Below, in pieces: positions 1 through 64,000 of a stretch of DNA of 64,000 nucleotides. The stretch spans positions 2,914,001 through 2,978,000 of the forward strand of contig NZ_JAODVR010000001.1 in assembly GCF_025399835.1 (NCBI RefSeq). Reading direction: 5' to 3'. This stretch comes from Haloarchaeobius sp. HME9146. GTDB taxonomy: Archaea; Halobacteriota; Halobacteria; Halobacteriales; Natrialbaceae. Both the position numbers and the translations under genes were made by a program. Position 1 is the first letter of the stretch, and every line of letters begins with the position of its first letter. Below the pieces are notes generated by a model. That model was not told the DNA's origin and ran no database searches. It saw only the letters and a list, made by a program, of their open reading frames with translations.

Positions 1-605
1 TGTACGAGATGGACGCGAGCAAGCGCTCCGGACACTCGAACGCCTACTTCACCGGCTTCGGCCGGACCAAGCGCGTGGTGCTGTACGACACGCTGGTCGA
101 GCAGATGGAGGTCGACGAGATACAGGCGGTCCTCGCCCACGAACTCGCACACTGGAAGCGCGGCCACATCTGGAAGTTCGTCGCACTCGCAGCGGTCCAG
201 TTCGCGGTCGTCTTCGGCGTCCTGGGCTACCTCGTGAGCCAGGGCTGGCTCTACACGATGTTCGGGCTGCCACAGCTCGAGTACGCGGGTCTCTTCGTCG
301 CCATCCTGTTCGTCGGGCCGGTCATGCAGCTGACCTCGCCCATCCAGAACTACTTCTCGCTCGCCTACGAGCGCGAAGCCGACACCTTCGCGGTCGAGAC
401 GATGGGGTCGTCGCCGATGGCGAGTGCCCTGGCGAACCTCGCCAGCGAGAACATGTCGAACCCGTTCCCGCACCCGCTCTACGAGACGTTCCACTACGAC
501 CACCCGCCCATTCCGGAGCGCATCCGCTACATCGAGGCGATGGGTGACGGTGGCGACTCGGCAAGCGACGGGCCTGCTGGTGAGGATACCCCGACGGCGG
601 ACTGA
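1..605 (+). CDS. M48 family (Ste24/HtpX-like) zinc metalloprotease, 5' truncated
   Basis: The reading frame is open from the first bases, so the N-terminal part lies outside the window. The visible part begins with the Ste24-type stretch SKRSGHSNAYFTGFGRTKR, then the zinc motif HELAHWKRGH (H-E-x-x-H), two hydrophobic membrane segments, and an EREAD motif that supplies the third zinc ligand. This is the CAAX-protease/Ste24 subgroup of family M48, a membrane peptidase acting on membrane or misfolded proteins; the substrate in haloarchaea is not evident. The C-terminus is a short acidic tail. No partner gene is visible downstream; the next gene has its own promoter. Confidence 0.93.
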   Translation, partial: YEMDASKRSGHSNAYFTGFGRTKRVVLYDTLVEQMEVDEIQAVLAHELAHWKRGHIWKFVALAAVQFAVVFGVLGYLVSQGWLYTMFGLPQLEYAGLFVAILFVGPVMQLTSPIQNYFSLAYEREADTFAVETMGSSPMASALANLASENMSNPFPHPLYETFHYDHPPIPERIRYIEAMGDGGDSASDGPAGEDTPTAD

Positions 606-711
606 GAGGCACTCGACTCGGTGACGGCGCAGCAGTGATACTCCTTCTCGCGGTGTATGTCACCATCCTCGTAGCGGCAAGGCTGGGGGGACGAAGCGTC
701 CTTCAAGTAAC

Positions 712-733
712 TGGCTGAATGAACATTCAGTCA
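712..733. promoter_or_regulatory. Operator-like palindrome at the tetR start
   Basis: Inverted repeat CTGAATG-AA-CATTCAG at 715-730, with two further matching bases on each side, giving a near-perfect 22-bp palindrome. It lies directly after a weak TATA-like box (TTCAAGTA, 702-709) and would cover the transcription start, a classic autorepression position for TetR proteins. It also contains the upstream ATG at 719. Confidence 0.75.
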
Positions 734-736
734 ACG

Positions 737-1351
737 ATGGGAGAGACGCAGTTGTTCGCGGCCGCCCCCGAGGACACCCGGGCCGCCATCATGCGGGCGA
801 CCTACGAGGCCCTCACCAGCCACGGGTACGCGAACCTGACGATACAGCGCATCGCGGACGAGTTCGAGAAGTCGAAATCCCTGCTCTACCACCATTACGA
901 CGGCAAGGACGACCTCCTCGTCGACTTCATGCGGTTCATGCTGGAACACTTCGAGAACGAGACGACGTGTGGAGACTGCTCGAACCCGGCAGAGCGGCTC
1001 GACCACCTGCTGAACCGCGTCGTTCCGGTCGACATCGACCCGGAGAAACATGCCTTCACGAGCGCCATGATAGAACTCCGGGCACAGGCCTCGCACGACC
1101 CGGCGTACCGCAAGCAGTTCACCGAACACGACACCGCCCTCCGGGACCGGTTCGCGGCCATCCTCCGGGACGGCGTCGAAGACGGGACGTTCGCGGACGT
1201 GGACCCCGAGCAGACCGCCGACTTCCTGCTGGCGCTCGTGAACGGTATCCGGACCCAGCGCGTCACCCGTGACGACGACGGCGGGGTCCCCGGTGCCCGC
1301 GCCGAACTGGACGCCTACATCGACCGCCACGTCCGCGGGGGTGACGACTGA
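737..1351 (+). CDS. TetR/AcrR family transcriptional regulator
   Basis: A 204-residue regulator with an N-terminal helix-turn-helix (RIADEFEKSKSLLYHHYDGK) and a C-terminal ligand-binding region. It overlaps the MATE transporter gene downstream by one base (TGATG), so it very likely controls that efflux pump and itself. Start choice: an in-frame ATG at 719 adds six residues but sits inside the operator palindrome and before the expected transcription start; the ATG at 737 (MGETQLF) is preferred. The inducer is unknown and would probably be a substrate of the pump. Confidence 0.9.
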   Translation: MGETQLFAAAPEDTRAAIMRATYEALTSHGYANLTIQRIADEFEKSKSLLYHHYDGKDDLLVDFMRFMLEHFENETTCGDCSNPAERLDHLLNRVVPVDIDPEKHAFTSAMIELRAQASHDPAYRKQFTEHDTALRDRFAAILRDGVEDGTFADVDPEQTADFLLALVNGIRTQRVTRDDDGGVPGARAELDAYIDRHVRGGDD

Positions 1352-2793
1352 TGGGCCTCTCGGACCTGTTCAAGGGCAAAGAGGAGATGGATCTCACGTC
1401 GGGGGACATCGCCAAGCCGCTGTTCTTCCTCTCGCTCCCGATCGTCATCACGAACCTGCTCCAGACCGCCTACAACCTGGCGGACACCTTCTGGCTGGCG
1501 CAGGTCAACGAGGTCGCACTGGCGGCCATCACCTTCGGGTTCCCGATGGTGTTCCTGCTCATCTCGCTCGGCATGGGGCTCTCGGTGGCAGGGAGCGTCC
1601 TCGTCGCCCAGCACACCGGAGCCGAGGAACCGAGAGAGGCCGAGTACGCCGCCTCACAGACCGTCATGTTCGCGTTCGTCGCCTCCACCATCCTCGGGAT
1701 AGTCGGCTTCTTCGCGGTCGATACGGTGCTGTGGACCCTCGGCGCTCGCGGCGCGGTCCTGCGCGAGGCCACCCAGTACATGGAGGTCATCTCGCTCGGG
1801 ATGCCGTTCCTCTTCGGTTTCTTCGTCTTCATCTCGCTGATGCGGGGCTACGGCGACACCGTCACGCCGATGCTCGTGATGTTCGGGACGGTCGTCCTCA
1901 ACGTCGTCATCGACCCGCTGTTCATCTTCGGCTTCGGCCCGATTCCGGACGGCCTCGGCGTGCAGGGCGCGGCCATCGCGACCGTCATCTCCCGGTTCGT
2001 CGCGACCGTGGTCGGCATCGCCATCATGCTCCGGGGGAACCGGGGCGTCCAGATCCGGTTCTCGCAGATGCGCCCCGACCTCGCGTTCTTCAAGAAGATG
2101 TTCGGTATCGGCGTTCCGGCCTCCATCGAGGGCACCGGCCGCTCGGTCTCGGTGAACCTCATGCTCATCGTCGTCGCCATCTTCTCCTCCGGCTTCGTCG
2201 CCGCCTTCGGGGTCGGCATCCGCATCTTCTCGGTCATCTTCCTCCCGGCCATCGCGGTCGGCCAAGGCGTCGAGACGATGGTCGGCCAGAACATCGGCGC
2301 GGGCAAGTACGACCGGGCGAAGCGAACCGCCGACACCGCGGCTGTCGGGATGTTCGCCGCGCTCTCGGTCCTGGCAGTGGTCGTCTTCGCGTTCACCGAA
2401 CCCATCGTCTCGCCGCTGTCACCCAACGAAGAGGTCACGGACATCGCGGTGACGTTCCTCCGGGTCGTCGCGCCGACCTTCGGCTTCATCGGCGTGATGC
2501 GCTCGTACAACGGCGCGTTCCGCGGGTCGGGGAAGACGATGGTCTCGGCGGCCATCGCCATCACCATGCTCGGCATCATCCGCCTCCCCATCGCCTGGGT
2601 GCTCTCGCGTGGCATCGACCCGGTCGCTTCGATGGTCCCGTTCGCGACCGGTCAGGCCGGTATCTGGGCGTCGTTCGTCGTCTCGAACACGCTCGGCGCG
2701 GTCATCGCGTTCGCCTGGTTCCGCCGGGGCACCTGGCGCGGGGCCGACGTGCGCGGCCGGGGCGCGGTCGACGCGTCGCCGACGGACGACTAG
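1351..2793 (+). CDS. MATE family multidrug efflux transporter
   Basis: A 480-residue polytopic membrane protein, about 12 transmembrane helices, of the usual MATE length. N-terminal half carries LPIVITNLLQTAYNLADTFW and the second half the matching GVGIRIFSVIFLPAIAVGQG region, the internal repeat expected for MATE exporters. It exports cationic or amphipathic compounds using a sodium or proton gradient; which one cannot be read here. Translation is coupled to the tetR gene upstream (TGATG overlap), forming a two-gene resistance-type operon. Confidence 0.94.
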   Translation: MGLSDLFKGKEEMDLTSGDIAKPLFFLSLPIVITNLLQTAYNLADTFWLAQVNEVALAAITFGFPMVFLLISLGMGLSVAGSVLVAQHTGAEEPREAEYAASQTVMFAFVASTILGIVGFFAVDTVLWTLGARGAVLREATQYMEVISLGMPFLFGFFVFISLMRGYGDTVTPMLVMFGTVVLNVVIDPLFIFGFGPIPDGLGVQGAAIATVISRFVATVVGIAIMLRGNRGVQIRFSQMRPDLAFFKKMFGIGVPASIEGTGRSVSVNLMLIVVAIFSSGFVAAFGVGIRIFSVIFLPAIAVGQGVETMVGQNIGAGKYDRAKRTADTAAVGMFAALSVLAVVVFAFTEPIVSPLSPNEEVTDIAVTFLRVVAPTFGFIGVMRSYNGAFRGSGKTMVSAAIAITMLGIIRLPIAWVLSRGIDPVASMVPFATGQAGIWASFVVSNTLGAVIAFAWFRRGTWRGADVRGRGAVDASPTDD

Positions 2794-2899
2794 TCGCGTC
2801 AGTTCACTTATAAAGAGAATTTGGCCGTCCTTCTTCGTCGCTGAGCTGTCAAGCGATTTCTGTATCGACTAATCATGACCTGTACCGCGGGAACAGGCA

Positions 2900-2908
2900 G
2901 TTTATCAA
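2900..2908 (+). promoter_or_regulatory. TATA box of the first NSS symporter
   Basis: GTTTATCAA about 30 nt ahead of the ATG at 2935, placing transcription start within a few bases of the start codon. Confidence 0.55.
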
Positions 2909-2934
2909 CCGCAATCGGTGAGCGATAGCCACAC

Positions 2935-4308
2935 ATGAGCGAACGAGAGACATGGAGCACACGGGCGGGGTTCATCCTCGCTGCGGTCGGCAGTGCAGTC
3001 GGCCTGGGGAACATCTGGCAGTTCCCGTTCCAGGCTGCGAGTAACGGCGGTGCGGCGTTCGTGGTGGTCTACCTGGCCGCCGTCATGCTGATCGGCTTCC
3101 CGGCGATGCTGGCGGAGTTCGTCGTCGGTCGCAGCACCGAGCGCAATCCCATCGACGCCTTCCGCGACCTCGGCGGTAATTCGTGGTCGCTCGTAGGCGC
3201 GCTCGGGGTGTTCGCCGCGTTCTGGATCCTGTCGTTCTACAGCGTCGTCGGGGGCTGGGTCATACGGTACATCCTCGGCAGCGCCCAGGGCGCGTACTTC
3301 GCGGACCCGAGCGGCTACTTCGGCGCCATCTCTAGCGGCCCGGCCGCCCTCGCGCTGCACGCCGTCTTCATGGCGCTGGTCGTCGGCGTCGTCGCGCTGG
3401 GCGTCGAGGACGGTATCGAGATGGGGACCAAGCTGATGGTCCCGGCTATCGTCGTCCTGCTGCTCGGCCTCGGTGCCTGGGTCGCGACCCTCGACGGGGC
3501 CGCGGCCGGCTACGCCTACTACCTCTCGCCGGACCTGAACACCCTGACCGAGAACCTCGGGAGCGTCCTCCCGGCGGCCGTCGGGCAGGCCTTCTTCACC
3601 CTCTCGCTCGGGATGGGCGCGATGGTCACCTACGCCTCCTACCTGAGCGACGACGACTCCCTGCCGGTCGACGGGAGCCTCATCGTCGCCCTGAACACGC
3701 TCGTCGGCCTGCTCGCCGGCCTCGTCGTCATTCCAATCCTGGCGACGCAGGTCTCCGTCGAGGCCATCCGCCAGACGAGCGGTGCCGGTGCCGTGTTCAT
3801 CTCGCTCGCCGAGGCGTTCGGCCAGCTGCCCGCCGGGCGCGTCCTCGGCGTCGTCTTCTTCGGCGTCCTCCTGCTGGCCGCGCTCTCCTCGGCCATCTCG
3901 CTGCTGGAGGTCGTCGTCTCCTTCGTCACGCGCAACACCGGCTGGGACCGCAAGCCCGCCGCCGCGGCGTTCGGCCTCGCGGTGTTCCTGCTCGGCATCC
4001 CGACCGCGTTCAGCGCCTCCCTGACATTCGCCGGGACCGGCGCGCTCACGTGGTACAACGACCTCGCGTACAACCTCCTGCTCCCCGTCTCGGTGCTCGG
4101 CGTGCTCGTCTTCGTCGGCTGGATTCGTGACGAGCACGCGGCCCAGGAGGTGACCAGGGGGACCGACCTCGGGGACTCCGCCGCCGGGAGATGGATCTGG
4201 GCGATGCGGACCGTCGTCAGCCTCGCCGTCGTCGTGACCCTGTTCCTCGGTGTGCAGGGGCTCCTCGTGCAGGCGAACGTGCTGGCCGAGCCCATCATCG
4301 CGCTGTAG
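2935..4308 (+). CDS. Sodium-dependent NSS (SNF) family transporter, copy 1
   Basis: A 457-residue membrane protein with the helix-1 signature GSAVGLGNIWQFP of the neurotransmitter:sodium symporter family, about 11 transmembrane helices, the length of bacterial homologues such as MhsT. Helix 8 region ALSSAISLLEVVVSF fits the Na2 site. It imports an amino acid or related amine with sodium; the substrate is not predictable. A close paralogue follows in the same direction 209 bp later, suggesting tandem duplication, but each has its own TATA-like sequence. Confidence 0.93.
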   Translation: MSERETWSTRAGFILAAVGSAVGLGNIWQFPFQAASNGGAAFVVVYLAAVMLIGFPAMLAEFVVGRSTERNPIDAFRDLGGNSWSLVGALGVFAAFWILSFYSVVGGWVIRYILGSAQGAYFADPSGYFGAISSGPAALALHAVFMALVVGVVALGVEDGIEMGTKLMVPAIVVLLLGLGAWVATLDGAAAGYAYYLSPDLNTLTENLGSVLPAAVGQAFFTLSLGMGAMVTYASYLSDDDSLPVDGSLIVALNTLVGLLAGLVVIPILATQVSVEAIRQTSGAGAVFISLAEAFGQLPAGRVLGVVFFGVLLLAALSSAISLLEVVVSFVTRNTGWDRKPAAAAFGLAVFLLGIPTAFSASLTFAGTGALTWYNDLAYNLLLPVSVLGVLVFVGWIRDEHAAQEVTRGTDLGDSAAGRWIWAMRTVVSLAVVVTLFLGVQGLLVQANVLAEPIIAL

Positions 4309-4517
4309 CACACCGGCCACGACACCGCCTGTCTCGGCGGCTGCTGACGGTTCACACGCCACCCAACTGCACGATTACGATTCCTCAGCAGACGGCTATT
4401 TTTCGCAGAGATACAAAACGGAAACCGGCCAGAGACCGACCATACCGTGTGTTAACGACGAATTGACGGTTCCACGGTCCGCAAGCACTAATACGGAGAG
4501 TCTGGCAGTGGCGCACA

Positions 4518-5936
4518 ATGGCACGTGAATCGTGGACATCACGAATCGGGTTCATCCTCGCGGCCGTCGGCAGCGCCGTCGGCCTCGGGAACATCTGGCG
4601 GTTCCCGTGGATGACAGCAGAGAACGGGGGCAGTGCGTTCCTGGTACTGTACCTGGGTATCGTCCTGGCCGTCGGCGTTCCGGGTCTGGTCGCCGAGTTC
4701 GTCATCGGCCGCCGGGCCGGCAAGAGCCCGGTCGGCGCACTCGAATCGCTCTCCGGGTCGAAGCACTGGGGGAAGCTCGGGCTCATCACCGTCCTAGCCG
4801 GCCTCGTCCTCCTGTCGTTCTACAGCGTCGTGGGCGGCTGGATCCTCCGGTACTTCGTCGCGAGCGCGACCGGGGCCTACTTCGACGCCCCCGGCGCGTA
4901 CTTCAGCAGCATCAGTTACGGCGCTGGCGCAGCCGGCTTCCACGTCCTCTTCCTCGCCATCACGGCGGGTATCGTCGCGGGCGGGGTTCGGGGCGGCATC
5001 GAGCGCGCCACGACGGTCATGATGCCCATCGTCATCCTGATGCTCGGGGCGCTCGCCGTCTGGGCGGGTGGCCTCTCGGGCGCGAGTGAAGCATATGACT
5101 TCTTCCTCACCTTCGACGCGGCGTACGTGCAGGCGAACGCCCTCGACATCCTGCTCTCGGCCGCGGGCCAGGCACTGTTCACCCTCTCCGTGGGCGCGGG
5201 GACGATGATAACCTACGCCTCCTACATCGGTGAGGATCGCTCGCTCCCCGCCGACGGGAGCATCATCGCCTTGCTCAACACCGGCGTCGGCGTCCTCGCC
5301 GGGTTCGTCGTCCTGCCGCTGCTGTTCTCGACGCCCAACGTCGACCCCGCGACGAGCGGCCCCGGCGCGCTCTTCGTCGGCGTCGCCACCGCCTTCGGCG
5401 AACTGCCCGGCGGGCGCATCCTCGCGGTCGGCTTCTTCGCCGTGGTCGCGCTGGCCGCGCTCTCCTCGTCCATCTCGATGCTGGAGATTCCCGTCGCCTA
5501 CCTCGTCGACGAGCACGGGCTCGAGCGCAAGACCGCGACCGCCGGCCTCGCCGCCTTCGTCCTCGTCACGGGGACCGTGAGCGCGTTCAGCTCCGAAGTG
5601 TTCGGCATCCTCGCGGGCCCGGTCGTCGACATCCTGCTCACGACCGGCCTGTTCGCGTTCGTCGTCTTCGCCGCATGGGTCCTCGGCGGCGATGCCGTCG
5701 ATGAGTTCACCCTCGGTACGCGGTTCTCCAGCGGGCTCGGTGACGCCTGGCGACTCCTCATCGGCGTTGCCCTCCCGCCGTTCCTCCTGTTCACGCTGTT
5801 CAACGGCATCCTGGGCTACCTCGGCTGGCAGGCACCGGTCGAGTACGTCGCCGCGGCCGCCATCCTCGTCGGCCTCGCCGTCGTCAGCAGCGTCCAGCGC
5901 GTCGCGAGCACGGAACGAGCCGACAACGCGGCCTGA
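4518..5936 (+). CDS. Sodium-dependent NSS (SNF) family transporter, copy 2
   Basis: A 472-residue paralogue of the gene at 2935, with GSAVGLGNIWRFPW in helix 1, TITYASYIGEDRSLP-type loop (here MITYASYIGEDRSLP) after helix 6, and ALSSSISMLEIPVAYL in helix 8. The arginine after the unwound helix-1 segment is the conserved gating Arg of the family, whereas copy 1 has Gln at that place, so the two may differ in substrate or coupling. A TATA-like CTAATACGG lies near 4487, about 30 nt ahead of the ATG. Confidence 0.93.
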   Translation: MARESWTSRIGFILAAVGSAVGLGNIWRFPWMTAENGGSAFLVLYLGIVLAVGVPGLVAEFVIGRRAGKSPVGALESLSGSKHWGKLGLITVLAGLVLLSFYSVVGGWILRYFVASATGAYFDAPGAYFSSISYGAGAAGFHVLFLAITAGIVAGGVRGGIERATTVMMPIVILMLGALAVWAGGLSGASEAYDFFLTFDAAYVQANALDILLSAAGQALFTLSVGAGTMITYASYIGEDRSLPADGSIIALLNTGVGVLAGFVVLPLLFSTPNVDPATSGPGALFVGVATAFGELPGGRILAVGFFAVVALAALSSSISMLEIPVAYLVDEHGLERKTATAGLAAFVLVTGTVSAFSSEVFGILAGPVVDILLTTGLFAFVVFAAWVLGGDAVDEFTLGTRFSSGLGDAWRLLIGVALPPFLLFTLFNGILGYLGWQAPVEYVAAAAILVGLAVVSSVQRVASTERADNAA

Positions 5937-5939
5937 CTG

Positions 5940-6032
5940 GACGCCGATACACCGCGGTTGGCTGGCTACCGGTACACCGGCTGACTGGCCGCCAACACAC
6001 CGGTTGACCGAACGCCAACACCACCGCCTGCG
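5940..6032. repeat. Degenerate short tandem repeats behind the NSS gene
   Basis: About three and a half imperfect units of roughly 24 bp built around ACACCGG(T/C)TG and CGCCAACAC. No gene is seen here. The element may simply be a decayed duplication in the spacer between the symporter and pccB. Confidence 0.4.
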
Positions 6033-6169
6033 ACCGTCACCGCCGCGCTACCCGTCCATCCGCAGGGGGGAGACGGCCCCTCGGCGGCGGCGACTCGGCA
6101 TCACTTCGTTGGGGAAACCTTTTGACGCCGGTGCGAGTGGTTTCGACCAATGATTGCAGGGTGGTCACC

Positions 6170-7720
6170 ATGACGATGGAAGACCGCATCGAGGAACTCG
6201 AAGAGCTGCGAGCGGAGGCGCTCAAAGGCGGCGGCGAGGACCGCATCGAGTCCCAGCACGAGAAGGGCAAGATGACGGCTCGCGAGCGCATCGACTACTT
6301 CCTCGACGACGGCACCTTCCACGAGTTCGACCAGCTCCGGACCCACAACTCCCACAACTTCGGGATGGAGGAGAAGAAGATCCTGGGCGACGGGGTCGTC
6401 ACCGGCTACGGCGACGTCGACGGCCGCAAGGTGTTCGTGTTCGCGCACGACTTCACCGTCTTCGGTGGCTCCCTCGGTGAGGTGTTCGCCGAGAAGATCA
6501 CGAAGGTGATGGACATGGCGATGGAGGTCGGTGCGCCCATCGTCGGCCTCAACGACTCCGCCGGGGCCCGCATCCAGGAAGGCGTGAAAGCCCTCGCCGG
6601 GTTCACCGAGATATTCCACCGGAACCAGATGGCCTCGGGCGTCGTCCCCCAGATATCGGGCATCATGGGTCCGTGTGCCGGCGGGGCGGTGTACTCCCCG
6701 TCCATCACGGACTTCATCTTCATGGTGAAGGACACGAGCTACATGTACATCACCGGGCCCGGTGTCACGAAGACCGTCACCGGTGAGGACGTCACCCACG
6801 ACGAGCTAGGCGGTGCGATGACCCACGCCAGCAAGACGGGTGTCGCCGAGTTCGCCTGCGAGGACGACAAGGACGCGCTCGACCAGATCAAGACGCTCCT
6901 CTCGTACCTCCCGAGCAACAACGTCGAGGACCCGCCACGTGTCGAACCCTGGGACGACCCGGACCGCCGCGACGACGCGCTCGAGGAGATCGTCCCCGAC
7001 AGCCCACAGAAGCCCTACGACATGACGAACGTCGTCGACTCCATCGTCGACGAGGGCTCGTTCTTCGAGGTGCAGGAGAACTTCGCGAAGAACCTTATCA
7101 TCGGGTTCGGCCGCCTCGATGGCCACACCGTCGGTATCGTCGGCAACCAGCCCAAGGCGAACGCCGGGACCCTCACAGTGGACGCCTCGATGAAGGGCTC
7201 GCGGTTCGTCCGCTACTGTGACTCGTTCAACATCCCCATCGTCACGTTCGTCGACGTGCCGGGGTACATGCCCGGGACCGACCAGGAGCACCGTGGCATC
7301 ATCCGCCACGGCGCGAAGCTCCTGTACGCCTACTCCGAGGCGACCGTGCCCCTCCTGACGGTCATCACCCGGAAGGCGTACGGGGGCGCGTACTGTGTCA
7401 TGGCCTCGAAGAACCTCGGCTCCGACGTGAACTACGCGTGGCCCACCGCCGAGATCGCGGTCATGGGCCCGCAGGGTGCGGTCAACCTGCTCTACCGGAG
7501 CGAACTGGCCGAGGCCGACGACCCCGACGCGCTCCGTGACGAGCTCATCGAGGAGTACCGCGACGAGTTCGCGAACCCCTACACCGCGACGGACAAGGGC
7601 TTCCTCGACGACGTCATCGAACCGACCGAGACCCGCCCGCGGCTCATCGACGACCTGCACATGCTGAAGTCCAAGCGCGAGGACCAGCCCGACAAGAAAC
7701 ACGGCAACATCCCGCTCTGA
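6170..7720 (+). CDS. pccB: Acyl-CoA/propionyl-CoA carboxylase, carboxyltransferase subunit
   Basis: A 516-residue carboxyltransferase with the crotonase-fold halves typical of PccB/AccD5: [17 protein letters not shown] and [12 protein letters not shown] in the acyl-CoA half, and [14 protein letters not shown] with [14 protein letters not shown] in the biotin half. It transfers carboxyl from biotin to propionyl-CoA (or acetyl-CoA), feeding methylmalonyl-CoA metabolism and, in haloarchaea, propionyl-CoA turnover. The start at 6170 ([11 protein letters not shown]) matches the family; an upstream in-frame ATG at 6122 adds 16 atypical residues. pccX follows after one base. Confidence 0.95.
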
Positions 7721-7721
7721 G

Positions 7722-7982
7722 ATGAGTCAGGAACTGCTCGACCGACTCGACATCCCGGCGGACGCCGACGCGGAGGAAGCCGCGGCCATCGCGGCCGTCA
7801 TCGGTGCCCACCTGCGCGACCAGGAGCGCAAGGCCCAGGAGGAACACGAAACCGAGACCTGGGACGGCAAGAAGTGGGCGTTCGCCGGTCGCCTGCGGGG
7901 CACTCGCGGCCACAGCGGTCGCGTCCCCGACGGCGCACCCACGAACGCGTGGGCCGCGAGCGGTCGCGCGGACCGCTTCTGA
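7722..7982 (+). CDS. pccX: PccX-type small carboxylase subunit
   Basis: An 86-residue acidic protein starting one base after the pccB stop. The N-terminal half is a helix rich in Ala and acidic residues ([18 protein letters not shown]) and the C-terminal half carries [12 protein letters not shown], the hallmark of small epsilon-type subunits of acyl-CoA carboxylases. In Haloferax mediterranei the third subunit PccX is needed for propionyl-CoA carboxylase activity; this gene fits by size, motif and position. It probably helps hold PccA and PccB together. Confidence 0.88.
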
Positions 7983-8011
7983 CCGCACCGAGAATCTTCT
8001 GCGGCTTCGAC

Positions 8012-8617
8012 TCAGGCCGTCTGCCCGTCGTCACCACCGACCAGCGCCCGTAGCGTCCCCACCCCGACGAACCGCGGAACTCGTTTCGAGTACTGTTCGT
8101 ACGCCTCGCCGTACTGCTCGCGGAGCCAGGGCTCCTCGACGAAGGGGAGCAGGACCCACCACGAGGCGAATATCGCAGCGAGAATCGTCACGAGCACCGA
8201 GTTCACGAGCAGCGCGAACCCGAGTGTCGCGACCATGTAGCAGACGTACTGCGGGTTGCGCGAGTAGCGGTACCAGCCGCCGGTCCGGAGGTCGCCCGAG
8301 AGGCCCATGGTCTCCTCGCTCCCGAGGTCGAGGCCGGCGGCGAGCGCGGCAAGGTAGAACGGGACGAACAGCGCGAGTCCGGCGTAGAGGCTGGTCGGGC
8401 GTGGCAGCCCCAGACTGTTCCAGTCGAGGTACGCGAGTCCGACGAACGCGACATTGAGAAGGTTCGAGAGCGTCCAGTGGACGTAGTAGCGCCAGTCGCG
8501 CTCGCCTGGCGGCCAGTAGCGATACTCCGTCAGTAGACTGACGAGGAACCCGGTGAGGTTCCCGAGGCTGGCGAGGAGGCCGAGTCCGAACAGTACCCAG
8601 AGCAGCGTGTCTTCCAT
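8012..8617 (-). CDS. Isoprenylcysteine/phospholipid methyltransferase-like membrane protein
   Basis: A 201-residue protein with about five transmembrane helices. The motif GGWYRYSRNPQYVCYM followed by EEPWLREQYGEAYEQYSKRVPRF is the SAM-binding C-terminal signature of the ICMT/PEMT superfamily of integral membrane methyltransferases. The actual acceptor (lipid, quinone precursor or prenylated protein) cannot be predicted. Start chosen at 8617 (MEDTLLWVL), since the longer in-frame start at 8671 would overlap its TATA box. It is transcribed away from the P450 gene, ending close behind pccX, convergently. Confidence 0.82.
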   Translation of the reverse strand: MEDTLLWVLFGLGLLASLGNLTGFLVSLLTEYRYWPPGERDWRYYVHWTLSNLLNVAFVGLAYLDWNSLGLPRPTSLYAGLALFVPFYLAALAAGLDLGSEETMGLSGDLRTGGWYRYSRNPQYVCYMVATLGFALLVNSVLVTILAAIFASWWVLLPFVEEPWLREQYGEAYEQYSKRVPRFVGVGTLRALVGGDDGQTA

Positions 8618-8670
8618 AGTTGAAGGAGGGAGTCGAGCGTCAGTGGGACTTCGGTCGCACTGGCTAGGCA

Positions 8671-8680
8671 ATTTAAATAG
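8671..8680 (-). promoter_or_regulatory. TATA box for the membrane methyltransferase
   Basis: Reads CTATTTAAAT on the minus strand, 54 nt before the chosen ATG at 8617. It decides against the longer N-terminus and lies just behind the end of the P450 gene. Confidence 0.65.
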
Positions 8681-8695
8681 GTCGCCGGTTCGGCG

Positions 8696-10078
8696 TCACT
8701 CTCGCGACGTGACCCGTATCCGAACCTCGCCCGGGTCGAGGGTCACTTCCGCCGACGGGGAGAGGTTCTCGGTGATTCGCTTGAACTCGAGATTGCGAGC
8801 CAGCGTCGCCAGCGCGAGCGTGAGTTCCATCCGGGCGAACCGCATCCCGATGCAATGTCTGGGACCGCCCCCGAACGGGAAGTAGGCGTACTCGGGGCGG
8901 TCCTGACTGTCGTCTTCGTCCCCGAGCCACCGCGCCGGCCGGAACGCGTCGGGGTCGTCCCACCAGCGCGAATCCCGGTGAATCTGGTACGTGCCGAGGA
9001 CGAGCGTCTGGTCCGCGGAGAGTTCGTAGCCGCCGAGAATCGTGTCCTCGATGGGCTGGCGGTAGATGGCGTACACCGGCGGGTACAGCCGGAGCGCCTC
9101 CTTCACGACGGCCTCGGCGTATTCGAGGTCCGGGAGGTCTGCAAAGGATGGGTCGGCGTCTCCACAGACCGCCTCGAGTTCCGCGTCGAGTCGGTCTCGC
9201 ACGGCCGAGTCGCCGGCCAGCAGCCAGAGCGTGTAGGTGAGTGCGACCGCGGTCGTTTCGTGGCCCGCGCCGAGGAACGTGACGAGCTGGTCGCGGACCT
9301 GTTCGGCGTCCATCGTCGAGCCGTCGGGGTACTCGGCGGCGAGCAGGGTGTCGAGGAGGTCGGCACCGGCCTCCGCCTCGATACCGGACCGGCGTCGTTC
9401 CCGAATCAGGGCATCGACCATCTCGTCGAGGTCGGTCATCCGCCGCTCGAACCGGCGCTTCGCCGGCGTCGGCAGCCACCCCGGCGCGACCATCGAGAGC
9501 CCGCTGATACGGTCGTCGAGCGCGTCGAGCGCGGCCTGGACGACCTGCCCGCGCTCGGCATCGAGGTCGAGGTCGAACAGCGTCCCAACGAGGATGTCGA
9601 GGGTGAGGTCGGAGGCGGCCTGCCGGAGGTCGACGATTCCCTCCGCGGTCCAAGACTCCGCGGCGTCGGCGGTCCGGGCGACCATGGTGTCCGCGAACGA
9701 CTGGATGTGTCGCGGGGTGAACGCGGGCTGGAGGAGCTGGCGGTCTCGCCGCCACTGCTCGCCCTCGGTGAACGCCAGCCCGTCGGGGGCGATGAGGTCG
9801 CCGAAGGCAGTCTCGTAGTCGCCTTTCCGGAACTCGTCGCTCCGGTCGACGAGCACCTGCTGGACGAGGGCGGGGTCGTACACCGCGACGAACGGGATTC
9901 CCATGGCGTCGAAGGCGACCACGTCGCCGTGGTTGGCCATCCGGTTCCCGAAGTCGATGCCGTCGCGGAGGAACCCGATGGTGTGGTCGAGGACCGGCAG
10001 GCCGTCGGGTGCGGGCGGTGAGCGAGCAGTCGGGGGGCCGGACTGGGGGGACTCCTGCAGCGAGTGGTGCTCTGCCAT
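8696..10078 (-). CDS. Cytochrome P450, first copy
   Basis: A 460-residue soluble P450. Visible hallmarks in order: the proline-rich start PDGLPVLDHTIGF, the I-helix oxygen-activation motif LGAGHETTAVAL, the K-helix EALRLYPP (ExxR), and the heme loop FPFGGGPRHCIGMRF with Cys409 as thiolate ligand. It is a monooxygenase needing an external reductase; CYP174-like haloarchaeal P450s are the closest group I would expect. It is divergent from an HTH-10 regulator gene with an 83-bp shared promoter region, and a similar P450/regulator pair follows at 10841-12991. Substrate unknown. Confidence 0.95.
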   Translation of the reverse strand: MAEHHSLQESPQSGPPTARSPPAPDGLPVLDHTIGFLRDGIDFGNRMANHGDVVAFDAMGIPFVAVYDPALVQQVLVDRSDEFRKGDYETAFGDLIAPDGLAFTEGEQWRRDRQLLQPAFTPRHIQSFADTMVARTADAAESWTAEGIVDLRQAASDLTLDILVGTLFDLDLDAERGQVVQAALDALDDRISGLSMVAPGWLPTPAKRRFERRMTDLDEMVDALIRERRRSGIEAEAGADLLDTLLAAEYPDGSTMDAEQVRDQLVTFLGAGHETTAVALTYTLWLLAGDSAVRDRLDAELEAVCGDADPSFADLPDLEYAEAVVKEALRLYPPVYAIYRQPIEDTILGGYELSADQTLVLGTYQIHRDSRWWDDPDAFRPARWLGDEDDSQDRPEYAYFPFGGGPRHCIGMRFARMELTLALATLARNLEFKRITENLSPSAEVTLDPGEVRIRVTSRE

Positions 10079-10096
10079 CGTGTGAATGGTGGGGCG

Positions 10097-10111
10097 GGAC
10101 GAGCCTCGTCC
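10097..10111. promoter_or_regulatory. Inverted repeat in the P450-1/regulator spacer
   Basis: Perfect repeat GGACGAG-C-CTCGTCC. It overlaps the predicted transcription start of the P450 gene, a position suited to a repressor, most simply the product of the divergent regulator gene at 10162. Confidence 0.5.
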
Positions 10112-10130
10112 TTGCCGTGAACTGTGTAAC

Positions 10131-10141
10131 TTTTTTATAAG
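10131..10141. promoter_or_regulatory. Two-way TATA region between P450-1 and regulator
   Basis: CTTTTTTATAAG-type sequence, AT-rich in an otherwise GC-rich spacer. On the plus strand it lies about 27 nt before the GTG start of the regulator; on the minus strand it lies about 55 nt before the P450 ATG. One box could serve both directions. Confidence 0.6.
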
Positions 10142-10161
10142 CTCCCGGTGCGCCTCTACCC

Positions 10162-10836
10162 GTGCAATCGCTCGACGTCACGGTCCACCTGCCGCCCGAA
10201 CTGCGGCTGCCGGTGCCCGACGACCTCGAACTCGGCGAGGACTTCGTTCGCGAGGAGGTGCTGGCGTGGCACACCGACGAGGAGCGCGGCGTCGACCACT
10301 TCCTGTCGCTGGTCGTCGGCGACCTCGATGCCTGTCTGGCCGGACTCGAGTCGCTCCCGATGGTCAACGCGGTCGACGTGACGCCCGTCGACGACGAGAC
10401 GTTCTACGCCTACGCCGAGATGGAGGCCGGGCCGGACACCCGAGCATGGACCGCAGCGCTGGAGGGCCACGACATCGTCCTCGTGCCACCCATCGTGTTC
10501 ACCCCCTACGGGGACGTCCAGTTGACCGTCCTCGGCGACCCCGACGAACTCCGTGAGGTCGTCGCAGACTTCCCCGAGGATATCGAGTTCGAGGTCGAGC
10601 GCGTGGGCGAGCACCAGCACCGGCCGGGGTCGCTGGCGGGGCGGCTCACCACCCGGCAGTTCCAGGCGATGGAGGCCGCGTACCGACTCGGCTACTACGA
10701 CGTGCCACGGGAGGGGACGCTTGCCGAGGTCGCCGAGGCGCTCTCGTGTTCCGAGAGCGCGGCCTCGACGCTGTTGCGGAAGGCGGAGCGGGCGATGGTC
10801 GAGGCGACACTCGGGCGGGGAGCGACCTTCGAGTAG
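10162..10836 (+). CDS. HTH-10 (Bat-type) transcriptional regulator, first copy
   Basis: A 224-residue regulator. The C-terminal domain LTTRQFQAMEAAYRLGYYDV with the following SESAASTLLRKAERA is the HTH-10 helix-turn-helix family named after the bacterio-opsin activator Bat. The N-terminal 160 residues form an input domain with TPVDDETFYAYAE and VLVPPIVFTP motifs shared with the paralogue at 12320. The start is a GTG, positioned as a leaderless start behind the TATA box. It is divergent from the P450 gene at 8696 and probably senses that enzyme's substrate. Confidence 0.9.
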   Translation: MQSLDVTVHLPPELRLPVPDDLELGEDFVREEVLAWHTDEERGVDHFLSLVVGDLDACLAGLESLPMVNAVDVTPVDDETFYAYAEMEAGPDTRAWTAALEGHDIVLVPPIVFTPYGDVQLTVLGDPDELREVVADFPEDIEFEVERVGEHQHRPGSLAGRLTTRQFQAMEAAYRLGYYDVPREGTLAEVAEALSCSESAASTLLRKAERAMVEATLGRGATFE

Positions 10837-10840
10837 GTCT

Positions 10841-12211
10841 TCAGCGCTTCTCGACCCGCAACGAGACCTCGCCCTCGGGCTGGTAGGTCGCGCCCATCGT
10901 CGGCTGTGGCGGTTCCTCGCCGAGGTACTCGAACTCGCAGTGCTGAACCAGCGTCGCGAGCACCAGCTTCAGCTCCATCCGGGCGAATCGCATTCCGATG
11001 CAGTGTCTGGGCCCGCCCCCGAACGGGAAGTAGGCGTACTCCGGCAGGGAGTCCTCGAACTCGTCGGTCCAGCGGTCCGGGCGGAAGCTGTCGGGGTCGT
11101 CGTACCAGCGGTCGTCTCGGTGGATGCGGAACAGGGGAAGGCTGAGCTTCGTCCCCTCGGGGATGCGGTATCCGCCAATCTCTGCGTCTTTGCGGACCTC
11201 CCGGAAGAGGATGTACGCCGGCGGATAGAGTCGCAGCGACTCCGTGACGACCCGGTCGAGGAACGAGAGGGCGGGGAGGTCGAGCACGTCCACGGGGTCG
11301 TCGCCGACCACCTCGTCGATCTCTGCTCGAAGACGGTCGGCAACCTCCGGGTGCTCCGCCAGCAGGTAGCAGGTGTAGGTGAGCGCGAGCGACGTGGTCT
11401 CGTGGCCCGCGAAGAGGAACGTCATCATCGTGTCACGGAGCTCCGTATCGGAGATACGCCCGTCCTCACCGCGGGCCGAGAGGAGCATCGCGAGCAGGTC
11501 GTCGTGGTCGGTGTCGGCCGCCGACCGCTCCGCGATGAGGTCGTCGACCAGTCGCTCGAACGCCCGCATCGACCGGTCGAGCCGGCGGCGCTGGGGCGTC
11601 GGGACCCAGTTCGGCAGGACGAACGTCGCGAGCGAGGGCTCGGCCCACCGGTTGAACTCGGTCACGGCGCGGGTGACGACCGCGCCCCGGTCGCTCTCGT
11701 CGAGGTCCAGGTCGAACAGCGACTTCGAGAGGATACGAAGCGTCAGGTCGGAGAAGGTGTCGGTCGCCGCGACGACCTCGCCGTCGTCCCAGCCCTCGGC
11801 CAGCTCAGCGGCGAAGGCCGTCATGCTCTCGCCGTAGCCGCGGATGCGGTCGAGCTGGAACGCCGGCTGTGCCATGGTGCGCTGGCGCTTCCACTGCTCG
11901 CCCTCGGTGAACAGGATTCCCTCGGCCGCGAAGTCCACGCCGAAGTCGGTCAGGCCCCACTTGCCGAACCTGTCGGCCTCCGTCACGAGGACCTGCTCGA
12001 TGTAGTCCGGGTGGAGGAGGGTACAGAACTGCATGCCGCCGGCGCGGTACGAGACCACGTCGCCGAAGGGTTCGAGCACGTCGTAGAACGCCGCCGGGTC
12101 CGACGCCAGCTGGAGGGTGTTCCCGAGGACCGGGAGACCGTCCGGGCCCGGCGGGAACTCGTCGCTGTCCGCGTGGTCGGCGTTGTCCGTCTGGGGACTC
12201 GTTTGCGCCAT
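10841..12211 (-). CDS. Cytochrome P450, second copy
   Basis: A 456-residue P450, paralogous to the one at 8696: PPGPDGLPVLGNTLQ at the N-terminus, LFAGHETTSLALTY in the I helix, SLRLYPPAY around the ExxR motif, and the identical heme loop FPFGGGPRHCIGMRF with Cys404. Start at 12211 (MAQTSPQTD) is preferred; a start at 12241 only adds ten residues. Its stop is four bases from the stop of the regulator at 10162, and it is divergent from the second regulator at 12320. Function beyond monooxygenation is unknown. Confidence 0.95.
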   Translation of the reverse strand: MAQTSPQTDNADHADSDEFPPGPDGLPVLGNTLQLASDPAAFYDVLEPFGDVVSYRAGGMQFCTLLHPDYIEQVLVTEADRFGKWGLTDFGVDFAAEGILFTEGEQWKRQRTMAQPAFQLDRIRGYGESMTAFAAELAEGWDDGEVVAATDTFSDLTLRILSKSLFDLDLDESDRGAVVTRAVTEFNRWAEPSLATFVLPNWVPTPQRRRLDRSMRAFERLVDDLIAERSAADTDHDDLLAMLLSARGEDGRISDTELRDTMMTFLFAGHETTSLALTYTCYLLAEHPEVADRLRAEIDEVVGDDPVDVLDLPALSFLDRVVTESLRLYPPAYILFREVRKDAEIGGYRIPEGTKLSLPLFRIHRDDRWYDDPDSFRPDRWTDEFEDSLPEYAYFPFGGGPRHCIGMRFARMELKLVLATLVQHCEFEYLGEEPPQPTMGATYQPEGEVSLRVEKR

Positions 12212-12267
12212 CACAGGTGGAGAGACGCGGGACGCCGGCAAGCCGATTCTGTCGAAGGAGCTAGCCT

Positions 12268-12277
12268 CTTTTTAAGT
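12268..12277. promoter_or_regulatory. TATA region between P450-2 and regulator 2
   Basis: TCTTTTTAAG, about 45 nt ahead of the regulator ATG and about 57 nt ahead of the P450 ATG on the other strand, repeating the arrangement of the first module. An inverted repeat CGTCGT...ACGACG (12295-12318) sits just before the regulator start. Confidence 0.5.
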
Positions 12278-12319
12278 CGGTCCGGTACCGTTTTCGTCGT
12301 TCGTCCGACAGTACGACGT

Positions 12320-12991
12320 ATGCGTTACCTCGACGTCCGCATCCGGCAACCCGACTGGATGCTCCACCCGATGCAGTCGTTCATCCGGAACGAGGACGTC
12401 GTCCAGTACGAGGAGCTCCTGACCTGGAACGTCCAGCGAGAGCAGGGCATCGAGTACGAGCTGTTCTACGTCGAGGCCGACCGCGAGCGGTACGAACCGG
12501 CCATCGACGCCGTCGACTCCATCCACTGGTACGACCTCACGCCCGTCGACGACAAGTCGTTCTACATCTACGCCTGCCAGGAGATCCGTGACATCGACGT
12601 GGAGTGGCGCGAGGCGTTCGTCGCGTTGAACCTCCTGGTGTTCCCGCCCATCGTCTACGACACCGAGGCCGCGATGCGGATGACGGTCATCGGGTCGTCC
12701 GAGGACCTGCAGACCATGCTCGACGGCCTCCCGGACGAGATAGACGTCACGGTCAACGAGATCGGCGAGTTCGACGCCCGGCACCCCCGGCTCGCCGGGT
12801 CCATGACCGCGAGACAGCGCGAGGCCGTCTCCGTTGCGGTCGACCTGGGCTACTACGACGTGCCCCGGACCGGGTCGCTCGAAGCCGTCGCCGACGTGCT
12901 CGACTGTGCCCCCTCCACCGCGTCGAACCACCTCCGGAAAGCGGAGGCGGCGGTCATGCGCCGGCTGGTCGAGGGTGGCAGGCGAAACTGA
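12320..12991 (+). CDS. HTH-10 (Bat-type) transcriptional regulator, second copy
   Basis: A 223-residue paralogue of the regulator at 10162. The N-terminal input domain starts MRYLDVRIRQPDWMLHPMQ and has TPVDDKSFYIYACQE and LLVFPPIVYDTE, aligned with the first copy. The C-terminal HTH-10 domain reads LDCAPSTASNHLRKAEAAV in the recognition region. The frame is open far upstream across the P450 gene, but the ATG at 12320 is the only start compatible with the promoter. It is divergent from P450 copy 2 and ends 151 bp before pccA. Confidence 0.9.
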   Translation: MRYLDVRIRQPDWMLHPMQSFIRNEDVVQYEELLTWNVQREQGIEYELFYVEADRERYEPAIDAVDSIHWYDLTPVDDKSFYIYACQEIRDIDVEWREAFVALNLLVFPPIVYDTEAAMRMTVIGSSEDLQTMLDGLPDEIDVTVNEIGEFDARHPRLAGSMTARQREAVSVAVDLGYYDVPRTGSLEAVADVLDCAPSTASNHLRKAEAAVMRRLVEGGRRN

Positions 12992-13142
12992 GGGCCACGA
13001 CCCGACTGCAGGACGGCGGAAACGCCCAATACCGACTCCTGAGGCCGCCACACTCCGGTTCTCCCGATACTTATTCCACGGTTCCGGCAGGTCTTGCGAA
13101 CCGACAAAGTAAGGTGGCCTCTGTGAGTGGGTTCGGCCAAGA

Positions 13143-14939
13143 ATGTTCAGGAAGGTTCTCGTCGCGAACCGAGGTGAGATCGCAGTGCGAGTCATGCGCG
13201 CCTGCGAAGAACTCAACGTCTCCACGGTCGCCGTCTACAGTGAGGCCGACAAGAACGGCGGACACGTCCGCTACGCCGACGAAGCGTACAACGTCGGGCC
13301 TGCCCGCGCGGCCGACTCGTACCTCGACCACGAGGCGGTCATCGAGGCGGCCCGCAAGGCCGATGCCGACGCCATCCACCCGGGCTACGGCTTCCTCGCG
13401 GAGAACGCGACGTTCGCGAGCAAGGTCGAAGCCGAGGACGGTATCACGTGGATCGGCCCGAGCTCCGAGTCGATGGAGCAACTCGGCGAGAAGACGAAGG
13501 CGCGCAAGGTCATGCAGTCCGCCGACGTGCCCATCGTCCCCGGGACGACCGACCCGGTCGAGTCGCCCGAGGAGGTCAAGGAGTTCGGTGAGGAACACGG
13601 CTACCCCATCGCCATCAAGGCGGAGGGTGGTGGTGGCGGCCGCGGGATGAAGGTCGTCCAGGGCCCCGACGAGGCCGAGGACCAGCTCACGTCCGCGAAG
13701 CGCGAGGGCGAGGCGTACTTCGACAACGACTCCGTGTACCTCGAGCGCTACCTCGAATCCCCGCGCCACATCGAGGTCCAGATCGTCGCGGACCAGCACG
13801 GCAACGTCCGCCACCTCGGCGAACGTGACTGCTCGCTCCAGCGCCGCCACCAGAAGGTCATCGAGGAGGGGCCGTCGCCGGCCCTCTCCGACGACCTGCG
13901 CGAGCGCATCGGTGAGGCCGCCCGTCGCGGTGTCCAGGAGTCCGACTACGTCAACGCCGGGACCGTCGAGTTCCTCGTCGAGGAGGGCGAGTTCTACTTC
14001 CTCGAAGTGAACACGCGAATCCAGGTCGAACACACCGTCACCGAGGAGATCACGGGCATCGACATCGTGAAGTGGCAGCTCAAGGTCGCCGCCGGCGAGG
14101 AGCTCGCCTTCTCGCAGGACGACGTCGACATCGACGGGCACGCGATGGAGTTCCGCATCAACGCGGAGAACGCCGCGAACGACTTCTCGCCCGCACCGGG
14201 CGGCAAGCTCGCCGTCTACGACCCGCCGGGCGGCCCGGGCGTCCGCATGGACGACGCGCTCCGCCAGGGCGACAAGATCGTCACCGACTACGACTCGATG
14301 ATCGCGAAGCTCGTCGTCTGGGGCGAGGACCGCGACGAGTGTATCGAGCGCTCGCTGCGCGCCCTGCGCGAGTACGAGATAGAGGGCGTGACGACCATCG
14401 TCCCGTTCCACCGGCTGATGCTCACCGACGAGCGCTTCGTCGCCGGGACGCACACGACCAACTATCTCGACGAGGAACTCGACAAGGACCGCATCGTCGA
14501 GGCACAGGAGCAGTGGGGCTCCGGGGCCAGTGCCGCCGGCGAGGACGAGGACGTGGTCGAGCGCGAGTTCACCGTCGAGGTCAACGGCAAGCGCTTCGAG
14601 GTCAACCTCGAAGAGCGCGGCGCGATGCCCATCGGCGGCCAGAAGAGCGGCGGCCCGAAGCGACCCGCCGACTCGGGTGGCAGTGGCGGCGACTCCGGTG
14701 GCAGCAGCGTCGAGGTCGAGGGCGACGGCGAGGTCGTCGAGGCCGAGATGCAGGGGACCATCCTCTCGGTCGAGGTCGGTGAAGGCGACGAGGTCGCCTC
14801 CGGTGACGTGCTCTGCGTGCTCGAGGCGATGAAGATGGAGAACGACATCGTCGCCTCGCGTGGCGGCACCGTCTCCCAGATAGCCATCAGCGAGGGCCAG
14901 AGCGTCGACATGGGCGACGTGCTGGTCGTGCTGGAGTAA
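13143..14939 (+). CDS. pccA: Acyl-CoA/propionyl-CoA carboxylase, biotin carboxylase and biotin carrier subunit
   Basis: A 598-residue protein fusing a biotin carboxylase (about 1-450; ATP-grasp loop [12 protein letters not shown], catalytic region [16 protein letters not shown]) to a Ser/Gly-rich linker and a C-terminal biotin carrier domain with AMKMEND, where Lys564 is biotinylated. It carboxylates biotin with bicarbonate and ATP and hands the carboxyl group to PccB. Although pccB and pccX are about 5 kb upstream, beyond the P450 modules, no other carboxylase subunits are visible, so the three are the natural partners. Confidence 0.95.
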
Positions 14940-14961
14940 GCAGCGACTCTCTTTTCGCGTC

Positions 14962-15513
14962 TCAGGCGGGCCGACACCGGAGGAGCGTGCCTGACTCGCG
15001 CGGGTCACTCGGTTCGGTATCGCCGGTCGCCACCGTCCGCCGGAGCACCTGCTGGTTGACGAAGTACATCGCGGTGTGATGGCCGAGGTCCGCGTGGAGG
15101 GTCGGCGTTCCCTCGCCCGCCTCGTTGTAGTAGCCGCCAGTGACGGGTACCGTGGCGAGGTAGCCGTAGCCGACCGACTCTACCGTGATGGTGCCGATGC
15201 TCACGTAGCCATCGGAGATCTGGTTCTCCGGCGGCAGGACGAGCGTCCGTTCGACCGCTTCCACGTAGGCCGAGACCTCGGCCTCGGCGAGCGCCGCGGG
15301 GAACTCGGGGGCAGCGTCGATCTTCGGGCTGGTGAACTCGTTCTCGCAGGTTGCATTGGCCGGGGTACCGGTCTGTGCGTCCGTGTTCGTCCCGTCTCGA
15401 CCGGTCGAACCGTCGCCATCGCCGTCCGTGCCGGACTCGAACGACGACAGACAGCCCGCGGCCGAGAGCGACAGTGCCGACGCGACGGTCGACAGGAGGG
15501 TACGTCGCTGCAT
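14962..15513 (-). CDS. Tat-exported lipoprotein of unknown function
   Basis: A 183-residue protein with a twin-arginine start (MQRRTLLSTVAS), a hydrophobic core and the lipobox SAAGC, so it should be exported folded by Tat and lipid-anchored at the Cys. A low-complexity acidic linker (SSFESGTDGDGDGSTGRDG) follows, then a globular domain without a recognised motif. Such proteins are frequent in haloarchaea. Its tail faces pccA convergently, 22 bp away; no operon partner is obvious. Confidence 0.8.
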   Translation of the reverse strand: MQRRTLLSTVASALSLSAAGCLSSFESGTDGDGDGSTGRDGTNTDAQTGTPANATCENEFTSPKIDAAPEFPAALAEAEVSAYVEAVERTLVLPPENQISDGYVSIGTITVESVGYGYLATVPVTGGYYNEAGEGTPTLHADLGHHTAMYFVNQQVLRRTVATGDTEPSDPRESGTLLRCRPA

Positions 15514-15556
15514 GTCCGGGGGTTCAGGTCAGTTCGGTAAAAGTTTCGTGGGGGTC

Positions 15557-16432
15557 TCAGGGCAGTGCGGGCGTCGGCTTCCAGTCGCCAGCGTCCAGCG
15601 CGTCCCGGAGCGACCGCGGGTGGATATCGAGTTCCTCCAGGTGGGTCGAGTCGAACTTCAGGCCGCCCATCCCGTCGATCCAGGCGTACAGCTCCGCGAT
15701 GGTGTCGCCGAAACGCTCGCGCCCGGCCTCGGTCGAGAGGTGGACGGGTTCGACCTCGCGACGGAGGGCCGCGCTGTAGGCCTCCGCGATCTCGGGCAAC
15801 GTCAACAGGTCGCCCGCGAGGTCGACGTCCTCGCCGACGAAGCGCTCGGGGTGTGCGAACGCCTTCGCGGCTACCTGGCCCACGTCGTGCACGTCGACGA
15901 GCGGGAGCGGGGTGTTGGGCGAGACCGGCCAGGCGATCTTGCCGTCGCGGATGGACTCGCGCTGGGCCTCGAAGTTCTGGACGAACACGCCCGGCCGGAT
16001 GACGGTGGCAGGCACGCCGCGGTCGCGGATGTGGCGCTCGATGGCGAGCTTTGCGTCGAGGACGTCGATACCGGCGTAGAAGTCCGCGCCGAGAGCCGAG
16101 GCGAACACGAGGTGTTCGAGGTCGGCCTTGGCCGCCGCGTCGACGAAGTCGGTCCCCCGTTGCACTTCGCGGTCGTACTCGCCGTCCGCGCTGTCGGTGA
16201 CGAGGAACGCGCCGTCGACCTGGTCGAAGTACGGGCGATACGAGCCCGGGCGGTCGAGGTCCCCGGGGACGATGCGCGCACCGAGCCGCCGGAGTTCGAC
16301 GGCACGGTCGCTCTTTACCTCACGGGTCATGGCGTAGACGCCGAAGTCACCGTACACACCGGACAGGAGCGCGTCGACGACCGCGCCACCCTGTCGCCCG
16401 GTCGCGCCGACGACGAGAATTCGTTTCGTCAT
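15557..16432 (-). CDS. NmrA-like NAD(P)-binding protein
   Basis: A 291-residue atypical short-chain dehydrogenase of the NmrA/HSCARG group: a Rossmann start KRILVVGATGRQGGAVVDAL, then VRPGVFVQNFE and the C-terminal substrate domain. Members act as redox-sensing NADP(H) binders or as reductases. The start at 16432 (MTKRILVVG) places the glycine-rich loop near the N-terminus as usual; an upstream in-frame ATG adds nine poor residues. The SDR gene behind it runs in the same direction, 88 bp away. Confidence 0.85.
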   Translation of the reverse strand: MTKRILVVGATGRQGGAVVDALLSGVYGDFGVYAMTREVKSDRAVELRRLGARIVPGDLDRPGSYRPYFDQVDGAFLVTDSADGEYDREVQRGTDFVDAAAKADLEHLVFASALGADFYAGIDVLDAKLAIERHIRDRGVPATVIRPGVFVQNFEAQRESIRDGKIAWPVSPNTPLPLVDVHDVGQVAAKAFAHPERFVGEDVDLAGDLLTLPEIAEAYSAALRREVEPVHLSTEAGRERFGDTIAELYAWIDGMGGLKFDSTHLEELDIHPRSLRDALDAGDWKPTPALP

Positions 16433-16520
16433 AACGAGTCGTACGATAGCATAGGCCATGGCTAATCGCCCGTGCGCCGTGTCCGCGCGCCGGCTAACGT
16501 CTCGTTAGCCTCCCGTTAGC

Positions 16521-17222
16521 CTACCAGTCGACGACTTCGCGGTCCCGCCAGAAGCGCCCGCCGGGAGCGTCGGGGGCGAATCGGGCGAGCCAGACGGGCG
16601 TCGCTGCGCCCTCCTCGACGCTCCGGGGCGCGCTCTCGCCGCCCATGTCGGTCCGGACCCAGCCGGGACAGGCCGAGTTGGCGAGGAGCCCGTCGGTGTG
16701 ATACTCGCCGTGCAGGTACGCCGTCAGCCCGTTCAGGCCGGTCTTCGAGACGCGGTAGGCAGGTGCGCCACCGGTCATCTCCTCGCCGAGCGCGCCCATG
16801 CCGCTGGAGACGTTGACCACGCGGCCACCGGGGTTCCGCAGGAGGAGCGGGAGCGCGAACTTCGTGAGAACCATCGGACCGCGGAGGTTGGTCTCCAGCA
16901 CCGCATCGATGTCCGAGACCGACTCGTCGAGCAGCGTCGACCCCGAGGGGTCCGAGATGGCCGCGTTGTTCACGAGCACGTCGAGCCGGTCGGCCTCGAC
17001 CTCGATGCAGGAGATGGCGGCCCGGATCGCCTCCTCGTCGGTCACGTCGAGTTCGAGCGCGCGCTGGTCGCCCGGCGCGTCGTACTCGGGATTCCGGACC
17101 CCCGCGTAGACGACGGCCCCGAGGTCGTCGAGTTCTGCCGCGATGCGTGCGCCGAGCCCCCGGTTCGCCCCGGTGACCAGTGCCACCTGGCCGTCCAGGG
17201 TCTCGTGGAGTGGAACGTCCAT
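16521..17222 (-). CDS. Short-chain dehydrogenase/reductase
   Basis: A 233-residue classical SDR: cofactor loop TGANRGLG, the NNAA motif (VLVNNAAIS), the active-site Ser in VNVSSGMG, and the catalytic YRVSK (Tyr-x-x-x-Lys). The Rossmann sequence suggests an NADP-type site (TGANRGLG with an acidic LDV following). It is an alcohol/carbonyl oxidoreductase with unknown substrate. It lies between msrA and the NmrA gene, all on the same strand with short spacers, so co-transcription is possible. Confidence 0.88.
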   Translation of the reverse strand: MDVPLHETLDGQVALVTGANRGLGARIAAELDDLGAVVYAGVRNPEYDAPGDQRALELDVTDEEAIRAAISCIEVEADRLDVLVNNAAISDPSGSTLLDESVSDIDAVLETNLRGPMVLTKFALPLLLRNPGGRVVNVSSGMGALGEEMTGGAPAYRVSKTGLNGLTAYLHGEYHTDGLLANSACPGWVRTDMGGESAPRSVEEGAATPVWLARFAPDAPGGRFWRDREVVDW

Positions 17223-17270
17223 ACCAGAGAGAGGAGGCGACGACGTATCAACCGACAGGCAACGATGCCC

Positions 17271-17942
17271 TCACTCCAGCCGGTCGCGCAGCCGCGCCAG
17301 CAGGTCCTCCGGGAGCCCGAATTCCTCGCCCTCCTCGTCGAGCAGGGCAACGGACCCGTAGCCCGCGACCAGCCCGTTGAGCCGCGCGGCGACGGTCGAC
17401 TCCCGGATCGCCGCGTCGTCGTAGGTCTCGGCGAGCGCGTCGAACACCGCGGGCGCGCTCCGCAGCCGGTACTTCTGGTGGTAGTGCTCGGCGACGGTGA
17501 ACGAGTCCAGTGGCTCGGCGCGGGTATTGAGCCGTCCGCGGCGGGCCTCCCGTTCGGCGACGACGGCCTCGACGGCCTCGCGCTGGGCGTCGTCGTGCCA
17601 CAGGACGAGATTGTCGTACTGGCGAATCGGCGAGTTAGCGCGGGGGTTGTGCGCGTGGAAGAACCACTCCAGCAGGTCGCGGTAGCTGGTCGCTGTTGGG
17701 TCGAAGTCGACCTGGACGACCTCGGTGTGGTCGCCGAGGTCGCGATAGGTCGGGGACGGGGTGGACCCGCCGGCGTAGCCGACGCGGGTCCTGATGACGC
17801 CGGGGCGCACCCCGAGACGGGCGTCGGGGCCCCAGAAACAGCCGAGGCCGAAGGTAGCCGTCTCGGTCTCGCTGGGGGCGGCGGCGTCGAAAGGGAGGGC
17901 GGTGGACGGGAGGGCCGAAGCGCCGCGGGCGTGGCGTGTCAC
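17271..17942 (-). CDS. msrA: Peptide-methionine (S)-S-oxide reductase
   Basis: A 223-residue MsrA. The active-site motif GLGCFWGPDARLGV carries the nucleophilic Cys, followed by VGYAGG and HTEVVQVDFDP, all standard for the family; EHYHQKY follows in the C-terminal part. It repairs S-sulfoxide of methionine in the cytoplasm with thiol reductants. The frame runs upstream to 18077, but those codons give a Pro/Arg-rich stretch; the GTG at 17942 (TRHARGAS) is the most sensible start, although no clear TATA fixes it. Confidence 0.9.
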   Translation of the reverse strand: MTRHARGASALPSTALPFDAAAPSETETATFGLGCFWGPDARLGVRPGVIRTRVGYAGGSTPSPTYRDLGDHTEVVQVDFDPTATSYRDLLEWFFHAHNPRANSPIRQYDNLVLWHDDAQREAVEAVVAEREARRGRLNTRAEPLDSFTVAEHYHQKYRLRSAPAVFDALAETYDDAAIRESTVAARLNGLVAGYGSVALLDEEGEEFGLPEDLLARLRDRLE

Positions 17943-18177
17943 AGTGGAGGGTCGAACGTCAGCGGGAATGTGCCTTTCGCCGGTAGCTGTTGCGACCGAC
18001 GGTGTCGGTGGCGGCGACCGACAGACCGCGTACGGCGACCGAGGGGCGTGAGAGCCGGCGACCGGCCGGGTTCTCACGGGGCACGCTCTCTTCTACACAC
18101 CGGGGGTGCAATTAACTATCCTAAGCTAAAATGCTGTTTTGAGTCTCTTTTAGTCCTCGCGACACGTATCGCCGAAC

Positions 18178-18537
18178 GTGCCCGATAGCAGGCAGGAGCG
18201 GCCCGCAGACCGCGAAGACATCGTGTACGTCACGGTCCACGACCGCGACGAGACGCACCTCCTGGTCGCCGCTGTCGGCGAACGGCTCCGCGACGTCCTC
18301 TTGCGTCACGACCTGTCGCCGCATTCGAAACTCGCGCGACGGGCGAACTGCGGCGGTCGCGGCCTCTGTGCGACCTGTGGCGTCCGGCTGCTCGACGACC
18401 AGCCGGCCGAGCACTGGCACGACGAGCTTGCGGCCCGCTTTGGCTACCCACGACTCTCCTGCCAGCTCAGCGTGACCGAAGACATGCGGATTCGACTGGA
18501 CCGCGAGAAGCTCGTGTGGGGCAAGCGCGAGGGCTGA
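18178..18537 (+). CDS. 2Fe-2S ferredoxin-like protein
   Basis: A 119-residue protein with a fer2 fold. The cysteines Cys58, Cys64, Cys67 (ANCGGRGLCATC, spacing C-x5-C-x2-C) and Cys95 (LSCQL) are the cluster ligands. The spacing is that of adrenodoxin-type and related 2Fe-2S proteins rather than plant-type (C-x4-C). It is an electron carrier; the partner is unknown. It starts with GTG and ends ten bases from the convergent ADP-ribosylglycohydrolase gene. Whether it serves the P450s some 6 kb away cannot be told. Confidence 0.85.
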   Translation: MPDSRQERPADREDIVYVTVHDRDETHLLVAAVGERLRDVLLRHDLSPHSKLARRANCGGRGLCATCGVRLLDDQPAEHWHDELAARFGYPRLSCQLSVTEDMRIRLDREKLVWGKREG

Positions 18538-18546
18538 ATGCCGCTG

Positions 18547-19479
18547 TCACTCGTCGCCAGAGAGCGCGAGCAACGCTTCGGCGAGGTCCCGACACTCCGC
18601 CGCCACCGCGACCGTCTCGACCCAGTCATCGGGGAGTGCACTCGCGCCGAACCGTGCCCCGGCGACCGCGCCCGCGACGGCACCGATGGTGTCTGCATCT
18701 CCACCCATCGCCACGGCATCGACGATGGCATCCTCGGCGGTATCGGCCCGTAGGCCGTGATAGAGCCCCGCCTGGACGGTCGTGACGACGTAGCCCGTGT
18801 TCTGCAGGTCACCAGCGTCCAGTGTCGGGACGGCTTCCGCGGCCTCGACGAGTTCAGCCGGGGCGTCGGCACGAACCCGGTCGAGGGCCGCATCGAGCGC
18901 GGCCTCGGGCTCGGCACCGTCCCGGACCAGTGCGGCCACCACGAGGTTCAACAGCGCACAGCCCCACGTGCACCGCGGGTCCGCGTGGGTGATGGCCGAC
19001 GACTCGCGGCTCACCGCGACCAACCTGGCCGGGTCGTCACCGAAGGCGAGGGCGTGGGGCACACACCGCATCACGCTCCCGTTCCCGGCGTTCGACCCTT
19101 CCGCGCTGGCTTCCCACACCTGTCTGCCCGCCTCGTCCCAGGCCGTCCCGTCTCGGAACGCCCGGATGGACTGGGCCGTCATGATGCCGATGTCGAACGG
19201 GCCGGACTCGTACCAACCCAGGAAGCGCTCGGCGATGTCGGCACCGTCGAAGTCGCCCGTTTCGGCGAGACTCCGGGCGATGCAGAGCATCATGTCGGTG
19301 TCGTCGGTCACGGTCCCCGCGGGCTGGTTGTGCGTCCCGTGGCCGACCAGTTCGTCGAGGCGGCCGTGCTGTGACTCGATGCTGGTCGGGGACCTGAACT
19401 CCACCGGGCGGCCGAGTGCATCACCGCAGGCGAGACCGAGGAGTGCTCCCATCGCGCGGTCGGCTGTGAGGTCTTCCAT
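18547..19479 (-). CDS. ADP-ribosylglycohydrolase family protein
   Basis: A 310-residue protein of the DraG/ARH family, which removes ADP-ribose from proteins or small molecules using two metal ions. Seen are GALLGLACGDALG near the N-terminus, the metal motif VTDDTDM, NAGNGSVMR, and the C-terminal GGDADTIGAVAGA that supplies the remaining metal ligands. The start ATG at 19479 (MEDLTADRAMG) begins right at the family's first helix; the frame continues upstream only as a shadow of the neighbour. No obvious ADP-ribosyltransferase partner is in the window. Confidence 0.93.
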   Translation of the reverse strand: MEDLTADRAMGALLGLACGDALGRPVEFRSPTSIESQHGRLDELVGHGTHNQPAGTVTDDTDMMLCIARSLAETGDFDGADIAERFLGWYESGPFDIGIMTAQSIRAFRDGTAWDEAGRQVWEASAEGSNAGNGSVMRCVPHALAFGDDPARLVAVSRESSAITHADPRCTWGCALLNLVVAALVRDGAEPEAALDAALDRVRADAPAELVEAAEAVPTLDAGDLQNTGYVVTTVQAGLYHGLRADTAEDAIVDAVAMGGDADTIGAVAGAVAGARFGASALPDDWVETVAVAAECRDLAEALLALSGDE

Positions 19480-19550
19480 AGCATCTCTCAGGACCCCCCC
19501 AATCAAAAGTGCCTGTCTCGCAGCGACCCCTCGTGGAGCCCCAGCGACCG

Positions 19551-20123
19551 TCACTCGGCGTTCGAGGCGAACAGGCGACGGAGCAAGAGCCAGCGATGCT
19601 CCCAGAGCTGGTGTGCCGTCGACACCGCCACGATGGCCAGGAACAGGCTCGCGTAAAGCACCGTATTGCCCGGCACGGCCGAGAGCGTCCCGATCTCCGC
19701 GAGGACGATGGTGAGCAGACCGAACGTCGCCAGCAGTCGGTAGTACGTCGCCTGCGTGACACCCCACCGGGTCACTACCTCCATGTACACGTCGACCTGT
19801 CGCGCGGTGTCCTGCAGTGTCACCTCCTTCCTGTCCTGGTCGTAGTCGACGATGCCGGCCTCGTCCAGTTTCGGGAGGTGGCTCTGGTGGAGGGAGACGT
19901 ACACGCTGTCCCGGAGGTTGCTCGGCGCGGGCGATTCGTCGGCCTCGAGCTCTGCGATGTCGTCCGCGAGCTGTCGGAGCGTCATCCACGGTCGTTCCTC
20001 CTTGAGGTGTTCGATGACACACCGGCGTCTGTCGTTGCTCAGCAGGTGGTGGATCTTCGTCTCTGTGATGCTGTCGCCCCGGATCCCCAGTCCGGGCAGT
20101 TCGGGCTGACCCCCTTCGAACAT
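19551..20123 (-). CDS. DUF7344 winged-helix regulator with membrane anchor
   Basis: A 190-residue protein. Residues about 20-105 form the haloarchaeal DUF7344 DNA-binding domain (NDRRRCVIEHL at its start and HQSHLPKLDEAGIVDYD in the wing). The C-terminal part holds two transmembrane helices (about 130-180), so the regulator is probably membrane-tethered. Start at 20123 (MFEGGQPELP). It is divergent from the SipW-type gene cluster at 20599 with a 475-bp spacer and is the only regulator next to that cluster, so control of it is plausible but unproven. Confidence 0.8.
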   Translation of the reverse strand: MFEGGQPELPGLGIRGDSITETKIHHLLSNDRRRCVIEHLKEERPWMTLRQLADDIAELEADESPAPSNLRDSVYVSLHQSHLPKLDEAGIVDYDQDRKEVTLQDTARQVDVYMEVVTRWGVTQATYYRLLATFGLLTIVLAEIGTLSAVPGNTVLYASLFLAIVAVSTAHQLWEHRWLLLRRLFASNAE

Positions 20124-20547
20124 ACACGCAGCGTATCGTGATATGTCAATAACTATGTGGTGGATACTCTCGTCGGTGGCAGAGAAGACGCTGCTTTCTG
20201 CAGCTAAGTCGATATTATCCTCGATTCGACACCAGTTAATCGTGTGGCTACCGGCTGGACCATCCGTGGTCCCGTGACAGATGCTGCGTGGCGGTCCCGC
20301 GGGTAGATGCTGCATAACAGCGGCCTCGAACGTCCCCTGGAGCGAACATCCTTCCCCGTGAGAGACTGCGACGAGCCGGCAGTCTGGCGTAAGGGCGCTG
20401 TCAGGGTCGATAGACGGTGCCTACTTCGATTAAACACCGGTTTTGACACAATTCTGGTAATTAGGTAAGTCCCTGTCTCTGCATGGTGGTACCGTGGCAC
20501 TCACGGAGGCCCGGAGCACTCGTCGCCGGCGTGGGCGATGAGCGCTC
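20124..20547. other. Long spacer ahead of the SipW-type cluster
   Basis: No gene is seen. The region is more AT-rich than its surroundings near 20424-20467, where GATTAAAC and GTAATTAGGTAAG could be promoter boxes for the cluster on the plus strand. If so the first gene has a leader of roughly 100 nt that contains the hairpin at 20548. Confidence 0.4.
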
Positions 20548-20568
20548 CCGGTGGTTCGACTCCGCCGG
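20548..20568 (+). promoter_or_regulatory. T-arm-like hairpin, copy 1
   Basis: CCGGTGG - TTCGACT - CCGCCGG: a 7-bp stem (one G-U pair) closed by a 7-nt loop identical to a tRNA T loop (TTCGANN). It ends 30 nt before the ATG at 20599. A second G-rich hairpin (TCCCC-GA-GGGGGGA) follows directly. A six-codon frame (ATG at 20589, MTENVR) overlaps the main start. Confidence 0.7.
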
Positions 20569-20598
20569 TGAGCGTCCCCGAGGGGGGAATGACCGAGA

Positions 20599-22380
20599 AT
20601 GTCAGGTGAGAACTTCGAGATTTCACGGCGAAAGGCGCTAGCGGCTATCGGGACGACAGGTATCGCGGCCGCGGGGGCGGGACTCGGCACGTCCGCGTAC
20701 TTCAGCGACACGGAGGAGTTCACGGGCAACCGGCTGACTGCTGGGGAGCTGGACCTGCAGGTCGACTGGGAGGAGCACTACGTCGACATGCGGGGGTCGG
20801 AGGCCGAGATCAGCGGCGTTCGAGAACTCGGCAAGAACGACTCCGTCCAGGACGGCGAGTACGGCTTCCCGGACCCCCAGAACCCGCTGCTCGCGATTTC
20901 GGAGTCGAAGAAGACCGAGTTCCAGAACGCGACCTCCATCGAGTGTTTCCCGGACAGCGTCAACAACAACGGGATACAGCAGAATTTCAGCGACGAGAAC
21001 GTGTGTGGGGCGAACAGCGTCCTCGGTTCGGTCGACGCGAAGGAATCGGTGCTCGACCCGCAAAACGACTTCGGGCCCAACGACGAGATGCACCGGACGA
21101 TGAACGAGGATACCGTCGTTACCGACGATTCCGGGAACGTCACGGACACGCGGGCGCTCATCAACCTGTCCGACGTGAAGCCGGGTGACTGTGGCGAGCT
21201 AACGCTGAGCTTCCACCTCTGTGACAACCCCGGGTACGTCTGGCTTCAGGGTGGTGTGGCAACGGACAAAAACGGCGACCCGCTCATCGGCGAGGGGGCG
21301 ATCACCGAGCCCGAGTACAACGACCCGGACGAGGACCAGAAGGAGGGCGGCGCGCTGAAGTCGTCGGATTCTGACGGGAAGAAGACCGTCGAACTCCTCG
21401 ACGAGATCCAGACCCTCATGTGGTACGACGAGGACGGCGACAACGTCTACGAACCGTCAGGGAAGGGTGGCAAGGTCGACGTGATGGTCGTCCTCGACCG
21501 GTCGGGGTCGATGGACAGCGACACGAACGACGATTCTTCCTCCAAGAAGTGGCAGAACACGCTCTCCGGTGCGAAGAACCTCGTGAACGCCCTCGGGGGC
21601 GGCGCAGAGGCAGGACTGGTTTCGTTCGCCGACTCTGCCAGCGTCGATCAAGGACTCACTTCGACGATGAGCGATGTCACCTCGTCAATCAGTGGCTTGA
21701 GTACCGGAGGGGGAACCAACATGGAGGCGGCCATCGACACGGCGCAGTCCGAACTCGCGAACGGCCGGTCCGATGCGAGCTCCATCATGGTCATCCTCTC
21801 TGACGGTGAGCCGACCGTCGGGGATTCAGACACGACCGATGGGACCGATCCCACGGACAACGCCACGGCCGCTCGCGACGCCGGCACGGAGATCTTCACT
21901 ATCGCGTACGGTGGCAGTGCCGATACCACGCTCATGGAGTCGCTCGCCAGTGATACCAATAACGCGTACACCGCCAGCACGAACGAGGTCGAGAAGGTCT
22001 TCTCGAACATCAGTCAGGCGGTCGCGGGCGAGAAGTGCTTCTACCGCGGCAGTCTCCGGAACGCGCTGAACCTGCTGAACGGCTACACCGCCGACGGCGC
22101 CACCGAGGTCGCGGGCGGGATGGGCATCCCGCTCGACGGTGACCGCCGGGACGGCAGTTTCACCGAGGTCGAGAACATGAACTCCTCGGACACCACGAAG
22201 CCCAACGGCGGCGAGAGTTCGGACCGCCAGCCGTTCGTCGACGCCACGACGAACGCCATCGGCTTCGCGTGGTGGCTCCCGGTCGACCACGCCAACGAGA
22301 TCCAGGGCGACTGGGTGGAGTTCGACATCGGCTTCTACACCGAACAGGCCCGCCACAACGACGGCTCCGGGCAGGCCTGA
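20599..22380 (+). CDS. SipW-dependent secreted protein with von Willebrand A domain
   Basis: A 593-residue exported protein. N-terminus: ISRRKALAAIG, a hydrophobic core and GTSAYFSDTE, the SipW-type signal of TasA/camelysin-like proteins. A TasA-like domain follows (SDVKPGDCGELTLSFHLCDN). At about 296-480 a von Willebrand A domain is inserted, with the MIDAS motif DRSGSMDS (Asp300), TGGGTNMEAA and ILSDGEPT. The TasA-like part then resumes and ends in the block IGFAWWLPVDHANEIQ, shared with the next two genes. Likely a surface fibre or adhesive subunit that binds partners through a metal ion; this role is inferred. Confidence 0.88.
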   Translation: MSGENFEISRRKALAAIGTTGIAAAGAGLGTSAYFSDTEEFTGNRLTAGELDLQVDWEEHYVDMRGSEAEISGVRELGKNDSVQDGEYGFPDPQNPLLAISESKKTEFQNATSIECFPDSVNNNGIQQNFSDENVCGANSVLGSVDAKESVLDPQNDFGPNDEMHRTMNEDTVVTDDSGNVTDTRALINLSDVKPGDCGELTLSFHLCDNPGYVWLQGGVATDKNGDPLIGEGAITEPEYNDPDEDQKEGGALKSSDSDGKKTVELLDEIQTLMWYDEDGDNVYEPSGKGGKVDVMVVLDRSGSMDSDTNDDSSSKKWQNTLSGAKNLVNALGGGAEAGLVSFADSASVDQGLTSTMSDVTSSISGLSTGGGTNMEAAIDTAQSELANGRSDASSIMVILSDGEPTVGDSDTTDGTDPTDNATAARDAGTEIFTIAYGGSADTTLMESLASDTNNAYTASTNEVEKVFSNISQAVAGEKCFYRGSLRNALNLLNGYTADGATEVAGGMGIPLDGDRRDGSFTEVENMNSSDTTKPNGGESSDRQPFVDATTNAIGFAWWLPVDHANEIQGDWVEFDIGFYTEQARHNDGSGQA

Positions 22381-22435
22381 GGGCTCTCCACCAGCCCCTC
22401 CCATCGCGCTCTGAACCACCACCCACGTCGGCGCA

Positions 22436-22454
22436 CGACGGTTCGACTCCGTCG
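22436..22454 (+). promoter_or_regulatory. T-arm-like hairpin, copy 2
   Basis: CGACGG - TTCGACT - CCGTCG, a perfect 6-bp stem with T-loop sequence, ending 30 nt before the ATG at 22485. Followed by GTGGG and a second hairpin with a UUCG loop (TCTCCC-TTCG-GGGGGAGA). The stem differs from copies 1 and 4 by compensated changes. Confidence 0.7.
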
Positions 22455-22484
22455 GTGGGTCTCCCTTCGGGGGGAGAGACAGCC

Positions 22485-24161
22485 ATGTCAGACGACGCGT
22501 TCGAACTCTCACGACGGACGGTGCTCGCAGCGCTCGGGACGACAGGGGTGGCCTCGGTCGGAGCTGGATTCGGAACCAGTGCGTACTTCAGCGACAGGGA
22601 GACGTTCGACGGCAACCGGCTGGTGGCCGGCGAACTCGACCTGCTCGTCGACTGGACGGAGCACTACATCGACGGCCGGGGCGACGAGACGGGGGTCGAG
22701 GCCACGCGAGACGACCCCGATGACGACAGCTACACGCCCGTTCCGACCGCCGACTATCCACAGCTCTGGGTGGCCGACAAGGACGCGTTCATGACGGAGA
22801 CGGCGGTCGAGTCGTTTCCCGACACCGACCAGAAGGGGACCGCCGACGACGGGGTGCAGGACGAGATACCGTCCAGCAGCGAGTGCCGCTACATGAAACA
22901 GTTCCTCAGGCAGAACGGGGAGTGGGTCTCCCCGCTGGCGTCTCCGGGTCGGACCACCGGCGACGTCCACGGGCAGACGACGGACGTCACGGTCGGGGAC
23001 GCGGAGGCCTCTGACCCACTCATCGACCTGACCGACGTCAAGCCAGGGGACTTCGGCGAGGTCACGTTCAGTCTCCACCTCTGTGACAATCCTGGCTACG
23101 TCTGGATGAACGGCTCGCTCGACGACGAGCTCACCAGCGAGAACGGGGTCAACGAGGCCGAAGCCGACGACCCCGACGAGGACCAGTACGCCGACGGGTC
23201 CCTGAAGGATTCGGCCGATTCGACGAAGACGGTCGAACTCCTGGAGGCGCTCCGGGCGGTCATGTGGTACGACTTCGGGACCGACGAGGACGGCGACGGG
23301 TACCCCTGGGAGGGGCCGTACAGCGGCGACGACGCCGAAGGAGACAACGTCCAGCAGTCGGGAGAACCGAACCTCATCGCACAGGGGTCGCTGAAGGCCG
23401 TCCTGCGCGCGTTCGAGTCGGGGACCCACGGCATCGCACTCGACGCGAACCCGATGGCGAGCAGTTCGAGCACGCAGGTCCAGCCGGCCGACGGGGGCAA
23501 CGGCGACCCCGGGAACACGGATTTCACCGCCACGCGCTACGAGAAGCCCCAGGAGGGCATCGTCGAGTGCGCCGACATCCACGGCGAGTGGCTGACCGTG
23601 ATGAAGGTCGAGGAGGAGAACCTCCCGAACGGCGGCGATTCGGAGACGTTCAACACGTCCGCGGGGAGGATACGCATCAAGGGCATCGGGTCGGACGGTA
23701 CCCAGCCGATGCAGCTCGCCTTCGATTCGTCGTTCCCGGTCACCGGCGTGCTCGTCAAGGGCGGCCAGGATTCGCTGAGCTGGACCCCGGATGGACAGAC
23801 GTTCTCGTCCGGAACCAGCGGCTACCACTACGACTTCGCGGACGAGACGACCACCGACGCGTGGGACTCGACCGACGTCGCCCTGCACGCGCCGACCGGC
23901 AAGAACGGGAACCGCAGGGCCATCTCGAACGTCCAGTTCTGTATCCTGCCGGACGACAGCGGCTCCGGGAACGGCGACCCGGAGCGTGACTGCTTCGTGG
24001 CTTCGACGACCGCGTCCATCGGGTTCGCGTGGTGGCTCCCCGTCGACCACGCCAACGAGATCCAGTCCGACACCGTCGGGTTCGACCTCGGGTTCTACAC
24101 CGAGCAGTGCCGCCACAACGACGGGGCCGGGCAGCAACCGGAGGGTGGGAGCAGTCCCTGA
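22485..24161 (+). CDS. SipW-dependent TasA-like secreted protein, second
   Basis: A 558-residue paralogue of the protein at 20599. Signal: ELSRRTVLAALG, hydrophobic core, GTSAYFSDRETF. TasA-like motif LTDVKPGDFGEVTFSLHLCD follows. In place of the von Willebrand A domain there is a different insert at about 300-490 with ECADIHGEWLTVMKVEEENL and a Gly/Ser-rich segment, resembling a small beta domain; I do not recognise it. It ends in the conserved IGFAWWLPVDHANEIQ and FYTEQCRHNDG. Export by SipW-type peptidase and a role in a surface structure are expected from the family. Confidence 0.87.
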   Translation: MSDDAFELSRRTVLAALGTTGVASVGAGFGTSAYFSDRETFDGNRLVAGELDLLVDWTEHYIDGRGDETGVEATRDDPDDDSYTPVPTADYPQLWVADKDAFMTETAVESFPDTDQKGTADDGVQDEIPSSSECRYMKQFLRQNGEWVSPLASPGRTTGDVHGQTTDVTVGDAEASDPLIDLTDVKPGDFGEVTFSLHLCDNPGYVWMNGSLDDELTSENGVNEAEADDPDEDQYADGSLKDSADSTKTVELLEALRAVMWYDFGTDEDGDGYPWEGPYSGDDAEGDNVQQSGEPNLIAQGSLKAVLRAFESGTHGIALDANPMASSSSTQVQPADGGNGDPGNTDFTATRYEKPQEGIVECADIHGEWLTVMKVEEENLPNGGDSETFNTSAGRIRIKGIGSDGTQPMQLAFDSSFPVTGVLVKGGQDSLSWTPDGQTFSSGTSGYHYDFADETTTDAWDSTDVALHAPTGKNGNRRAISNVQFCILPDDSGSGNGDPERDCFVASTTASIGFAWWLPVDHANEIQSDTVGFDLGFYTEQCRHNDGAGQQPEGGSSP

Positions 24162-24237
24162 CGACCACCGTCGTCCAGCGGCGCCGACCAGACCCACGGT
24201 GGTTCCCCGGGGCCAACTCCTCGCGCGGTCCCGTGCG

Positions 24238-24254
24238 GACGGTTCGATTCCGTC
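24238..24254 (+). promoter_or_regulatory. T-arm-like hairpin, copy 3
   Basis: GACGG - TTCGATT - CCGTC, a perfect 5-bp stem with a T-loop (TTCGATT), ending 33 nt before the ATG at 24288. GGTGGG follows as in copies 2 and 4; a weaker second stem (CTCCA...TGGGG) lies between it and the start codon. Confidence 0.7.
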
Positions 24255-24287
24255 GGTGGGTCCTCTCCACGATGGGGGTACCAACCA

Positions 24288-26042
24288 ATGTCAGAAGAAG
24301 CTGGATTCAGAGTCACGCGACGGCGTATGCTGGGCGCACTCGGGACCGCAGGGGTCGCCTCTGCGACCGCCGGTCTCGGGACGAGTGCGTTCTTCAGCGA
24401 CCAGGAGACCTTCGAGGCGAACCGGCTCGTCGCCGGCGAGTTGGACCTCATGGTCGACTGGCAAGAACACTACAGCGACTGGAGCGAGGCCGAAGCGCGC
24501 GCCGCGCCCAGTGCGCGGATGGTCGACGGCCCAGGGGAGCTCGAAGAGGGCGAGTACGCCCTCCCGACCTATCTCGACCCGATGCTCGCCATTGACGAGA
24601 CCGACGTCGAGGCGTTCATGGACGCGACGGCCACAGAGGCCCAGCCGGACGAGGACGGTGACGGCGAACAGGACCTCGTTCTGACCCGGAACCAGCTCCG
24701 GTGGCAACACAGCACGTGGAGCGACGAGCGGATAGAGCGGGAGTTTCGCGCCCAGTTCGCGAACGTCCCCGACGACCTGACGCGGCCGCTCATCGACCTC
24801 GGCGACGTGAAACCCGGTGACTTCGGTGAGGTGACGCTGAGCGTCCACCTGTTCGACAACCCGGGCTACCTCTGGCTGACGGGCACACTCGTCGCGGGGT
24901 TCGAGAACGGGCACAGCGAGCCGGAGTCGGACGACAAGGACGAGCGGGGCGACGACCCCGGCGAGGCCGAAGTCGTCGAGCTGCTCGACGAGGTCCAGGC
25001 GGCCGTCTGGCAGGACGACGGCGACAACATCTACGAGGACGGCGAGACGGTCACCTCGCCACACGACGTGGACTCCCCGAGTACCATCGACCTGACCGCC
25101 GACCAGGCGCTCCTCGCCAAGGGGAGCCTCCGCGAGGTACTCTCGGTGCTCTCGAGCGGGAACGGGATTCCGGTCGACGCCGACCCACGGACGAACGACC
25201 GGACCTGCTTCGCCAACTCGACGACCCGGTACTTCGGGTTCGCGTGGTGGCTCCCCGTCGACCACGCCAACGAGATACAGACCGACTCGGTGACGTTCGA
25301 CCTCGGGTTCTACACCGAGCAGTGCCGCCACAACGACGGCCGCGGGCTGCCGCCCCGCGAGCACGTCACACTCCGGGGCGACTACGCGCAGGCCGCTGGC
25401 TTCGAACCGGTGACGGACCGGGCGGCGGCCGGCGACGGCTCCTGGGGCTCGCTCGACGACGCGGACAGGGCCTTCCTCTACCTCGGCCCGGACTTCGCGT
25501 CGTTCAACACCCTGCCGTCGTTCACCGTCGACGATATCGAGGAGATTTCCTATCGCACCTGGTCGGACACGGTCACGAATCCCTCGAACCCGAACTTCTA
25601 CGCCAGCATCTACACGCGGGCGGCCAGCGACCCGAACCCGGACGCCTGGTACGGCAAGCGCCTGACGCTCGACCCGGCCTACGCGACCGAGACGGCGAAC
25701 CCGGACGTGGACGCACCCGCGGGTCAGTGGAATCGCTGGACGACGCGAGCAACGTCGCAGAACACGCTCGGCGTGTACGACGCGAACCGGTACGGGGTGG
25801 GATTCGGCTACACCGACGGCACGATACCGACGCTGTCGGACCTCCAGTCGGCGGCCGCGTTCGACTGGGAGGACTGGCGGAGTGCGGCTGCTTCGACGGC
25901 CATCGACTACGGCGCACAGGAGGTCAAGACGATATCGGTCGCCGTCGGGAACCCCTGGTGGCCGGATTTCACCGGCCACCTGGACGCGATCACGGTACAG
26001 CTGACCAGCGGCGAGGAGCTGCAGGTCGACCTCGAGCCCTGA
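24288..26042 (+). CDS. SipW-dependent TasA-like secreted protein, third
   Basis: A 584-residue paralogue with signal VTRRRMLGALG...GTSAFFSDQETF, the TasA-like motif GDVKPGDFGEVTLSVHLFD and the shared YFGFAWWLPVDHANEIQ block at about 318-334. Unlike its neighbours that block is not at the end: about 230 more residues follow, with Trp- and Asn-rich segments (GNPWWPDFTGHLDAITVQL) that look like a carbohydrate- or cell-wall-binding beta domain, although I cannot name the family. The three paralogues thus keep one core and vary the added domain. Confidence 0.85.
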   Translation: MSEEAGFRVTRRRMLGALGTAGVASATAGLGTSAFFSDQETFEANRLVAGELDLMVDWQEHYSDWSEAEARAAPSARMVDGPGELEEGEYALPTYLDPMLAIDETDVEAFMDATATEAQPDEDGDGEQDLVLTRNQLRWQHSTWSDERIEREFRAQFANVPDDLTRPLIDLGDVKPGDFGEVTLSVHLFDNPGYLWLTGTLVAGFENGHSEPESDDKDERGDDPGEAEVVELLDEVQAAVWQDDGDNIYEDGETVTSPHDVDSPSTIDLTADQALLAKGSLREVLSVLSSGNGIPVDADPRTNDRTCFANSTTRYFGFAWWLPVDHANEIQTDSVTFDLGFYTEQCRHNDGRGLPPREHVTLRGDYAQAAGFEPVTDRAAAGDGSWGSLDDADRAFLYLGPDFASFNTLPSFTVDDIEEISYRTWSDTVTNPSNPNFYASIYTRAASDPNPDAWYGKRLTLDPAYATETANPDVDAPAGQWNRWTTRATSQNTLGVYDANRYGVGFGYTDGTIPTLSDLQSAAAFDWEDWRSAAASTAIDYGAQEVKTISVAVGNPWWPDFTGHLDAITVQLTSGEELQVDLEP

Positions 26043-26088
26043 CGGTCTCACCACCCACACGGAGCGGTCCCCTGACCGCGGGCCGAGA

Positions 26089-26107
26089 CGGTGGTTCGAC
26101 GCCACCG
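26089..26107 (+). promoter_or_regulatory. T-arm-like hairpin, copy 4
   Basis: CGGTGG - TTCGACG - CCACCG, a perfect 6-bp stem with T-loop TTCGACG. It ends 17 nt before the ATG at 26125, closer than the other copies, with GAGGG as a possible ribosome binding site in between. Confidence 0.7.
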
Positions 26108-26124
26108 GTGGGCGTAGAGGGACG

Positions 26125-26898
26125 ATGCAACAGCCATCGAGCCGCCGTCGCGTCATCGCCACGCTCAGCGGTGTCGCCCTCACCGGGCTGGGGGTCGGGG
26201 CCGTACACGAAGCGCTCGACCTCGACCAGGTGGCGTTCAGCTCGCGCGCGGCGCTCACACCCGACGGTGAATCGGTCGACCCAGCACCGGGAGCCACGGA
26301 CGGTGCCCGGCACGCCCTCCTGGTCGCGTGGCGGGAGGAGTACAACGGCGAGCTGGTCGAGGACGCCACCCTCCAGACCGCAGACGAGGTGGCTAGCGGG
26401 CCGTTACTCGAGATAACCGACGCCAAGCCGGGAGACGAGGGACTGCTCGTCCTGCACGTCGAGGTCTTCGGCGACCGCCCGGGTCGCGTCCGGCTCTCGC
26501 TCCCACTGACGAAAGCGGCGGAGAACGGGCAGAACGAACCGGAGGAACACGCGCCTGACCCGTTGCCCGACAAGGGCGAGTTGCAGCGACACGTCGACGT
26601 CGAACTGTGGTACGACGACGGTGTCCTCGTCGAAGGGGTTGGTGGCTGCAACGGCAACCGCGACATGGGGGAGACCCACATCGCCGAGGGGACGCTGGCG
26701 GAGGTCAGCGAGCAACTCGCGGCCGGTCGCCCGCTCGTCCATCCGGGGAAGAGCGACGGGTGTCTCTCGCCGGGTCAGTCGTTCTGTGTCTCGCTCTCGT
26801 GGTCGATCGACAGGACCGTTCGAAACAGCATCCAGTCCGACAGTGTGGCGTTCTCGCTCGGCCTCGGTCTGGAGGACTGTGCCGGAGGTGACGGATGA
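26125..26898 (+). CDS. Secreted TasA-related small protein
   Basis: A 257-residue protein with SSRRRVIATLSGVALTGLG, an Arg-rich then hydrophobic export signal; the SipW-type YFSD end is missing and replaced by DLDQVAFSS. The central motif ITDAKPGDEGLLVLHVEVF matches the DVKPGD-x-GE core of the upstream proteins, and SIQSDSVAFSLGLGLEDC matches their C-terminal strand. It appears to be a smaller, diverged member of the same fold, perhaps a minor or anchoring subunit. Its upstream hairpin ties it to the same unit. Confidence 0.75.
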   Translation: MQQPSSRRRVIATLSGVALTGLGVGAVHEALDLDQVAFSSRAALTPDGESVDPAPGATDGARHALLVAWREEYNGELVEDATLQTADEVASGPLLEITDAKPGDEGLLVLHVEVFGDRPGRVRLSLPLTKAAENGQNEPEEHAPDPLPDKGELQRHVDVELWYDDGVLVEGVGGCNGNRDMGETHIAEGTLAEVSEQLAAGRPLVHPGKSDGCLSPGQSFCVSLSWSIDRTVRNSIQSDSVAFSLGLGLEDCAGGDG

Positions 26899-26978
26899 TA
26901 TGACCACGCTAACGAGCGATAGCGTCGACTTACCGGTCTCGGTGCGGACCACGTCGCTGGACGGCCGTCTTGGCTGCT

Positions 26979-26995
26979 CGAGACGGTCCACCGGT
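26979..26995 (+). promoter_or_regulatory. Degenerate hairpin copy 5 lacking the T-loop core
   Basis: CGAGACGGT directly joined to CCACCGGT. These are the exact flanks of copy 4 (26084-26109) without its nine central bases GGTTCGACG. The region comes 101 nt before the gene at 27097. Confidence 0.5.
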
Positions 26996-27004
26996 ATGAG
27001 AGAG

Positions 27005-27014
27005 CTAAATATAC
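27005..27014 (+). promoter_or_regulatory. TATA box inside the SipW-type cluster
   Basis: CTAAATATAC, the best TATA match in the cluster. Transcription should begin near 27035, just before the mini-ORF at 27039. It suggests that the last two genes (27097 and the signal peptidase) can be made separately. Confidence 0.6.
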
Positions 27015-27038
27015 GCCCATCTACCGAACACGGGAACG

Positions 27039-27089
27039 ATGGCGTACCGATGCCTCGATACCGCGGCGAGCGACGGTCTCGGAGGGTGA
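27039..27089 (+). CDS. Possible leader mini-ORF (16 codons)
   Basis: ATG placed as a leaderless start behind the TATA box; MAYRCLDTAASDGLGG and stop. The last codons contain GGAGGG, a Shine-Dalgarno sequence eight bases ahead of the ATG at 27097. It could couple translation of the next gene. No conservation evidence is available. Confidence 0.35.
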   Translation: MAYRCLDTAASDGLGG

Positions 27090-27096
27090 CCACAGC

Positions 27097-27690
27097 ATGA
27101 CACCGGAGGAGTGCTCGCGTCGTCGGGTCCTGCAGCTGGCGGGAGTGCTCGGTGCGGCCGGACTCGCCGGTGGAGCCGCGACCCACGCGCTCCTCTCGTC
27201 TCGAGAATCGTTTCCGGGGAACACGCTCCAGGCCAGCTCGTTCGACCTCCGGGTCGCATGCAAGCGGGACGACGGGTTCACCGTCCCGGCCCAGGACAGC
27301 GACGCCTTCCCGACGAGGTGGGCCAACTCGGCGGACATGCACGTCCCGCTGGCGCTGACACCCGGTGAGACCCGAACGATGACGGTCGCGCTGCGGGCCA
27401 CGGAGCCGGTCGAGACCGCGCTCCGAATCACGGGGGGTTCGGACGATTCGGCCGGAGAACTGCGGCTCTGGCGGGACGAGGACGGCGACACCCGATGGGA
27501 GGACACCGACGCCGCCATCCAGACGAATCCGTCTCCGGTGGTCCTCGACGAACTCCCGGTCGACCTCGGGCTGGGGGTGTGTGGTGGGACGCCGCGGCGA
27601 ATCGGGCTGGAGTGGGCCGTACCGCCGGACGCACGGGCGACCGAGTACTCGCTACGACTCGAATTCATCACAAGACAATGTCAAGATTGA
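27097..27690 (+). CDS. Small secreted protein of the SipW-type cluster
   Basis: A 197-residue protein with a twin-Arg-like signal (SRRRVLQLAGVLGAAGLAGG) and ALLSSRESFPGNTLQ, which lines up with the YFSDTESF-x-GN region of SipW substrates. The rest is a small beta-rich domain (LTPGETRTMTVALRATE) like the TasA core, with two or three cysteines (ACK, GVCGG, RQCQD) that could form a disulfide. It ends 20 bases before the signal peptidase gene and is probably co-transcribed with it. Exact role unknown. Confidence 0.75.
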   Translation: MTPEECSRRRVLQLAGVLGAAGLAGGAATHALLSSRESFPGNTLQASSFDLRVACKRDDGFTVPAQDSDAFPTRWANSADMHVPLALTPGETRTMTVALRATEPVETALRITGGSDDSAGELRLWRDEDGDTRWEDTDAAIQTNPSPVVLDELPVDLGLGVCGGTPRRIGLEWAVPPDARATEYSLRLEFITRQCQD

Positions 27691-27709
27691 CACAGGCACG
27701 TGAACGGGG

Positions 27710-29278
27710 GTGGGGGACGTGAACTGGTCACTGCTGCGGCGCGTGGCGAAGATACTCGCGTTCGTGCTCGTCCTCGCGTTGCTCGTCCCGTTCGTCGTCT
27801 ACAGCGTGCCACAGACCGTCGGGGCGGACCACGGCTTCGTGGTCCTCTCCGGCAGCATGGAGCCGACGATGAGCCCGGGCGACGTGGTCATCGTGAACGA
27901 GGTCAACCCGGACCGGCTGGAGAAGGGGGACATCATCACGTTCGGGAAGAACGGGACGCCGACCACCCACCGCATCATCGAGGTGCAAGAATCGGGCGAC
28001 GGGCTGGAATTCCGGACGAAGGGTGACTCCAACGAAGACCCTGACGCGGGGACGGTCGCAGCCGGCGATGTCGTCGGCAGGGTCCAGCACGTCGTGCCCT
28101 ACATGGGACACGTCGTGAACTTCGCGAACACCAGGACCGGCTTCGGTGTGCTGGTCATGGGCCCCATCGCGTTGCTCCTCGTGACCGAGGTGTGGTCGTT
28201 CGCAGCGTCGGCCAGGACGGGCGCTGACGGACCAGCACAGACCACGGACGTGGACTCGACGCGGCGTGACGATGGTGCGACACCGGCTGGTGAACCCGGC
28301 CCCACAGCTGGCGAATCGGCTGCCGACGGTGCCACCACGGCCAGCGAGGCGGTGGAAGAGAGTTCGAGCACTATCGTCGTGACGCGGAACGACATCAGGT
28401 TGAGCCTGGTGCTCTTTCTCGTCTACACTCCCTACAGCGCCTTGATCGCCTACCGGAGCCTCGAACCACTGTCGGTAACCGTCGCCGTCGCCTCGGTCGC
28501 GGGTCTCCTGTTCACCGGGACCATCTACGCGTTAGGCGGGGCAGACGATGGAGGGACGACGCGAGTTTCCCCGGAGCTGACTCCCGAGCAGTCGGCGGCT
28601 GCTGCGGAGCCGGTTGTCGAGGAACCGACCGACACTGCAGTCGCCTCCGATGCTTCGACCGACGCTGGCGGCTCCACCGGCCCGTCACCGATCGTCGAGG
28701 TGACGGGCGACGACGCGACCTTCGACTTCGAGGACCCCCTCGAACCGGCAGCGTCGGCCCATGACACTCCGGAACCGGAGGAGTGGACGATATGGCAGCG
28801 TCTCAGGCCCTCATCGACAGCACGGGAATCCACCTCGACTGCGCAGGAATCCATCTCGACCGAGCAAGCAGCCACTTCGACCGGGCAGGACCCTACCCCG
28901 CCTGAGCAGTGGACCGTGACGGAGCGTCTGGACCGCCGGACGGTGCTGGCGCTCGCGCTCGTCACCGTCTTCGGGCTCAGCCTGTTCGGCGGATACCAGA
29001 CGTACGCCGTCCTCTCCGATACGGAACGCGTCTCGGTCGACGTCTCCGTCGAGGAGTCGGAGAACGTCTCGGTGAGTGCTGCGGAGACGAACACGAGTAC
29101 TGCAACCGCGACGAGTACTGCAACCGCGACGAGTACTACAACCACGACGAGTACTGCAACCGCGACGAGTACCACAACCACGACAACGACGGCCACCTCG
29201 ACAGCGACAGCCACGACCAGTGGCGAGACGACCAACACGACGACGAGCGCGGAGAACAACAGGCGAGGCTACCGGTGA
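27710..29278 (+). CDS. Signal peptidase I (SipW/ER type) with extended C-terminus
   Basis: A 522-residue protein. Residues 1-160 are a complete archaeal-type signal peptidase: helix 1, VLSGSMEPTM with Ser49, and TTHRII with His87 as the Ser-His pair, then GDSNEDPD. The usual protein would end after the next helix. Here about 360 residues are added: an acidic linker, two transmembrane helices (about 225-275), another linker, and a last helix followed by TYAVLSDTERVSVDV, which resembles the cleavage region of its own substrates, then a Thr/Ser-rich tail. Start is GTG at 27710 (or 27719). It should process the SipW-type proteins upstream. Confidence 0.88.
   Translation: MGDVNWSLLRRVAKILAFVLVLALLVPFVVYSVPQTVGADHGFVVLSGSMEPTMSPGDVVIVNEVNPDRLEKGDIITFGKNGTPTTHRIIEVQESGDGLEFRTKGDSNEDPDAGTVAAGDVVGRVQHVVPYMGHVVNFANTRTGFGVLVMGPIALLLVTEVWSFAASARTGADGPAQTTDVDSTRRDDGATPAGEPGPTAGESAADGATTASEAVEESSSTIVVTRNDIRLSLVLFLVYTPYSALIAYRSLEPLSVTVAVASVAGLLFTGTIYALGGADDGGTTRVSPELTPEQSAAAAEPVVEEPTDTAVASDASTDAGGSTGPSPIVEVTGDDATFDFEDPLEPAASAHDTPEPEEWTIWQRLRPSSTARESTSTAQESISTEQAATSTGQDPTPPEQWTVTERLDRRTVLALALVTVFGLSLFGGYQTYAVLSDTERVSVDVSVEESENVSVSAAETNTSTATATSTATATSTTTTTSTATATSTTTTTTTATSTATATTSGETTNTTTSAENNRRGYR
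29093..29182 (+). repeat. Five 18-bp tandem repeats in the signal peptidase tail
   Basis: Five head-to-tail units of acgagtactgcaaccgcg with a few A/G changes, coding for TSTATA/TSTTTT. They give a Thr/Ser-rich tail suited to O-glycosylation outside the cell, and a tract prone to length change. Confidence 0.85.
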
Positions 29279-29338
29279 GAGAACTCGTACGCGATACCCG
29301 AAGGCAGGCCGACGACAGCAGTACGTGACCTCTCGAGC

Positions 29339-29800
29339 TCAGGGAACGACGTTCGACACCAGCCCGACGAGGGTCCCGTACACCGCGTAGGTCACCAGGG
29401 ACATCTCGCTGTAGACGGGGAATATCTCGGTCGTCGCGATGCCGTGGCTGACGAACCAGAGCGGTTCGATGAGTGCGAAGGCCGCACCCCACGCGAGGAC
29501 GCCGAAGACGAGGCCGACGATGGGGCCGAGGAAGCCACGGCCGTAGTGCCAGAGGGGGCGCGAGTGGACGAGCACGCCGAAGACGCCCCCGAACAGCACC
29601 GAGAATATCAGGTGCCACACCCAGGGGTTCGAGACCGCGGTCGTGAGTTCGAGACTCGTGCCGATAGCGACCGGTGTCAGCGAGAGGGCGAAGGGTGCGA
29701 GGACGAGCAACAGGCCGGCGATGAGGCCGGAGAACATGGTTCGCAACACCACGTCCTGTCGCGGGGTGACTTCGACGGTGACCGTAGGTGGGGCGCTCAT
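29339..29800 (-). CDS. Conserved haloarchaeal integral membrane protein
   Basis: A 153-residue protein with about four transmembrane helices (SGLIAGLLLVLAPFALSL, WHLIFSVLFGGVFGVLV, GFLGPIVGLVFGVLAWG, and a C-terminal YAVYGTLVGLV). The family name is not known to me; no catalytic motif is visible. Start at 29800 (MSAPPTVTVEVTPRQ) follows a hydrophilic N-terminus. It converges with the signal peptidase gene and is followed, in its own direction, by no close partner. Confidence 0.7.
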   Translation of the reverse strand: MSAPPTVTVEVTPRQDVVLRTMFSGLIAGLLLVLAPFALSLTPVAIGTSLELTTAVSNPWVWHLIFSVLFGGVFGVLVHSRPLWHYGRGFLGPIVGLVFGVLAWGAAFALIEPLWFVSHGIATTEIFPVYSEMSLVTYAVYGTLVGLVSNVVP

Positions 29801-29870
29801 TGTTTCTGGGCAAGACCGTTGCCCGTAAATATAGTTTCCCTAACCAATCCCCAAATCCGACCCAAATCGG

Positions 29871-30443
29871 TCAGAACGACCAGTCGTCCCCGGTCAGTTC
29901 GTCCTCGGTCTCCGGGCGCGGCTTCAACTCGGCGTCTTCGAGTTCGTCTCGTACGGCTCGGTACACCTCGTCGACCGGCGGCGTGTCCATCGTCGGGTCC
30001 AGCGGGTGGTCGCCGACCCACTTGTAGCGGACGTTCCGGTCGCGGTCGATGAGGAAACACGAGCGTTTCGACCGCGGGAACAGCTTGAACGTCCGGTACT
30101 TCACGTCGAAGGCCTCGGCCAGGTCGAGTTCGGGGTCGGAGATGAGGGGGAAATCGAGGCCGAACGTGGACATGAACGTCTTGTGCGTGAGCGGGCGGGA
30201 CTTGCTCGCGCCGATTATCTGGACGTTCCCTTCGGCGTCGTCGAACCACTCGTAATCGCGGAACTCGCACCACTCGCCCGTACAGTCCGGCGTGAAATCG
30301 TTCGTGTAGAAACACAGCAGGACGGGTGCGTCGTCGAGGAGGGACGAGAGTCGGGTCTGTTCGGTGCCACCGCCGGGACGGACCAGCGGGGCCACGAATT
30401 CGGGGGCGGTATCACCGACTGCGAGCCCCGAAGCATCACTCAT
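29871..30443 (-). CDS. Peroxiredoxin (AhpC/TSA, BCP-like)
   Basis: A 190-residue thioredoxin-fold peroxidase. The active site reads FYTNDFTPDCTGEWCEFRD, with Cys54 as peroxidatic and Cys59 as the resolving cysteine five residues later, the arrangement of BCP/PrxQ enzymes. It reduces hydrogen peroxide or organic peroxides in the cytoplasm with thioredoxin. The C-terminal acidic extension (about 165-190) is longer than in bacterial BCP. It lies behind the PD-(D/E)XK gene in the same direction, 55 bp apart. Confidence 0.92.
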   Translation of the reverse strand: MSDASGLAVGDTAPEFVAPLVRPGGGTEQTRLSSLLDDAPVLLCFYTNDFTPDCTGEWCEFRDYEWFDDAEGNVQIIGASKSRPLTHKTFMSTFGLDFPLISDPELDLAEAFDVKYRTFKLFPRSKRSCFLIDRDRNVRYKWVGDHPLDPTMDTPPVDEVYRAVRDELEDAELKPRPETEDELTGDDWSF

Positions 30444-30497
30444 GGGTGCAAGTGTGTGTTAGCACGAATATACTTTCCGGGAGATACCGCGAGAAAC

Positions 30498-31751
30498 TCA
30501 AAGCGGGTTCACCAGCGTCCATACGTCGGTCTCGGGGTCGAGGTTCCCCGGTTCCGTGCCGCGCTCGGTGACGATACCGGCGTGGTACAGCATCGCCTTC
30601 AGCTGGAAGGTCGTCCCCGACTGGTACACCGACCCGTCGGCGAGTGTCGCCCTGTCCACCGTCCCGTCGTCTCGGAGCACCCGGCTCCGGGCTTCGTCGC
30701 GGCTGCTCACGAAGAGTTCGACCGCGAACGAGGGGTGACGGTCGTACACGTCCTCGACGAGTTCCCGGAGGCTGGGTCGGACGTTCCCGGCCTCGTGCAG
30801 GCCCTGGAGTTCGGTCACGAGCAGGGTCGTCGCCGGGTACTCGTAGACGATCTGGCGGGCGAGTTGCCCCCACTTCGGGGCGACGTCGATGAACCGCTTG
30901 CGCGAGCGCTTGTACTCGGCGAACGATTCGAGTGCGTCCCGCACATCGCCGTACTCCCGTTTCGCGAACCGGACGACCTCCGCGCCAAGCGGGGTCAGCT
31001 CCGGGTCCGGTTTGCCTGCCGTCTCCTCGACCAGCCCGAGGAACGCTGCGCCCTTCCGGGCCCCATCGGTCGCTCCCACGACGTGCGTCGCCAGGAGGTC
31101 GTCGGTTGGGTTCTGGAGATACACCGCCAGCGGGTACGCGAGGTAGTTCTTCGGGTGGTTCAGGCTGAAGGACTGGTCGGCGACGCCCTGGGCCGTCGCC
31201 TGGAAGCGCAACGCGGTCGTCGCGCTCGTCGACTGTGCGCCGACGACGTGTGGGACTTCGAGGGGTGTGACGCTGCCCTCCGGGCTGACGCCGAGGACGC
31301 CGACGTTCAGGTCGCGTGCGAGCATCTGCGTCCCGGTCGTGATGGCACCGGTGGGAGCGGCGAGGTAGGCCACGTTCGCGTCCGTCAGCCGGTCGTGGGC
31401 CTGGACGACGCCGCGTTCGACGTCGACGTGGCCGTCGCCGCGGTAGCCCTTCGCCTCGACCGCCACGAGCGGTGTCTCGCTCTCGCCCGTCGCTCCCGTC
31501 ACGAGGGAGTCGTCAAGCGGGCCGACACCCACGAGGTCGGGATAGCCCGAGCCGACCCTGACGTGGTTGAACGGGGAGAGCGCGTCGCGGGTCGCGGCAT
31601 CGACCGGTTCGTCCTCGCGCCAGGACTCCATGGTGAACTGCGTGTCCACGACGGCGTAGGAGTCGCTCGCCTCGCGCTCTGGGAACAGCGACCGCTTCAC
31701 GTGGGACAGGACGACCGGTTCGCTCAACTTCGAGGGGGACCCGACGGACAT
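30498..31751 (-). CDS. PD-(D/E)XK nuclease-like protein
   Basis: A 417-residue protein with no family I can name. In the N-terminal part the pattern YPDLVGV (Asp72), then LVAVEAKG (Glu99, Lys101), then GVVQAH (Gln117) matches the PD-(D/E)XK nuclease core including the trailing Gln of motif III. The remaining 300 residues look helical and include an Arg/Lys-rich segment (KRSRKRFI) and a C-terminal YHAGIVTERG that could be a winged helix. A DNA-cutting or DNA-binding role is likely, but no restriction or defense partner is next to it. Confidence 0.65.
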   Translation of the reverse strand: MSVGSPSKLSEPVVLSHVKRSLFPEREASDSYAVVDTQFTMESWREDEPVDAATRDALSPFNHVRVGSGYPDLVGVGPLDDSLVTGATGESETPLVAVEAKGYRGDGHVDVERGVVQAHDRLTDANVAYLAAPTGAITTGTQMLARDLNVGVLGVSPEGSVTPLEVPHVVGAQSTSATTALRFQATAQGVADQSFSLNHPKNYLAYPLAVYLQNPTDDLLATHVVGATDGARKGAAFLGLVEETAGKPDPELTPLGAEVVRFAKREYGDVRDALESFAEYKRSRKRFIDVAPKWGQLARQIVYEYPATTLLVTELQGLHEAGNVRPSLRELVEDVYDRHPSFAVELFVSSRDEARSRVLRDDGTVDRATLADGSVYQSGTTFQLKAMLYHAGIVTERGTEPGNLDPETDVWTLVNPL

Positions 31752-31874
31752 CTTCCAGCTCGGCTACGACCGGTGGGGTCAAGAAACGCCCGGCGGCGGC
31801 GGTCGAATACCGCCGTCGCACCGTCCGTGCCACACACCCACACGATTAATAGCCACAGCCCGCTAGTGTCCCTG

Positions 31875-32852
31875 ATGGCCTGGGCCCCGGACGACAACAG
31901 CCGCGACTCGCTCTCCGAGCGCGACCGCGAGCTATTGGCCGCGATACGCGCCTGTGAGAGCCTCTCAGACCTGGCTCGTCTCACCGGGGCGGCCGACGAG
32001 CACGAGGCGTACTTCACGGCGAAAACGCAGTGGAAGGACCTCCGAAGACGCGAACTGGCCGCCCGAGCGGCGTCGACGGGACTCCCCGGGACCCGCGTCA
32101 CGGTCGGTGGCCACGACTTCTTCGTCCACGGCATCACCCACGCCGGGACCGACGCGGAGCGTGCCTACCTGCGCGAGCACATCTCGGCGGCCCTCGAGGA
32201 CGGCGCGGTCGTCTACTGCGAGCAGGGCATCCGCCAGCTCTACTTCGCCGACCTCGGGGTCTGCGAGATGGACGACTACCGCTGGGCGATGGCCCAGTCG
32301 GCCGAGCGCGGCCTCGACTCACACGTCCCGGACCGCGATGCACACGTCGGCGACCGCGCGCCCACGTCGTTCGACGGCGTCCGCGAGGAGATCGATTCGC
32401 TGGCGTCGCGGTTCAGGGTGGCCACGTTCGAACTCATCCACGACCACAGCGAGCACTACGGCGAGAACGTCGCATCGGCACTCGGCGACGTGGCGTCGGA
32501 CTTCCTCCTGAGCCACGAGGATTTCGGGACCGGGGCCGGGTTCGAGGCGTTCCGGAAGAACCGACAGGCCGCGGCCGACCCGACCAGACTCGACGCCCTC
32601 CAGCGCTACTACGAGACCACGTTCCTCCCGCAACCCCTCGAGCGAGAGTGGTTGCGTCGGCACGACCCCGAACTCGAACTGGTCACCCACGCCCGGAACG
32701 AACGCATGGCCGACTACGCGGTCTACCACAACGAGGAGGCGACCGAGGTCCGGCTCGTCGTCGGCGCGGCACATCAGCCCGGCGTCCGGTACTACCTCGA
32801 ACGGTTCCGTGACGGGGACCGCCGGGTCGACAGCTTCGAACTCGTGGAGTGA
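31875..32852 (+). CDS. TIKI/TraB/GumN-superfamily protein
   Basis: A 325-residue protein. Two GxxH-type motifs characteristic of this putative metalloprotease superfamily are visible: HGITHAGT (His89, with Glu116 in YCEQG) in the first half and VVGAAHQPGVRYYLE near the end. The region between is helical. An AT-rich GATTAATAG near 31843 lies 30 nt before the ATG at 31875. It is divergent from the PD-(D/E)XK gene. Membrane segments are not evident, unlike in typical TraB proteins. Function unknown. Confidence 0.6.
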   Translation: MAWAPDDNSRDSLSERDRELLAAIRACESLSDLARLTGAADEHEAYFTAKTQWKDLRRRELAARAASTGLPGTRVTVGGHDFFVHGITHAGTDAERAYLREHISAALEDGAVVYCEQGIRQLYFADLGVCEMDDYRWAMAQSAERGLDSHVPDRDAHVGDRAPTSFDGVREEIDSLASRFRVATFELIHDHSEHYGENVASALGDVASDFLLSHEDFGTGAGFEAFRKNRQAAADPTRLDALQRYYETTFLPQPLEREWLRRHDPELELVTHARNERMADYAVYHNEEATEVRLVVGAAHQPGVRYYLERFRDGDRRVDSFELVE

Positions 32853-32981
32853 CTCCCTGTGCGGGTGCCGTCGGTCGAATCGCCCCCATCACCCACCCAT
32901 GTGAGGAGTTACCATGTAGCACTTGGACACCCGTACATACAAAGCAGGGTGTGAATGCCTGTAGACCGAAAAACTGTGGGC

Positions 32982-33353
32982 ATGCCTTCTTTGGACAGGC
33001 AGAACGTGGGGGGACTCGCCGAAGAGTGGGCCGAGATCGAGCGGGCGCTCGACTCACCGGCTCGCAGGCGAGTGCTGTCCTATCTCCAGCAGACGGGGGA
33101 ACCGACGACAGTCGACGAGCTGGTCGAGCACGTCGCCAAACACACTGGTGAGCAGCAATCGCGCATGTGGGGGCGACACGATGCAGACACCGCGCTTCGA
33201 TGGGTCCACTTGCCGACGCTGTCGAAGGCCGAACTCGTCGACTGGGGGCCGGACGACGAGACCGTCGAGCTGAACGAGTACGCCCGGCAGCTGCCACTGT
33301 TCTCGCCGTTGAGCGACCGGGTCGTAGAGACGGACGACCCGAGCTGGGCCTGA
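32982..33353 (+). CDS. DUF7344-like winged-helix protein
   Basis: A 123-residue small regulator. The helix-turn-helix region has SPARRRVLSYLQQTGEPTTV and the wing VHLPTLSKAELVDWG resembles the HLPKL-x-DAG-x-V-x-Y/W pattern of DUF7344 proteins. No effector domain is present, so it probably binds DNA or a partner directly. Start: a TATA-like TACATAC (32934-32940) would put transcription start after the first in-frame ATG at 32955, so the ATG at 32982 is chosen. It ends 28 bp from the convergent response regulator. Confidence 0.7.
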   Translation: MPSLDRQNVGGLAEEWAEIERALDSPARRRVLSYLQQTGEPTTVDELVEHVAKHTGEQQSRMWGRHDADTALRWVHLPTLSKAELVDWGPDDETVELNEYARQLPLFSPLSDRVVETDDPSWA

Positions 33354-33381
33354 CACAAGGAGCCGTCGCGGGAGGGCCGAC

Positions 33382-33969
33382 TCAGCGGTGAGTCCGCCCC
33401 GGTTTCCGGTTGATGTTCTTGTACGTCTCGAGCACCTCGTCGAACGCGTCGAGGTCCTGGCGAAGCTGGTCTTCGAGTTCGTCGACCCGTCGCCGAAGCT
33501 CGACGTACTCGGTGTTCGACTCCAGGACGTGAGGGCTGTGTTCGAACTCCAGCAACCGCTGCTTGGTCGCGAACTGGATGTACTCCTGGAGGTCGTCGCT
33601 GTGTGCCCTCGCGGTGAGTTGCTGTTCGATCGCAGAGACGAGGTCCGTGTGCTGGACCGGTTTACACAGGTAGTCGTCGAACGGGAGTTCGAGGATGTCG
33701 AAGTCCGGGTCGACCGCGGTGATGAGGATGATGCTCGTGTCGGTGTCGCGGTCGCGGATCCGTTCCAGTACCTCCTCGCCAGAGTACCCGGGCATCCGGC
33801 GGTCGAGCAACACCACGTCCACGTCGTCCAGCTTCGGGATGACCGGTTCGCCGTCGTACACCGTCTCTACGTCGTAGTCCGCGCGAAGCCACAGGGTGTA
33901 CATGTTCGCGAGCTTCTCCTCGTCGTCGACGATGAGGATGGACGGGCGCTCGCTGTCGTCCGATGGCAT
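33382..33969 (-). CDS. Response regulator with HalX domain
   Basis: A 195-residue two-component regulator. Residues 10-125 form the receiver domain with acidic pocket (DDEE, 15-18), phospho-acceptor Asp56 in LLDRRMPGYSGEEVL, Thr in LITAVDP and Lys in CKPV. The C-terminal 70 residues are a HalX domain, a helical coiled-coil region (ELRRRVDELEDQLRQDLDAF). No DNA-binding domain is present, so it acts through a partner. No histidine kinase is next to it. Confidence 0.92.
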   Translation of the reverse strand: MPSDDSERPSILIVDDEEKLANMYTLWLRADYDVETVYDGEPVIPKLDDVDVVLLDRRMPGYSGEEVLERIRDRDTDTSIILITAVDPDFDILELPFDDYLCKPVQHTDLVSAIEQQLTARAHSDDLQEYIQFATKQRLLEFEHSPHVLESNTEYVELRRRVDELEDQLRQDLDAFDEVLETYKNINRKPGRTHR

Positions 33970-34056
33970 GAGATACCAGTACGTGGACGTGTGCCCTGTT
34001 ATACCTTTGTGCGGTCATCGCCGCCGGTAACCGTCGATAAAAGTGTGTCTACCCGT

Positions 34057-34335
34057 TCAGGCCGGGGACGCGTCGGAGTCGGTCTCCGTCTCGGTCTCGA
34101 GGTCGTCGGTTTCGACCTCCGACTCGACCTCCTTGTCCGTTCCCATAGCCTTGTTTCTACTCTCCTCGAGCTCTTGCTCGATCTCCTCTCGACCCTTCTG
34201 GAACTCACCCATCGCTTCACCGCTCGCACGCGCCAGCTTCGGGAGTTTGTCCGCCCCGAAGAGGAGAATCACGAGCAGGAATACGACGATGAGTTCGGGG
34301 CCACCGATCCCCCCGATGAACAGCGGTATTGTCAT
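34057..34335 (-). CDS. tatA: Twin-arginine translocase subunit TatA/E
   Basis: A 92-residue protein with the TatA plan: short N-terminus, one transmembrane helix (GPELIVVFLLVILLFGADKL), the hinge FGADKLPKLA, an amphipathic helix, and an acidic tail (DLETETETDSD). Start at 34335 (MTIPLFIGG) rather than 34377. TatA oligomers form the translocation channel for folded proteins; haloarchaea send most secreted proteins by Tat, and the window contains several twin-arginine lipoproteins. No tatC is present nearby. Confidence 0.93.
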   Translation of the reverse strand: MTIPLFIGGIGGPELIVVFLLVILLFGADKLPKLARASGEAMGEFQKGREEIEQELEESRNKAMGTDKEVESEVETDDLETETETDSDASPA

Positions 34336-34544
34336 AATCCTATCACCCTCACATACGCCTGCAGAGAAGATAAGCATATTGGGTAAGTGATAGTTTTCCT
34401 GCTTTTTCGCTTACGTGATGGGTGCGAGTGACCGGTTAGCATATCACCGGTGTCTCACTGTTCCGCCGAACCCCTCGCCCGCCTGCCGTCTCCGGATGCA
34501 CACCTTTACGTCACGGACGGTGTAACCGCGAGGTGACCCACGCG

Positions 34545-35585
34545 ATGGAGAGCCAACACGTCTGCGCCGTCGGTGACGCCCGTGAGATGACTGCCGTCGA
34601 CGACGCCGCGGTCGACCTCGTGGTCACCTCACCACCCTACCCGATGATAGAGCTGTGGGACGAGGCCTTCACGGACCTGAACCCGACCATCGGCGAGGCA
34701 CTGGCCGCCGGTGACGGCGACCGGGCGTTCGACCTTATGCACGACGAACTGGCGGCCGTCTGGGACGAACTCGACCGGGTGGTCCGCCCCGGCGGCATCG
34801 TCTGCATCAACGTCGGTGACGCCACCCGCAGCATCGACGGCCACTTCTCGCAGTTCCCGAACCACGCCCGCATCGTCGAGCACATGACCGACCGCGGGTT
34901 CCGCCCACTGCCGGACGTGCTCTGGCGCAAGCCGACGAACAAGGCGAGCAAGTTCATGGGGTCGGGGATGCTCCCGACCAACGCCTACGTCACCCTCGAA
35001 CACGAGTACGTCCTCGTGTTCCGCAAGGGCGACGGGACCCGCCAGTTCGAACCCGGCAGCGAGCGCCGCTACGAGAGCGCGTACTTCTGGGAGGAGCGCA
35101 ACGAGTGGTTCTCGGACGTCTGGACCGACATCGCGGGCACGGTCCAGACCCGCCACGTCGACGACGCGATTCGAAACCGCTCTGCGGCCTACCCGCTCGC
35201 GATTCCCTACCGGCTGGTGAACATGTACTCCATCTACGGCGACACCGTCCTGGACCCGTTCTGGGGGACCGGGACGACGACCCTCGCCGCGATGCTGTCG
35301 GGTCGTGACTCCATCGGGTACGAACTCGACCCGGGCGTGGCAGGGGCGTTCGAGGACCGCCTCGACGACCTGCCCGAACGGTCGGAGACCGTCGTCGACC
35401 GGCGGCTCGACGCCCATCGCGAGTTCGTCGAAACGCGCCGCGCCGACGGCGACGAACCCGGCTACGAGGCCGAACACTACGACTTCCCGGTCGTGACGAA
35501 ACAGGAGAAGGAGATCCGATTCTACGAGGTCGACGACGTCACGGAGACGGCCGATGGGTATCGCGTCACCCACGAGCCCCGGTAG
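34545..35585 (+). CDS. zim: DNA (cytosine-N4/adenine-N6) methyltransferase, probable CTAG methylase
   Basis: A 346-residue methyltransferase with TSPPYP (motif IV, typical of amino-methyltransferases) near the N-terminus and DPFWGTGTT (motif I, SAM binding) near the C-terminus, the beta-class order. No restriction enzyme is close, so it appears to be an orphan. Size and order match the conserved haloarchaeal CTAG methylase Zim, and CTAG is visibly rare in this window; the assignment is an inference. An upstream GTG at 34533 would add four residues; a TATA-like TTTACG lies near 34505. Confidence 0.72.
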   Translation: MESQHVCAVGDAREMTAVDDAAVDLVVTSPPYPMIELWDEAFTDLNPTIGEALAAGDGDRAFDLMHDELAAVWDELDRVVRPGGIVCINVGDATRSIDGHFSQFPNHARIVEHMTDRGFRPLPDVLWRKPTNKASKFMGSGMLPTNAYVTLEHEYVLVFRKGDGTRQFEPGSERRYESAYFWEERNEWFSDVWTDIAGTVQTRHVDDAIRNRSAAYPLAIPYRLVNMYSIYGDTVLDPFWGTGTTTLAAMLSGRDSIGYELDPGVAGAFEDRLDDLPERSETVVDRRLDAHREFVETRRADGDEPGYEAEHYDFPVVTKQEKEIRFYEVDDVTETADGYRVTHEPR

Positions 35586-35647
35586 GCGGGGTGAGATAGG
35601 GCAGGGCGGGGCAGGGCAAGGCAGGACGGCTCAGGGCCCGACTGGCC

Positions 35648-36250
35648 TCAGATGATGTACCACTGGCGCAGCAACACGCCGATGGCGTGGAAGGCCCGGA
35701 AGCCGAGTCCGAACGCGAGACTGGCCGGAATCGCGCCCGCGAGGGCGGCACGCTTCCAGTGCAGGCCGTGGACGATCATCAGCCCGAAGACGAGCAGCGT
35801 GGCCGCCCACAGCCCGAGTATCGCCCGCAGTCGCGGGTCCGGAATCCCCGCGAACAGGCAGGGAGCGCTGGCGTACCCGATTATCTGGACCGTCTCGCTC
35901 ACCCCGGCGCGCTCGTTCGCGAGCGGGATGAGCACCAGGGTCTGCAGTGCCGCGATGAGGTGGAGCGCCGCCGGCGTGACCAGTAACACGGCGACCGCTA
36001 ACCAGAGGACCGCCGACAGCGCCTCGCTCTCCGCGACGACGGGGTAGGCGTCCGAGACCAGCGCGAACCGGATGGCCTCCTCGAAGAGGACGACGACCAT
36101 GGCGAACACCAGCCCGGGAGCCTGGTCACCGGGGGCGACGCCGGTCTCGAAGAACCGCCCCGGCCGCACCAGCACCTCCACCCACGCCCTCGCGAGGGCG
36201 ACGGGTCCGCGGTCGCGACCGCCTTCCGGGTTCTCGGTCCACTGCGTCAT
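35648..36250 (-). CDS. YIP1-family membrane protein
   Basis: A 200-residue protein with about five transmembrane helices. The N-terminus holds VLVRPGRFFETG, the usual lead-in of Yip1-domain proteins in archaea, followed by hydrophobic helices and the loop VQIIGYASAPCLFAGIP typical of the domain. It begins directly after the thymidine kinase stop codon (TAG-ATG), so the two are translated from one message. The biochemical role of archaeal Yip1 proteins is unknown. Confidence 0.82.
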   Translation of the reverse strand: MTQWTENPEGGRDRGPVALARAWVEVLVRPGRFFETGVAPGDQAPGLVFAMVVVLFEEAIRFALVSDAYPVVAESEALSAVLWLAVAVLLVTPAALHLIAALQTLVLIPLANERAGVSETVQIIGYASAPCLFAGIPDPRLRAILGLWAATLLVFGLMIVHGLHWKRAALAGAIPASLAFGLGFRAFHAIGVLLRQWYII

Positions 36251-36838
36251 CTAGTCGCTCCGGAGGACGTGACAGTTCCGACAGCGCGCCTCGTAGGACT
36301 CCTCGGCCCCGACGAGGATGGTCGGGTCGTCTTTGTGGGCCGGTTCGCCGTCGACGAGCCGCTGGTTCCGCGTGGCCGGTTCGCCGCACTTCGCACAGAT
36401 GGCCTGGAACTTCTCGACGTACTCCGCCAGCGCCATCAGCTGGGGGACCGGGTCGAACGGTTCGCCCCGGTACGTCTGGTCCAGCCCGGAGACGACGACG
36501 CGGCGGCCGTCGTCGGCCAGGTACTCACAGACCTCGACCAGGGTCGAGTCGAAGAAGTTCGCCTCGTCGATGGCGACGACCTGTTCGCCGTTGAGGTGGT
36601 CGAGCAGGTCCCAGATCGCCTCGCCCTCGGACTCGATGGCGATGGCCTCCCAGGAGCGGCCCTCGTGGGAGCCGACGGTGTCCTCGCCGTAGCGGTCGTC
36701 GAGCGCCGGCGTGAAGACGGCGACCTCCTGGCCCGCGATCTCGGCGCGTCGGAGGCGACGGAGCATCTCCTCCGTCTTCCCGGAGAACATGCTCCCCGTG
36801 ATGACCTCCACCCACCCACTGTTCGTGATGGCGTGCAT
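36251..36838 (-). CDS. tdk: Thymidine kinase
   Basis: A 195-residue type II thymidine kinase: P-loop TGSMFSGKTEEMLRR, DEANFFD with the catalytic acidic residue, the lasso region QLMALAEYVEKFQA, and the structural zinc pairs CAKCGEP and CRNCHVL. It phosphorylates thymidine for salvage, complementing the ThyX de novo route at 61639. Start at 36838 (MHAITNSGWVEV). It is followed without gap by the Yip1 gene. Confidence 0.95.
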   Translation of the reverse strand: MHAITNSGWVEVITGSMFSGKTEEMLRRLRRAEIAGQEVAVFTPALDDRYGEDTVGSHEGRSWEAIAIESEGEAIWDLLDHLNGEQVVAIDEANFFDSTLVEVCEYLADDGRRVVVSGLDQTYRGEPFDPVPQLMALAEYVEKFQAICAKCGEPATRNQRLVDGEPAHKDDPTILVGAEESYEARCRNCHVLRSD

Positions 36839-36992
36839 AGGAATGTGCCCGATTCGGGACCGGAAAAGGGTTGCTGATTCGCGAAGTCGTCGCGCGAGTC
36901 ACGAACCCCGACACCGGTTGTCGGTTTCTACCACGATACTTGCTAACCTATGCCGAACCGTTACCCTCGTTCGCGGCGTACTCCTCAGTGAA

Positions 36993-37703
36993 ATGGGGGT
37001 AATTCGCATCTTCAGACTACTGAGTGGACTGGTCACGTTCACGCTCGTCGAGGTCGTCACGCTCGGCCTCTGGCTGGCGCTGGTCCTCGAAGAACCGCTG
37101 CTTGTCGACCTGCTGCCCGCGGGCGCGCCCGACGCGGCCATCCTGGCCGGTATCGTGCTCGTCGTCGGGCTGTTCCTCGAGGGGTTCGTCAACGACATCA
37201 CCGCCAACGGGATTCGCCTGCGCATCCCGGTCGTCAAGATCGGGCTGTTCTCCATCACCGAAGCGGTCATCTGGGTCGTCTGGCTCCGCATCGCCCAGAC
37301 GGTCGGCGGTCTCCGCGGTATCGCCCTCGCCGGCGTGTTCCTCGCGGTCATCTTCGTCCCACAGCACACCGTCGAGGACAACGTCCTCCGGGGTGAGGCC
37401 ATCCTCTCGCGGCTCATCGCCCTCGGCACCGTGAGCTTCAGCGTCGTCGAAGCGGTCGGGGCGACGGTCTGGCTCGTGTTCGTCCTCGAACCGGCGCTCG
37501 TGGTGAGTAAGATACCCGCCGCCGTCCAGGCGTCCCTGCCGTCGCTCGTGCTCGACAACCTCGGGGTCGTCGGGCTGGCCGTCCTCGCAGGGTTCTTGCT
37601 GCTCGAACACACCATCGCCCTGCGGTTCGGGCTCCGGGGCACCCCGAACACCCAGACGGTCCGGCAGGCCGTCCTGGAATCGCTCGAATCGACCTCGGAC
37701 TGA
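36993..37703 (+). CDS. Six-helix membrane protein with three internal repeats
   Basis: A 236-residue integral membrane protein not assigned to a family. It consists of three two-helix units. First helices: TLVEVVTLGLWLALVLE (17-33), SITEAVIWVVWLRI (87-100), SVVEAVGATVWLVFVLE (150-166), with a common Glu and Trp. Second helices: ILAGIVLVVGLFLEGFVND (50-68), ALAGVFLAVIFVPQHTVED (111-129), GVVGLAVLAGFLLLEHTIA (191-209). The conserved in-membrane Glu could be functional. ATG at 36993; no operon partner. Confidence 0.75.
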   Translation: MGVIRIFRLLSGLVTFTLVEVVTLGLWLALVLEEPLLVDLLPAGAPDAAILAGIVLVVGLFLEGFVNDITANGIRLRIPVVKIGLFSITEAVIWVVWLRIAQTVGGLRGIALAGVFLAVIFVPQHTVEDNVLRGEAILSRLIALGTVSFSVVEAVGATVWLVFVLEPALVVSKIPAAVQASLPSLVLDNLGVVGLAVLAGFLLLEHTIALRFGLRGTPNTQTVRQAVLESLESTSD

Positions 37704-37724
37704 CGTCCCCGGGTCGAACCGTCG

Positions 37725-38303
37725 CTACTCTGCGCCGACGTTCTCCTGGCTCTCGAAGGAGGCCGGGTCCGGTTCGATGTTGGCGTACTGCACCGCACGC
37801 TCGCCGAGCGTCCGGACGCGTTTCTCGAGCCCGTCGTCGACCAGGTCGCCGTCGTCGAACGCCTCGTAGGCGCTCGGAATCACTGCCTGGTGGGGGACCA
37901 CCCAGGCGTTCAGCGCCCGACACACCGACCGGAGGTGTTCGAGCGCCGTCACGGGGAAGTGGCCACCTGCGACCGCGAGCAGCCCCACGGTCTTGTCCTC
38001 GAACTCGTCGAAACCACAGTAATCGAGCGCTGTCTTCAGCGGCGAGGAGTACGAGCCGTGGTACATCGGCGTCCCGAGAACGACCGCATCAGCCTCTTTG
38101 ACCGCATTTTGCAACCTCGCAGCGTCACCAGCCTCGTCCTCGTCCGCGTCGAACACCGGCAGGTCGTACTCGCGGAGGTCGACCAGTTCCGTCGTGGCTC
38201 CGCTGTCCGCCGCCGCGTCGAGGACGTACTCGAGCGCGTTGCGGGTGTAGCTCTCGTCTCGAAGACTGCCACAGATAGCGATGACGTGGGTCTCGTCGGA
38301 CAT
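37725..38303 (-). CDS. NADPH-dependent FMN reductase family protein
   Basis: A 192-residue flavodoxin-like protein: phosphate loop CGSLRDESYTRNAL near the start, PMYHGSYSSPLKTALDYC binding the isoalloxazine ring, and LLAVAGGHFP. It reduces FMN or quinone/azo compounds with NAD(P)H in the cytoplasm. The start at 38303 (MSDETHVIAICGS) gives the usual length; a TATA-like TTCTATTTACC (38325-38340, minus strand) precedes it. It is convergent with the three-repeat membrane protein. Confidence 0.9.
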   Translation of the reverse strand: MSDETHVIAICGSLRDESYTRNALEYVLDAAADSGATTELVDLREYDLPVFDADEDEAGDAARLQNAVKEADAVVLGTPMYHGSYSSPLKTALDYCGFDEFEDKTVGLLAVAGGHFPVTALEHLRSVCRALNAWVVPHQAVIPSAYEAFDDGDLVDDGLEKRVRTLGERAVQYANIEPDPASFESQENVGAE

Positions 38304-38375
38304 AGGCCAGTCGACGGCTGCCCCCGGTAAATAGAATTGGTCCACGGACCGGCGAGCGCCACCGACCGGTCCGGC

Positions 38376-39152
38376 TCAGAACTGGAACTCGGTCGCCTGT
38401 TCGCGGAACTCCTCGAACCGGTTCTCGGCCCAGCAGACGGCCTCATCCCGTGTGTTCCGGACGACCGCTTGCACGCCGTTCGGTGTGTAGACGCCGAAGC
38501 TCGCCTCCTCCGTGCCGTCGGCGTGTTCGACGAGTAGCAGGCCCAGCGGTGGGAGTTCGGAGATCTCGTAGAAGGTGACGTAGTCGGGGAAGCCGTGGGA
38601 CATGTACTCGGCGTAGGTCGTCGCGAGTTCGGTGAACACGTCCCGTGTGAACACGAGCTGGACGTTCATCCCCGACTCGTGGATGCGCTCGTCGAACACC
38701 TCCACGTAGGCCGCGTGGGCCGCGGGCGAGACCCCACGGACCTTGACCGCGTTCGAGACGAGGTCGACCGTCTCCTGGATGGCCCGGTCCGGCGCGTGCA
38801 TATCCGCCCTGGTCACGTCCGCACCGACCAGCACCTCCGGGTTGATGAGGTCACTCCGGGGGAGCATGTCCAGGACGTCGCGGGTCTCGGTGATCGCGTC
38901 CAGCGACTGCTGGCACGACTGGAACTCGTCGAACACCAGCTCCCCCGAGACGGTCAGTTCGTACCCGCAGTCGCCACGCTCGACGAGCGCTGCCGTCTCC
39001 AGCTCCCGGATCGCCCTGTCGACCGTCGACCTGGCGACACCGCAATCCTCCGCCAGCGCCGGCTTCTGCTTCGGTTCGTCCGCGAGTGACGACAGGAAGC
39101 GCCGCCGCTTCGCCACCAGCGAGAGCGTATTCTCACTCCGAAACCCCGCCAT
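38376..39152 (-). CDS. Winged-helix regulator with FilR1-type effector domain
   Basis: A 258-residue regulator. Residues 10-75 form a winged helix (LAEDCGVARSTVDRAIRELE in the recognition region), and the larger C-terminal part matches the effector domain of archaeal FilR1-like (DUF1724) regulators, with FTRDVFTELATTYAEYM and EISELPPLGLLLVE. Ligand unknown. Start at 39152 (MAGFRSENTLS), since the AT-rich promoter ATAAGTATG (about 39176-39186) would be inside a longer protein. It is neighbour to, and co-directional with, the amidinohydrolase gene. Confidence 0.82.
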   Translation of the reverse strand: MAGFRSENTLSLVAKRRRFLSSLADEPKQKPALAEDCGVARSTVDRAIRELETAALVERGDCGYELTVSGELVFDEFQSCQQSLDAITETRDVLDMLPRSDLINPEVLVGADVTRADMHAPDRAIQETVDLVSNAVKVRGVSPAAHAAYVEVFDERIHESGMNVQLVFTRDVFTELATTYAEYMSHGFPDYVTFYEISELPPLGLLLVEHADGTEEASFGVYTPNGVQAVVRNTRDEAVCWAENRFEEFREQATEFQF

Positions 39153-39338
39153 ACCACCTACCAGTGGATGGGTTGACATACTTATTGTGGTAGATGGACG
39201 GCATCTGGCCACCGAATGGTAGTCTCTATCGAACTGTCGTCTCAGTCGAACTGTTCGGTCGGCCAACGGTTCGGGTGACTCCCACGACTGCTGGCGATTC
39301 GCCCGAACCCGGTCCCGAGAGGCGGTCGGCTGACGACG

Positions 39339-40271
39339 TTACGGCAGCCGACCGAGTTGCAGCTTCAGACAGCAGACCGACCCGCCGGCCTTCTGGAACT
39401 CCCCCGTCTCGACCGGGACAGGGCGATAGCCGGCGTCGGCGAGGACCTGCTCGGTCCGGGGGTTCCCCGCGCCGAGGACGACCGTCTCGCCGTCGATGCA
39501 GTGGCAGTTGCAGGCCAGCCCGTCCCGGGACTCCTCTCGAGGGACCGTGAGGACGCGCTCGAACATCGAGTGGATCGTCTGGAGCCCGTCGTCGGTGAAC
39601 GCCTCGGGCTGGATGAGCACCGTCTTCTCGTCCAGTGGCGCGAAGCAGACGTCGAGGTGGTAGTAGTGCTCGCTCGTGAGTTCGAGCGTCACCACGGGCA
39701 CGCCGAGACGAGCCGCGAGGTCGTCGTACACCGCCCGGTCCGTTCGGACGCCGTAGCCGCCCCAGAGCAGCTCCTTCCCGGGATGCCAGATGGCGTCGCC
39801 GGTCCCCTCGAACAGGTGCGGCGGCGCATCGAGCACGTCGTATCCCTGCTCGCGACACCAGGCCGCGAAGTGGGCCGGCTCCCCGGCACGCTCCTCGGTC
39901 GCCATCCGCGAGAGAATCACACCGGTGCCGTCGGGCGTCGCGAGCCCGTGGTTCGCACTGAACACCATGTCCGGCAGTCGTTCCGGGTCGACACCGGACT
40001 CGTCTCGCACCGCGTCCCACGTCTCGGCCGGGTCGAGCACCGTGACCGACGCAGCGCTCTGGTCGTAGATACGCTTCAGTTCCCGCCACTGGGCGAGGGC
40101 ACGCTCGCCGTCGACCTCGCCACCCATGTAGGGGTTGATGTCGTAGTGAACGTCGAAGTACGTCGGTCGAACGAGGAGGACCGTGTCGTGCGCCGGACGA
40201 TACGCGAGGTCGCCGAGGGACAGTGAACAGGGCTGGGCTTCGTCGAAGACTGCGGAGACGTTCGTGGACAC
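39339..40271 (-). CDS. Amidinotransferase/dimethylarginine dimethylaminohydrolase-like enzyme
   Basis: A 310-residue member of the guanidino-group modifying superfamily with the five-bladed propeller fold. Visible are FSANHGLA, HLFEGTGDA with the acidic residue, HYYHLDVCF with the catalytic His, and the C-terminal AGGSVCCLKLQL supplying the nucleophilic Cys. Substrate is likely methylarginine, arginine or an agmatine-type compound; sequence does not decide. An AT-rich ATTATACAATAG (about 40286-40298, minus strand) is a good promoter for the ATG at 40271. Confidence 0.87.
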   Translation of the reverse strand: MSTNVSAVFDEAQPCSLSLGDLAYRPAHDTVLLVRPTYFDVHYDINPYMGGEVDGERALAQWRELKRIYDQSAASVTVLDPAETWDAVRDESGVDPERLPDMVFSANHGLATPDGTGVILSRMATEERAGEPAHFAAWCREQGYDVLDAPPHLFEGTGDAIWHPGKELLWGGYGVRTDRAVYDDLAARLGVPVVTLELTSEHYYHLDVCFAPLDEKTVLIQPEAFTDDGLQTIHSMFERVLTVPREESRDGLACNCHCIDGETVVLGAGNPRTEQVLADAGYRPVPVETGEFQKAGGSVCCLKLQLGRLP

Positions 40272-40462
40272 GAACAGAATATTGGACTACTATTGTATAA
40301 TTCCTGTGCTGATTAGAAGACATCCGGCAGCGGCAAAACGATAATATTGAACTATACAACCGTTTCTGAGGAGAATTCTGTTCGTTTGTTCGCTTTTCAG
40401 AACCGTTCGTCAGCATCTCCCGACGTGAGTGCTCGTCCCGCCCGCGTGCCCGGGTCGAAACC

Positions 40463-41389
40463 TCACCGCTGGAGGCGCGCGACCGCCTCCCCCTCGTCGT
40501 CGTCGACCTCGACCAGCCCGTCGTCGGTCAGGTCCGAGAGCAGCCCACGGAGCCACTCCCGGCCGTACTCGCCCTCGGCGGAATAATCGACGCGCACCCG
40601 GTGGCCGAGCGTGTCGAGCGCCAGTTCGTCGTACTCCCGCAGGGTCGAGACGACGCGCCCCCGGAACTGCCGCCGGCTCCCCTCGAAACTCGGCTGCGTC
40701 GGCACGTCGGGCGCGGTGAAATCCCCCGTCTCGTAGGCGTGACACACCGTCCGCCACGGGCAGCCCGCCTCGTCACAGCTGGGCGTCTTCTCGCAGGCCA
40801 CCCCACCGAGCTCCATGATGGCGTTGTTCCACACCCGCGACTCGCCCTCGGGCATGAGTTCGCCCGCGGCCCACTCGAACGTCGAATCGTCGTCTGGCGC
40901 GTCGAAGGCACGATACAACACCCGTTTCACGTTCGTGTCGACCACGGCGTCACCGTTGTTGAACGCGAAGGAGGCCACCGCGTTGGCGGTGTACGGGCCA
41001 ACGCCCATCAGCTCCTGGAGTTCGCCCGGGGTCTCGGGGAACTCGCCGCCGTACTCCTCGACGACCTGCTGGGCCGCCTCGTGGAGGTACTTGGCCCGGT
41101 TGTTGTACCCGAGCGAGTGGTCGGTCCAGAAGCCGACCACGTCGGCGCGGTCCGCCTCCGCCAGTGCCTCGACGGTCGGCCACTCCTCGAGGAAGTCGTG
41201 CCAGGCCTCCACGACCCTGCCGAGCTGGGTCTGCTGGCTCATCACCTCGGAGACGAGGATGCGGTAGGCATCGTCGGTCTCGCGCCACGGGAACTGGCGA
41301 TGGTCCGCCTCGTACCACTCGATGAGCTGTCGCTGGACGGTTTCGAGGGTCACGTCGTCCGGGAACGACCAGTCGTCGGACTCGGTCAT
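40463..41389 (-). CDS. mutY: A/G-specific adenine glycosylase
   Basis: A 308-residue MutY: RQFPWRETDDAYRILVSEVM with the catalytic Glu region, the helix-hairpin-helix MGVGPYTANAVASFAFN, and VDTNVKRVL with catalytic Asp. Four cysteines follow (ACEKTPSCDEAGCPWRTVC) for a 4Fe-4S cluster, but the spacing is C-x5-C-x4-C-x5-C instead of the usual C-x6-C-x2-C-x5-C. No NUDIX-like C-terminal domain is evident; about 80 residues of another type end the protein. It removes A opposite 8-oxoG. Confidence 0.93.
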   Translation of the reverse strand: MTESDDWSFPDDVTLETVQRQLIEWYEADHRQFPWRETDDAYRILVSEVMSQQTQLGRVVEAWHDFLEEWPTVEALAEADRADVVGFWTDHSLGYNNRAKYLHEAAQQVVEEYGGEFPETPGELQELMGVGPYTANAVASFAFNNGDAVVDTNVKRVLYRAFDAPDDDSTFEWAAGELMPEGESRVWNNAIMELGGVACEKTPSCDEAGCPWRTVCHAYETGDFTAPDVPTQPSFEGSRRQFRGRVVSTLREYDELALDTLGHRVRVDYSAEGEYGREWLRGLLSDLTDDGLVEVDDDEGEAVARLQR

Positions 41390-41477
41390 CTGTTGTGGGT
41401 CGCTTGGGAGGTGCCGGGTTTAGCCGTGCTGATTCGGATCGTACCGGCCGGCCGTCGACCGCGATTCCCTGCCCGCC

Positions 41478-41768
41478 TCAGCGGTCGAGCCGTGTGTCGC
41501 AGTAGGAGCAGGTGTCGCGCTCGGGCGGGTTCCGCGACCCGCAGTCGGGACAGTTCGTGGGCTCGTCGAAGTCGGTCGACTCGCCGACGTTCGTCTCGGT
41601 ACCGGTCTCATCGGCGATGCGATGGTCGTAGATGACGCCACAGTCGTTGCACCGGGCGACGTTCTGGCCGTCCCAGGTGCTCCCGACGAACTCGCTTACG
41701 GCGCTCTGCTTGGGGACGCGGACGTTGACGGTCGTCGCCTCGGTACCGCCACAGACGGGACAGGGCAT
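41478..41768 (-). CDS. Small double zinc-ribbon protein
   Basis: A 96-residue protein with four CxxC pairs: CPVCGGT, CNDCGVI in the first ribbon, and CPDCGSR, CSYCDTR in the second, joined by an acidic linker. Such zinc-finger proteins are common in haloarchaea and often bind nucleic acid or partner proteins; this one has no further motif. The start at 41768 (MPCPVCGGTEA) places the first pair right at the N-terminus. It is divergent from the gene at 41859. Confidence 0.8.
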   Translation of the reverse strand: MPCPVCGGTEATTVNVRVPKQSAVSEFVGSTWDGQNVARCNDCGVIYDHRIADETGTETNVGESTDFDEPTNCPDCGSRNPPERDTCSYCDTRLDR

Positions 41769-41858
41769 ACTCGACCGACCATATTCTCGACAGGTCCTTA
41801 GTTGTAGTGCAGACAGGACACGAAACCGGCTTCCGTCTCCGTACCCTGCCACCACTCG

Positions 41859-42188
41859 ATGAGCGACCTCGACGATCTGCAGACGGACGTGTCGGCGGCC
41901 TACGACGACCTCGACGACCTCGGCCTCGACTTCGACCGCGAGACCAAGATGGAGCTGGCGATGCTCTCGACCGCGCTGGGGACGGGCCAGCCAGAGGACC
42001 TGCTCCAGCGGGCGGTCCACATGCTGTTCCAGTCGACGGTCGACACCGGCAAGCTCGACTTCCACCTGCGCTCCGAGTACGACGTGACCTACGACGAGTA
42101 CCTGAGCGGGATGACGTTCGACGAGATGACCGGCCAGAGCGCCTTCCCGCAGCAGCCCCAGGACGACGACCGGCGATACCAGTTCTGA
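41859..42188 (+). CDS. Conserved haloarchaeal small protein, unknown function
   Basis: A 109-residue strongly acidic protein without known motif. The N-terminal part is helical (DDLDDLGLDFDRETKMELAM) and the middle EDLLQRAVHMLFQSTVDTG could be a dimerising helix pair; the C-terminus ends DDDRRYQF. The acidic composition and codon use match its neighbours, so it is a real gene. It starts with ATG and is followed by the hydrolase gene in the same direction, 81 bp away. Confidence 0.6.
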   Translation: MSDLDDLQTDVSAAYDDLDDLGLDFDRETKMELAMLSTALGTGQPEDLLQRAVHMLFQSTVDTGKLDFHLRSEYDVTYDEYLSGMTFDEMTGQSAFPQQPQDDDRRYQF

Positions 42189-42269
42189 GGTCTCGGGAAC
42201 CCACCCCCATCAAAACGAGGTGGGCCACTCAGGGTCCGAGTTCATCGGCTGTTCCGTCGAACTAGCCCT

Positions 42270-42908
42270 ATGGCCATCGAACCACGTCGGTTGGTCGAGA
42301 TACCCGTCGGTGACGTAACACTCCCCGGCGAGCTCCGTGTGCCTGACGACGCGCTGGGGCTGGTCGTGTTCGCCCACGGGAGCGGGAGCAGTCGCCGGAG
42401 CCCGCGGAACAACGCGGTCGCGGAGAAGCTCCGCGACAACGGGCTGGGGACGTTGCTGTTCGACCTCCTGATACCCGAGGAGGACGTCGATCATCAGGCC
42501 CGCTTCGACATCGAGTTGCTGACCGACCGGCTCGTCGCGACGACGGACTGGCTGGGCGACAACGACGACGCCGCGGACCTCCCCATCGGCTACTTCGGGT
42601 CGAGTACGGGTGCTGCCGCCGCCCTGCGAGCCGCGGCGAAACGGCCGGCCGTGGCGGCGGTCGTCTCCCGCGGTGGGCGGGTCGACCTCGCGGCGGAGGC
42701 GATCCCGGCCGTCGAGTCCCCGACGTTCCTCATCGTCGGCGGGGAGGACGAACAGGTCCGGCAGCTCAACCAGGAGGTTTTCGACGAACTGGACTGCGAT
42801 AAGGAGTTCGCGGTCGTCCCCCGCGCCGGACACCTGTTCGAGGGACCCGGACAGTTAGAAGAGGTGACCAAACTGGCGCTCGAGTGGTTCAGACGCCACT
42901 TCGAGTGA
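42270..42908 (+). CDS. Alpha/beta hydrolase (dienelactone hydrolase-like)
   Basis: A 212-residue single-domain hydrolase. The oxyanion region is VVFAHGSGSSRRS, the nucleophile elbow is YFGSSTGAAAA, the acid lies in VGGEDEQVRQ, and the catalytic His in PRAGHLFEG. Substrates may be esters or lactones; the family (dienelactone hydrolase/phosphoribosyltransferase-linked hydrolases) does not specify. An ATG at 42270 follows CTAG-containing spacer. It converges with a small lipoprotein gene. Confidence 0.87.
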   Translation: MAIEPRRLVEIPVGDVTLPGELRVPDDALGLVVFAHGSGSSRRSPRNNAVAEKLRDNGLGTLLFDLLIPEEDVDHQARFDIELLTDRLVATTDWLGDNDDAADLPIGYFGSSTGAAAALRAAAKRPAVAAVVSRGGRVDLAAEAIPAVESPTFLIVGGEDEQVRQLNQEVFDELDCDKEFAVVPRAGHLFEGPGQLEEVTKLALEWFRRHFE

Positions 42909-42914
42909 GGAAGG

Positions 42915-43316
42915 TCACTCCACGCAGCCGCTGCTGTTTTCGACCTTCGGAACGCCGCTTTCCTGGGTGCTGAGTACGGTTCTGAAACGCTTCTCGTTGC
43001 AGCCGGTCAGGTTCCAGGTGTATCTCGTGCTCCACTCGTCGCCGACGACCCGGACGTCGTACGGCCCGCCGGTGTTGTCGAACCGGACCGTGTCGCTGGT
43101 GCTCGCGGGGACGGTCTCCGAGACCTCGTCGAGCACCTGCCCGGACTCCCGGAGTTGGACGGTCACGGCCTCCGACTGGTCGGTCTGGTTGTTCACCTCG
43201 ACGAACAGGGTGCCCGCCGGGGTCCCGTTGAGGGTCCCGGAGAACGAACAGCCTGCGAGACCGACCGCGAGGGGGACGGCTACCGTTTGCAGTAGCTGCC
43301 GGCGTGAGAGAGTCAT
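42915..43316 (-). CDS. Tat-exported small lipoprotein
   Basis: A 133-residue protein with twin-arginine motif (LSRRQLLQTVAV), hydrophobic core and lipobox GLAGC, so it is exported folded and lipid-anchored. The mature part is a single beta-rich domain (TVQLRESGQVLDEVSETVP), with Cys residues GCN and GCVE near the C-terminus that may form a disulfide. It resembles other haloarchaeal small surface lipoproteins of unknown function. Confidence 0.8.
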   Translation of the reverse strand: MTLSRRQLLQTVAVPLAVGLAGCSFSGTLNGTPAGTLFVEVNNQTDQSEAVTVQLRESGQVLDEVSETVPASTSDTVRFDNTGGPYDVRVVGDEWSTRYTWNLTGCNEKRFRTVLSTQESGVPKVENSSGCVE

Positions 43317-43394
43317 GCCAGTACTATCGTTTCGTTAACACATCAATCCACCGTGGCGCGTGCTCGCAGTCGGCCCGACAGGGGGAATCCCCCA

Positions 43395-44546
43395 CTACCG
43401 TTCGAGCAGCATCGCGATACCGCCACCGCCGCCGATACTCATGCCGACCACACCGTAGCGCTCCCCGGCGTCGTACAGGGCGTGGGCGAGGCTCGTCGCG
43501 AGCATCCCGCCCGACGCACCGATGGGGTGGCCCAGCGCGATGGCACCACCGCGGGGGTTGAGCTGTTCGTGCGAGATGTTCAACCGGTTCCTGACGTACA
43601 GCATCTGGGCGGCGAACGCCTCGTTGAGTTCGAAGTGGGCCACGTCGTCCGGCGTCAGCCCGTTCGCAGTCAGCAGGTCGTCGACGGCGTCGGCGACCGC
43701 CATCCCGAACCACTCCGGCTCGCGGTAGGCCACGGCGTAGTCGACCACGCGGGCGAGCGGTTCGCCGATGCTGTCGGCAACCTCCTCGCTGGCGAGCAGG
43801 ACCACGCCCGCGCCGTCGCTCAGGTCCGAGGCGGTTCCGGCCGTGATGGTCCCCCCGAACGCGGGCGGCAGGTCGGCGAGCCGCTCCAGCGACGTGTCGG
43901 CCCGTGGACCGTGGTCCCGCGAGACCGTCCCATCGTCGGTCTCGACCGGGACGAGTTCCGGGTCGAACAGCCCGGACTCGACCGCGTTCGCGGCCCGACG
44001 GTGGCTCTCCAGGGCGTACTCGTCCTGGGCGGCTCGCGGGATGTCGAACCGGTCGACCAGACGCTCGGTCAGCACCCCCATGTGGGCGTCTTCGGTCTCG
44101 TCCCAGAGCGCGTCGCGGATCATCGAATCGACGAGCGTGGCGTCACCCATCCGCGTCCCGGTCCGGAGGCCAGAAAGCGTGTGCGGGGCGTTCGACATGG
44201 ACTCGAAGCCGCCGGCGACCACCACGTCGTCGCGGCCGGCCGCGATGTGGTCGACGCCCTCGGCGATGGCACGCAGACCGGAGCCGGACGCCTCGTTCAC
44301 CGTGGTCACCGGAACGGTCGCCGGGAGGCCGGCCGCCAGGGCGACCTGCCGACCGGGAACCTGCCCGAGGCCGGCCTGGATGGCGTTTCCGAGGACGACC
44401 CAGTCGACGGCGGTCGGGTCGATTCCGGTTCGGTCGACGAGACCCGAGACGGCGGTCGCACCGAGGTCGATGGCGGAGACGGACGCGAGCGCACCGAGGT
44501 AGTCACCGTGCGGGGTGCGCGCGCCGTCGACGAGGACGACACTCAT
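43395..44546 (-). CDS. Thiolase-family protein with Ser in place of both catalytic Cys
   Basis: A 383-residue thiolase. The overall pattern is normal: NEASGSGLRAI around residue 87, NEAFAAQ, GHPIGASGG with His340, and a C-terminal GMSIGGGGGIAMLLE. But the nucleophile position is Ser87 (usually Cys, VNKVCGSG) and the second catalytic Cys is Ser370 (usually MCIGGG). A Ser-based haloarchaeal beta-ketothiolase has been described in Haloferax mediterranei, as I recall, so it may be active. It condenses or cleaves acetyl-CoA units if functional. Same direction as the aminotransferase, 57 bp apart. Confidence 0.88.
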   Translation of the reverse strand: MSVVLVDGARTPHGDYLGALASVSAIDLGATAVSGLVDRTGIDPTAVDWVVLGNAIQAGLGQVPGRQVALAAGLPATVPVTTVNEASGSGLRAIAEGVDHIAAGRDDVVVAGGFESMSNAPHTLSGLRTGTRMGDATLVDSMIRDALWDETEDAHMGVLTERLVDRFDIPRAAQDEYALESHRRAANAVESGLFDPELVPVETDDGTVSRDHGPRADTSLERLADLPPAFGGTITAGTASDLSDGAGVVLLASEEVADSIGEPLARVVDYAVAYREPEWFGMAVADAVDDLLTANGLTPDDVAHFELNEAFAAQMLYVRNRLNISHEQLNPRGGAIALGHPIGASGGMLATSLAHALYDAGERYGVVGMSIGGGGGIAMLLER

Positions 44547-44603
44547 GCAAGAAGTGGACGCGCCGGACGGAGAAAACCAGCTAGCTGTAGTACGACGGGG
44601 TGT

Positions 44604-45977
44604 TTACGAGGCGTCGCCGGAGCCGGCCGTCGTGGTGGGGGCCGTGTGCTCGGCGGCGTCGACCGCCTCGAGGAACACGTTCGCACCGATGTCTATCTCG
44701 CGCTCGGTCACGTCGAGCGGCGGGAGCAGGCGAAGGCTCTTGTAGCCACAGCCGAGTGTGAGCAGCCCGCGACCGAGTGCCTGCTTGATGACCTCCTCGC
44801 GACGGTCCTTGGTGTCGAACTCGACCGCGAACATCAGGCCGCGGCCGCGGATGTCGACGATGGAGTCCATGTCCGCGTCGGCGATTGTCTCCCACATCTG
44901 GCGACCGCGTTCGGTCGCGTTGTCGAGCAGGTCGTGCTCGTGGATGGCGTCGATGGTGGCCACACCCTGTGCGGCCGAGAGCACGTCACCCGCGCCCCAG
45001 GTCGAGGAGAGGCGGCCCTTCTCCTCCGGGAACACGTCGGAGCGCGAGATGGTCGCGCCGACGCGAAGCCCCTTCGCGCTCGTGATGACGTCCGGGGTGA
45101 GGTCGAGGTGGTCGACGGCCCACATCTTCCCGGTTCGGCCCATCCCGGCCTGGATCTCGTCGACGATGACGTAGATGCCGTGGTCGTGGCGGAGCTGTTC
45201 GAGGTCCTTGATGAAGGCGTCGTGGGGGACGCGGTAGCCACCCTCGCCCTGGACGGGTTCGAGGATGATGTAGGCGACCTCGTCCGGGTCGATGATGCCC
45301 GCGTCGGGGTCGAGCTTGTCCGCGAGGACGTTCCCACCGGGACCGTTGGTCTGCCACTTCTCGCGGTAGGCTTCTTCGGTCGAGATGTAGGGCACCGAGA
45401 TGATGCCGGGGACCTCGGGGTAGCCCTTGCGGTGGATGGTCTTCGAGCGGTTCAGCGAGAGCGCGCCCAGGGTGCGGCCGTGGAACGCGCCGTCGAAGCA
45501 GACACCGCGGTGGCCGCGGCGGTTGTAGCAGATCTTGATGGCGTTCTCGACGGCCTCCGCGCCGGAGTTAGAGAGGAAGACGCGGTCCATGTCGTAGTGG
45601 TCCGTCGAGTCGATGAGGCGGTCCATCAGCTGCGTCGGGGAGGGAATCTCCGGGTCCTCCGGCGGCCAGCCACCGCTGGCGTAGAAGTCCTGTCCGGCGA
45701 TCTTGATGGGGTCGATGAGGTCGAACTCGGAGAGCCGGTCCATGACCTTCGGGTTGTTGTACCCGAGCGGGGCGGCGGCGACGTGGCTCGTGAAGTCCAT
45801 GAGGACGTTGCCGTCGACGTCGGTACAGAACGGACCCTCTGCGTCGGCAGTGATGTCCCAGACGAAGTCGTAGACGTAGGTACTCGGCGCGGAGAACTGA
45901 TGGTGGTACTCCACCCATTCCTGTGCCTTCGAACCGGGCATGTGGTCTACCCGGGGCTCGGCCGTGTGTCGGTCCAT
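44604..45977 (-). CDS. Class III (GABA/ornithine-type) aminotransferase
   Basis: A 457-residue PLP-dependent enzyme. The PLP site is TSAKGLRVG, preceded by VIVDEIQAGMGRTGK, and the cofactor-phosphate region SNSGAEAVENAIK, with FHGRTLGALS. Class III members use omega-amino groups such as 4-aminobutyrate, ornithine or acetylornithine; the sequence is closest in type to 4-aminobutyrate/acetylornithine enzymes. Start at 45977 (MDRHTAEPRVDHM). The thiolase follows on the same strand. Confidence 0.9.
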   Translation of the reverse strand: MDRHTAEPRVDHMPGSKAQEWVEYHHQFSAPSTYVYDFVWDITADAEGPFCTDVDGNVLMDFTSHVAAAPLGYNNPKVMDRLSEFDLIDPIKIAGQDFYASGGWPPEDPEIPSPTQLMDRLIDSTDHYDMDRVFLSNSGAEAVENAIKICYNRRGHRGVCFDGAFHGRTLGALSLNRSKTIHRKGYPEVPGIISVPYISTEEAYREKWQTNGPGGNVLADKLDPDAGIIDPDEVAYIILEPVQGEGGYRVPHDAFIKDLEQLRHDHGIYVIVDEIQAGMGRTGKMWAVDHLDLTPDVITSAKGLRVGATISRSDVFPEEKGRLSSTWGAGDVLSAAQGVATIDAIHEHDLLDNATERGRQMWETIADADMDSIVDIRGRGLMFAVEFDTKDRREEVIKQALGRGLLTLGCGYKSLRLLPPLDVTEREIDIGANVFLEAVDAAEHTAPTTTAGSGDAS

Positions 45978-46052
45978 GTCCCCCTGTAAGGAAAGGCCCC
46001 CTTTAATACGTTCGTTGTTTGGCGCAATTACTACGAGAGGGGCTGGCGATAC

Positions 46053-47375
46053 TCAGGCTGTCAGGACGACCAGGGCGGTCACCACGCCGCCTGCCGTCAC
46101 CAACACCGCGCTGTAGACGGCGACGCGTCGGGAGAACGACCGGTTCGGGCTCACGGCCGTCAGTCCCGCCTTGACCACGACCGAGGAGGCGGTCGCGAGC
46201 AGGACCGACAGCACTGTCGTCTCCGCACTCAGCGTCCCACCGCGGAACAGCAACACCGCGGAGGTGGTCGCACCAGCACTGGAGACCAGACCCGAGGCCA
46301 CCGCGGTGGCGAGGAAGCCGGCTGCCCCGAACTGTGCGTTCGCCACCGACCCGACGACGAGCACCGCGAGGAACATCCCGCCGAAACCGAGCGCGTACCG
46401 GAGCGAGAACGGACTGTCGAGCGTGATGTCGACGTTCTCCGACCAGTCCGCAGTGAACGCCGCGACCACGATACCCGTGACGATGACGGCGACGAGCGGG
46501 GCCGTCGCGTCGACGAGCACACCGCGCGAGAAGGTGAAGGCGACCACGATGAGGAGGTTCCGCAGCGCCATCGCCGCGTCCGCGAGGAGGATGGCCGCCG
46601 CAGCGTAGGAGACGGCCTCCCTGTTCTGTCGAACGTGGTCGAGCATGGTCCCGACGACCGCGGTCGACGACGCGAGGCCGCCGAAGAACCCGGTGACTGC
46701 GATGCCGCGTCCCCCGTACAGCTGGACGATGACGTAGTTGAGGATGCCGATGCCCGCGACCGTGACGACCATCAGCCAGACCACGCGGGGCTCGATGGTG
46801 AGCGAGTCGAGCCCGAGCAAGGGGAAGCTGTACTCTCGTTCGCCCGCCGGCAGCAACGGGTACACCACGAACGCGAGGATAGCGAACTCTGCGCCGGAGC
46901 GGACCTCCTCTCGCGAGAGGTTCTCGGCGAACGAGTGCAACTCGCGCTTGAGCACCAGCACCAGCGACGAGAGGACGGCGACGGCGACGCCCTCGATGAC
47001 GAGGTCACTCGCGACCAGCGCACCGACCCCGTACGCCACGAGCATCGAGGTCGACGTGGTCAGCGCGAGACCGTCTTCGCCGCCCGAGAGCAGGCCCCTG
47101 ACCGCGAGCAACACCCCCTGGGCGATTATCAACAGGCCGCCGACGAACAGGAGCGGCCACCCGTACGTCGTCTGTGCCGCTAATAATGTGAACACCGCGC
47201 CCGCGAGACTGATGAGCGAGAAGGTCCGAATACCGGCAGACTTCTGTGACCACTCGCGTTCCAGCCCGAGGAACAATCCAAGCGCTCCGGCGAGTACGAG
47301 CCGGACCACCTGGCTGTCGATGGCCGCAGTCGGCGATTGTTGGAGGACTGGTTCCACTGCAGGGCCTTCACGCAC
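46053..47375 (-). CDS. MgtC/SapB-DUF4010 type membrane protein
   Basis: A 440-residue membrane protein with about 12 transmembrane helices. The N-terminal 150 residues are the MgtC domain (GALGLFLGLEREWSQKSAG with GIRTFSLISLAGA), the rest is the DUF4010 region (GGRGIAVTGFFGGLASST). MgtC-like proteins affect Mg2+ homeostasis and pH or ATP balance. It is divergent from the AI-2E-like gene at 47450. Confidence 0.87.
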   Translation of the reverse strand: MREGPAVEPVLQQSPTAAIDSQVVRLVLAGALGLFLGLEREWSQKSAGIRTFSLISLAGAVFTLLAAQTTYGWPLLFVGGLLIIAQGVLLAVRGLLSGGEDGLALTTSTSMLVAYGVGALVASDLVIEGVAVAVLSSLVLVLKRELHSFAENLSREEVRSGAEFAILAFVVYPLLPAGEREYSFPLLGLDSLTIEPRVVWLMVVTVAGIGILNYVIVQLYGGRGIAVTGFFGGLASSTAVVGTMLDHVRQNREAVSYAAAAILLADAAMALRNLLIVVAFTFSRGVLVDATAPLVAVIVTGIVVAAFTADWSENVDITLDSPFSLRYALGFGGMFLAVLVVGSVANAQFGAAGFLATAVASGLVSSAGATTSAVLLFRGGTLSAETTVLSVLLATASSVVVKAGLTAVSPNRSFSRRVAVYSAVLVTAGGVVTALVVLTA

Positions 47376-47449
47376 CGGGGACTTATTTCCTTACGTTGGG
47401 GTTCCAGAACCACGACAGGTTTTTACCGGTACGCGACGCGAGAATCAAC

Positions 47450-48715
47450 ATGCTCGGCGGTTTCGATATCGGCCGGTCACGCGCCCCCTGGTGGGCCATC
47501 GCAGCCCTCCTGGCCGGGGCGCTCCTGTTCGTCCTGTACTCCTTTATCGGGACGTTCGTCTTCGGTATCTTCATCTACTACGCCACGCGCCCGGTGTATC
47601 GACGGCTCAAACGCCGCATCAGACCACCCAGCCTCGCCGCCACCGTCGCCATCTTCACGCTCGCCCTCCCGTTCTTGCTGTTGCTGGCGTACACGATGGC
47701 GATCGCACTGCAGGAGGTCGACGCGTTCACCAAGAGCCTCCAGGAACAACAGGAGAACGGCGGGACGCTCGGGGAGTTCCAGAAGATACTCGACCCGTAC
47801 ATCACGCTCGCCAACGACGTCCAGAACCCACAGGACCTCCTGACGAACCAGGAGGGGCTGAGCGTGCTGACCGACGTCCTCAACAACAGCCAGCAGTTCA
47901 TCGGCATCGTCGGGACGGGGGCGCTTCACCTGTTCATCATGATCGCGCTGGCGTTCTACCTCCTCCGGGACGGCCACAAGCTCTCGCGGTGGTTCATGTC
48001 GACGTTCGGCGACGACCGGGGTGTCCTGCGTGCCTACCTCACCGCCGTCGACCGCGACTTCCGGAACATCTTCTTCGGGAACATACTGAACGCGTTTCTG
48101 ACCGGTGTCATCGGGGCACTCTCGTACAGCGTCCTGAACGTGTACGCACCGACCGGCAATCTGGCCATCCCGTACGCGGCCCTCGTCGGCCTGCTCGCGG
48201 GTGCGGCGAGCCTCATCCCGGTCGTGGGCATGAAGCTCGTCTACTTCCCCGTCTCCGGCTGGCTGTTCTTCCAGGCGTTCTCGACGGAGCAGTCCGGCCT
48301 GCTCTGGTTCCCCATCCTGTTCGTCGCGGTCTCGTTCGTCATCGTTGACGTCATCCCGGACCTCGTCCTGCGCCCGTACGTCTCGGGCCGGAACCTCCAC
48401 GTGGGCGCGGTGATGTTCGCGTACATCTTCGGGCCGCTCCTGTTCGGCTGGTACGGCATCTTCCTCGGGCCGATGATCCTCGTGCTGTCGGTCCACTTCG
48501 CGAAGCTCGTCCTGCCCGAACTGTTGCACTCCGAGAAGCTCCAGCCCTACGCCGTCGACCCGACCTACTTCACGCCGGGCGACGAGGCCGCCGTCACCGA
48601 CGTCTCGGCCGCGACGCGCCACAGCGCCGATTCGGACGTCACGCCGACCGACGGCGGCCACGATGGGGAACACGCAGAGCCCGTACTCGGTGAGGCGGAC
48701 GAAGACGAGGAGTAG
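47450..48715 (+). CDS. AI-2E (PerM/TqsA) family transporter
   Basis: A 421-residue membrane protein with about eight transmembrane helices. Recognisable are the N-terminal FGIFIYYATRPVYRRLKRRI and the C-terminal PEDLVLRPYVSG-type motif (here IPDLVLRPYVSGRNLHVGAVM) that is characteristic of the AI-2 exporter/PerM family. Function in archaea (signal export or ion antiport) is not known. TATA TTTTTACC at 47420-47427 makes the ATG at 47450 leaderless, excluding the far-upstream open frame. Confidence 0.9.
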   Translation: MLGGFDIGRSRAPWWAIAALLAGALLFVLYSFIGTFVFGIFIYYATRPVYRRLKRRIRPPSLAATVAIFTLALPFLLLLAYTMAIALQEVDAFTKSLQEQQENGGTLGEFQKILDPYITLANDVQNPQDLLTNQEGLSVLTDVLNNSQQFIGIVGTGALHLFIMIALAFYLLRDGHKLSRWFMSTFGDDRGVLRAYLTAVDRDFRNIFFGNILNAFLTGVIGALSYSVLNVYAPTGNLAIPYAALVGLLAGAASLIPVVGMKLVYFPVSGWLFFQAFSTEQSGLLWFPILFVAVSFVIVDVIPDLVLRPYVSGRNLHVGAVMFAYIFGPLLFGWYGIFLGPMILVLSVHFAKLVLPELLHSEKLQPYAVDPTYFTPGDEAAVTDVSAATRHSADSDVTPTDGGHDGEHAEPVLGEADEDEE

Positions 48716-48955
48716 TCACTCGAGGGGTTCGCCATCGCGCGGACAGTACTCGTAGCCGGGGTCGGTCGTCCGGAAACCACAGCGTGGACAGGTCCGTCCT
48801 TCGGGTTCCCGGGACCCGTCACCACGACGGAACAGGAAGGGGACGAACGGCAGGAACAGGAACACTGCAAGGGTCTCGAAGTACCACCAGAGCGCCGCCG
48901 TGATGACCAGGCTCGCGAGGACGCCGGCGAGCAGCGTCAGGATACGTCGGTCCAT
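48716..48955 (-). CDS. Small membrane protein with zinc-ribbon tail
   Basis: A 79-residue protein: two hydrophobic helices (LTLLAGVLASLVITAAL and YFETLAVFLFLPFVPFLF) followed by a zinc-ribbon CPRCGFRTTDPGYEYCPRDG. Such TM plus zinc-finger proteins are frequent in haloarchaea and not characterised. Start at 48955 (MDRRILTLLAG); its stop is one base from the AI-2E-like gene's stop, convergently. Confidence 0.75.
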   Translation of the reverse strand: MDRRILTLLAGVLASLVITAALWWYFETLAVFLFLPFVPFLFRRGDGSREPEGRTCPRCGFRTTDPGYEYCPRDGEPLE

Positions 48956-49013
48956 CCGGTAGTCGGTCGGGGTCTGGTGCAGAAAATCGTTACGCGACGC
49001 CCCGGTGACGTCG

Positions 49014-49295
49014 TCAGGCTTCCGCTTCGACGTACTGGCCCTCCCAGTCGCTGCGGGCCTCGATCTCCCGGCGCCCACGACGGGTCAGGACGTAGTAGTT
49101 CGTGCGTCGGTCCCGCTGGCCTTTCTCGATGAGTCCCTTGTCGACGAGTGTGTCGAGGTTGGGGTAGAGGCGACCGTGGTGGATCTCCTTCTCGTAGTAC
49201 TGCTCGAGCTCTTCTTTGATTGCCAGTCCGTGCGGTTCTTCTTTCCCGGCGATGACATACAACAAGTCTCGCTGGAATCCTGTCAGGTCGTGCAT
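49014..49295 (-). CDS. PadR-family transcriptional regulator
   Basis: A 93-residue winged-helix protein of the short PadR type: LTGFQRDLLYVIAGKEEPHG, then YEKEIHHGRLYPNLDTLVDKG for the recognition helix and wing, and RRTNYYVLTRRGRREI. The effector-binding C-terminal helix is short, so it acts as a dimer. Start at 49295 (MHDLTGFQRDLL) follows a TATA-like GTTTATTGTAT (49325-49336, minus strand) at about 30 nt. Target unknown; it is divergent from the amphi-Trp gene. Confidence 0.9.
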   Translation of the reverse strand: MHDLTGFQRDLLYVIAGKEEPHGLAIKEELEQYYEKEIHHGRLYPNLDTLVDKGLIEKGQRDRRTNYYVLTRRGRREIEARSDWEGQYVEAEA

Positions 49296-49486
49296 TGGAA
49301 AGGTACAAGAGACCCTTGAACACCAGATACAATAAACATGTCGGCCAAGACCGCCGTATTGATATAAAAATCTTGGCTTGACATCCTTGCCATTGGACAC
49401 AATCGATAATCACTCCGACATATTGTGTACTGTGATACACAAAATTATTCGACATGTTTGATTCAGAGTCTGTTCCTCGCCTAGGG

Positions 49487-49495
49487 GTATTTATC
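49487..49495 (+). promoter_or_regulatory. TATA box of the amphi-Trp gene
   Basis: GGTATTTAT about 27 nt before the ATG at 49520; supports leaderless start and excludes the earlier in-frame ATG at 49454. Confidence 0.6.
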
Positions 49496-49519
49496 CCGGC
49501 TGCTCACGTAGGCACGACT

Positions 49520-49798
49520 ATGCCAGAAGAAGTGCTGTTCAAGTCCGAATCGGAACAGACCCGCAGCGACATCGCCGCGATGCTCCGCAACGTGGCGGAC
49601 AAGCTGGACTCCGGTGACCCGATCACCCTGACCGCCGGCCAGCAGTCGGTGACGCTCGACCCCCCGGCCCGGCCGACGTTCGAGGTCAAGGCCGAACGCG
49701 AGACCTCCACGGGCGCGACCGAGGGCGAACTCAGCATCGAGTTCGAGCTCGAGTGGGACGAACGCGCGAGCGACGACGGCGAGTTGCAGATCGAGTGA
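49520..49798 (+). CDS. Amphi-Trp domain protein
   Basis: A 92-residue protein of the haloarchaeal amphi-Trp domain family (TIGR04354-type): EEVLFKSESEQTRSDIAAMLR, then GQQSVTLDPPARPTFEVKAE, then ELSIEFELEWDERA, which has the strand pattern of alternating hydrophobic residues the domain is named for. Role unknown; it is small, soluble and strongly conserved. No partner is evident downstream: 390 bp of non-coding DNA follow. Confidence 0.85.
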   Translation: MPEEVLFKSESEQTRSDIAAMLRNVADKLDSGDPITLTAGQQSVTLDPPARPTFEVKAERETSTGATEGELSIEFELEWDERASDDGELQIE

Positions 49799-50188
49799 GC
49801 CCGCGCTGACGGACTCGCCCCACCGACTTTTTCATCGACCCGTCGCTGTCCGAAACACGTACTCCGGAGAATCGCGGCGGAACGCACCGCTCGCTGTCGA
49901 GTTGTCGTACGAAACAGGAAAGCAGACCACGCGGGATAAAAGCCCGCGTGGTCGCTTGCCGCCCTGAATTGGTCCCCGCTGACGCTTCGGCCCTCCAAGC
50001 GAAGCGTCACTTGACTCATGCCACCGGAGTATCTTAAAGGTACCGACAGCGGCGAGTGCACGGTCTTGTGAGCGAGGTCAGAATCGCAGAGGGCGGCGTC
50101 GTCGAGAGCGGTGCACGGCTGTCTACACGGGGATTCAGCGTCGTGACTCCTCAGACTGGGTGCAGGCCGCAAAAATCGAGCGAAATTC
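49799..50188. other. Intergenic region behind the amphi-Trp gene
   Basis: No gene is seen. The stretch contains two strong hairpins (49925-49953 and 49980-50009) and a TTTAAGAT element (50031-50040) on the minus strand that could be a TATA box. It looks like a structured RNA locus or a transposon remnant rather than random spacer. Confidence 0.6.
49925..50009. ncRNA. Two-hairpin structured element
   Basis: Stem 1: GACCACGCGGG and CCCGCGTGGTC, 11 perfect pairs with loop ATAAAAG (49925-49953). Stem 2: TGACGCTTCG and CGAAGCGTCA, 10 perfect pairs around a 10-nt loop (49980-50009). Both are far stronger than chance. Read on the minus strand, stem 1 ends a short transcript that could start near 50008. 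An IS200/IS605-type or PATE-like terminal palindrome is an alternative. Confidence 0.45.
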
Positions 50189-51007
50189 TCAGTTGAGGAT
50201 GGACTGGGCGATGGTCGCGAGCTGCCCGTTGTCGGCGTCGCGCAGGCGGTCGTCGCCGATCTTCAGGCGAAGGCGCGGGCGACCGACGTCGATGGGGACC
50301 TTCTCCGTGTCGATGAGGCCCATGTCCTCGAGCTTGGTCTTCGTGCGGGAGAACGTCGCCTTCGAGGCGATGCCGACGTCCTCGCCCCACTTGCTGATGT
50401 CGTACAGTAGGGCTTCGTTCTTCGCCGCGACGAGCAGCGAGATGGTGACCTCGTCGAGGCCCTCGCCGTCACCACGGGCGGTCTCCAGCGAGTCGAGGAT
50501 GTTCGAGAAGTCGTCCTCGGCCTCGGGGCTGATGTCGGTCTCGAGCGTCTGGCGGACGCGGCTGATCGGCGGCGTGCGGAGCTTGAACTCGGCCGCGTCG
50601 TCCCACGCGGTCATGTAGGCGTCGTACGCCGTCGAGACGAACTCGTCGTCGTCCGTCGTCAGGCCGCCGACGCGGTTGCCGGCGGTGACGAGCGCGACGA
50701 CGCTGTCCTCGGTCACGAGCAGGGAGTTCTCCGGGGTCTCCTCGACGGTACGGAGCGCGAGTGCGCCCTGGTCGATGAGGTCGGCCGCGTTCGAGGCGAC
50801 GATGAAGTCGTCCATGACGTCCTTGAGGGTGCGCTCGTCGGCGAGCATGTGGACCGACGGCAGGTCGCCCTCGAAGCGGGTCGCCACACGGACGAACTCC
50901 TCGATGGCATCGGCCGACGGATTGACCACGAGAACGTTCCCCGTGGCATCTTCCAGCACACTACCGAGGATATCGTCAATTTGTCTGTCTAGTAAATTCG
51001 AAGTCAT
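50189..51007 (-). CDS. tbsP: TbsP-like transcriptional regulator (DUF5821)
   Basis: A 272-residue protein. The N-terminal part is a mixed alpha/beta domain (VLEDATGNVLVVNPSADAIEEF) and the C-terminus carries a winged helix (KWGEDVGIASKATFSRTKTKL with RPRLRLKIGDDRL). This is the plan of TbsP, reported in Haloferax volcanii as a regulator of glucose metabolism (gapII) together with TrmB. Start at 51007 (MTSNLLDRQIDD). The spacer ahead contains two possible promoters and a mini-ORF at 51031. Confidence 0.85.
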   Translation of the reverse strand: MTSNLLDRQIDDILGSVLEDATGNVLVVNPSADAIEEFVRVATRFEGDLPSVHMLADERTLKDVMDDFIVASNAADLIDQGALALRTVEETPENSLLVTEDSVVALVTAGNRVGGLTTDDDEFVSTAYDAYMTAWDDAAEFKLRTPPISRVRQTLETDISPEAEDDFSNILDSLETARGDGEGLDEVTISLLVAAKNEALLYDISKWGEDVGIASKATFSRTKTKLEDMGLIDTEKVPIDVGRPRLRLKIGDDRLRDADNGQLATIAQSILN

Positions 51008-51030
51008 GCCTATACACAACAAAACGCGGT

Positions 51031-51081
51031 TTAGATACTTAATTTTATTGGCCTCGTCGTCCTCAAATCTTGCCGATTCAT
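51031..51081 (-). CDS. Possible leader mini-ORF (16 codons) ahead of tbsP
   Basis: MNRQDLRTTRPIKLSI and stop, with GGAGG eight bases ahead of its ATG and a good TATA (TTATATTTTT, 51133-51142 on the minus strand) about 25 nt before the expected transcription start. It ends 24 nt before the tbsP start. Uncertain without conservation data. Confidence 0.35.
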   Translation of the reverse strand: MNRQDLRTTRPIKLSI

Positions 51082-51132
51082 GGTTGAATCCTCCCTGGTT
51101 CGTGTGACCACAACGATGGCGGGTGGGAGGCC

Positions 51133-51142
51133 CAAAAATATA
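51133..51142 (-). promoter_or_regulatory. TATA box upstream of tbsP
   Basis: TTATATTTTT read on the minus strand, the strongest TATA in the 293-bp spacer. The inverted strand (AAAAATATAA) could equally serve a plus-strand transcript; no plus-strand gene follows before 53.5 kb. Confidence 0.55.
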
Positions 51143-51300
51143 AGCCGTCCACTGTTGGAGTATGTGACTGTTCACTCATGGGACAGCAGACCACACCCCA
51201 CGAAGTGCAGCGGACCAGCCGTCGATGCCCCTCGCTCGACGGCGGGAGCAGTCCGTACACGGGCCCCTGAGGCCGGTACTGGCGTCACGAAACCGTCTCT

Positions 51301-53373
51301 TCACGTCTCTTCTCGCAGTCTCGCGGCGAGGTCGTCCGACCAGTAGAACTCGCCTTCGTAGATGACCGAGGTGTCGGCGCGGTCGAGGAAGTCGAGCACC
51401 GCGGTGCGCGACAGCGCGAACTCGGACTCGTTCCCACAGAGGTACGAGTACTCGTTGCCCTCGACGTACGGGTGATAGTAGCTGCCGGCGTACTGGAGCG
51501 AGAACTGGTCGAAGGTGAGGAAGTACTGGTCCGCGCCGAGCCGTTCGAGTTCGGCGGTCGTCGGGAGCCGGTTGGTCGTCTGCGTGAGGGTGTGCGTCCC
51601 GTCACCGACGACCGCGTAGTCCTTGCCCATCATGATGCGGCGACGGGCGATACGCAGGGCACGCTCGAACGAGAAGCCGTGGATGAGCAGGCGGGCGAAC
51701 GCCGACCCGACCTTCACCGCGTGGTCGTTGAGCACCTGCGTGAAGGTGACAGCGCCGGTGACCGCGCCCTTCTCCACCAGCCCCATCCCCTCGTGGAACG
51801 AGCCACAGGCGTTCAGGAAGAACGTCTGGGTGTTGCACTCGGAGAGGCTGTCGGTCGGAAGGTAGCCGTCCGGGCAGCGAAGCCCGCCCTCTTCGCAGTG
51901 GCCGATGTAGTGGACGAAGTCGTTCTCGGACTCGAACACGCGGGCGAGTTGCCCCGTCGTGAGGTGCTCTTGCACGTCGACCGACAGCGGGAGGTCCTGC
52001 GCACGCGACCGGTAGATGGCGGCGACGTCGGCGTGTTCCGCGTCCATCTTCTCGTCGTTGAGGACGACGGTGACGCGGGCCGATTCGGCGTCGCGTTCGA
52101 CGTACTTCTGTCGGTTCCGGTACGCCGCCGGGGTCGATTTGAACACGTCGATGGGGACGCCGTCGGCCAGCCAGCCGTGGACCCGGCCACCCCGGAGTTC
52201 CGGTTTCACGATGTCGACGGACGCGACCTGTCCCGGGCCCGTGCGCGAGCCGCCACGGTAGAAGTCGTCGAGCGAGCGCTGGACGAGCTCCGAGCCCTCC
52301 AGTTCCGAGGTCCGGGGCGGGTACAGCATACTCAGGTTGTGGAGCAGGAACGGGACCGTCTCCAGCATGGCTGGTTCCGGCTCGACGTACATCGCGAGGT
52401 GCCAGTCGGGCAGCCGGTGTTCGATGGCGGCGTAGGGCACGTCGAGGTACGTCTCCAGACGCTCGACCGGGGTCCCGTGGTACAGCTCCTGGCTCGGCAG
52501 GCTGAGGGCGTCGAGCAGGCTCTCCTCGGCGAGGTTCGTCCCGTACGGCCCGGCGTTGCGGACCAGACAGTCGAGGAAGAACACCTTCCGGAGCAACTCG
52601 GTCGTGGTCCGCTCCAGCGCCGAGCCGGTCCCGAGGTCGTGGCGGATGCCCGCGCTCGGGGCGCACAGCATCGGCGCGTCGAGCGTGTCGACGACCTCGA
52701 CGTCGGCCTGCAGGTAGTACGCCAGCGGTGCGGTCACGAACAGCTCCTCGAAGGTGGGCGGGACGAGCAGTTCGATACCGACGTCGGGGGTCGCCTCGGC
52801 GATAGCGTCGGGGATCTCGACGGACTCACCCGTCTCGACGAGCGGGGGATGTCCCCGCAGCGTCGGGTAGGTCCGGTCCGGGGCGCTGGTCTTGTGCGAG
52901 GCCGAGAGGTGGGTGAGCGCCGTCGCCATCCCCTCGGGAGTCGGTGGCACCACGATGGTCCCCGGTGGCCGTTCGCTCCGGCTCCGGAACCCGATGGTAC
53001 AGTCGGTCCGCTCCGGGAACGAGACGACCACCTCCTCGAAGTCACTGGTCTTGGAGATGGTGAGCGGCCCGTCCGCGCGCAGGTACGTCTTGATGTCTGT
53101 GTCGAGGTCGACGATGTACTCACCGGGCGGGAGTTCCAGTGGGCCGGTGTCGTTCTCCAGGTCGTAGGTGGCCTCGCTCGACTGCGAGGCGACGTACACA
53201 ACCGAGATGGGGAACCGGAGTTCGGTGGCGGCGCAGTCGACCGTGGTGTCGACGGGGCGTGGGAGTGCAGAGCCGGAGTCGGCCCCGTGCAGGGCCGACC
53301 CGCGGACGGTGAATTCGGCGTTCCCCGGGTCGATTACCCGGAGACCGTCCGTCGTCACCTCCCACTCTATCAT
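51301..53373 (-). CDS. CHAT-domain (caspase-like) protein
   Basis: A 690-residue protein. The C-terminal 200 residues show the CHAT peptidase pattern: HYIGHCEEGGL with His492, FLNACGSFHEG with Cys523 as nucleophile, then GAVTFTQVLNDHAVKVG and FSFERALRIARR, matching the clan CD helices. The N-terminal 400 residues are unrecognised and largely beta-rich. No separate adaptor, TPR or gasdermin gene is next to it. It is divergent from glyA. Likely a regulated protease, possibly in stress or defense; that is an inference from family only. Confidence 0.8.
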   Translation of the reverse strand: MIEWEVTTDGLRVIDPGNAEFTVRGSALHGADSGSALPRPVDTTVDCAATELRFPISVVYVASQSSEATYDLENDTGPLELPPGEYIVDLDTDIKTYLRADGPLTISKTSDFEEVVVSFPERTDCTIGFRSRSERPPGTIVVPPTPEGMATALTHLSASHKTSAPDRTYPTLRGHPPLVETGESVEIPDAIAEATPDVGIELLVPPTFEELFVTAPLAYYLQADVEVVDTLDAPMLCAPSAGIRHDLGTGSALERTTTELLRKVFFLDCLVRNAGPYGTNLAEESLLDALSLPSQELYHGTPVERLETYLDVPYAAIEHRLPDWHLAMYVEPEPAMLETVPFLLHNLSMLYPPRTSELEGSELVQRSLDDFYRGGSRTGPGQVASVDIVKPELRGGRVHGWLADGVPIDVFKSTPAAYRNRQKYVERDAESARVTVVLNDEKMDAEHADVAAIYRSRAQDLPLSVDVQEHLTTGQLARVFESENDFVHYIGHCEEGGLRCPDGYLPTDSLSECNTQTFFLNACGSFHEGMGLVEKGAVTGAVTFTQVLNDHAVKVGSAFARLLIHGFSFERALRIARRRIMMGKDYAVVGDGTHTLTQTTNRLPTTAELERLGADQYFLTFDQFSLQYAGSYYHPYVEGNEYSYLCGNESEFALSRTAVLDFLDRADTSVIYEGEFYWSDDLAARLREET

Positions 53374-53472
53374 GCGAATTGGAGAATATCACTAGTGACA
53401 GTTAGATGTATCGGGTGTGCGATGAGACCACGTCGCGTGGGGGCGGACGGCGACAAGATGCCCCGAAGAAGG

Positions 53473-53482
53473 TACACTTATG
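53473..53482 (+). promoter_or_regulatory. TATA box of glyA
   Basis: TACACTTATG, about 27 nt before the ATG at 53507. It covers the earlier in-frame ATG at 53480, so that codon would not be in the message. Confidence 0.6.
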
Positions 53483-53506
53483 GAACGACCGAACCCCGAT
53501 TCGAAC

Positions 53507-54754
53507 ATGGACTACGAGCACGTTCGCGAGGTCGACCCCGATATCGCAGACGCCCTCGACGGCGAGGAGACACGACAGAACGAGACACTGGCGATGATCG
53601 CCAGCGAGAACCACGTCTCCGAGGCGGTACTCGAAGCACAGAGTTCCGTCCTGACGAACAAGTACGCCGAGGGGTACCCCGGCAAGCGCTACTACGGCGG
53701 CTGTGAGTACGCCGACACCGTCGAGGAGAAAGCCATCGAGTACGCCAAAGAGCTCTGGGGTGCCGAGCACGTCAACGTCCAGCCCCACTCCGGTTCCTCT
53801 GCCAACATGGGCGTCTACCTGGCTATGCTGTCCCCCGGCGACAAGATCCTCTCGCTGGACCTGACCCACGGCGGCCACCTGAGCCACGGCCACCCGGCGA
53901 ACTTCACGGGCCAGACCTACGAGGTCGAACAGTACGAGGTCGACCCGGAGACGGGCTACATCGACTACGACGAGGTCCGCGAGCAGGCCGAGGAGTTCGA
54001 GCCGGACATCATCGTCTCGGGCTACTCCGCGTACCCGCGCGAGGTCGAGTGGGAGAAGATACAGGACGCCGCCGACGCGGTCGACGCCTACCACCTCGCC
54101 GACATCGCCCACATCACCGGCCTCGTCGCCGCGGGCGTCCACGAGTCCCCGGTCGGCATCGCCGACTTCGTCACGGGCAGCACGCACAAGACCATCCGCG
54201 CCGGCCGCGGTGGCATCATCATGTGCGACGAGGAGTACGCCTCGGACATCGACAAGGCGGTCTTCCCGGGTGCACAGGGCGGTCCCCTCATGCACAACAT
54301 CGCCGGCAAGGCCGTCGGTTTCAAGGAGGCGCTCCAGCCCGAGTTCACCGAGTACTCCGAGCAGACCGTCGCGAACGCGAAGGTCCTCGCCGAGGAGCTC
54401 CAGGACCACGGCTTCGAACTCGTCTCCGGCGGTACGGACAACCACCTCGTGCTCGTCGACCTGCGCCCGTCGCACCCGGACACGACCGGCGGTGACGCCG
54501 AGGAGGCCCTCGAAGAGACCGGCATCGTCCTGAACGGCAACACGGTCCCCGGCGAGACGCGCTCCGCGTTCAACCCGTCGGGCATCCGCGCTGGCACGCC
54601 CGCGCTGACGACCCGTGGCTTCGACGAGGACGACATGCGCGTCGTCGCCGAGTGCATCGCGAAGGTCATCGACCATCCCGACGACGAGGACGTCAAGGCC
54701 GACGTCGCCGAGACGGTCAAGGACCTCTGTGCGGCGAACCCGCTGTACGAATAA
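53507..54754 (+). CDS. glyA: Serine hydroxymethyltransferase
   Basis: A 415-residue PLP enzyme: NETLAMIASENHVS at the N-terminus, KYAEGYPGKRYYGGC, THGGHLSHG, and TGSTHKTIRAGRGG with the PLP lysine. It interconverts serine and glycine while making methylene-tetrahydrofolate, the substrate of FolD and ThyX in the same window. The start at 53507 (MDYEHVREVDP) is leaderless and matches the family; an in-frame ATG at 53480 overlaps the TATA box. A 27-bp duplication lies behind the stop codon. Confidence 0.95.
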   Translation: MDYEHVREVDPDIADALDGEETRQNETLAMIASENHVSEAVLEAQSSVLTNKYAEGYPGKRYYGGCEYADTVEEKAIEYAKELWGAEHVNVQPHSGSSANMGVYLAMLSPGDKILSLDLTHGGHLSHGHPANFTGQTYEVEQYEVDPETGYIDYDEVREQAEEFEPDIIVSGYSAYPREVEWEKIQDAADAVDAYHLADIAHITGLVAAGVHESPVGIADFVTGSTHKTIRAGRGGIIMCDEEYASDIDKAVFPGAQGGPLMHNIAGKAVGFKEALQPEFTEYSEQTVANAKVLAEELQDHGFELVSGGTDNHLVLVDLRPSHPDTTGGDAEEALEETGIVLNGNTVPGETRSAFNPSGIRAGTPALTTRGFDEDDMRVVAECIAKVIDHPDDEDVKADVAETVKDLCAANPLYE

Positions 54755-54762
54755 GGCCACCG

Positions 54763-54816
54763 CGACCGACCCGCGTCGACCACCTCATACGACCGACCCG
54801 CGTCGACCCCCTCATT
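54763..54816 (+). repeat. 27-bp tandem duplication behind glyA
   Basis: Two adjacent 27-bp units (54763-54789 and 54790-54816) that differ at two bases; both contain CGACCGACCCGCGTCGACC. They lie just after the glyA stop in a 322-bp spacer without a gene. The T-rich run after the second unit may act as terminator. Confidence 0.8.
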
Positions 54817-55076
54817 CTTTCCGCGGCCTGTGTCAGTCACCAGCCACGACCCGCCGAGTACCCACGAAATACACCATCGGTCATCAGTGACACGTGTTAC
54901 CGGCAAGGCCACGCCACGAGGAGTGATATCGACCAGTAATTAACTTTCCCGTCACTTCTCCGAATGCGAGGATAGTGCGCTGAGGCCCACCGGGACGCCC
55001 ATTACCGCCCACCGTGCGCTTTGGTGTTAATGCACGAACACTTATGCACGTGGCAATCGTCTGTTGGGTCGGGGAG

Positions 55077-56642
55077 ATGTTAGGGGGTCTGCAACAGCGG
55101 TTACCAGCGGTATCGCTCACAAACCATTTCAGGAACAGTTTGGAGCTCCAGCTGACGGTCGGCGTCGGGCTCATCGGACTGATCGGGGGGTCGGTCTCTG
55201 TCTACCTGTTCTTCGAGACGGCGAACTATACGCTGTTCGTGCTGGGACTGGCGACCACGGTCGCCATCATGAGCGCGCTCGGCTTCGGGTCGCTCTCGCA
55301 GTTCGTCGAGGTCCGGGCACTCACGGAGAAGGCCAAGGCCGTCGAGAACGGCGAGTTCGACGTCGAACTCGCGACCGACCGCACCGACGAGATAGGGGAG
55401 CTTTCACAGGCCATCGCGGGTATGCGGGACGGCCTGCGCAGATCGCTCGCAGAGGCCGAACAGGCGCGCCAGGAGGCAGAAGACGCACAGAAGGACCTGC
55501 AGGTGATGAACGATCACCTCGAGCGGACCGCCGAGCGCTACGGCCGAACCATGGCCGCATGTGCCGAGGGCGACCTCTCGCGGCGGCTCCCGACCGAGGA
55601 GACCGAGAACGAGGCGATGCGCTCGGTCGCCCGGTCGTTCAACGACATGCTGGACGAACTCGAGCCCGCCCACGCGGAGGCGCAGTCGTTCGCCCAGACC
55701 GTCGCCCAGGCGAGCATGAACGCGTCCGAACAGATCGCCGAGGTCGGCGAACGGAGCCAGGACGTCCACCAGACCATCGACCGCATCGAGCGCGGGGCGC
55801 AGGCACAGACCGAGAAGATAACCGCGGTGAGCGACGCCATGACCGAGCTCTCGAGCACCATCGAGGAGATGTCGGCGACCGCCGAGACGGTCGCGAAACG
55901 CTCCGAGCGCGCGGTCGAGGCGAACGAGGAGGGTCGCACGGCAGTTGCAGACACGGCACGGGCGATGCGTGACATCCGAGAGAGCACCCAGCAGGTCGTC
56001 GGTGACGTGAAGTCACTCCACGACCGCATCGACCGCATCGACGAGATGTCGACCGCCATCACCGAGATCGCCTCCGAGACGAACATGCTCGCGCTGAACG
56101 CCAACATCGAGGCGTCGAAGGCCAGTACCAACCCCGACTCCACCCAGGGGTTCGGCGTCATCGCCCAGCAGGTCAAGGAGCTCTCGGCCGACGCGAAGCA
56201 GCGCTCGACCGAGATCAGTCACCTCGTCGACGGCATCAAGTCGGACACGGGCGCGGTCGTCTCCGACATGCAGCAGATGACCGCCGACGTCGGGACGGGC
56301 CTGCAGGCGGTCGACGAGACGCTCGACGCACTCGCGGCGGTGGACGACCACGTCGAGCAGGTGGACGAAGGCGTCCAGAACATCGCGGGCGCACTGACCC
56401 AGCAGGCGGCCCGGACGCAGACGGTCAGAACCGAGACGACCGACGTGGCGGCTATCAGCCGTGGGACGACCCGAGCGACGGAGGACGTCGCCGATGCGGC
56501 CGACGCACAGCTCGGTGCGGTAACGACGGTCCAGCGGACGAACGACCTGCTCGAACGACGCTCGAAGGACCTCTGTGGGTTGCTCGAGCAGTTCGACACC
56601 TGTGAGGGCCCCGGCGGAACGGCGGTTCCGGGTGACGACTGA
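55077..56642 (+). CDS. Methyl-accepting chemotaxis transducer without sensor domain
   Basis: A 521-residue transducer. Two adjacent transmembrane helices (about 25-75) are joined by only a few residues (FFETANY), so there is no extracellular or periplasmic sensor. Then HAMP-type region, a long coiled coil, and the signalling hairpin SETNMLALNANIEASKAS, with HAMP-like DEIGELSQAIAGMRDG. It may sense via the membrane or a partner, or act as a cytoplasmic-state reporter. Start at 55077 (MLGGLQQRLPA) after a TATA-like CTTATGC (55041-55047). Confidence 0.9.
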   Translation: MLGGLQQRLPAVSLTNHFRNSLELQLTVGVGLIGLIGGSVSVYLFFETANYTLFVLGLATTVAIMSALGFGSLSQFVEVRALTEKAKAVENGEFDVELATDRTDEIGELSQAIAGMRDGLRRSLAEAEQARQEAEDAQKDLQVMNDHLERTAERYGRTMAACAEGDLSRRLPTEETENEAMRSVARSFNDMLDELEPAHAEAQSFAQTVAQASMNASEQIAEVGERSQDVHQTIDRIERGAQAQTEKITAVSDAMTELSSTIEEMSATAETVAKRSERAVEANEEGRTAVADTARAMRDIRESTQQVVGDVKSLHDRIDRIDEMSTAITEIASETNMLALNANIEASKASTNPDSTQGFGVIAQQVKELSADAKQRSTEISHLVDGIKSDTGAVVSDMQQMTADVGTGLQAVDETLDALAAVDDHVEQVDEGVQNIAGALTQQAARTQTVRTETTDVAAISRGTTRATEDVADAADAQLGAVTTVQRTNDLLERRSKDLCGLLEQFDTCEGPGGTAVPGDD

Positions 56643-56735
56643 GCCGCGTCGACCCCGCCGTGACGGAGTTCGCGTTCGCCCTCGGCCCCTCACTTGTCTG
56701 TCCTGTCCCTCGCCTTTGTCTGTCCGTTCCTTCGC

Positions 56736-57083
56736 CTAGTACTGCTTCTTGAGGTCGTGGCTGACCCCGCTGAGGACGGTCCCGACGAGCGTCAGGACCA
56801 CCGCGGCCGCGACCGCGAGCCCGAAACCGATGGGGCCGGGGAACAGCCCGACGATGTCCAGCATCGACACCGCCTCGCTGGCGGCGACCGCCTGGAGCCC
56901 CTCGGGGTTGGTCGCGAAGACGAACAGGACCAACAGCAACACCGTCCCGACCGTGGTCTGTATCACGGTGCGAACCGGGTGCTGGACGAGCGCGAGCGTG
57001 TGCTTCCGGTACGACCGCTTGCGGACGTCGACCGCCCGGGTCGCCTGCCCGCGCACGAGTCGGAGAATCCATCGGAGAACCAT
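56736..57083 (-). CDS. Small membrane protein
   Basis: A 115-residue protein with a basic N-terminal segment (RKRSYRKHTLALVQHPVRTV) and two hydrophobic helices (TTVGTVLLLVLFVFATN and GFGLAVAAAVVLTLVGTVLSG). It is not assigned to a family. The gene faces the transducer gene tail to tail, with 93 bp between. Confidence 0.6.
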   Translation of the reverse strand: MVLRWILRLVRGQATRAVDVRKRSYRKHTLALVQHPVRTVIQTTVGTVLLLVLFVFATNPEGLQAVAASEAVSMLDIVGLFPGPIGFGLAVAAAVVLTLVGTVLSGVSHDLKKQY

Positions 57084-57228
57084 ACACTTCCGACGACGCC
57101 GACCGTCTTCACTATCGACTCATTAGCGCCCCGAGAGTATGCAAGATAATGCACTATTCTCGCCTCGGAGACGGAGAGATGAGCACGAACCCGAGGGTTG
57201 AAGGGGTCGGTCCGCCAAGCCCGACGTA

Positions 57229-58119
57229 ATGACTCACGTCATCGACGGCAACGCGGTTGCCGAGGATGTTCGCGCGGACGTCGCCGACGCCATCGACACA
57301 CTGGAAGCCGAGGGTGTGACCCCCGGTCTCGCCACGGTCCTGATGAGCGACGACGGCGGCTCCCAGACCTACGTCTCGATGAAACAGCGGGCCTGCGAGG
57401 AGGTCGGCATCGACGGCACGACCGTCGAGATCGACCCCGACGCGCCCGCCCAGGAGCTGTACGACACCATCGACGAGCTGAACGCGGACCCCTCGATTCA
57501 CGGGATCCTCGTCCAGATGCCCGTCCCGGACCACGTCGACCAGCGCGAGGTCCTCCGACGGGTCGACCCGATGAAGGACGTCGACGGCTTCCACCCGGAG
57601 AACGTCGGCCGCCTCGTCGCCGGCGAGCCGCGGTTCAAGCCCTGCACGCCCCACGGCATCCAGAAGCTGCTCGCCTCCGCCGACGTGGACGTCGAGGGCA
57701 AGGACGTCGTCGTCATGGGGCGCTCCGACATCGTCGGCAAGCCGATGGCGAACCTGCTCATCCAGAAGGCCGAGGGCGGGAACGCCACCGTGACGGTCTG
57801 TCACTCCCGGACCCAGGACCTCGAAGCGAAGACCCGGAACGCGGACATCATCATCGCCGCGGTCGGCGTCCCCGAGATGCTCACCGGCGACATGCTCTCG
57901 GAGGGCGTGGTCGTCATCGACGTGGGCACGAACCGCGTCGACGCGGACAACGAGAAGGGCTACACCCTCACCGGCGACGTGGAGTTCGAGAGCGCGAAAG
58001 AGAAGGCGTCGGTCATCTCGCCCTCGCCCGGCGGCGTCGGTCCGATGACCATCGCGATGCTGCTGTACAACACGGTCCGGGCCGCGAGCCTGGAGTCGGG
58101 CGTCGACGTCGACCTGTAG
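57229..58119 (+). CDS. folD: Methylene-tetrahydrofolate dehydrogenase/cyclohydrolase
   Basis: A 296-residue FolD with the substrate motif SQTYVSMKQRACEEVGI (Tyr-x-x-x-Lys), VQMPVPDHVD, the NADP loop GRSDIVGKPMANLL and PSPGGVGPMT. It oxidises methylene-THF to formyl-THF. Together with glyA and thyX it forms the one-carbon unit set of the window. It ends 60 bp before a SRPBCC gene, which may be co-transcribed. Confidence 0.95.
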   Translation: MTHVIDGNAVAEDVRADVADAIDTLEAEGVTPGLATVLMSDDGGSQTYVSMKQRACEEVGIDGTTVEIDPDAPAQELYDTIDELNADPSIHGILVQMPVPDHVDQREVLRRVDPMKDVDGFHPENVGRLVAGEPRFKPCTPHGIQKLLASADVDVEGKDVVVMGRSDIVGKPMANLLIQKAEGGNATVTVCHSRTQDLEAKTRNADIIIAAVGVPEMLTGDMLSEGVVVIDVGTNRVDADNEKGYTLTGDVEFESAKEKASVISPSPGGVGPMTIAMLLYNTVRAASLESGVDVDL

Positions 58120-58179
58120 GCCACGCGCTGCCGAATCGTATCACACTACATTCATCTCCTCAGCGAGCGTCGACTGTGC

Positions 58180-58641
58180 ATGAATCCACTCGTCACCACC
58201 ATCGACATCGACGCTCCGGCCGAGGTGGTCTGGGCCGTCCTCACCGACTTCGACAGCTACCCCGAGTGGAACCGCCACTCCATCGTCTCGGGCACCCTCG
58301 CCGAGGGCGAGACACTGCGGGTCGCGCCGGGCCCAGACGCCGGCCGCATGCCGACGTTCACCCCGACCGTCGTGACGGTCGACGAGGGCCACGAGTTCGC
58401 GTGGCTCGGCCACCTGTTCGTCCGGGGGCTATTCGACGGCGAACACCGCTTCCAGGTCGAGGACCTCGGCGAGGGCCGGACTCGGCTCACCCAGTCGGAG
58501 TCGTTCTCGGGGGTCCTCGCCGGGCTCGTCCTCCGCGTGTTCGGCGAGCAGACCCGCCGGAACTTCGAGGGCGTGAACGCCGCCGTGAAAGCGCGAGCCG
58601 AATCCACGGCCGACGCGACGACCGAATCCATCACCACCTGA
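58180..58641 (+). CDS. SRPBCC-family (polyketide cyclase-like) protein
   Basis: A 153-residue helix-grip protein: TTIDIDAPAEVVWAVLTDFD with SYPEWNR, then WLGHLFVRGLFDGEHRF and LTQSESFSG, the strand order of the START/SRPBCC fold, which binds hydrophobic ligands. No catalytic residue is evident. It overlaps the following gene by one base (TGATG), so the two work as one operon. Confidence 0.85.
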   Translation: MNPLVTTIDIDAPAEVVWAVLTDFDSYPEWNRHSIVSGTLAEGETLRVAPGPDAGRMPTFTPTVVTVDEGHEFAWLGHLFVRGLFDGEHRFQVEDLGEGRTRLTQSESFSGVLAGLVLRVFGEQTRRNFEGVNAAVKARAESTADATTESITT

Positions 58642-59018
58642 TGACGGAAGCGACGACCCCCACCGACCGACTCGGCGGGCTGGCCCAGCTGGTGCTCGGT
58701 GTCCGGTTCCTACTCGAGCTCGCCGGGCTGCTCGCGCTGGGGTACTGGGGGTTCAGGACCGGCGGGTCGACGCTGGCGAGCCTCGCCCTCGGCCTCGGTG
58801 CGCCGCTCCTGGCCGCCATCGTCTGGGGGACGTTCGTCTCCCCGAAGGCGAGAATACCCCTTCGCGGGGTGGCCAGGCTGGCCGTCGAGGTGCTCGTCTT
58901 CGGTGTGGCTGCAGTCGCCCTGTACGCCGCAGGACAGCCGCTACTCGCGGTCGTGTTCGCGGTCGTCGCGGTGGTGGACCGGGCAGCCGTCGCGTCCCTC
59001 TCGCTCGAAGAATTCTGA
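58641..59018 (+). CDS. YrdB-family (DUF2568) membrane protein
   Basis: A 125-residue protein with four transmembrane helices: RFLLELAGLLALGYWGF, LALGLGAPLLAAIVWGTFVS, VLVFGVAAVALYAAG and LAVVFAVVAVVDRAAV. The WGTFVSPKA loop is characteristic of DUF2568/YrdB proteins. Function unknown. Start codon overlaps the stop of the SRPBCC gene, so expression is coupled. Confidence 0.85.
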   Translation: MTEATTPTDRLGGLAQLVLGVRFLLELAGLLALGYWGFRTGGSTLASLALGLGAPLLAAIVWGTFVSPKARIPLRGVARLAVEVLVFGVAAVALYAAGQPLLAVVFAVVAVVDRAAVASLSLEEF

Positions 59019-59025
59019 CCGCCGT

Positions 59026-59751
59026 TCAGTTCTCGTCCAGTCCCGACAGCCTGTTCTGTGCCTGCGCCAGCGCCGCCTCGTCGTCGTCCCTGACGTAGCG
59101 GGTGACCTCGCGCAGCACGGTGACGAGTCGCTCCGCCTCGCGCGCCGGGACGTCGCCCTCCAGCGCCCGGATGCGTTTGGCGTGCTCGTCGATGGACGAG
59201 AGCACCTCGGTCGCCGGGCGGTCGATGGTGACGTCGCTGGCGTCGGCCCACTCCCTGAGCTCTCGCCGGTACTCCCGGACCGCTTCCGCGTAGGCGAGCC
59301 CGCGCCCCTCACGGAGGGACTCTGGAACCTCGTCGGGGGCGGGTCGGTCGGCCTCGTCCCCGCGCAGGAGCGAGAGCAGGTAGAACTCCTCGTCGTCGTC
59401 ACGGCCGAGCGACCGCCCGACCATGTCGGCGACCTGCAGCAGTTCGCCCGCGACCAGGTAGGTGTCGTCGAGGTCGCGCAACTCGCCAGCGTGGACGAAG
59501 CCGTGCTTGCGCTGGAACTCGCGACAGGTCGACTTCACCGTCGACAGCGCCTCGTCCTCGGGCACCTCGTCGAGTTGTGAGACGGCCTCGGTGAGGTCGA
59601 GTTCGACCCGGTTCGCCGTGTGGAGCTTCCGGTCGTCGTCGACGCCGACGCTGTGGAGGCTCTCACACTCGGGGCAGGCGACGCTCCCCGTGTCGTAGTA
59701 CGACCACCGCGCCCCGCAGTTCTTGCACTCGCGCTCGCCGCGTATCTCCAT
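59026..59751 (-). CDS. DUF7117-like protein with N-terminal zinc ribbon
   Basis: A 241-residue protein. The N-terminus (MEIRGERECKNCGARWSYYD and CPECESLH) is a TFIIB-type zinc ribbon; a long helical domain (about 70-240) follows, with several Arg/Glu-rich helices. It is a conserved haloarchaeal protein of unknown role, perhaps a transcription or RNA-binding factor. Start at 59751 puts the first CxxC pair near the N-terminus; the frame continues upstream as a Pro/Arg-rich shadow. It is convergent with the DUF2568 gene. Confidence 0.75.
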   Translation of the reverse strand: MEIRGERECKNCGARWSYYDTGSVACPECESLHSVGVDDDRKLHTANRVELDLTEAVSQLDEVPEDEALSTVKSTCREFQRKHGFVHAGELRDLDDTYLVAGELLQVADMVGRSLGRDDDEEFYLLSLLRGDEADRPAPDEVPESLREGRGLAYAEAVREYRRELREWADASDVTIDRPATEVLSSIDEHAKRIRALEGDVPAREAERLVTVLREVTRYVRDDDEAALAQAQNRLSGLDEN

Positions 59752-59897
59752 GCGCGGGGGTACGCCGGGGTCCGTGAAATGACCGACGGTCGGGACCGGC
59801 AGCACCGTCGGTGACGGCGGTGTCGGGACGTGTCGCCAGGCCGGTTCGACACCCCGACCTGTACGACCACCACGCTTATTGAGGGCTCTCACGTAGG

Positions 59898-60488
59898 ATG
59901 GGGCACCGATGTCTACACAGACGCCGGAGGATAGAGGAAGTCGCTTCGACGCGGCTGATCGAGAAATTCTCCACCGACGAGCCTAACCTTACGGTTACAA
60001 CCGACAGCCACGGCCTGTTGCTCGCTGTCGGCGACGAGACGTACGAACTGAGCCGCGAAGACGCCCTGGAGCTACGCGACCAGCTGGCCGACGCGGTGAC
60101 ACAGACACACGAGTTCGTCCACACGACCTGCACCCATCGCGAGGACGGCAGTTACGTGGTCGAGCGTCGCGGCGCGAACTCGGCCGGCCACCGGAAAGTG
60201 TTCGACTCGTTCGAGGCCTGTGCGCGCCTGTTCGGCCGCCTGCCGGACGAGTTCACCGCCGAGGACGTGGGGCACACCGGCCTCACGGGTGGCCGCCGGC
60301 ACATGCTGGTCTGGCACTACGCCGAGCACCCCAGATTCGACTGCGAACTCGTCTCGCGCCAGCCACTGACCGTGGCGAAGCGCGAGGTCGAGGCACCGGC
60401 ATCCGAGTCGACGGACTCGGCGGCGACCGATTCGGAGTCGACGCGCACCACGACCGGTGGCGTGCTGGAGGTGTCGCCCGCGGACTGA
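59898..60488 (+). CDS. DUF7528-like haloarchaeal protein, N-terminus uncertain
   Basis: A 196-residue protein with a conserved core from about residue 35 (LLLAVGDETYELSREDALEL) to RLPDEFTAEDVGHTGLTGGRR and HPRFDCELVSRQPLTV. I recognise the pattern as a conserved haloarchaeal family of unknown role. The first 30 codons (AGA, AGG, ATA, CTA) are unlike haloarchaeal codon use, and a TATA-like CGCTTATTG (59873-59881) points to a start near 59905, not 59898. A competing frame with ATG at 59910 (MSTQTPEDRGSRFDAADREI) runs 25 codons to 59987; a frameshift near its end is possible. Confidence 0.7.
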   Translation: MGHRCLHRRRRIEEVASTRLIEKFSTDEPNLTVTTDSHGLLLAVGDETYELSREDALELRDQLADAVTQTHEFVHTTCTHREDGSYVVERRGANSAGHRKVFDSFEACARLFGRLPDEFTAEDVGHTGLTGGRRHMLVWHYAEHPRFDCELVSRQPLTVAKREVEAPASESTDSAATDSESTRTTTGGVLEVSPAD

Positions 60489-60581
60489 CCGCCTTCCCGA
60501 CCACCGCTCCCGGCCAGCCAGCCGTCCGACCGGCCTGCCGGGTGCCGTAGGCTTTTCACGCGCCCTACCGAGGTGACAGAC

Positions 60582-60629
60582 ATGTCTCTACACGGTTCGC
60601 GCGTCGGACACGGAGGTGTCCGCGCATGA
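60582..60629 (+). CDS. Possible leader mini-ORF (15 codons) ahead of the DUF1028 gene
   Basis: MSLHGSRVGHGGVRA and stop; the TGA (60627-60629) overlaps the ATG of the next gene (60626-60628) as ATGA. A GCTTTTCACG box about 27 nt upstream makes the ATG leaderless, and GGAGGTG at 60612-60618 is a Shine-Dalgarno sequence for the next gene. This is the clearest of three such leaders in the window. Confidence 0.5.
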   Translation: MSLHGSRVGHGGVRA

Positions 60630-61537
60630 CGTTCTCTATCGTCGCGCGGGACCCCGAATCCGACGCGGTCGGTATCGCCGTCCAGTCGAAGTTCATCAGC
60701 GTCGGCTCCGTGGTCCCCTTCGCCAGCGCCGACGCCGGGGCCATCGCGACCCAGAGCTTCGCGAACGTCGCCTACGGCCCCGACGGGCTGGACCTGCTCC
60801 GCGAAGGCAGGACAGCCGAGGAGGTCATCGACGAACTCACCGCCGCCGACCCAGAGGCCCCGCGCCGCCAGATCGGCGTGGTCGGCCAGGACGGCTCCGT
60901 CGACGCCTTCACCGGTGAGGAGTGCTTCGACGTCTGCGGCGACATCCAGGGCGAGCACTACACGGTACAAGGCAACATCCTCGAGAACGAGGAGACCCTC
61001 ACCGCGATGGCCGACACCTTCGAATCGGCCGACGGCGGCCTTCCCGAGAAGCTCATCGCGGCCTTGCATGCGGGGAACGACGCTGGCGGCGACTCCCGTG
61101 GCGAGCAGTCCGCGGCGCTCTACATCGCCAAGCCCGAGGGCGGCTACGACGGTGGGAACGACCGCTGGGTCGACGTGCGCGTCGACGACCACGAGCACCC
61201 CATCGACGAACTCGAACGGGTGTTCCGGCTGTACGACATCACGTTGCTCGCGCGCGAGGAGCCCGAGGAGACGCGCGACCTCGACGGTGACGTGGCTCGT
61301 GAGGTCTGTGCGACGCTGGCCGACCTCGGCTTCTACGAGGACGACCCTGCCGAGGAGTTCGGCGAGGACGAACGCGAGGCACTGGAGTCGTTCCGCGGCA
61401 TGAACAACTTCGAGAACCACGACCTCGCGGTGCTGGAGGACGCCCTGGCGCGCGGCTGGGACGACGCTTCCGGCGACGGCGAGCAGAAGCTGGTCGACGC
61501 CATCTGGCACGGCCTGCAGCGGCTGGACCGGAAGTAG
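60626..61537 (+). CDS. DUF1028-family Ntn-hydrolase-like protein
   Basis: A 303-residue protein. The N-terminus TFSIVARDPESDAVGIAVQS and the regions GAIATQSFANVAYGP and YTVQGNIL are the DUF1028 signature, a family with an N-terminal-nucleophile-hydrolase fold. The C-terminal 90 residues (LFYEDDPAEEF-type; here LADLGFYEDDPAEEFGEDE) belong to a small added domain sometimes called putative peptidoglycan-binding. Catalysis has not been established. It has a Shine-Dalgarno sequence and overlaps a 15-codon leader frame. Confidence 0.87.
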   Translation: MTFSIVARDPESDAVGIAVQSKFISVGSVVPFASADAGAIATQSFANVAYGPDGLDLLREGRTAEEVIDELTAADPEAPRRQIGVVGQDGSVDAFTGEECFDVCGDIQGEHYTVQGNILENEETLTAMADTFESADGGLPEKLIAALHAGNDAGGDSRGEQSAALYIAKPEGGYDGGNDRWVDVRVDDHEHPIDELERVFRLYDITLLAREEPEETRDLDGDVAREVCATLADLGFYEDDPAEEFGEDEREALESFRGMNNFENHDLAVLEDALARGWDDASGDGEQKLVDAIWHGLQRLDRK

Positions 61538-61638
61538 GCGACCCGGGCAGTCGGTCTCTTCTCCCGCCGTTTCGACGGCGACCACGACCAGATAGATTGA
61601 AACGGCAGCGACGTGACCACGCATCCAACGAGGCACTC

Positions 61639-62382
61639 ATGAAGGTCCAACTGCTCGAAGCCACCGAGAACCCGGAAGAGCTCATCTGCAAGGCGGCGCG
61701 AAACGACTACTACAGCGACTTCGTCGGCGAGGACGACTTCGAGACGGTGATGGCGGGTATCGACGGCGACAGCATGCAGGAGAAACAGGAGACGCTCATC
61801 GGGCACCTCCTGAGCCACGGGCACTACGGCCCGTTCGAGCACCCCCAGATCACCGTCGCGGTGAAAGGCGTCAGCCGCTCCTGTATGGCACAGATCACCC
61901 GCCACCGCCACGTCAGCTTCGACGTGCAGTCGATGCGGTACGTCTCCTTCGACGACGTGGACCCCGCGGACGTCCGCGAGGGCGAACTGGTCGTGACCCC
62001 GCCGTCGGCGTCGGACCCGAACTGGGTCGGCCGGAACCAGAAGACCGGCGCGGTCGACGAGGAGGTCGTCGCCGAGCGCGAGGAGGTGTTCCGGGAGTCG
62101 GTCACCCGGAGCGTCGAGGAGTACCAGCGCCTGCTCGACCTCGGGATGCCGCCGGAGGACGCCCGGTTCGTCCTCCCCATCGGCACCAAGGTGAACATGG
62201 TGATGTCGATGAACGTCCGGATGCTGATGCACGTCGCGGACATGCGCGCGGCCGCCGACGCGCAGTGGGAGATCCGGGACCTCACCGAGCAGGTCCTCGA
62301 CCTCGCGGCCGAGTGGTGCCCCATCACGTTCGACTACTACGAGGAGAACATGCGCAACCGGAAGAATCGCCTCGCACCCTGA
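61639..62382 (+). CDS. thyX: Flavin-dependent thymidylate synthase
   Basis: A 247-residue ThyX with the family motif RHRHVSFDVQSMR (RHR-x7-S), and EHPQITVAVKGVSRS ahead of it. It makes dTMP from dUMP using methylene-THF, FADH2 and NADPH, leaving THF rather than DHF, which suits an organism with GlyA and FolD and a thymidine kinase salvage route. Start ATG at 61639 (MKVQLLEATEN). The coding sequence is preceded by an unremarkable 101-bp spacer after the DUF1028 gene. Confidence 0.95.
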   Translation: MKVQLLEATENPEELICKAARNDYYSDFVGEDDFETVMAGIDGDSMQEKQETLIGHLLSHGHYGPFEHPQITVAVKGVSRSCMAQITRHRHVSFDVQSMRYVSFDDVDPADVREGELVVTPPSASDPNWVGRNQKTGAVDEEVVAEREEVFRESVTRSVEEYQRLLDLGMPPEDARFVLPIGTKVNMVMSMNVRMLMHVADMRAAADAQWEIRDLTEQVLDLAAEWCPITFDYYEENMRNRKNRLAP

Positions 62383-62593
62383 CCCTGCAAGGGCCGACCG
62401 CGAGCGTTCAAGCGCGACCTTCGGTGACCGCCACTGCTGATTCGAGAGACGGTGTCGTGGTGAACGATGGAGAACCGTTCCACCTAATGCCAGGTTAGCG
62501 GCGGGGTAACCGCCCCTTCACCAAGGTCCCGAACTGGTACCACGTGACAATGAGCGCTTACTAATGAGACAGTAGTGTGAATACTCATCTGAG

Positions 62594-62887
62594 ATGGGGG
62601 AAATCTGGGGAGGTTTCGTAGAGGCGGTGTCCGGCCTGCACCCGCGGGTCCGTCGCCGCAGACAGGAGTACAGAGCGATCGCAGACGCCATCGAACGACA
62701 GGACGTCCCACCGAAATCGTTCCGCTGTGACGGCTGTGGACAGGTCCAGTCACGCTACGCGGCGTCGACCCTCGTTACGGACGGCGGCGGCAGCGACAGC
62801 ACACCAGGTGTCTGGTGTGTGACCTGCGTCGAAAAATCCGCACAGAATCGGAGCCAGACGCGAACGCTTGCTGGCCTCGAACGCTGA
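62594..62887 (+). CDS. Small zinc-binding protein
   Basis: A 97-residue basic protein with CDGCGQVQ and CVTCVEK, two CxxC pairs that should bind one zinc. The N-terminus is an Arg-rich helix (HPRVRRRRQEYRAIADAIER), so nucleic-acid binding is plausible. A TATA-like CTTACTAATG lies near 62558. Its stop codon touches that of the winged-helix gene (62888) with no base in between. Confidence 0.65.
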   Translation: MGEIWGGFVEAVSGLHPRVRRRRQEYRAIADAIERQDVPPKSFRCDGCGQVQSRYAASTLVTDGGGSDSTPGVWCVTCVEKSAQNRSQTRTLAGLER

Positions 62888-63250
62888 TCAGTCGTCGGAG
62901 TCGTTCTCTTCGTCTTCGTCGCTCCCACGGACGAGCTGGCCCTGTGGCTGGGACCCGGCTTGCGGGTCGCTTGCGTGCGGGCCCTCGATGAGCGAGCCGA
63001 AGTCGTCGACCTCGTCGTACTGGTCCTGGTACATCAGCGCGATCTTGCCCTTCTTGGTTATCTCGTAGAGTCCGGACCGTTCGGCGGGCCCGATCTTCTC
63101 GACGAGCTTGTAGTCGGCGAGGACGGGGAGCCGACTGTTGATGTTCTTGCGACTCTTGCCCGTGTGATGGGCGAGGTTGGTCGCGACGTTTCTGCCCTGC
63201 GCTTGCAGCGCTTCGAGTATCAGGAAATCGGTTGGTTGGCGTAGTCTCAC
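62888..63250 (-). CDS. Winged-helix (PhiH1-repressor-like) DNA-binding protein
   Basis: A 120-residue protein of the halovirus phiH1 repressor-like group: PTDFLILEALQAQGRNVATN, recognition region HHTGKSRKNINSRLPVLADY and wing LYEITKKGKIALMYQ, then an acidic tail. The start is GTG (63248-63250), leaderless behind AGTATACAAC (about 63273-63282, minus strand). It may be an integrated-virus-derived or a host regulator. It ends next to the small zinc protein, tail to tail. Confidence 0.8.
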   Translation of the reverse strand: MRLRQPTDFLILEALQAQGRNVATNLAHHTGKSRKNINSRLPVLADYKLVEKIGPAERSGLYEITKKGKIALMYQDQYDEVDDFGSLIEGPHASDPQAGSQPQGQLVRGSDEDEENDSDD

Positions 63251-63357
63251 TGTTACACACTCCCGGCTGAGCCGTTGTATACTACTTGGTCGCCCCTGTT
63301 ATTTCTATCTAATGGCAATTTCACGGTTCGATGGCCAATAGTAATCATCACCGGTGA

Positions 63358-63365
63358 TTTTATAG
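63358..63365 (+). promoter_or_regulatory. Strong TATA box of unassigned transcript
   Basis: TTTTATAG, one of the best TATA matches in the window. It lies about 23-25 nt ahead of an ATG at 63384, but the frame that follows does not look coding. Confidence 0.6.
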
Positions 63366-63383
63366 GGACCCACACGCAAGCGT

Positions 63384-63598
63384 ATGGTAGGGTGTGACGG
63401 CAGCACCACCCGAGGTTGCCGACACCCTGACTGGACGACCCCCACCCATCCCCCCACCCATCACTGCCCCGTCAGAGGCACACACCCACCCGAACCACCA
63501 CCCAATCAGACAACCCGAACCACCACGCCAACCCGCACTCACCCATGCGACGGTTGGTCCGACCGTGTGAGTCGTCATCCTTCACTGGTCGGTTTTTT
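63384..63598 (+). ncRNA. Possible non-coding transcript before the amidohydrolase
   Basis: Candidate transcript from the TATA box at 63358 to a T6 run (63593-63598) that could be an archaeal terminator, roughly 210 nt, CA-rich with CCCACCC tracts. Alternatively it is a long leader of the amidohydrolase gene. No homology available. Confidence 0.35.
63439..63459 (-). other. G-quadruplex-forming tract
   Basis: On the minus strand: G-runs of 3, 6, 3 and 5 separated by T or AT (GGGTGGGGGGATGGGTGGGGG is the tract on that strand, shown from 63459 to 63439 in pieces: GGGT, GGGGGGAT, GGGT, GGGGG). Loops of one or two bases make it a strong quadruplex candidate. Confidence 0.7.
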
Positions 63599-63728
63599 CC
63601 TGCCACGCCGCGAACCCGGTAGTCGTGACGCAACCGCTACGTGCCAGCGAGTCCGCCGCCGGTCGCACCGTCGCCGACCAGTCCGTGAATCCACCGACCG
63701 CCCATAGCGACCGACCGGAGGGACGCGA

Positions 63729-64000
63729 ATGACGACGCACGTCTTCCGCGGCGGTGTCGTCGTCGACGCAGACGGTGCGCGCGAGGCCACCGTCGTGGTC
63801 GAAGACGACCGCATCGTCAGTATCGACCCGGTCGACAGCGACGACGGCGGGGCGGACCACGCCAGTGCAGCCGACCCCGATTCCGTCACCCACCTCGACG
63901 GCGCGTACCTCGCGCCCGGCCTCGTCGACGCGCACGTCCACCTCATGATGGACGCCAGGCCGAACCCCTCGGCCAACGTGGACGCCTCGACCGCGAGCCT
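63729..64000 (+). CDS. Amidohydrolase family protein, 3' truncated
   Basis: The gene starts at ATG 63729 and runs past the window end; 90 codons are visible. The protein begins MTTHVFRGGVVVDADGAREA, then LAPGLVDAHVHLMMDA, the first metal-binding motif (HxH) of the amidohydrolase superfamily. Such enzymes hydrolyse cyclic amides or imides (imidazolonepropionase, dihydroorotase, prolidase-like). The missing C-terminal 300 or so residues decide which. No clear operon partner upstream; a 270-nt leader or separate transcript precedes it. Confidence 0.85.
   Translation, partial: MTTHVFRGGVVVDADGAREATVVVEDDRIVSIDPVDSDDGGADHASAADPDSVTHLDGAYLAPGLVDAHVHLMMDARPNPSANVDASTAS

Follow-up and report, generated by a model that had tools for sequence, protein, structure and literature searches.

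A tRNA-like leader element preceding SipW-type genes in haloarchaea and its possible role as a t-element-type processing signal

The stretch of DNA analyzed here, hereafter the window, comprises 64,000 nt of Haloarchaeobius sp. HME9146 (NZ_JAODVR010000001.1, positions 2,914,001-2,978,000, forward strand). In this window, four genes for secreted proteins are each preceded by a short hairpin that resembles the T-arm of a tRNA. What is a tRNA-like piece doing directly ahead of the start codon of a protein gene? An earlier note, made from the sequence alone, regarded the hairpins as a functional RNA lacking an acceptor arm and left duplication along with the genes as the alternative. We examined the structure, distribution and possible function of these leaders by comparing haloarchaeal genomes.

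Four tRNA-like leaders in the window

All of the four T-arm hairpins were found on the + strand of the window, as the earlier note had claimed. They scored 36-52 bits with model R1, and the next match in the window scored 12 bits (note that R1 was built partly from the four window copies).

20550-20566, + strand: T-arm of e1, GGTGG TTCGACT CCGCC, 44.3 bits
22437-22453, + strand: T-arm of e2, GACGG TTCGACT CCGTC, 51.7 bits
24238-24254, + strand: T-arm of e3, GACGG TTCGATT CCGTC, 42.2 bits
26090-26106, + strand: T-arm of e4, GGTGG TTCGACG CCACC, 36.1 bits

The motif GGTTCGANNCCNNCGGTG matched six times in the same genome against zero matches for its reversed control, and the latter was likewise absent from all of the 125 genomes of the family. 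The ATG start codons following e1-e4 lie at 20599, 22485, 24288 and 26125. The distances from the stem ends to these codons had been given as 30, 30, 33 and 17 nt; only the third was reproduced, the measured values being 32, 31, 33 and 18 nt. The genes concerned, together with a signal peptidase gene in the same cluster, are as follows.

20599-22380, + strand: SipW-type secreted protein with a VWA domain, after e1 (TIGR04088, 25.9 bits; PF00092)
22485-24161, + strand: SipW-type secreted protein, after e2 (TIGR04088, 22.5 bits)
24288-26042, + strand: SipW-type secreted protein, after e3 (TIGR04088, 22.5 bits)
26125-26898, + strand: secreted protein with an RR signal (RRRVIATLSGVALTGLGVG), after e4, below TIGR04088
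27731-29278, + strand: archaeal/SipW-like signal peptidase I (TIGR02228, 114.8 bits; NF046067, 105.8 bits)

The description of all four as SipW-type genes is supported by TIGR04088 for three of them, while the fourth (26125) shows the RR signal only. The window proteins fell short of the fimbria (Taf) models, and the matches of 70-aa N-termini to these models stem largely from the signal region.

The four hairpins belong, as T-arms, to a larger tRNA-like structure, of which only a part had been recognized; the acceptor-like stem, extra arms, GG segment and second hairpin were missed. The absence of an acceptor arm, in particular, was not borne out, as 5' strands complementary to the segment after the T-arm lie upstream in all four copies. 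The GGTGGG said to follow every T-arm, which is kept in e2-e4 but reads GGTGAG in e1, supplies the 3' strand of an acceptor-like stem, and the matching 5' strand, N-CCCAC, is located upstream.

20500-20504, + strand: acceptor-like 5' strand of e1, CTCAC, pairing with GTGAG at 20568-20572
20568-20572, + strand: acceptor-like 3' strand of e1, GTGAG
20576-20587, + strand: second hairpin of e1, CCCC/GGGG, ahead of the start codon (from folding; a conserved feature)
22421-22426, + strand: acceptor-like 5' strand of e2, ACCCAC, then GTCGG (D-loop-like GG)
22455-22460, + strand: acceptor-like 3' strand of e2, GTGGGT
22460-22477, + strand: second hairpin of e2, TCTCCC-TTCG-GGGGGAGA (from folding)
24191-24197, + strand: acceptor-like 5' strand of e3, GACCCAC (cloverleaf-like fold)
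24198-24237, + strand: GG segment and two extra arms of e3 (from folding)
24256-24262, + strand: acceptor-like 3' strand of e3, GTGGGTC
26054-26058, + strand: acceptor-like 5' strand of e4, CCCAC, then ACGG
26064-26079, + strand: extra arm of e4, GCGGTC-CCCT-GACCGC (from folding)
26108-26112, + strand: acceptor-like 3' strand of e4, GTGGG

In e1, CTCAC departs from CCCAC jointly with its partner GTGAG, as in L127, and the MFE fold holds a competing local pairing (GCGCTC/GAGCGT). No clear second hairpin was found in the short leader of e4.

Distribution and gene association

The covariance-model search that the earlier note had proposed as a check recovered the element across haloarchaea, nearly always before SipW-type genes and covarying in other lineages. 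Strong matches to the T-arm model (E <= 1e-8) were present in about 115 of the 392 genomes of the order, with up to 15 matches per genome at E <= 0.01, and no matching genome was found outside the order in a phylum-wide sample. Among the 135 strong hits not selected by the neighbouring gene, 123 start no more than 100 nt before a gene encoding an RR-plus-hydrophobic, mostly SipW-type, signal peptide, and 89 of 121 downstream N-termini match TIGR04088. All five strong hits in the HME9146 genome precede SipW-type genes, if the fourth window gene is counted on its RR signal. Exact matches to the core 20-mer were not found among Haloferax records, and literature searches on SipW leaders in haloarchaea returned nothing relevant.

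The same data bear on an operator at the DNA level, where a transcription factor would recognize an inverted repeat. GNCGG-N7-CCGNC does form such a repeat, and its distance from the genes is fixed. Nevertheless, almost every copy precedes its gene in sense orientation, 107 of 127 sit just after an upstream ORF, and no AT-rich (TATA-like) peak marking a promoter was found upstream of the copies. A second, distant strand covaries (see below), which fits an RNA, and we consider the operator hardly tenable.

Comparative support for the RNA structure

The covariation claimed for the four copies is slight among those alone; it is the copies from other genomes that display it. In an alignment of 79 short-type copies (A5), seven of 13 pairs change on both sides, and the covariation score (0.177) exceeded that of shuffled alignments (0.102 +/- 0.007), being reached in none of 500 shuffles. 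Covariation of the T-stem was also seen on 136 hits. The outermost acceptor pair, which played no part in choosing the strand, formed 45 Watson-Crick pairs in the short class against 27.8 after permutation (0 of 10,000), and was without Watson-Crick covariation in the long class (p = 0.40). An acceptor 5' strand occurred within 90 nt upstream in 141 of 179 copies (37 +/- 5 in shuffles), or in 153 of 179 with the GG rule (30 +/- 5 in shuffles); the chosen rule (P1+GG) left 26 of 179 copies without an identified strand. Rare 3' strands are mostly compensated, as in GTGAG-CTCAC (e1 and L127), GCGGG-CCCGC (L168) and ATGGGTC-GACCCAT in the fifth copy of the HME9146 genome.

Altogether, the RNA structure is well supported by comparison, whereas its cleavage is inferred. 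The predicted element, likewise well supported, consists of an acceptor-like stem of about 6-7 bp and a T-arm of 5-6 bp (T-loop TTCGAYT), which together would form a stack of about 12 bp. The linker between them carries the D-loop-like GG after the acceptor 5' strand and, in about half of the copies, one or two extra arms. A small hairpin is predicted after the acceptor 3' strand, ending about 8 nt before the start codon (MFE <= -3 in 141 of 150 leaders; median 8 nt). The acceptor end precedes the start codon by a median of 23 nt (IQR 22-25). The extra arms are variable or absent, and the conserved parts are the T-arm and the acceptor.

Could the element merely hitchhike, i.e., be a functionless sequence copied along with duplicating SipW genes? 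Tandem paralogues often have one copy each, and many of the downstream proteins are related. Duplication fails, however, to explain a stem and loop kept amid diverged leaders, or stem changes that are compensated; TTCGAYT is retained in 174 of 179 copies across many genera. The mature parts of the downstream proteins fall into 29 clusters (E <= 1e-10, 60% coverage), throughout which the leader structure is kept, and three of the seven TIGR04088 places in the HME9146 genome lack a copy, so the gene and the element are separable. Hitchhiking, already disfavoured, is thus left with very little credence. We do not claim that the leader and signal peptide were shuffled among unrelated mature proteins, as single linkage joined 120 of 125 mature parts.

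Comparison with tRNAs and the 5S rRNA t-element

The element shares with tRNAs (RF00005 and tRNA-Sec, RF01852) the T-loop TTCRANY, the acceptor/T-arm stack of about 12 bp and the D-loop-like GG, and its long forms are cloverleaf-like. Unlike tRNAs, it is devoid of a D-stem, CCA and an anticodon arm with a conserved anticodon, no tRNA identity element is evident, and its scores stay below the Rfam thresholds. Positions 24191-24262, in e3, gave a weak tRNA-Sec match (26.5 bits, cut-off of 47). No Rfam family covers the element, and none scored above its gathering threshold; the only Rfam matches above threshold were ordinary tRNA genes in phage loci. ARAGORN found no tRNA gene in the window. Over all copies, it called 12 of 179 as tRNAs (including forms named tRNA-Arg, -Gly and -Ser) against none of 895 shuffles and eight of 895 upstream-shuffled controls. 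Descent from a cellular tRNA was rejected, since the GTGGG acceptor strand occurs in none of the 47 tRNA genes examined in the HME9146 genome; tRNA-Gln(TTG) and tRNA-Val(TAC) have the T-stem GGCGG/CCGCC as well, but with TTCGAAT as the T-loop.

Other systems place tRNA-shaped units in comparable positions. The E. coli thrS leader carries a tRNA-like operator that mimics anticodon arms and is read by its own synthetase. The elements described here resemble it in being tRNA mimics directly ahead of a start codon, and differ in that the T-arm and acceptor are mimicked and that the genes encode secreted surface proteins. In mitochondria, tRNAs punctuate polycistronic transcripts; here, too, tRNA-shaped units stand between cistrons, although the unit is a mimic and no functional tRNA gene.

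The closest counterpart is the leader of 5S rRNA in the same genome, ACCGAT-ATTGGATCGTTGT-CGCGG-TTCGATT-CCGCG-GATCGG. Like the short form of our element, it has an acceptor-like stem, a GG linker and a T-arm (TTCGATT), with the acceptor 3' strand immediately ahead of the RNA that processing would release. Two structural hallmarks of a t-element are present, namely a T-arm closed off by an acceptor-like stem, the D/anticodon region being shortened (153 of 179 copies), and a layout equal to this 5S leader. In contrast to the latter, the SipW-gene elements occur in many copies in mRNA leaders of protein genes, use (N)CCCAC/GTGGG(N) in place of CCGAT/ATCGG as the acceptor, often have extra arms, and lead on to a second hairpin and a start codon, with cleavage only inferred. 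The 5S t-element of Haloferax volcanii is processed by tRNase Z (PMC3296008, PMC4326828), and in vivo cleavage of crRNA-flanking t-elements by both RNase P and tRNase Z has been reported (PMC4946936, PMC7521656).

Possible functions

The earlier note had listed an RNase P/Z-type processing signal among the roles of a functional RNA. We regard this as the best-supported reading because the haloarchaeal 5S rRNA t-element has the same layout; a signal on the T-arm alone had been rejected until the acceptor strand was found. Our proposal, held with moderate confidence, is a punctuation signal of the t-element type, which fixes the 5' ends of mRNAs beside the start-proximal hairpin. The element would fold as the elbow and acceptor of a tRNA and be recognized by tRNase Z, perhaps also by RNase P, and the cut would fall some 22-25 nt ahead of the AUG, just past the acceptor 3' strand. 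Cistrons would thereby be separated, each gaining a short leader with a 5'-terminal hairpin on which its stability, its translation and its dose relative to the others would depend. A single co-inherited expression cassette for surface or fimbria-type proteins would account for the association with SipW signal peptides. Against this, a general processing signal should occur ahead of many gene classes, yet the element keeps to SipW-type genes; e1 has a competing fold, the 5' strand is unidentified in the 26 copies noted above, and the reading rests on no transcript or cleavage data.

The strict gene-class specificity and the fixed distance to the start codon would suit a translational operator in the manner of thrS, in which the leader stays uncut and serves as the binding site of a tRNA-binding protein. 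The latter (an aminoacyl-tRNA synthetase, a T-arm-modifying enzyme or the regulator of the surface-protein genes) would act by opening or closing the second hairpin and would coordinate the SipW regulon. That hairpin stands where a Shine-Dalgarno (SD) sequence would be, and SD-like 4-mers were found in 101 of 153 leaders against 71 expected. This enrichment is only modest, and SD sequestration as the sole function was rejected; Kramer et al. are said to have reported in 2014 that H. volcanii does not use the SD mechanism. The operator further lacks a conserved anticodon-like loop or identity element, its extra arms vary or are missing, and the conserved T-arm and acceptor are the very parts read by general tRNA-processing enzymes. 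We consider it possible but doubtful.

Alternatively, the excised tRNA-like RNA might itself be the product, a trans-acting small RNA reporting surface-gene expression, for instance as a competitor for RNase P, tRNase Z or modification enzymes. Its strong folding on its own, most marked in long copies (L106 type, z -3.5), and the resemblance of some copies to tRNAs in the eyes of ARAGORN speak for it. The arms differ widely among copies, however, and an RNA acting in trans would have no need of a set distance to the start codon in a single gene class, making this very unlikely.

Significance

More speculatively, and on balance improbably, the leader may define a haloarchaea-wide regulon in which a tRNA mimic in each mRNA leader ties the production of SipW-type surface/fimbrial proteins to the tRNA-processing machinery. 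It would then be a dedicated processing/sensing switch and more than just a place to cut, with an equal mini-tRNA layout in independent use in Lactobacillaceae phages. Whatever the function, tRNA-finding programs may mistake these leaders for tRNA genes, as in the 12 copies above. If cleavage is confirmed, archaea would be using tRNA-processing enzymes to punctuate the mRNAs of an entire class of secreted proteins and to set their dose; among the cases considered here, this role is otherwise known for the 5S rRNA leader and engineered constructs only. With such confirmation, archaeal mRNA processing would also gain a concrete set of tRNase Z/RNase P substrates, and the element would make a new Rfam-type family with a clear regulon as well as an easy means of finding SipW-type surface proteins.

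T-arm hairpins in the window and their genes

Four T-arm hairpins were found in the window at the positions given in the earlier note:

20550-20566, + strand: T-arm hairpin e1
22437-22453, + strand: T-arm hairpin e2
24238-24254, + strand: T-arm hairpin e3
26090-26106, + strand: T-arm hairpin e4

The distances from the stem end to the start codon are 32, 31, 33, and 18 nt; the third is as noted earlier, and the others replace values of 30, 30, and 17 nt. GGTGGG, thought to follow every stem, reads GGTGAG in e1. Classification of the downstream genes as SipW-type held for three of the four proteins, which carry a TIGR04088 signal; the fourth bears an RR signal only. A SipW-like signal peptidase gene lies at the end of the cluster. 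Another SipW-type gene of the cluster (window 27097-27690) has no such leader, nor do two other TIGR04088 places in the same genome.

Distribution of the element

The pattern GGTTCGANNCCNNCGGTG matched six sites in the window's own genome, the reversed pattern none, and the latter also gave no match in all 125 family genomes. In the first family-genome set, 37 pattern matches preceded RR-signal genes. These matches, together with four DUF1102-like neighbours and two others, entered an alignment (A3, 41 sequences), from which the T-arm covariance model R1 was built. Searching haloarchaeal genomes with such a model, as the earlier note had suggested, recovered the element across the order, mostly before RR-signal genes. 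R1 matched 325 of the 392 genomes of the order at E <= 0.01, a threshold that admits noise, with up to 15 matches per genome, and about 115 genomes in seven families at E <= 1e-8. All 19 genomes with a match at E <= 1e-7 in a phylum sample of 295 belonged to the order.

When 84,980 species were scanned for exact matches, 115 stretches came up, almost all haloarchaeal, and an RR-signal ORF started 20-120 nt downstream in 122 of 152 matches. Outside the haloarchaea, a few matches resemble genuine bacterial tRNA genes (L275, L277, and L321 among viral contigs), and others are Lactobacillaceae elements. A mini-tRNA that likewise has the short layout, with an acceptor-like stem, CTGGTGAC, and the T-arm GGTTCGATTCCG, was seen in phages and prophages; most of these are of Lactobacillaceae type, and no Rfam family covers the mini-tRNA. 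Its acceptors differ in sequence (e.g., GCTTCT/AGAAGC). It typically lies 9-20 nt past a stop codon, sometimes in two copies about 0.5-1.7 kb apart or directly 5' of a real tRNA gene.

Stretches with mini-tRNAs
Viral contigs: L320, L322, L365-L377
Pediococcus, Lapidilactobacillus: L195, L237, L274, L285

In the window's own genome, R1 gave five matches at E <= 1e-7, four being the window copies. The fifth (G000:C1:2121685-2121800; L362) precedes a further SipW-type gene, has two extra arms, pairs GACCCAT with ATGGGTC in a 7-bp acceptor, and was called tRNA-Val by ARAGORN. Own-genome sites, with those on the minus strand unresolved, were also examined for this T-loop with a T-stem of at least five pairs. 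Besides the window copies and the fifth copy, the only non-tRNA sites among them with both features were the 5S rRNA leader and a pair inside a tRNA array of the second replicon. This array (G000:C2:577156-578683) is dense, has unusual acceptors, and is perhaps of viral or plasmid origin.

A larger tRNA-like structure

The earlier note had denied an acceptor arm, a claim overturned by the sequences upstream of 179 copies: GTGGG(N) just after the T-arm is complemented by an upstream (N)CCCAC, usually followed by NC(N)GG. In 141 of the 179 copies, the copy's own 3' strand has a perfect 5-bp partner within 90 nt; dinucleotide shuffles gave 37 +/- 5. With the GG required as well, the count is 153, versus 30 +/- 5. 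The linker is short (about 8-16 nt) in 79 copies. In another 74 it is longer and in most cases forms one or two arms (mean z -1.6), the long form resembling a class II tRNA minus the D-stem. ARAGORN at default settings called 12 of the 179 copies tRNA but 0 of 895 shuffles, and 8 of 895 when only the upstream part was shuffled.

In the T-stem, both sides change in four of six pairs (31 cells versus 4.6 shuffled; 136 matches), albeit in a set aligned to the model and hence biased towards it. Across both stems of the short class, 7 of 13 pairs covary with a score of 0.177 (shuffled, 0.102 +/- 0.007, none reaching 0.177; slid versions, always <= 0.06). The outermost acceptor pair, left out of strand choice, covaries among short copies (45 Watson-Crick pairs versus 27.8 permuted, 0/10,000); among long copies, the Watson-Crick count shows no covariation (p = 0.40). 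Sequences share kinship, and these counts are not independent events. Rare acceptor variants are mostly compensated, those of L165, L178, and L186 only in part.

Compensated acceptor variants
GTGAG with CTCAC: e1, L127
GCGGG with CCCGC: L168
GCGGG with CCCGT: L172
ATGGGTC with GACCCAT: own fifth copy

Position in the mRNA and downstream genes

The element lies on the sense strand, an upstream ORF closely precedes it in 107 of 127 cases, and no AT-rich, TATA-like peak was seen upstream of or within it. From the end of the acceptor 3' strand to the start codon, the median distance is 23 nt (IQR 22-25). The remaining leader forms a hairpin (MFE <= -3; mean z -1.3) in 141 of 150 cases. Its stem is mostly CCCC/GGGG, with numerous variants, and the median distance from its end to the start is 8 nt.

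Among 135 R1 matches selected purely by score throughout the order, 123 had a same-strand ORF with an RR and hydrophobic signal starting within 100 nt downstream, and two more had such a gene farther off. The other ten comprise two copies upstream of a non-signal gene, a SipW-like protein lacking RR, and cases with a longer leader or with a short or unclear ORF. TIGR04088 matched 89 of 121 N-terminal 70-aa pieces. DUF1102-like secreted proteins share the element (L010, L011, L037, L041), with longer leaders (about 84-89 nt), a GTG start, and an intervening ATG-containing stretch. Two minus-strand copies (L155:1601-1637 and 4921-4957) precede genes starting MALTI(A/T)DF.EE...LT without a signal peptide; thus, the link to SipW is not absolute.

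Relation to t-elements

No Rfam family covers the SipW-leader element and no published description was found; Hoelzle et al. (2012), outside that search, might list related H. volcanii elements. Its acceptor matches none of the 47 host tRNA genes examined. The genome's own t-element, the tRNA-like element of the 5S rRNA leader, lies directly before 5S:

L363:1455-1500 (C1 about 761,520-761,566): ACCGAT-ATTGGATCGTTGT-CGCGG-TTCGATT-CCGCG-GATCGG

It shares the SipW-leader layout (CCGAT, a linker with TTGG, a T-arm with TTCGATT, ATCGG). In H. volcanii, tRNase Z processes the 5S leader element (PMC3296008, PMC4326828), and t-elements flanking a crRNA on both sides are cut in vivo by RNase P and tRNase Z (PMC4946936, PMC7521656). 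Since the own 5S layout matches and H. volcanii t-elements are cut, we read the SipW leaders as putative t-element-type punctuation signals. The main rival, in which a tRNA-binding protein binds the leader without cleavage, accounts better for the gene-class specificity. By shared layout, the SipW-leader element is a relative of the t-element; the defining cleavage is inferred, as are any effects that it may have on mRNA stability or translation and any regulation of these genes.

Follow-up and report, generated by a model that had tools for sequence, protein, structure and literature searches.

The DNA analysed here, referred to as the window, is a stretch of 64,000 nucleotides of a Haloarchaeobius genome. 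An open frame of 522 codons is located on its + strand, starting with GTG at 27710 and ending with TGA at 29278, and the encoded protein of 522 aa is composed, in this order, of an S26 peptidase, two helices, a cytoplasmic linker, a fifth helix, the segment TYA|VLSDTE (the bar indicates the predicted cut) and a Thr/Ser tail. The features of this gene are listed below, in which "companion" stands for the separate gene found behind related peptidase genes.

27710..28204, + strand: signal peptidase I, S26, archaeal/ER type, with helix 1, the catalytic domain and helix 2 (residues 1-165; by TIGR02228, by SEC11C/SEC11A in sequence and fold, and by pLDDT)
27854..28045, + strand: catalytic residues Ser49 (27854), His87 (27968), Asp106 (28025) and Asp112 (28043), in invariant columns
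28388..28546, + strand: helices 3 and 4 (residues 227-279; modelled helices 226-250 and 253-279, pLDDT blocks 79-94)
28547..28933, + strand: linker, cytoplasmic, acidic and S/T-rich (residues 280-408; pLDDT mostly <50; Asp/Glu 27/129)
28814..28897, + strand: four in-frame 21-nt repeats inside the linker, STAREST/STAQESI/STEQAAT/STGQDPT (TRF array)
28916..28918, + strand: in-frame GTG at residue 403, relic of the start codon of the companion (now GTGA, its TGA out of the peptidase frame; aligned with ATGA of locus L003; ribosome-binding site lost)
28934..28999, + strand: helix 5, signal-peptide-like, predicted N-in/C-out (residues 409-430; companion HMM; modelled helix 409-425, pLDDT ~66)
29000..29026, + strand: SipW-type site TYA|VLSDTE, covering P3-P6', with the cut predicted to fall between 29008 and 29009 (companion-site pattern)
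29009..29059, + strand: strand-like mature N-terminus VLSDTERVSVDVSVEES, candidate donor strand (alternating hydrophobics in 48 companions)
29060..29275, + strand: Thr/Ser-rich extracellular tail, predicted disordered (residues 451-522; S+T content; pLDDT <50; 18-nt tandem repeats by TRF)

The N-terminal domain was recognized by the initial annotation, made from the sequence alone, as a complete signal peptidase with the pair Ser49-His87, and this assignment was borne out. Residues 14-160 matched TIGR02228 (sigpep_I_arch) with E 3.3e-33 and 114.8 bits, passing the family test (cut-off 51.85), and the four catalytic residues were unchanged across an alignment of 43 relatives. Upon alignment with SEC11C/SEC11A, Ser49, His87, and Asp106 fell on equivalent positions, and the top match in the fold test by Foldseek was 7p2q_A (human SPC-C) with E 4.6e-7. 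In the AlphaFold2 model of the 522-aa protein (43 sequences, mean pLDDT 61.6), the S26 core formed blocks of pLDDT 90-97 over residues 41-130. Against the Bacillus SipW equivalog NF046067, the fused protein scored 105.8 bits for a cut-off of 190. The 522-aa protein is a member of TIGR02228 and stands outside the Bacillus SipW equivalog. The eukaryotic SEC11 shares the same catalytic domain by sequence and fold, but is not known to carry a C-terminal exported segment; the partners of SEC11 in the signal peptidase complex are separate subunits.

The sequence C-terminal to residue 165 is 357 aa in length and includes three more helices, in agreement with the extension of about 360 residues with extra helices that had been pointed out initially; its two middle helices, however, are not peculiar to this protein. 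At least two predicted helices past the S26 domain were detected in 46 of 71 haloarchaeal peptidase ORFs. Helices 3 and 4 are thus usual among haloarchaeal peptidases, and the unusual part is the last helix and the tail only. Within the linker repeats, the minimum numbers of changes at codon positions 1/2/3 were 2/5/7. Codon scoring was rejected as an arbiter of the linker frame, because over ~28720-28930 the annotated frame and one other frame score alike, both near zero.

The origin of the C-terminal part became apparent from comparison with the nearest relative, G001. At its syntenic locus L003, the peptidase gene ends at 2568 and the next ORF starts with ATG at 2565, giving a 4-nt ATGA overlap. 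This separate companion consists of MTDRTPPRQVRIALLLVALLGLALVGGYQTYGALSDSEPVSV followed by a Thr-rich tail, and its counterpart in the window is the sequence from residue 403, VTERLDRRTVLALALVTVFGLSLFGGYQTYAVLSDTERVSV; 31 of 58 residues are identical between the two, and the differences by codon position are 19/18/30. The genes flanking the two loci are colinear, many being 80-92% identical. From the syntenic split pair, the companion counterpart and the colinear flanks, it follows that the window gene is two genes in one frame, and a fusion of peptidase and companion is, as judged by this comparison, nearly certain. In all five other genomes of the genus, the peptidase genes are followed by a separate downstream ORF, and on the evidence of these sequences the fused state is derived within the genus.

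How the frames were joined is suggested by the junction. A match of at least 4 nt to GGAGGTGA, which we take to be the haloarchaeal ribosome-binding consensus, was identified ahead of 46 of 51 companion starts, and one of at least 5 nt ahead of 38 of 51, whereas GTG at 28916 is preceded by a 3-nt match only, which is the value met most often in 5000 random 15-mers taken from the window (24% of these reach 4 nt and 6% reach 5 nt). In the local pairwise alignment of the two sequences, a gap of 2 nt in the window is located exactly at this GTG. A 2-nt deletion, we suggest, would at once break the ribosome-binding site and merge the frames. A sequencing or assembly error that joined two intact overlapping genes is conceivable inasmuch as the fusion is found in a single genome and the junction of a parallel case in a metagenome-assembled genome (MAG; L068, below) lies within A and G runs. 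An indel error, however, would not erase the ribosome-binding site, and the frame in which GTGA provides the stop has a clearly non-coding codon score across the whole linker. On these two grounds the fused state is probably not an error, and the explanation by error is regarded as very improbable.

Relatives of the peptidase were collected by an alignment-based search of genome contigs, which yielded 344 relatives, the best 80 of which were used; the search with a single sequence gave no relative. A total of 91 peptidase ORFs, including those at the genus loci, were recognized. The duplicates L013, L043, L044, L047, and L056, which lie on contigs already represented by genus loci, were dropped before counting, as was L001, which is the window itself, and L083, open at a contig end, was left out, giving 84 non-duplicate ORFs; L014, L058, L077, L086, and L093, in which the script found no peptidase ORF, were not counted. 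Based on a helix-plus-motif rule, a companion starting within 10 nt of the peptidase stop was identified for 51 of these 84 ORFs (best 80 of 344 relatives and the genus), with peaks of the start offset at -3 (n=17), -7 (n=14), and -10 (n=8). The full site T-x-A-x-[LF]-x-D was present in the companions of 47 of the 84 peptidase ORFs versus one of 733 control ORFs, that is, other long ORFs in the same loci, among which the rule alone selected 20. The sole control ORF with the full site, in L058, is itself a peptidase overlooked by the script. In two annotated plasmid records, the same 4-nt overlap exists and the companion is named "hypothetical protein". Among further genomes of the family and order, separate companions that overlap or abut the peptidase gene were observed in L095, L096, L103, and L104, and a weaker one in L097; the fusion was absent in all eight of these further loci, and L098 was set aside as a different peptidase without the SipW-type end.

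The sites could be compared for 48 companions, the set omitting L035, L049, and L073 with no recognized site. Position P3 was T/S/A in 48 of 48 (T in 39), P1 was A/G/S in 48 of 48 (A in 32), P2' was L/F in 47 of 48, and P6' was Glu in 35 of 48; P1 and P3 played no role in companion selection, to which a hydrophobic P2' and an Asp at P4' did contribute in part. After the site, hydrophobic residues occupied P8' in 71%, P10' in 54%, and P12' in 94% of the 48 companions, an alternating contrast that was reached by none of 5000 within-sequence shuffles, the contrasted positions having been picked after viewing the sequences. The 45 complete companions ranged from 93 to 493 aa in length and from 0.13 to 0.63 in S+T content of the tail, the helix and the site being conserved and the tail variable. 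When ten companions were examined, only that of L002 scored above cut-off in Pfam, its hexapeptide/acyltransferase matches and the assorted matches of others being attributed to low-complexity repeats; in NCBIfam, L069 reached the cut-off of TIGR04088, L038 stayed below it, and the rest gave low-complexity or sub-cut-off matches. The ten thus belong to no curated family apart from one weak SipW-signal match above cut-off.

In the window protein, TYAVLSDTERVSV follows helix 5, and the site occupies residues 431-439 (nt 29000-29026). An HMM trained on 40 companions, all from beyond the genus, matched residues 409-450 with E 3.8e-8 in a target set of 412 proteins; since the training ORFs had been selected by the loose helix-plus-motif rule, part of this resemblance is built in. 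Among the ORFs of the window, the fused gene was the best match of this HMM and the upstream SipW-type substrates were the next-best. The closeness of TYAVLSDTE to TSAYFSDTE of the upstream proteins, noticed from the start, was thereby upheld, as was the Thr/Ser-rich nature of the tail (S+T = 0.59 of residues beyond the first 45 of the window companion part). The C-terminal piece gave no match to TIGR04088 (SipW-dependent signal peptide) at E up to 1, and the C-terminal part received no label in the Pfam search. It had been stated at the outset that a tail never cleaved, together with a C-terminal part seen in homologues only as a variable spacer without the SDTE-type motif, would refute the initial interpretation. 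In the homologues the helix and the site are conserved, and the extension as a mere variable spacer was rejected by the companion HMM match and the conserved site. A five-helix, N-in topology, with Arg-Arg ahead of helix 5, is predicted to place the site on the outer face of the membrane.

Fused genes were identified in three of the 86 rows of the peptidase tree (best 80 of 344 relatives and the genus): the window, L068, and L083. L068, from a MAG labelled Thermoplasmata, is a single ORF in which the peptidase is followed by a helix, YFYDIEVSSGN and then a Lamin Tail Domain (E 4.5e-16). In its near-copy L073, from a MAG with the label Aenigmatarchaeota, the two genes are separate and overlap by ATGA; where L073 has ATG, L068 reads ATA. 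Since the peptidases of L068 and L073 are sisters on the tree, one of the MAG labels may be a binning error. L083, from another Aenigmatarchaeota MAG, encodes the peptidase, a helix and TGAFFKDVELSAGN, and is open at the contig end. The fusion was thus seen in only one examined haloarchaeal genome, the other two cases being MAG contigs. On the 86-row tree, constructed by a quick method, the three fused rows need three separate changes, and the window peptidase is sister to that of G001 (SH-aLRT 99). A fusion of the same kind thus arose at least two other times, independently. Beyond what had been noted before, these comparisons show that the gene is a fusion, derived within the genus and paralleled at least twice elsewhere.

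The fusion might be neutral, a small deletion having merged the genes and the product being split at once, so that nothing would depend on the two being joined. The small number of fused rows (3 of 86) and the sufficiency of the 2-nt junction gap are in line with such a read-through fusion, but the three independent fusions together with the lost start signal of the companion suggest that the merged state is, at the least, tolerated over long periods, and the in-frame linker repeats look settled. We judge a neutral merger to be rather unlikely.

Upstream of the fused gene, the following cluster was identified.

20599..22380, + strand: SipW-type substrate with an inserted vWA domain (PF00092 E 2.3e-21; PF12389 and TIGR04088 above cut-off)
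22485..24161, + strand: SipW-type TasA-like substrate, TSAYFSDRE (TIGR04088 22.5 bits, cut-off 19)
24288..26042, + strand: SipW-type TasA-like substrate, TSAFFSDQE (TIGR04088 22.5 bits, cut-off 19)
26125..26898, + strand: member of the TasA-like family in which no clear SDTE site was found (iterated profile search)
27097..27690, + strand: compact TasA/camelysin-like protein, its gene being the one immediately before the peptidase gene (family profile match)

The sites of three upstream proteins, TSAYFSDTE, TSAYFSDRE, and TSAFFSDQE, are located at the equivalent place, and TIGR04088 labels these three SDTE-type proteins and the 27097 protein. A 43-row profile of the upstream family matched TasA (5of1, E 1.2e-10; 8aur, E 1.3e-10) and archaeal bundling protein X, AbpX (9sj2, E 4e-5; 9rhp, E 0.0033), and Camelysin PF12389 was found in 32 of the 43 members. 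By VIA-align, an upstream TasA-like protein was superimposed on 8aur_A with Z 7.1 (126 aligned, rmsd 2.8), a score tied with those of unrelated beta-sandwiches; Foldseek gave no match for it at E <= 0.001, and phmmer with 24288-26039 alone found nothing in PDB. As judged from the profile matches, the upstream proteins appear to belong to the TasA/camelysin family, relatives of TasA and of the archaeal bundling pilus, and are putative filament subunits. The fused tail itself is not a TasA domain. In the TasA-like subunits, F is located at P8', G-N at P10'-P11', and a hydrophobic residue at P13' (139 of 266 with a recognized, distinct site). The companion strand agrees with these subunits up to P8' and then diverges, which makes its use as a donor strand a guess. 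Proteins with vWA like that at 20599-22380 are annotated beside peptidases on two haloarchaeal plasmids.

Among the closest known systems is tapA-sipW-tasA of Bacillus, in which, as in the window, an ER-type peptidase is clustered with TasA-like substrates and P2' is aromatic or Leu. The TasA site has Thr at P3 and Asp at P4', and SipW of Bacillus is reportedly bifunctional. SipW is a stand-alone enzyme, whereas the window protein has a C-terminal addition of ~357 residues, the end of which is an exported segment of the SipW type. SipW of B. subtilis cleaves TasA and TapA (PMC9674648); in TasA, P2 is Trp and P2' is Phe, and the P3-P4' residues block E. coli LepB (PMC10269814); TasA subunits donate an N-terminal strand, beta-0, of which only the beginning, around F29, is conserved, and TapA, which shares the N-terminus and strand with TasA, sits at the filament start, residues 44-57 of secreted TapA being enough for proper biofilm (PMC10151520). 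The same source describes the tapA stop as overlapping the sipW start. TapA is compared here with the companion, being a SipW substrate of low copy, encoded by a gene overlapping sipW, whose N-terminal strand starts TasA filaments (PMC10151520). TapA has an Ig domain, and its gene precedes sipW. The companion, in contrast, offers no more than a strand-like N-terminus ahead of a low-complexity tail, and its gene lies downstream of the peptidase gene, to which it is fused in the window. No Ig domain follows the N-terminal strand of the window tail, which is predicted disordered with pLDDT <50. The likeness between TapA and the companion is one of analogy, with no homology shown.

From the SipW-type site, the strand-like pattern and the Bacillus parallels, the companion is read as an exported protein, composed of a strand and a tail, that undergoes maturation by the neighbouring enzyme. 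The fused gene joins a SipW-like peptidase gene and its neighbour, which in haloarchaea mostly overlaps it and encodes a short SipW-type exported companion, made up of a signal helix, the site T-x-A|x-[LF]-[ST]-D-[ST]-E, a strand-like mature N-terminus and a Ser/Thr/Asn-rich tail. The window protein would enter the membrane with five helices, and this peptidase, in cis or as another copy, would cut it behind Ala433; the products would be an enzyme that retains all five helices and a free tail of 89 aa starting with VLSDTERVSVDVSVEE. We consider this course of events, reconstructed from the sequence, to be reasonably probable. Of the possibilities raised initially, an enzyme plus subunit with a tail that may be released fits best, since the genus and the majority of the sampled haloarchaea encode the C-terminal part as a separate downstream gene. 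Self-processing, also raised, is likely in the sense of cleavage by the same kind of enzyme, be it in cis or in trans.

Alternatively, the tail could stay uncleaved, in which case helix 5 would anchor it permanently and the Thr-rich tail would remain outside the cell as a fixed arm, in the manner of accessory subunits in the eukaryotic signal peptidase complex. In favour of this, the gene overlap and the repeated fusion fit a stoichiometric partner, and the tail is Thr-rich. The small P3 and P1 and the L/F at P2' in 47-48 of the 48 companion sites, however, constitute a cleavage-site pattern that a plain anchor does not need, and an uncleaved tail is considered unlikely. As for the third suggestion, an internal substrate mimic or inhibitor, TYAVLSDTE would occupy the active site in cis and keep the enzyme off until cut. 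The site is retained and, in the predicted topology, the tether puts it on the membrane face of the active site, but helix 5 is modelled with low confidence, and the segment is a separate protein in most relatives, which argues that cis inhibition is not the ancestral role. A mimic, while possible, has nothing specific in its support and is very unlikely.

The reading favoured here, held with moderate confidence, is that of a peptidase to which a SipW-type filament initiator resembling TapA is attached in cis, the 89-aa tail probably being released by a cut behind Ala433. The companion would act as a low-copy starter, its free N-terminal strand complementing the first TasA-like subunit and its disordered tail staying at the base of the filament; by analogy with TapA, this role is proposed only tentatively. 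The fusion would set one starter per enzyme at the place where the subunits mature or, if uncut, tie the filament base to the enzyme; either effect is improbable on present grounds. It is conceivable, though doubtful, that the peptidase is at the same time the starter of the filament whose subunits it matures, with a TapA-like donor strand in cis, so that activity, starter release and nucleation are coupled and uncut copies form the membrane base. If this were true, the overlapping companions of haloarchaea would be widespread, undescribed, minimal donor-strand initiators for archaeal TasA-type filaments.

A natural fusion of a processing protease with a likely exported substrate is uncommon, and its split and fused states can be compared here between close relatives. 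The fusion points to an undescribed companion gene behind most of the sampled haloarchaeal genes for SipW-type peptidases. If the companion starts TasA-type filaments, the question of how haloarchaea nucleate such filaments and keep them at the membrane would have an answer open to testing. Within the open-licence literature, no paper was found on a SipW-type signal peptidase in haloarchaea or on a Haloarchaeobius signal peptidase; for a self-cleaving fusion of signal peptidase and substrate in archaea, the sole match concerns SppA, and the main text of an archaeal fusion survey (PMC11237513) does not contain "signal peptid".

Variation was observed at several of the loci. For 32 of the 86 tree rows the script detected no companion within 10 nt, and L027, L048, and L054 among these have one by eye; six Haloferax rows show none. 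In Halobellus L015, L017, L018, L019, and L021, a Tat/SipW-type substrate (SRR...LTDTE) overlaps the peptidase end and replaces the short companion, the position of the LTDTE site being beyond the inspected residues in L018 and L019. In Haloarcula L067, L070, and L071, the downstream gene is 45-95 nt off, and its helix ends in an LTSD-type motif but lacks a T-x-A site, so that decay of the SipW-type signal may have taken place at these loci. Halobellus rufus carries a 760-aa peptidase ORF (L025:5911-8193) with ~480 residues past the last predicted helix; this ORF was rejected as a fusion, having no family match outside the S26 domain and its own separate companion. In the source genome of the window, a second SipW-type cluster (L002/L100, G000:C1:2117000-2131000) contains genes for two Tat/SipW-type substrates and for a peptidase of 343 aa; the companion there, of 344 aa and rich in N-x-T/S repeats, is encoded separately. 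The companions of L002 (2477-3511) and L008 share ~150 similar residues that separate the site from the repeat tail; Pfam gave no match for this stretch, which could be a folded domain.
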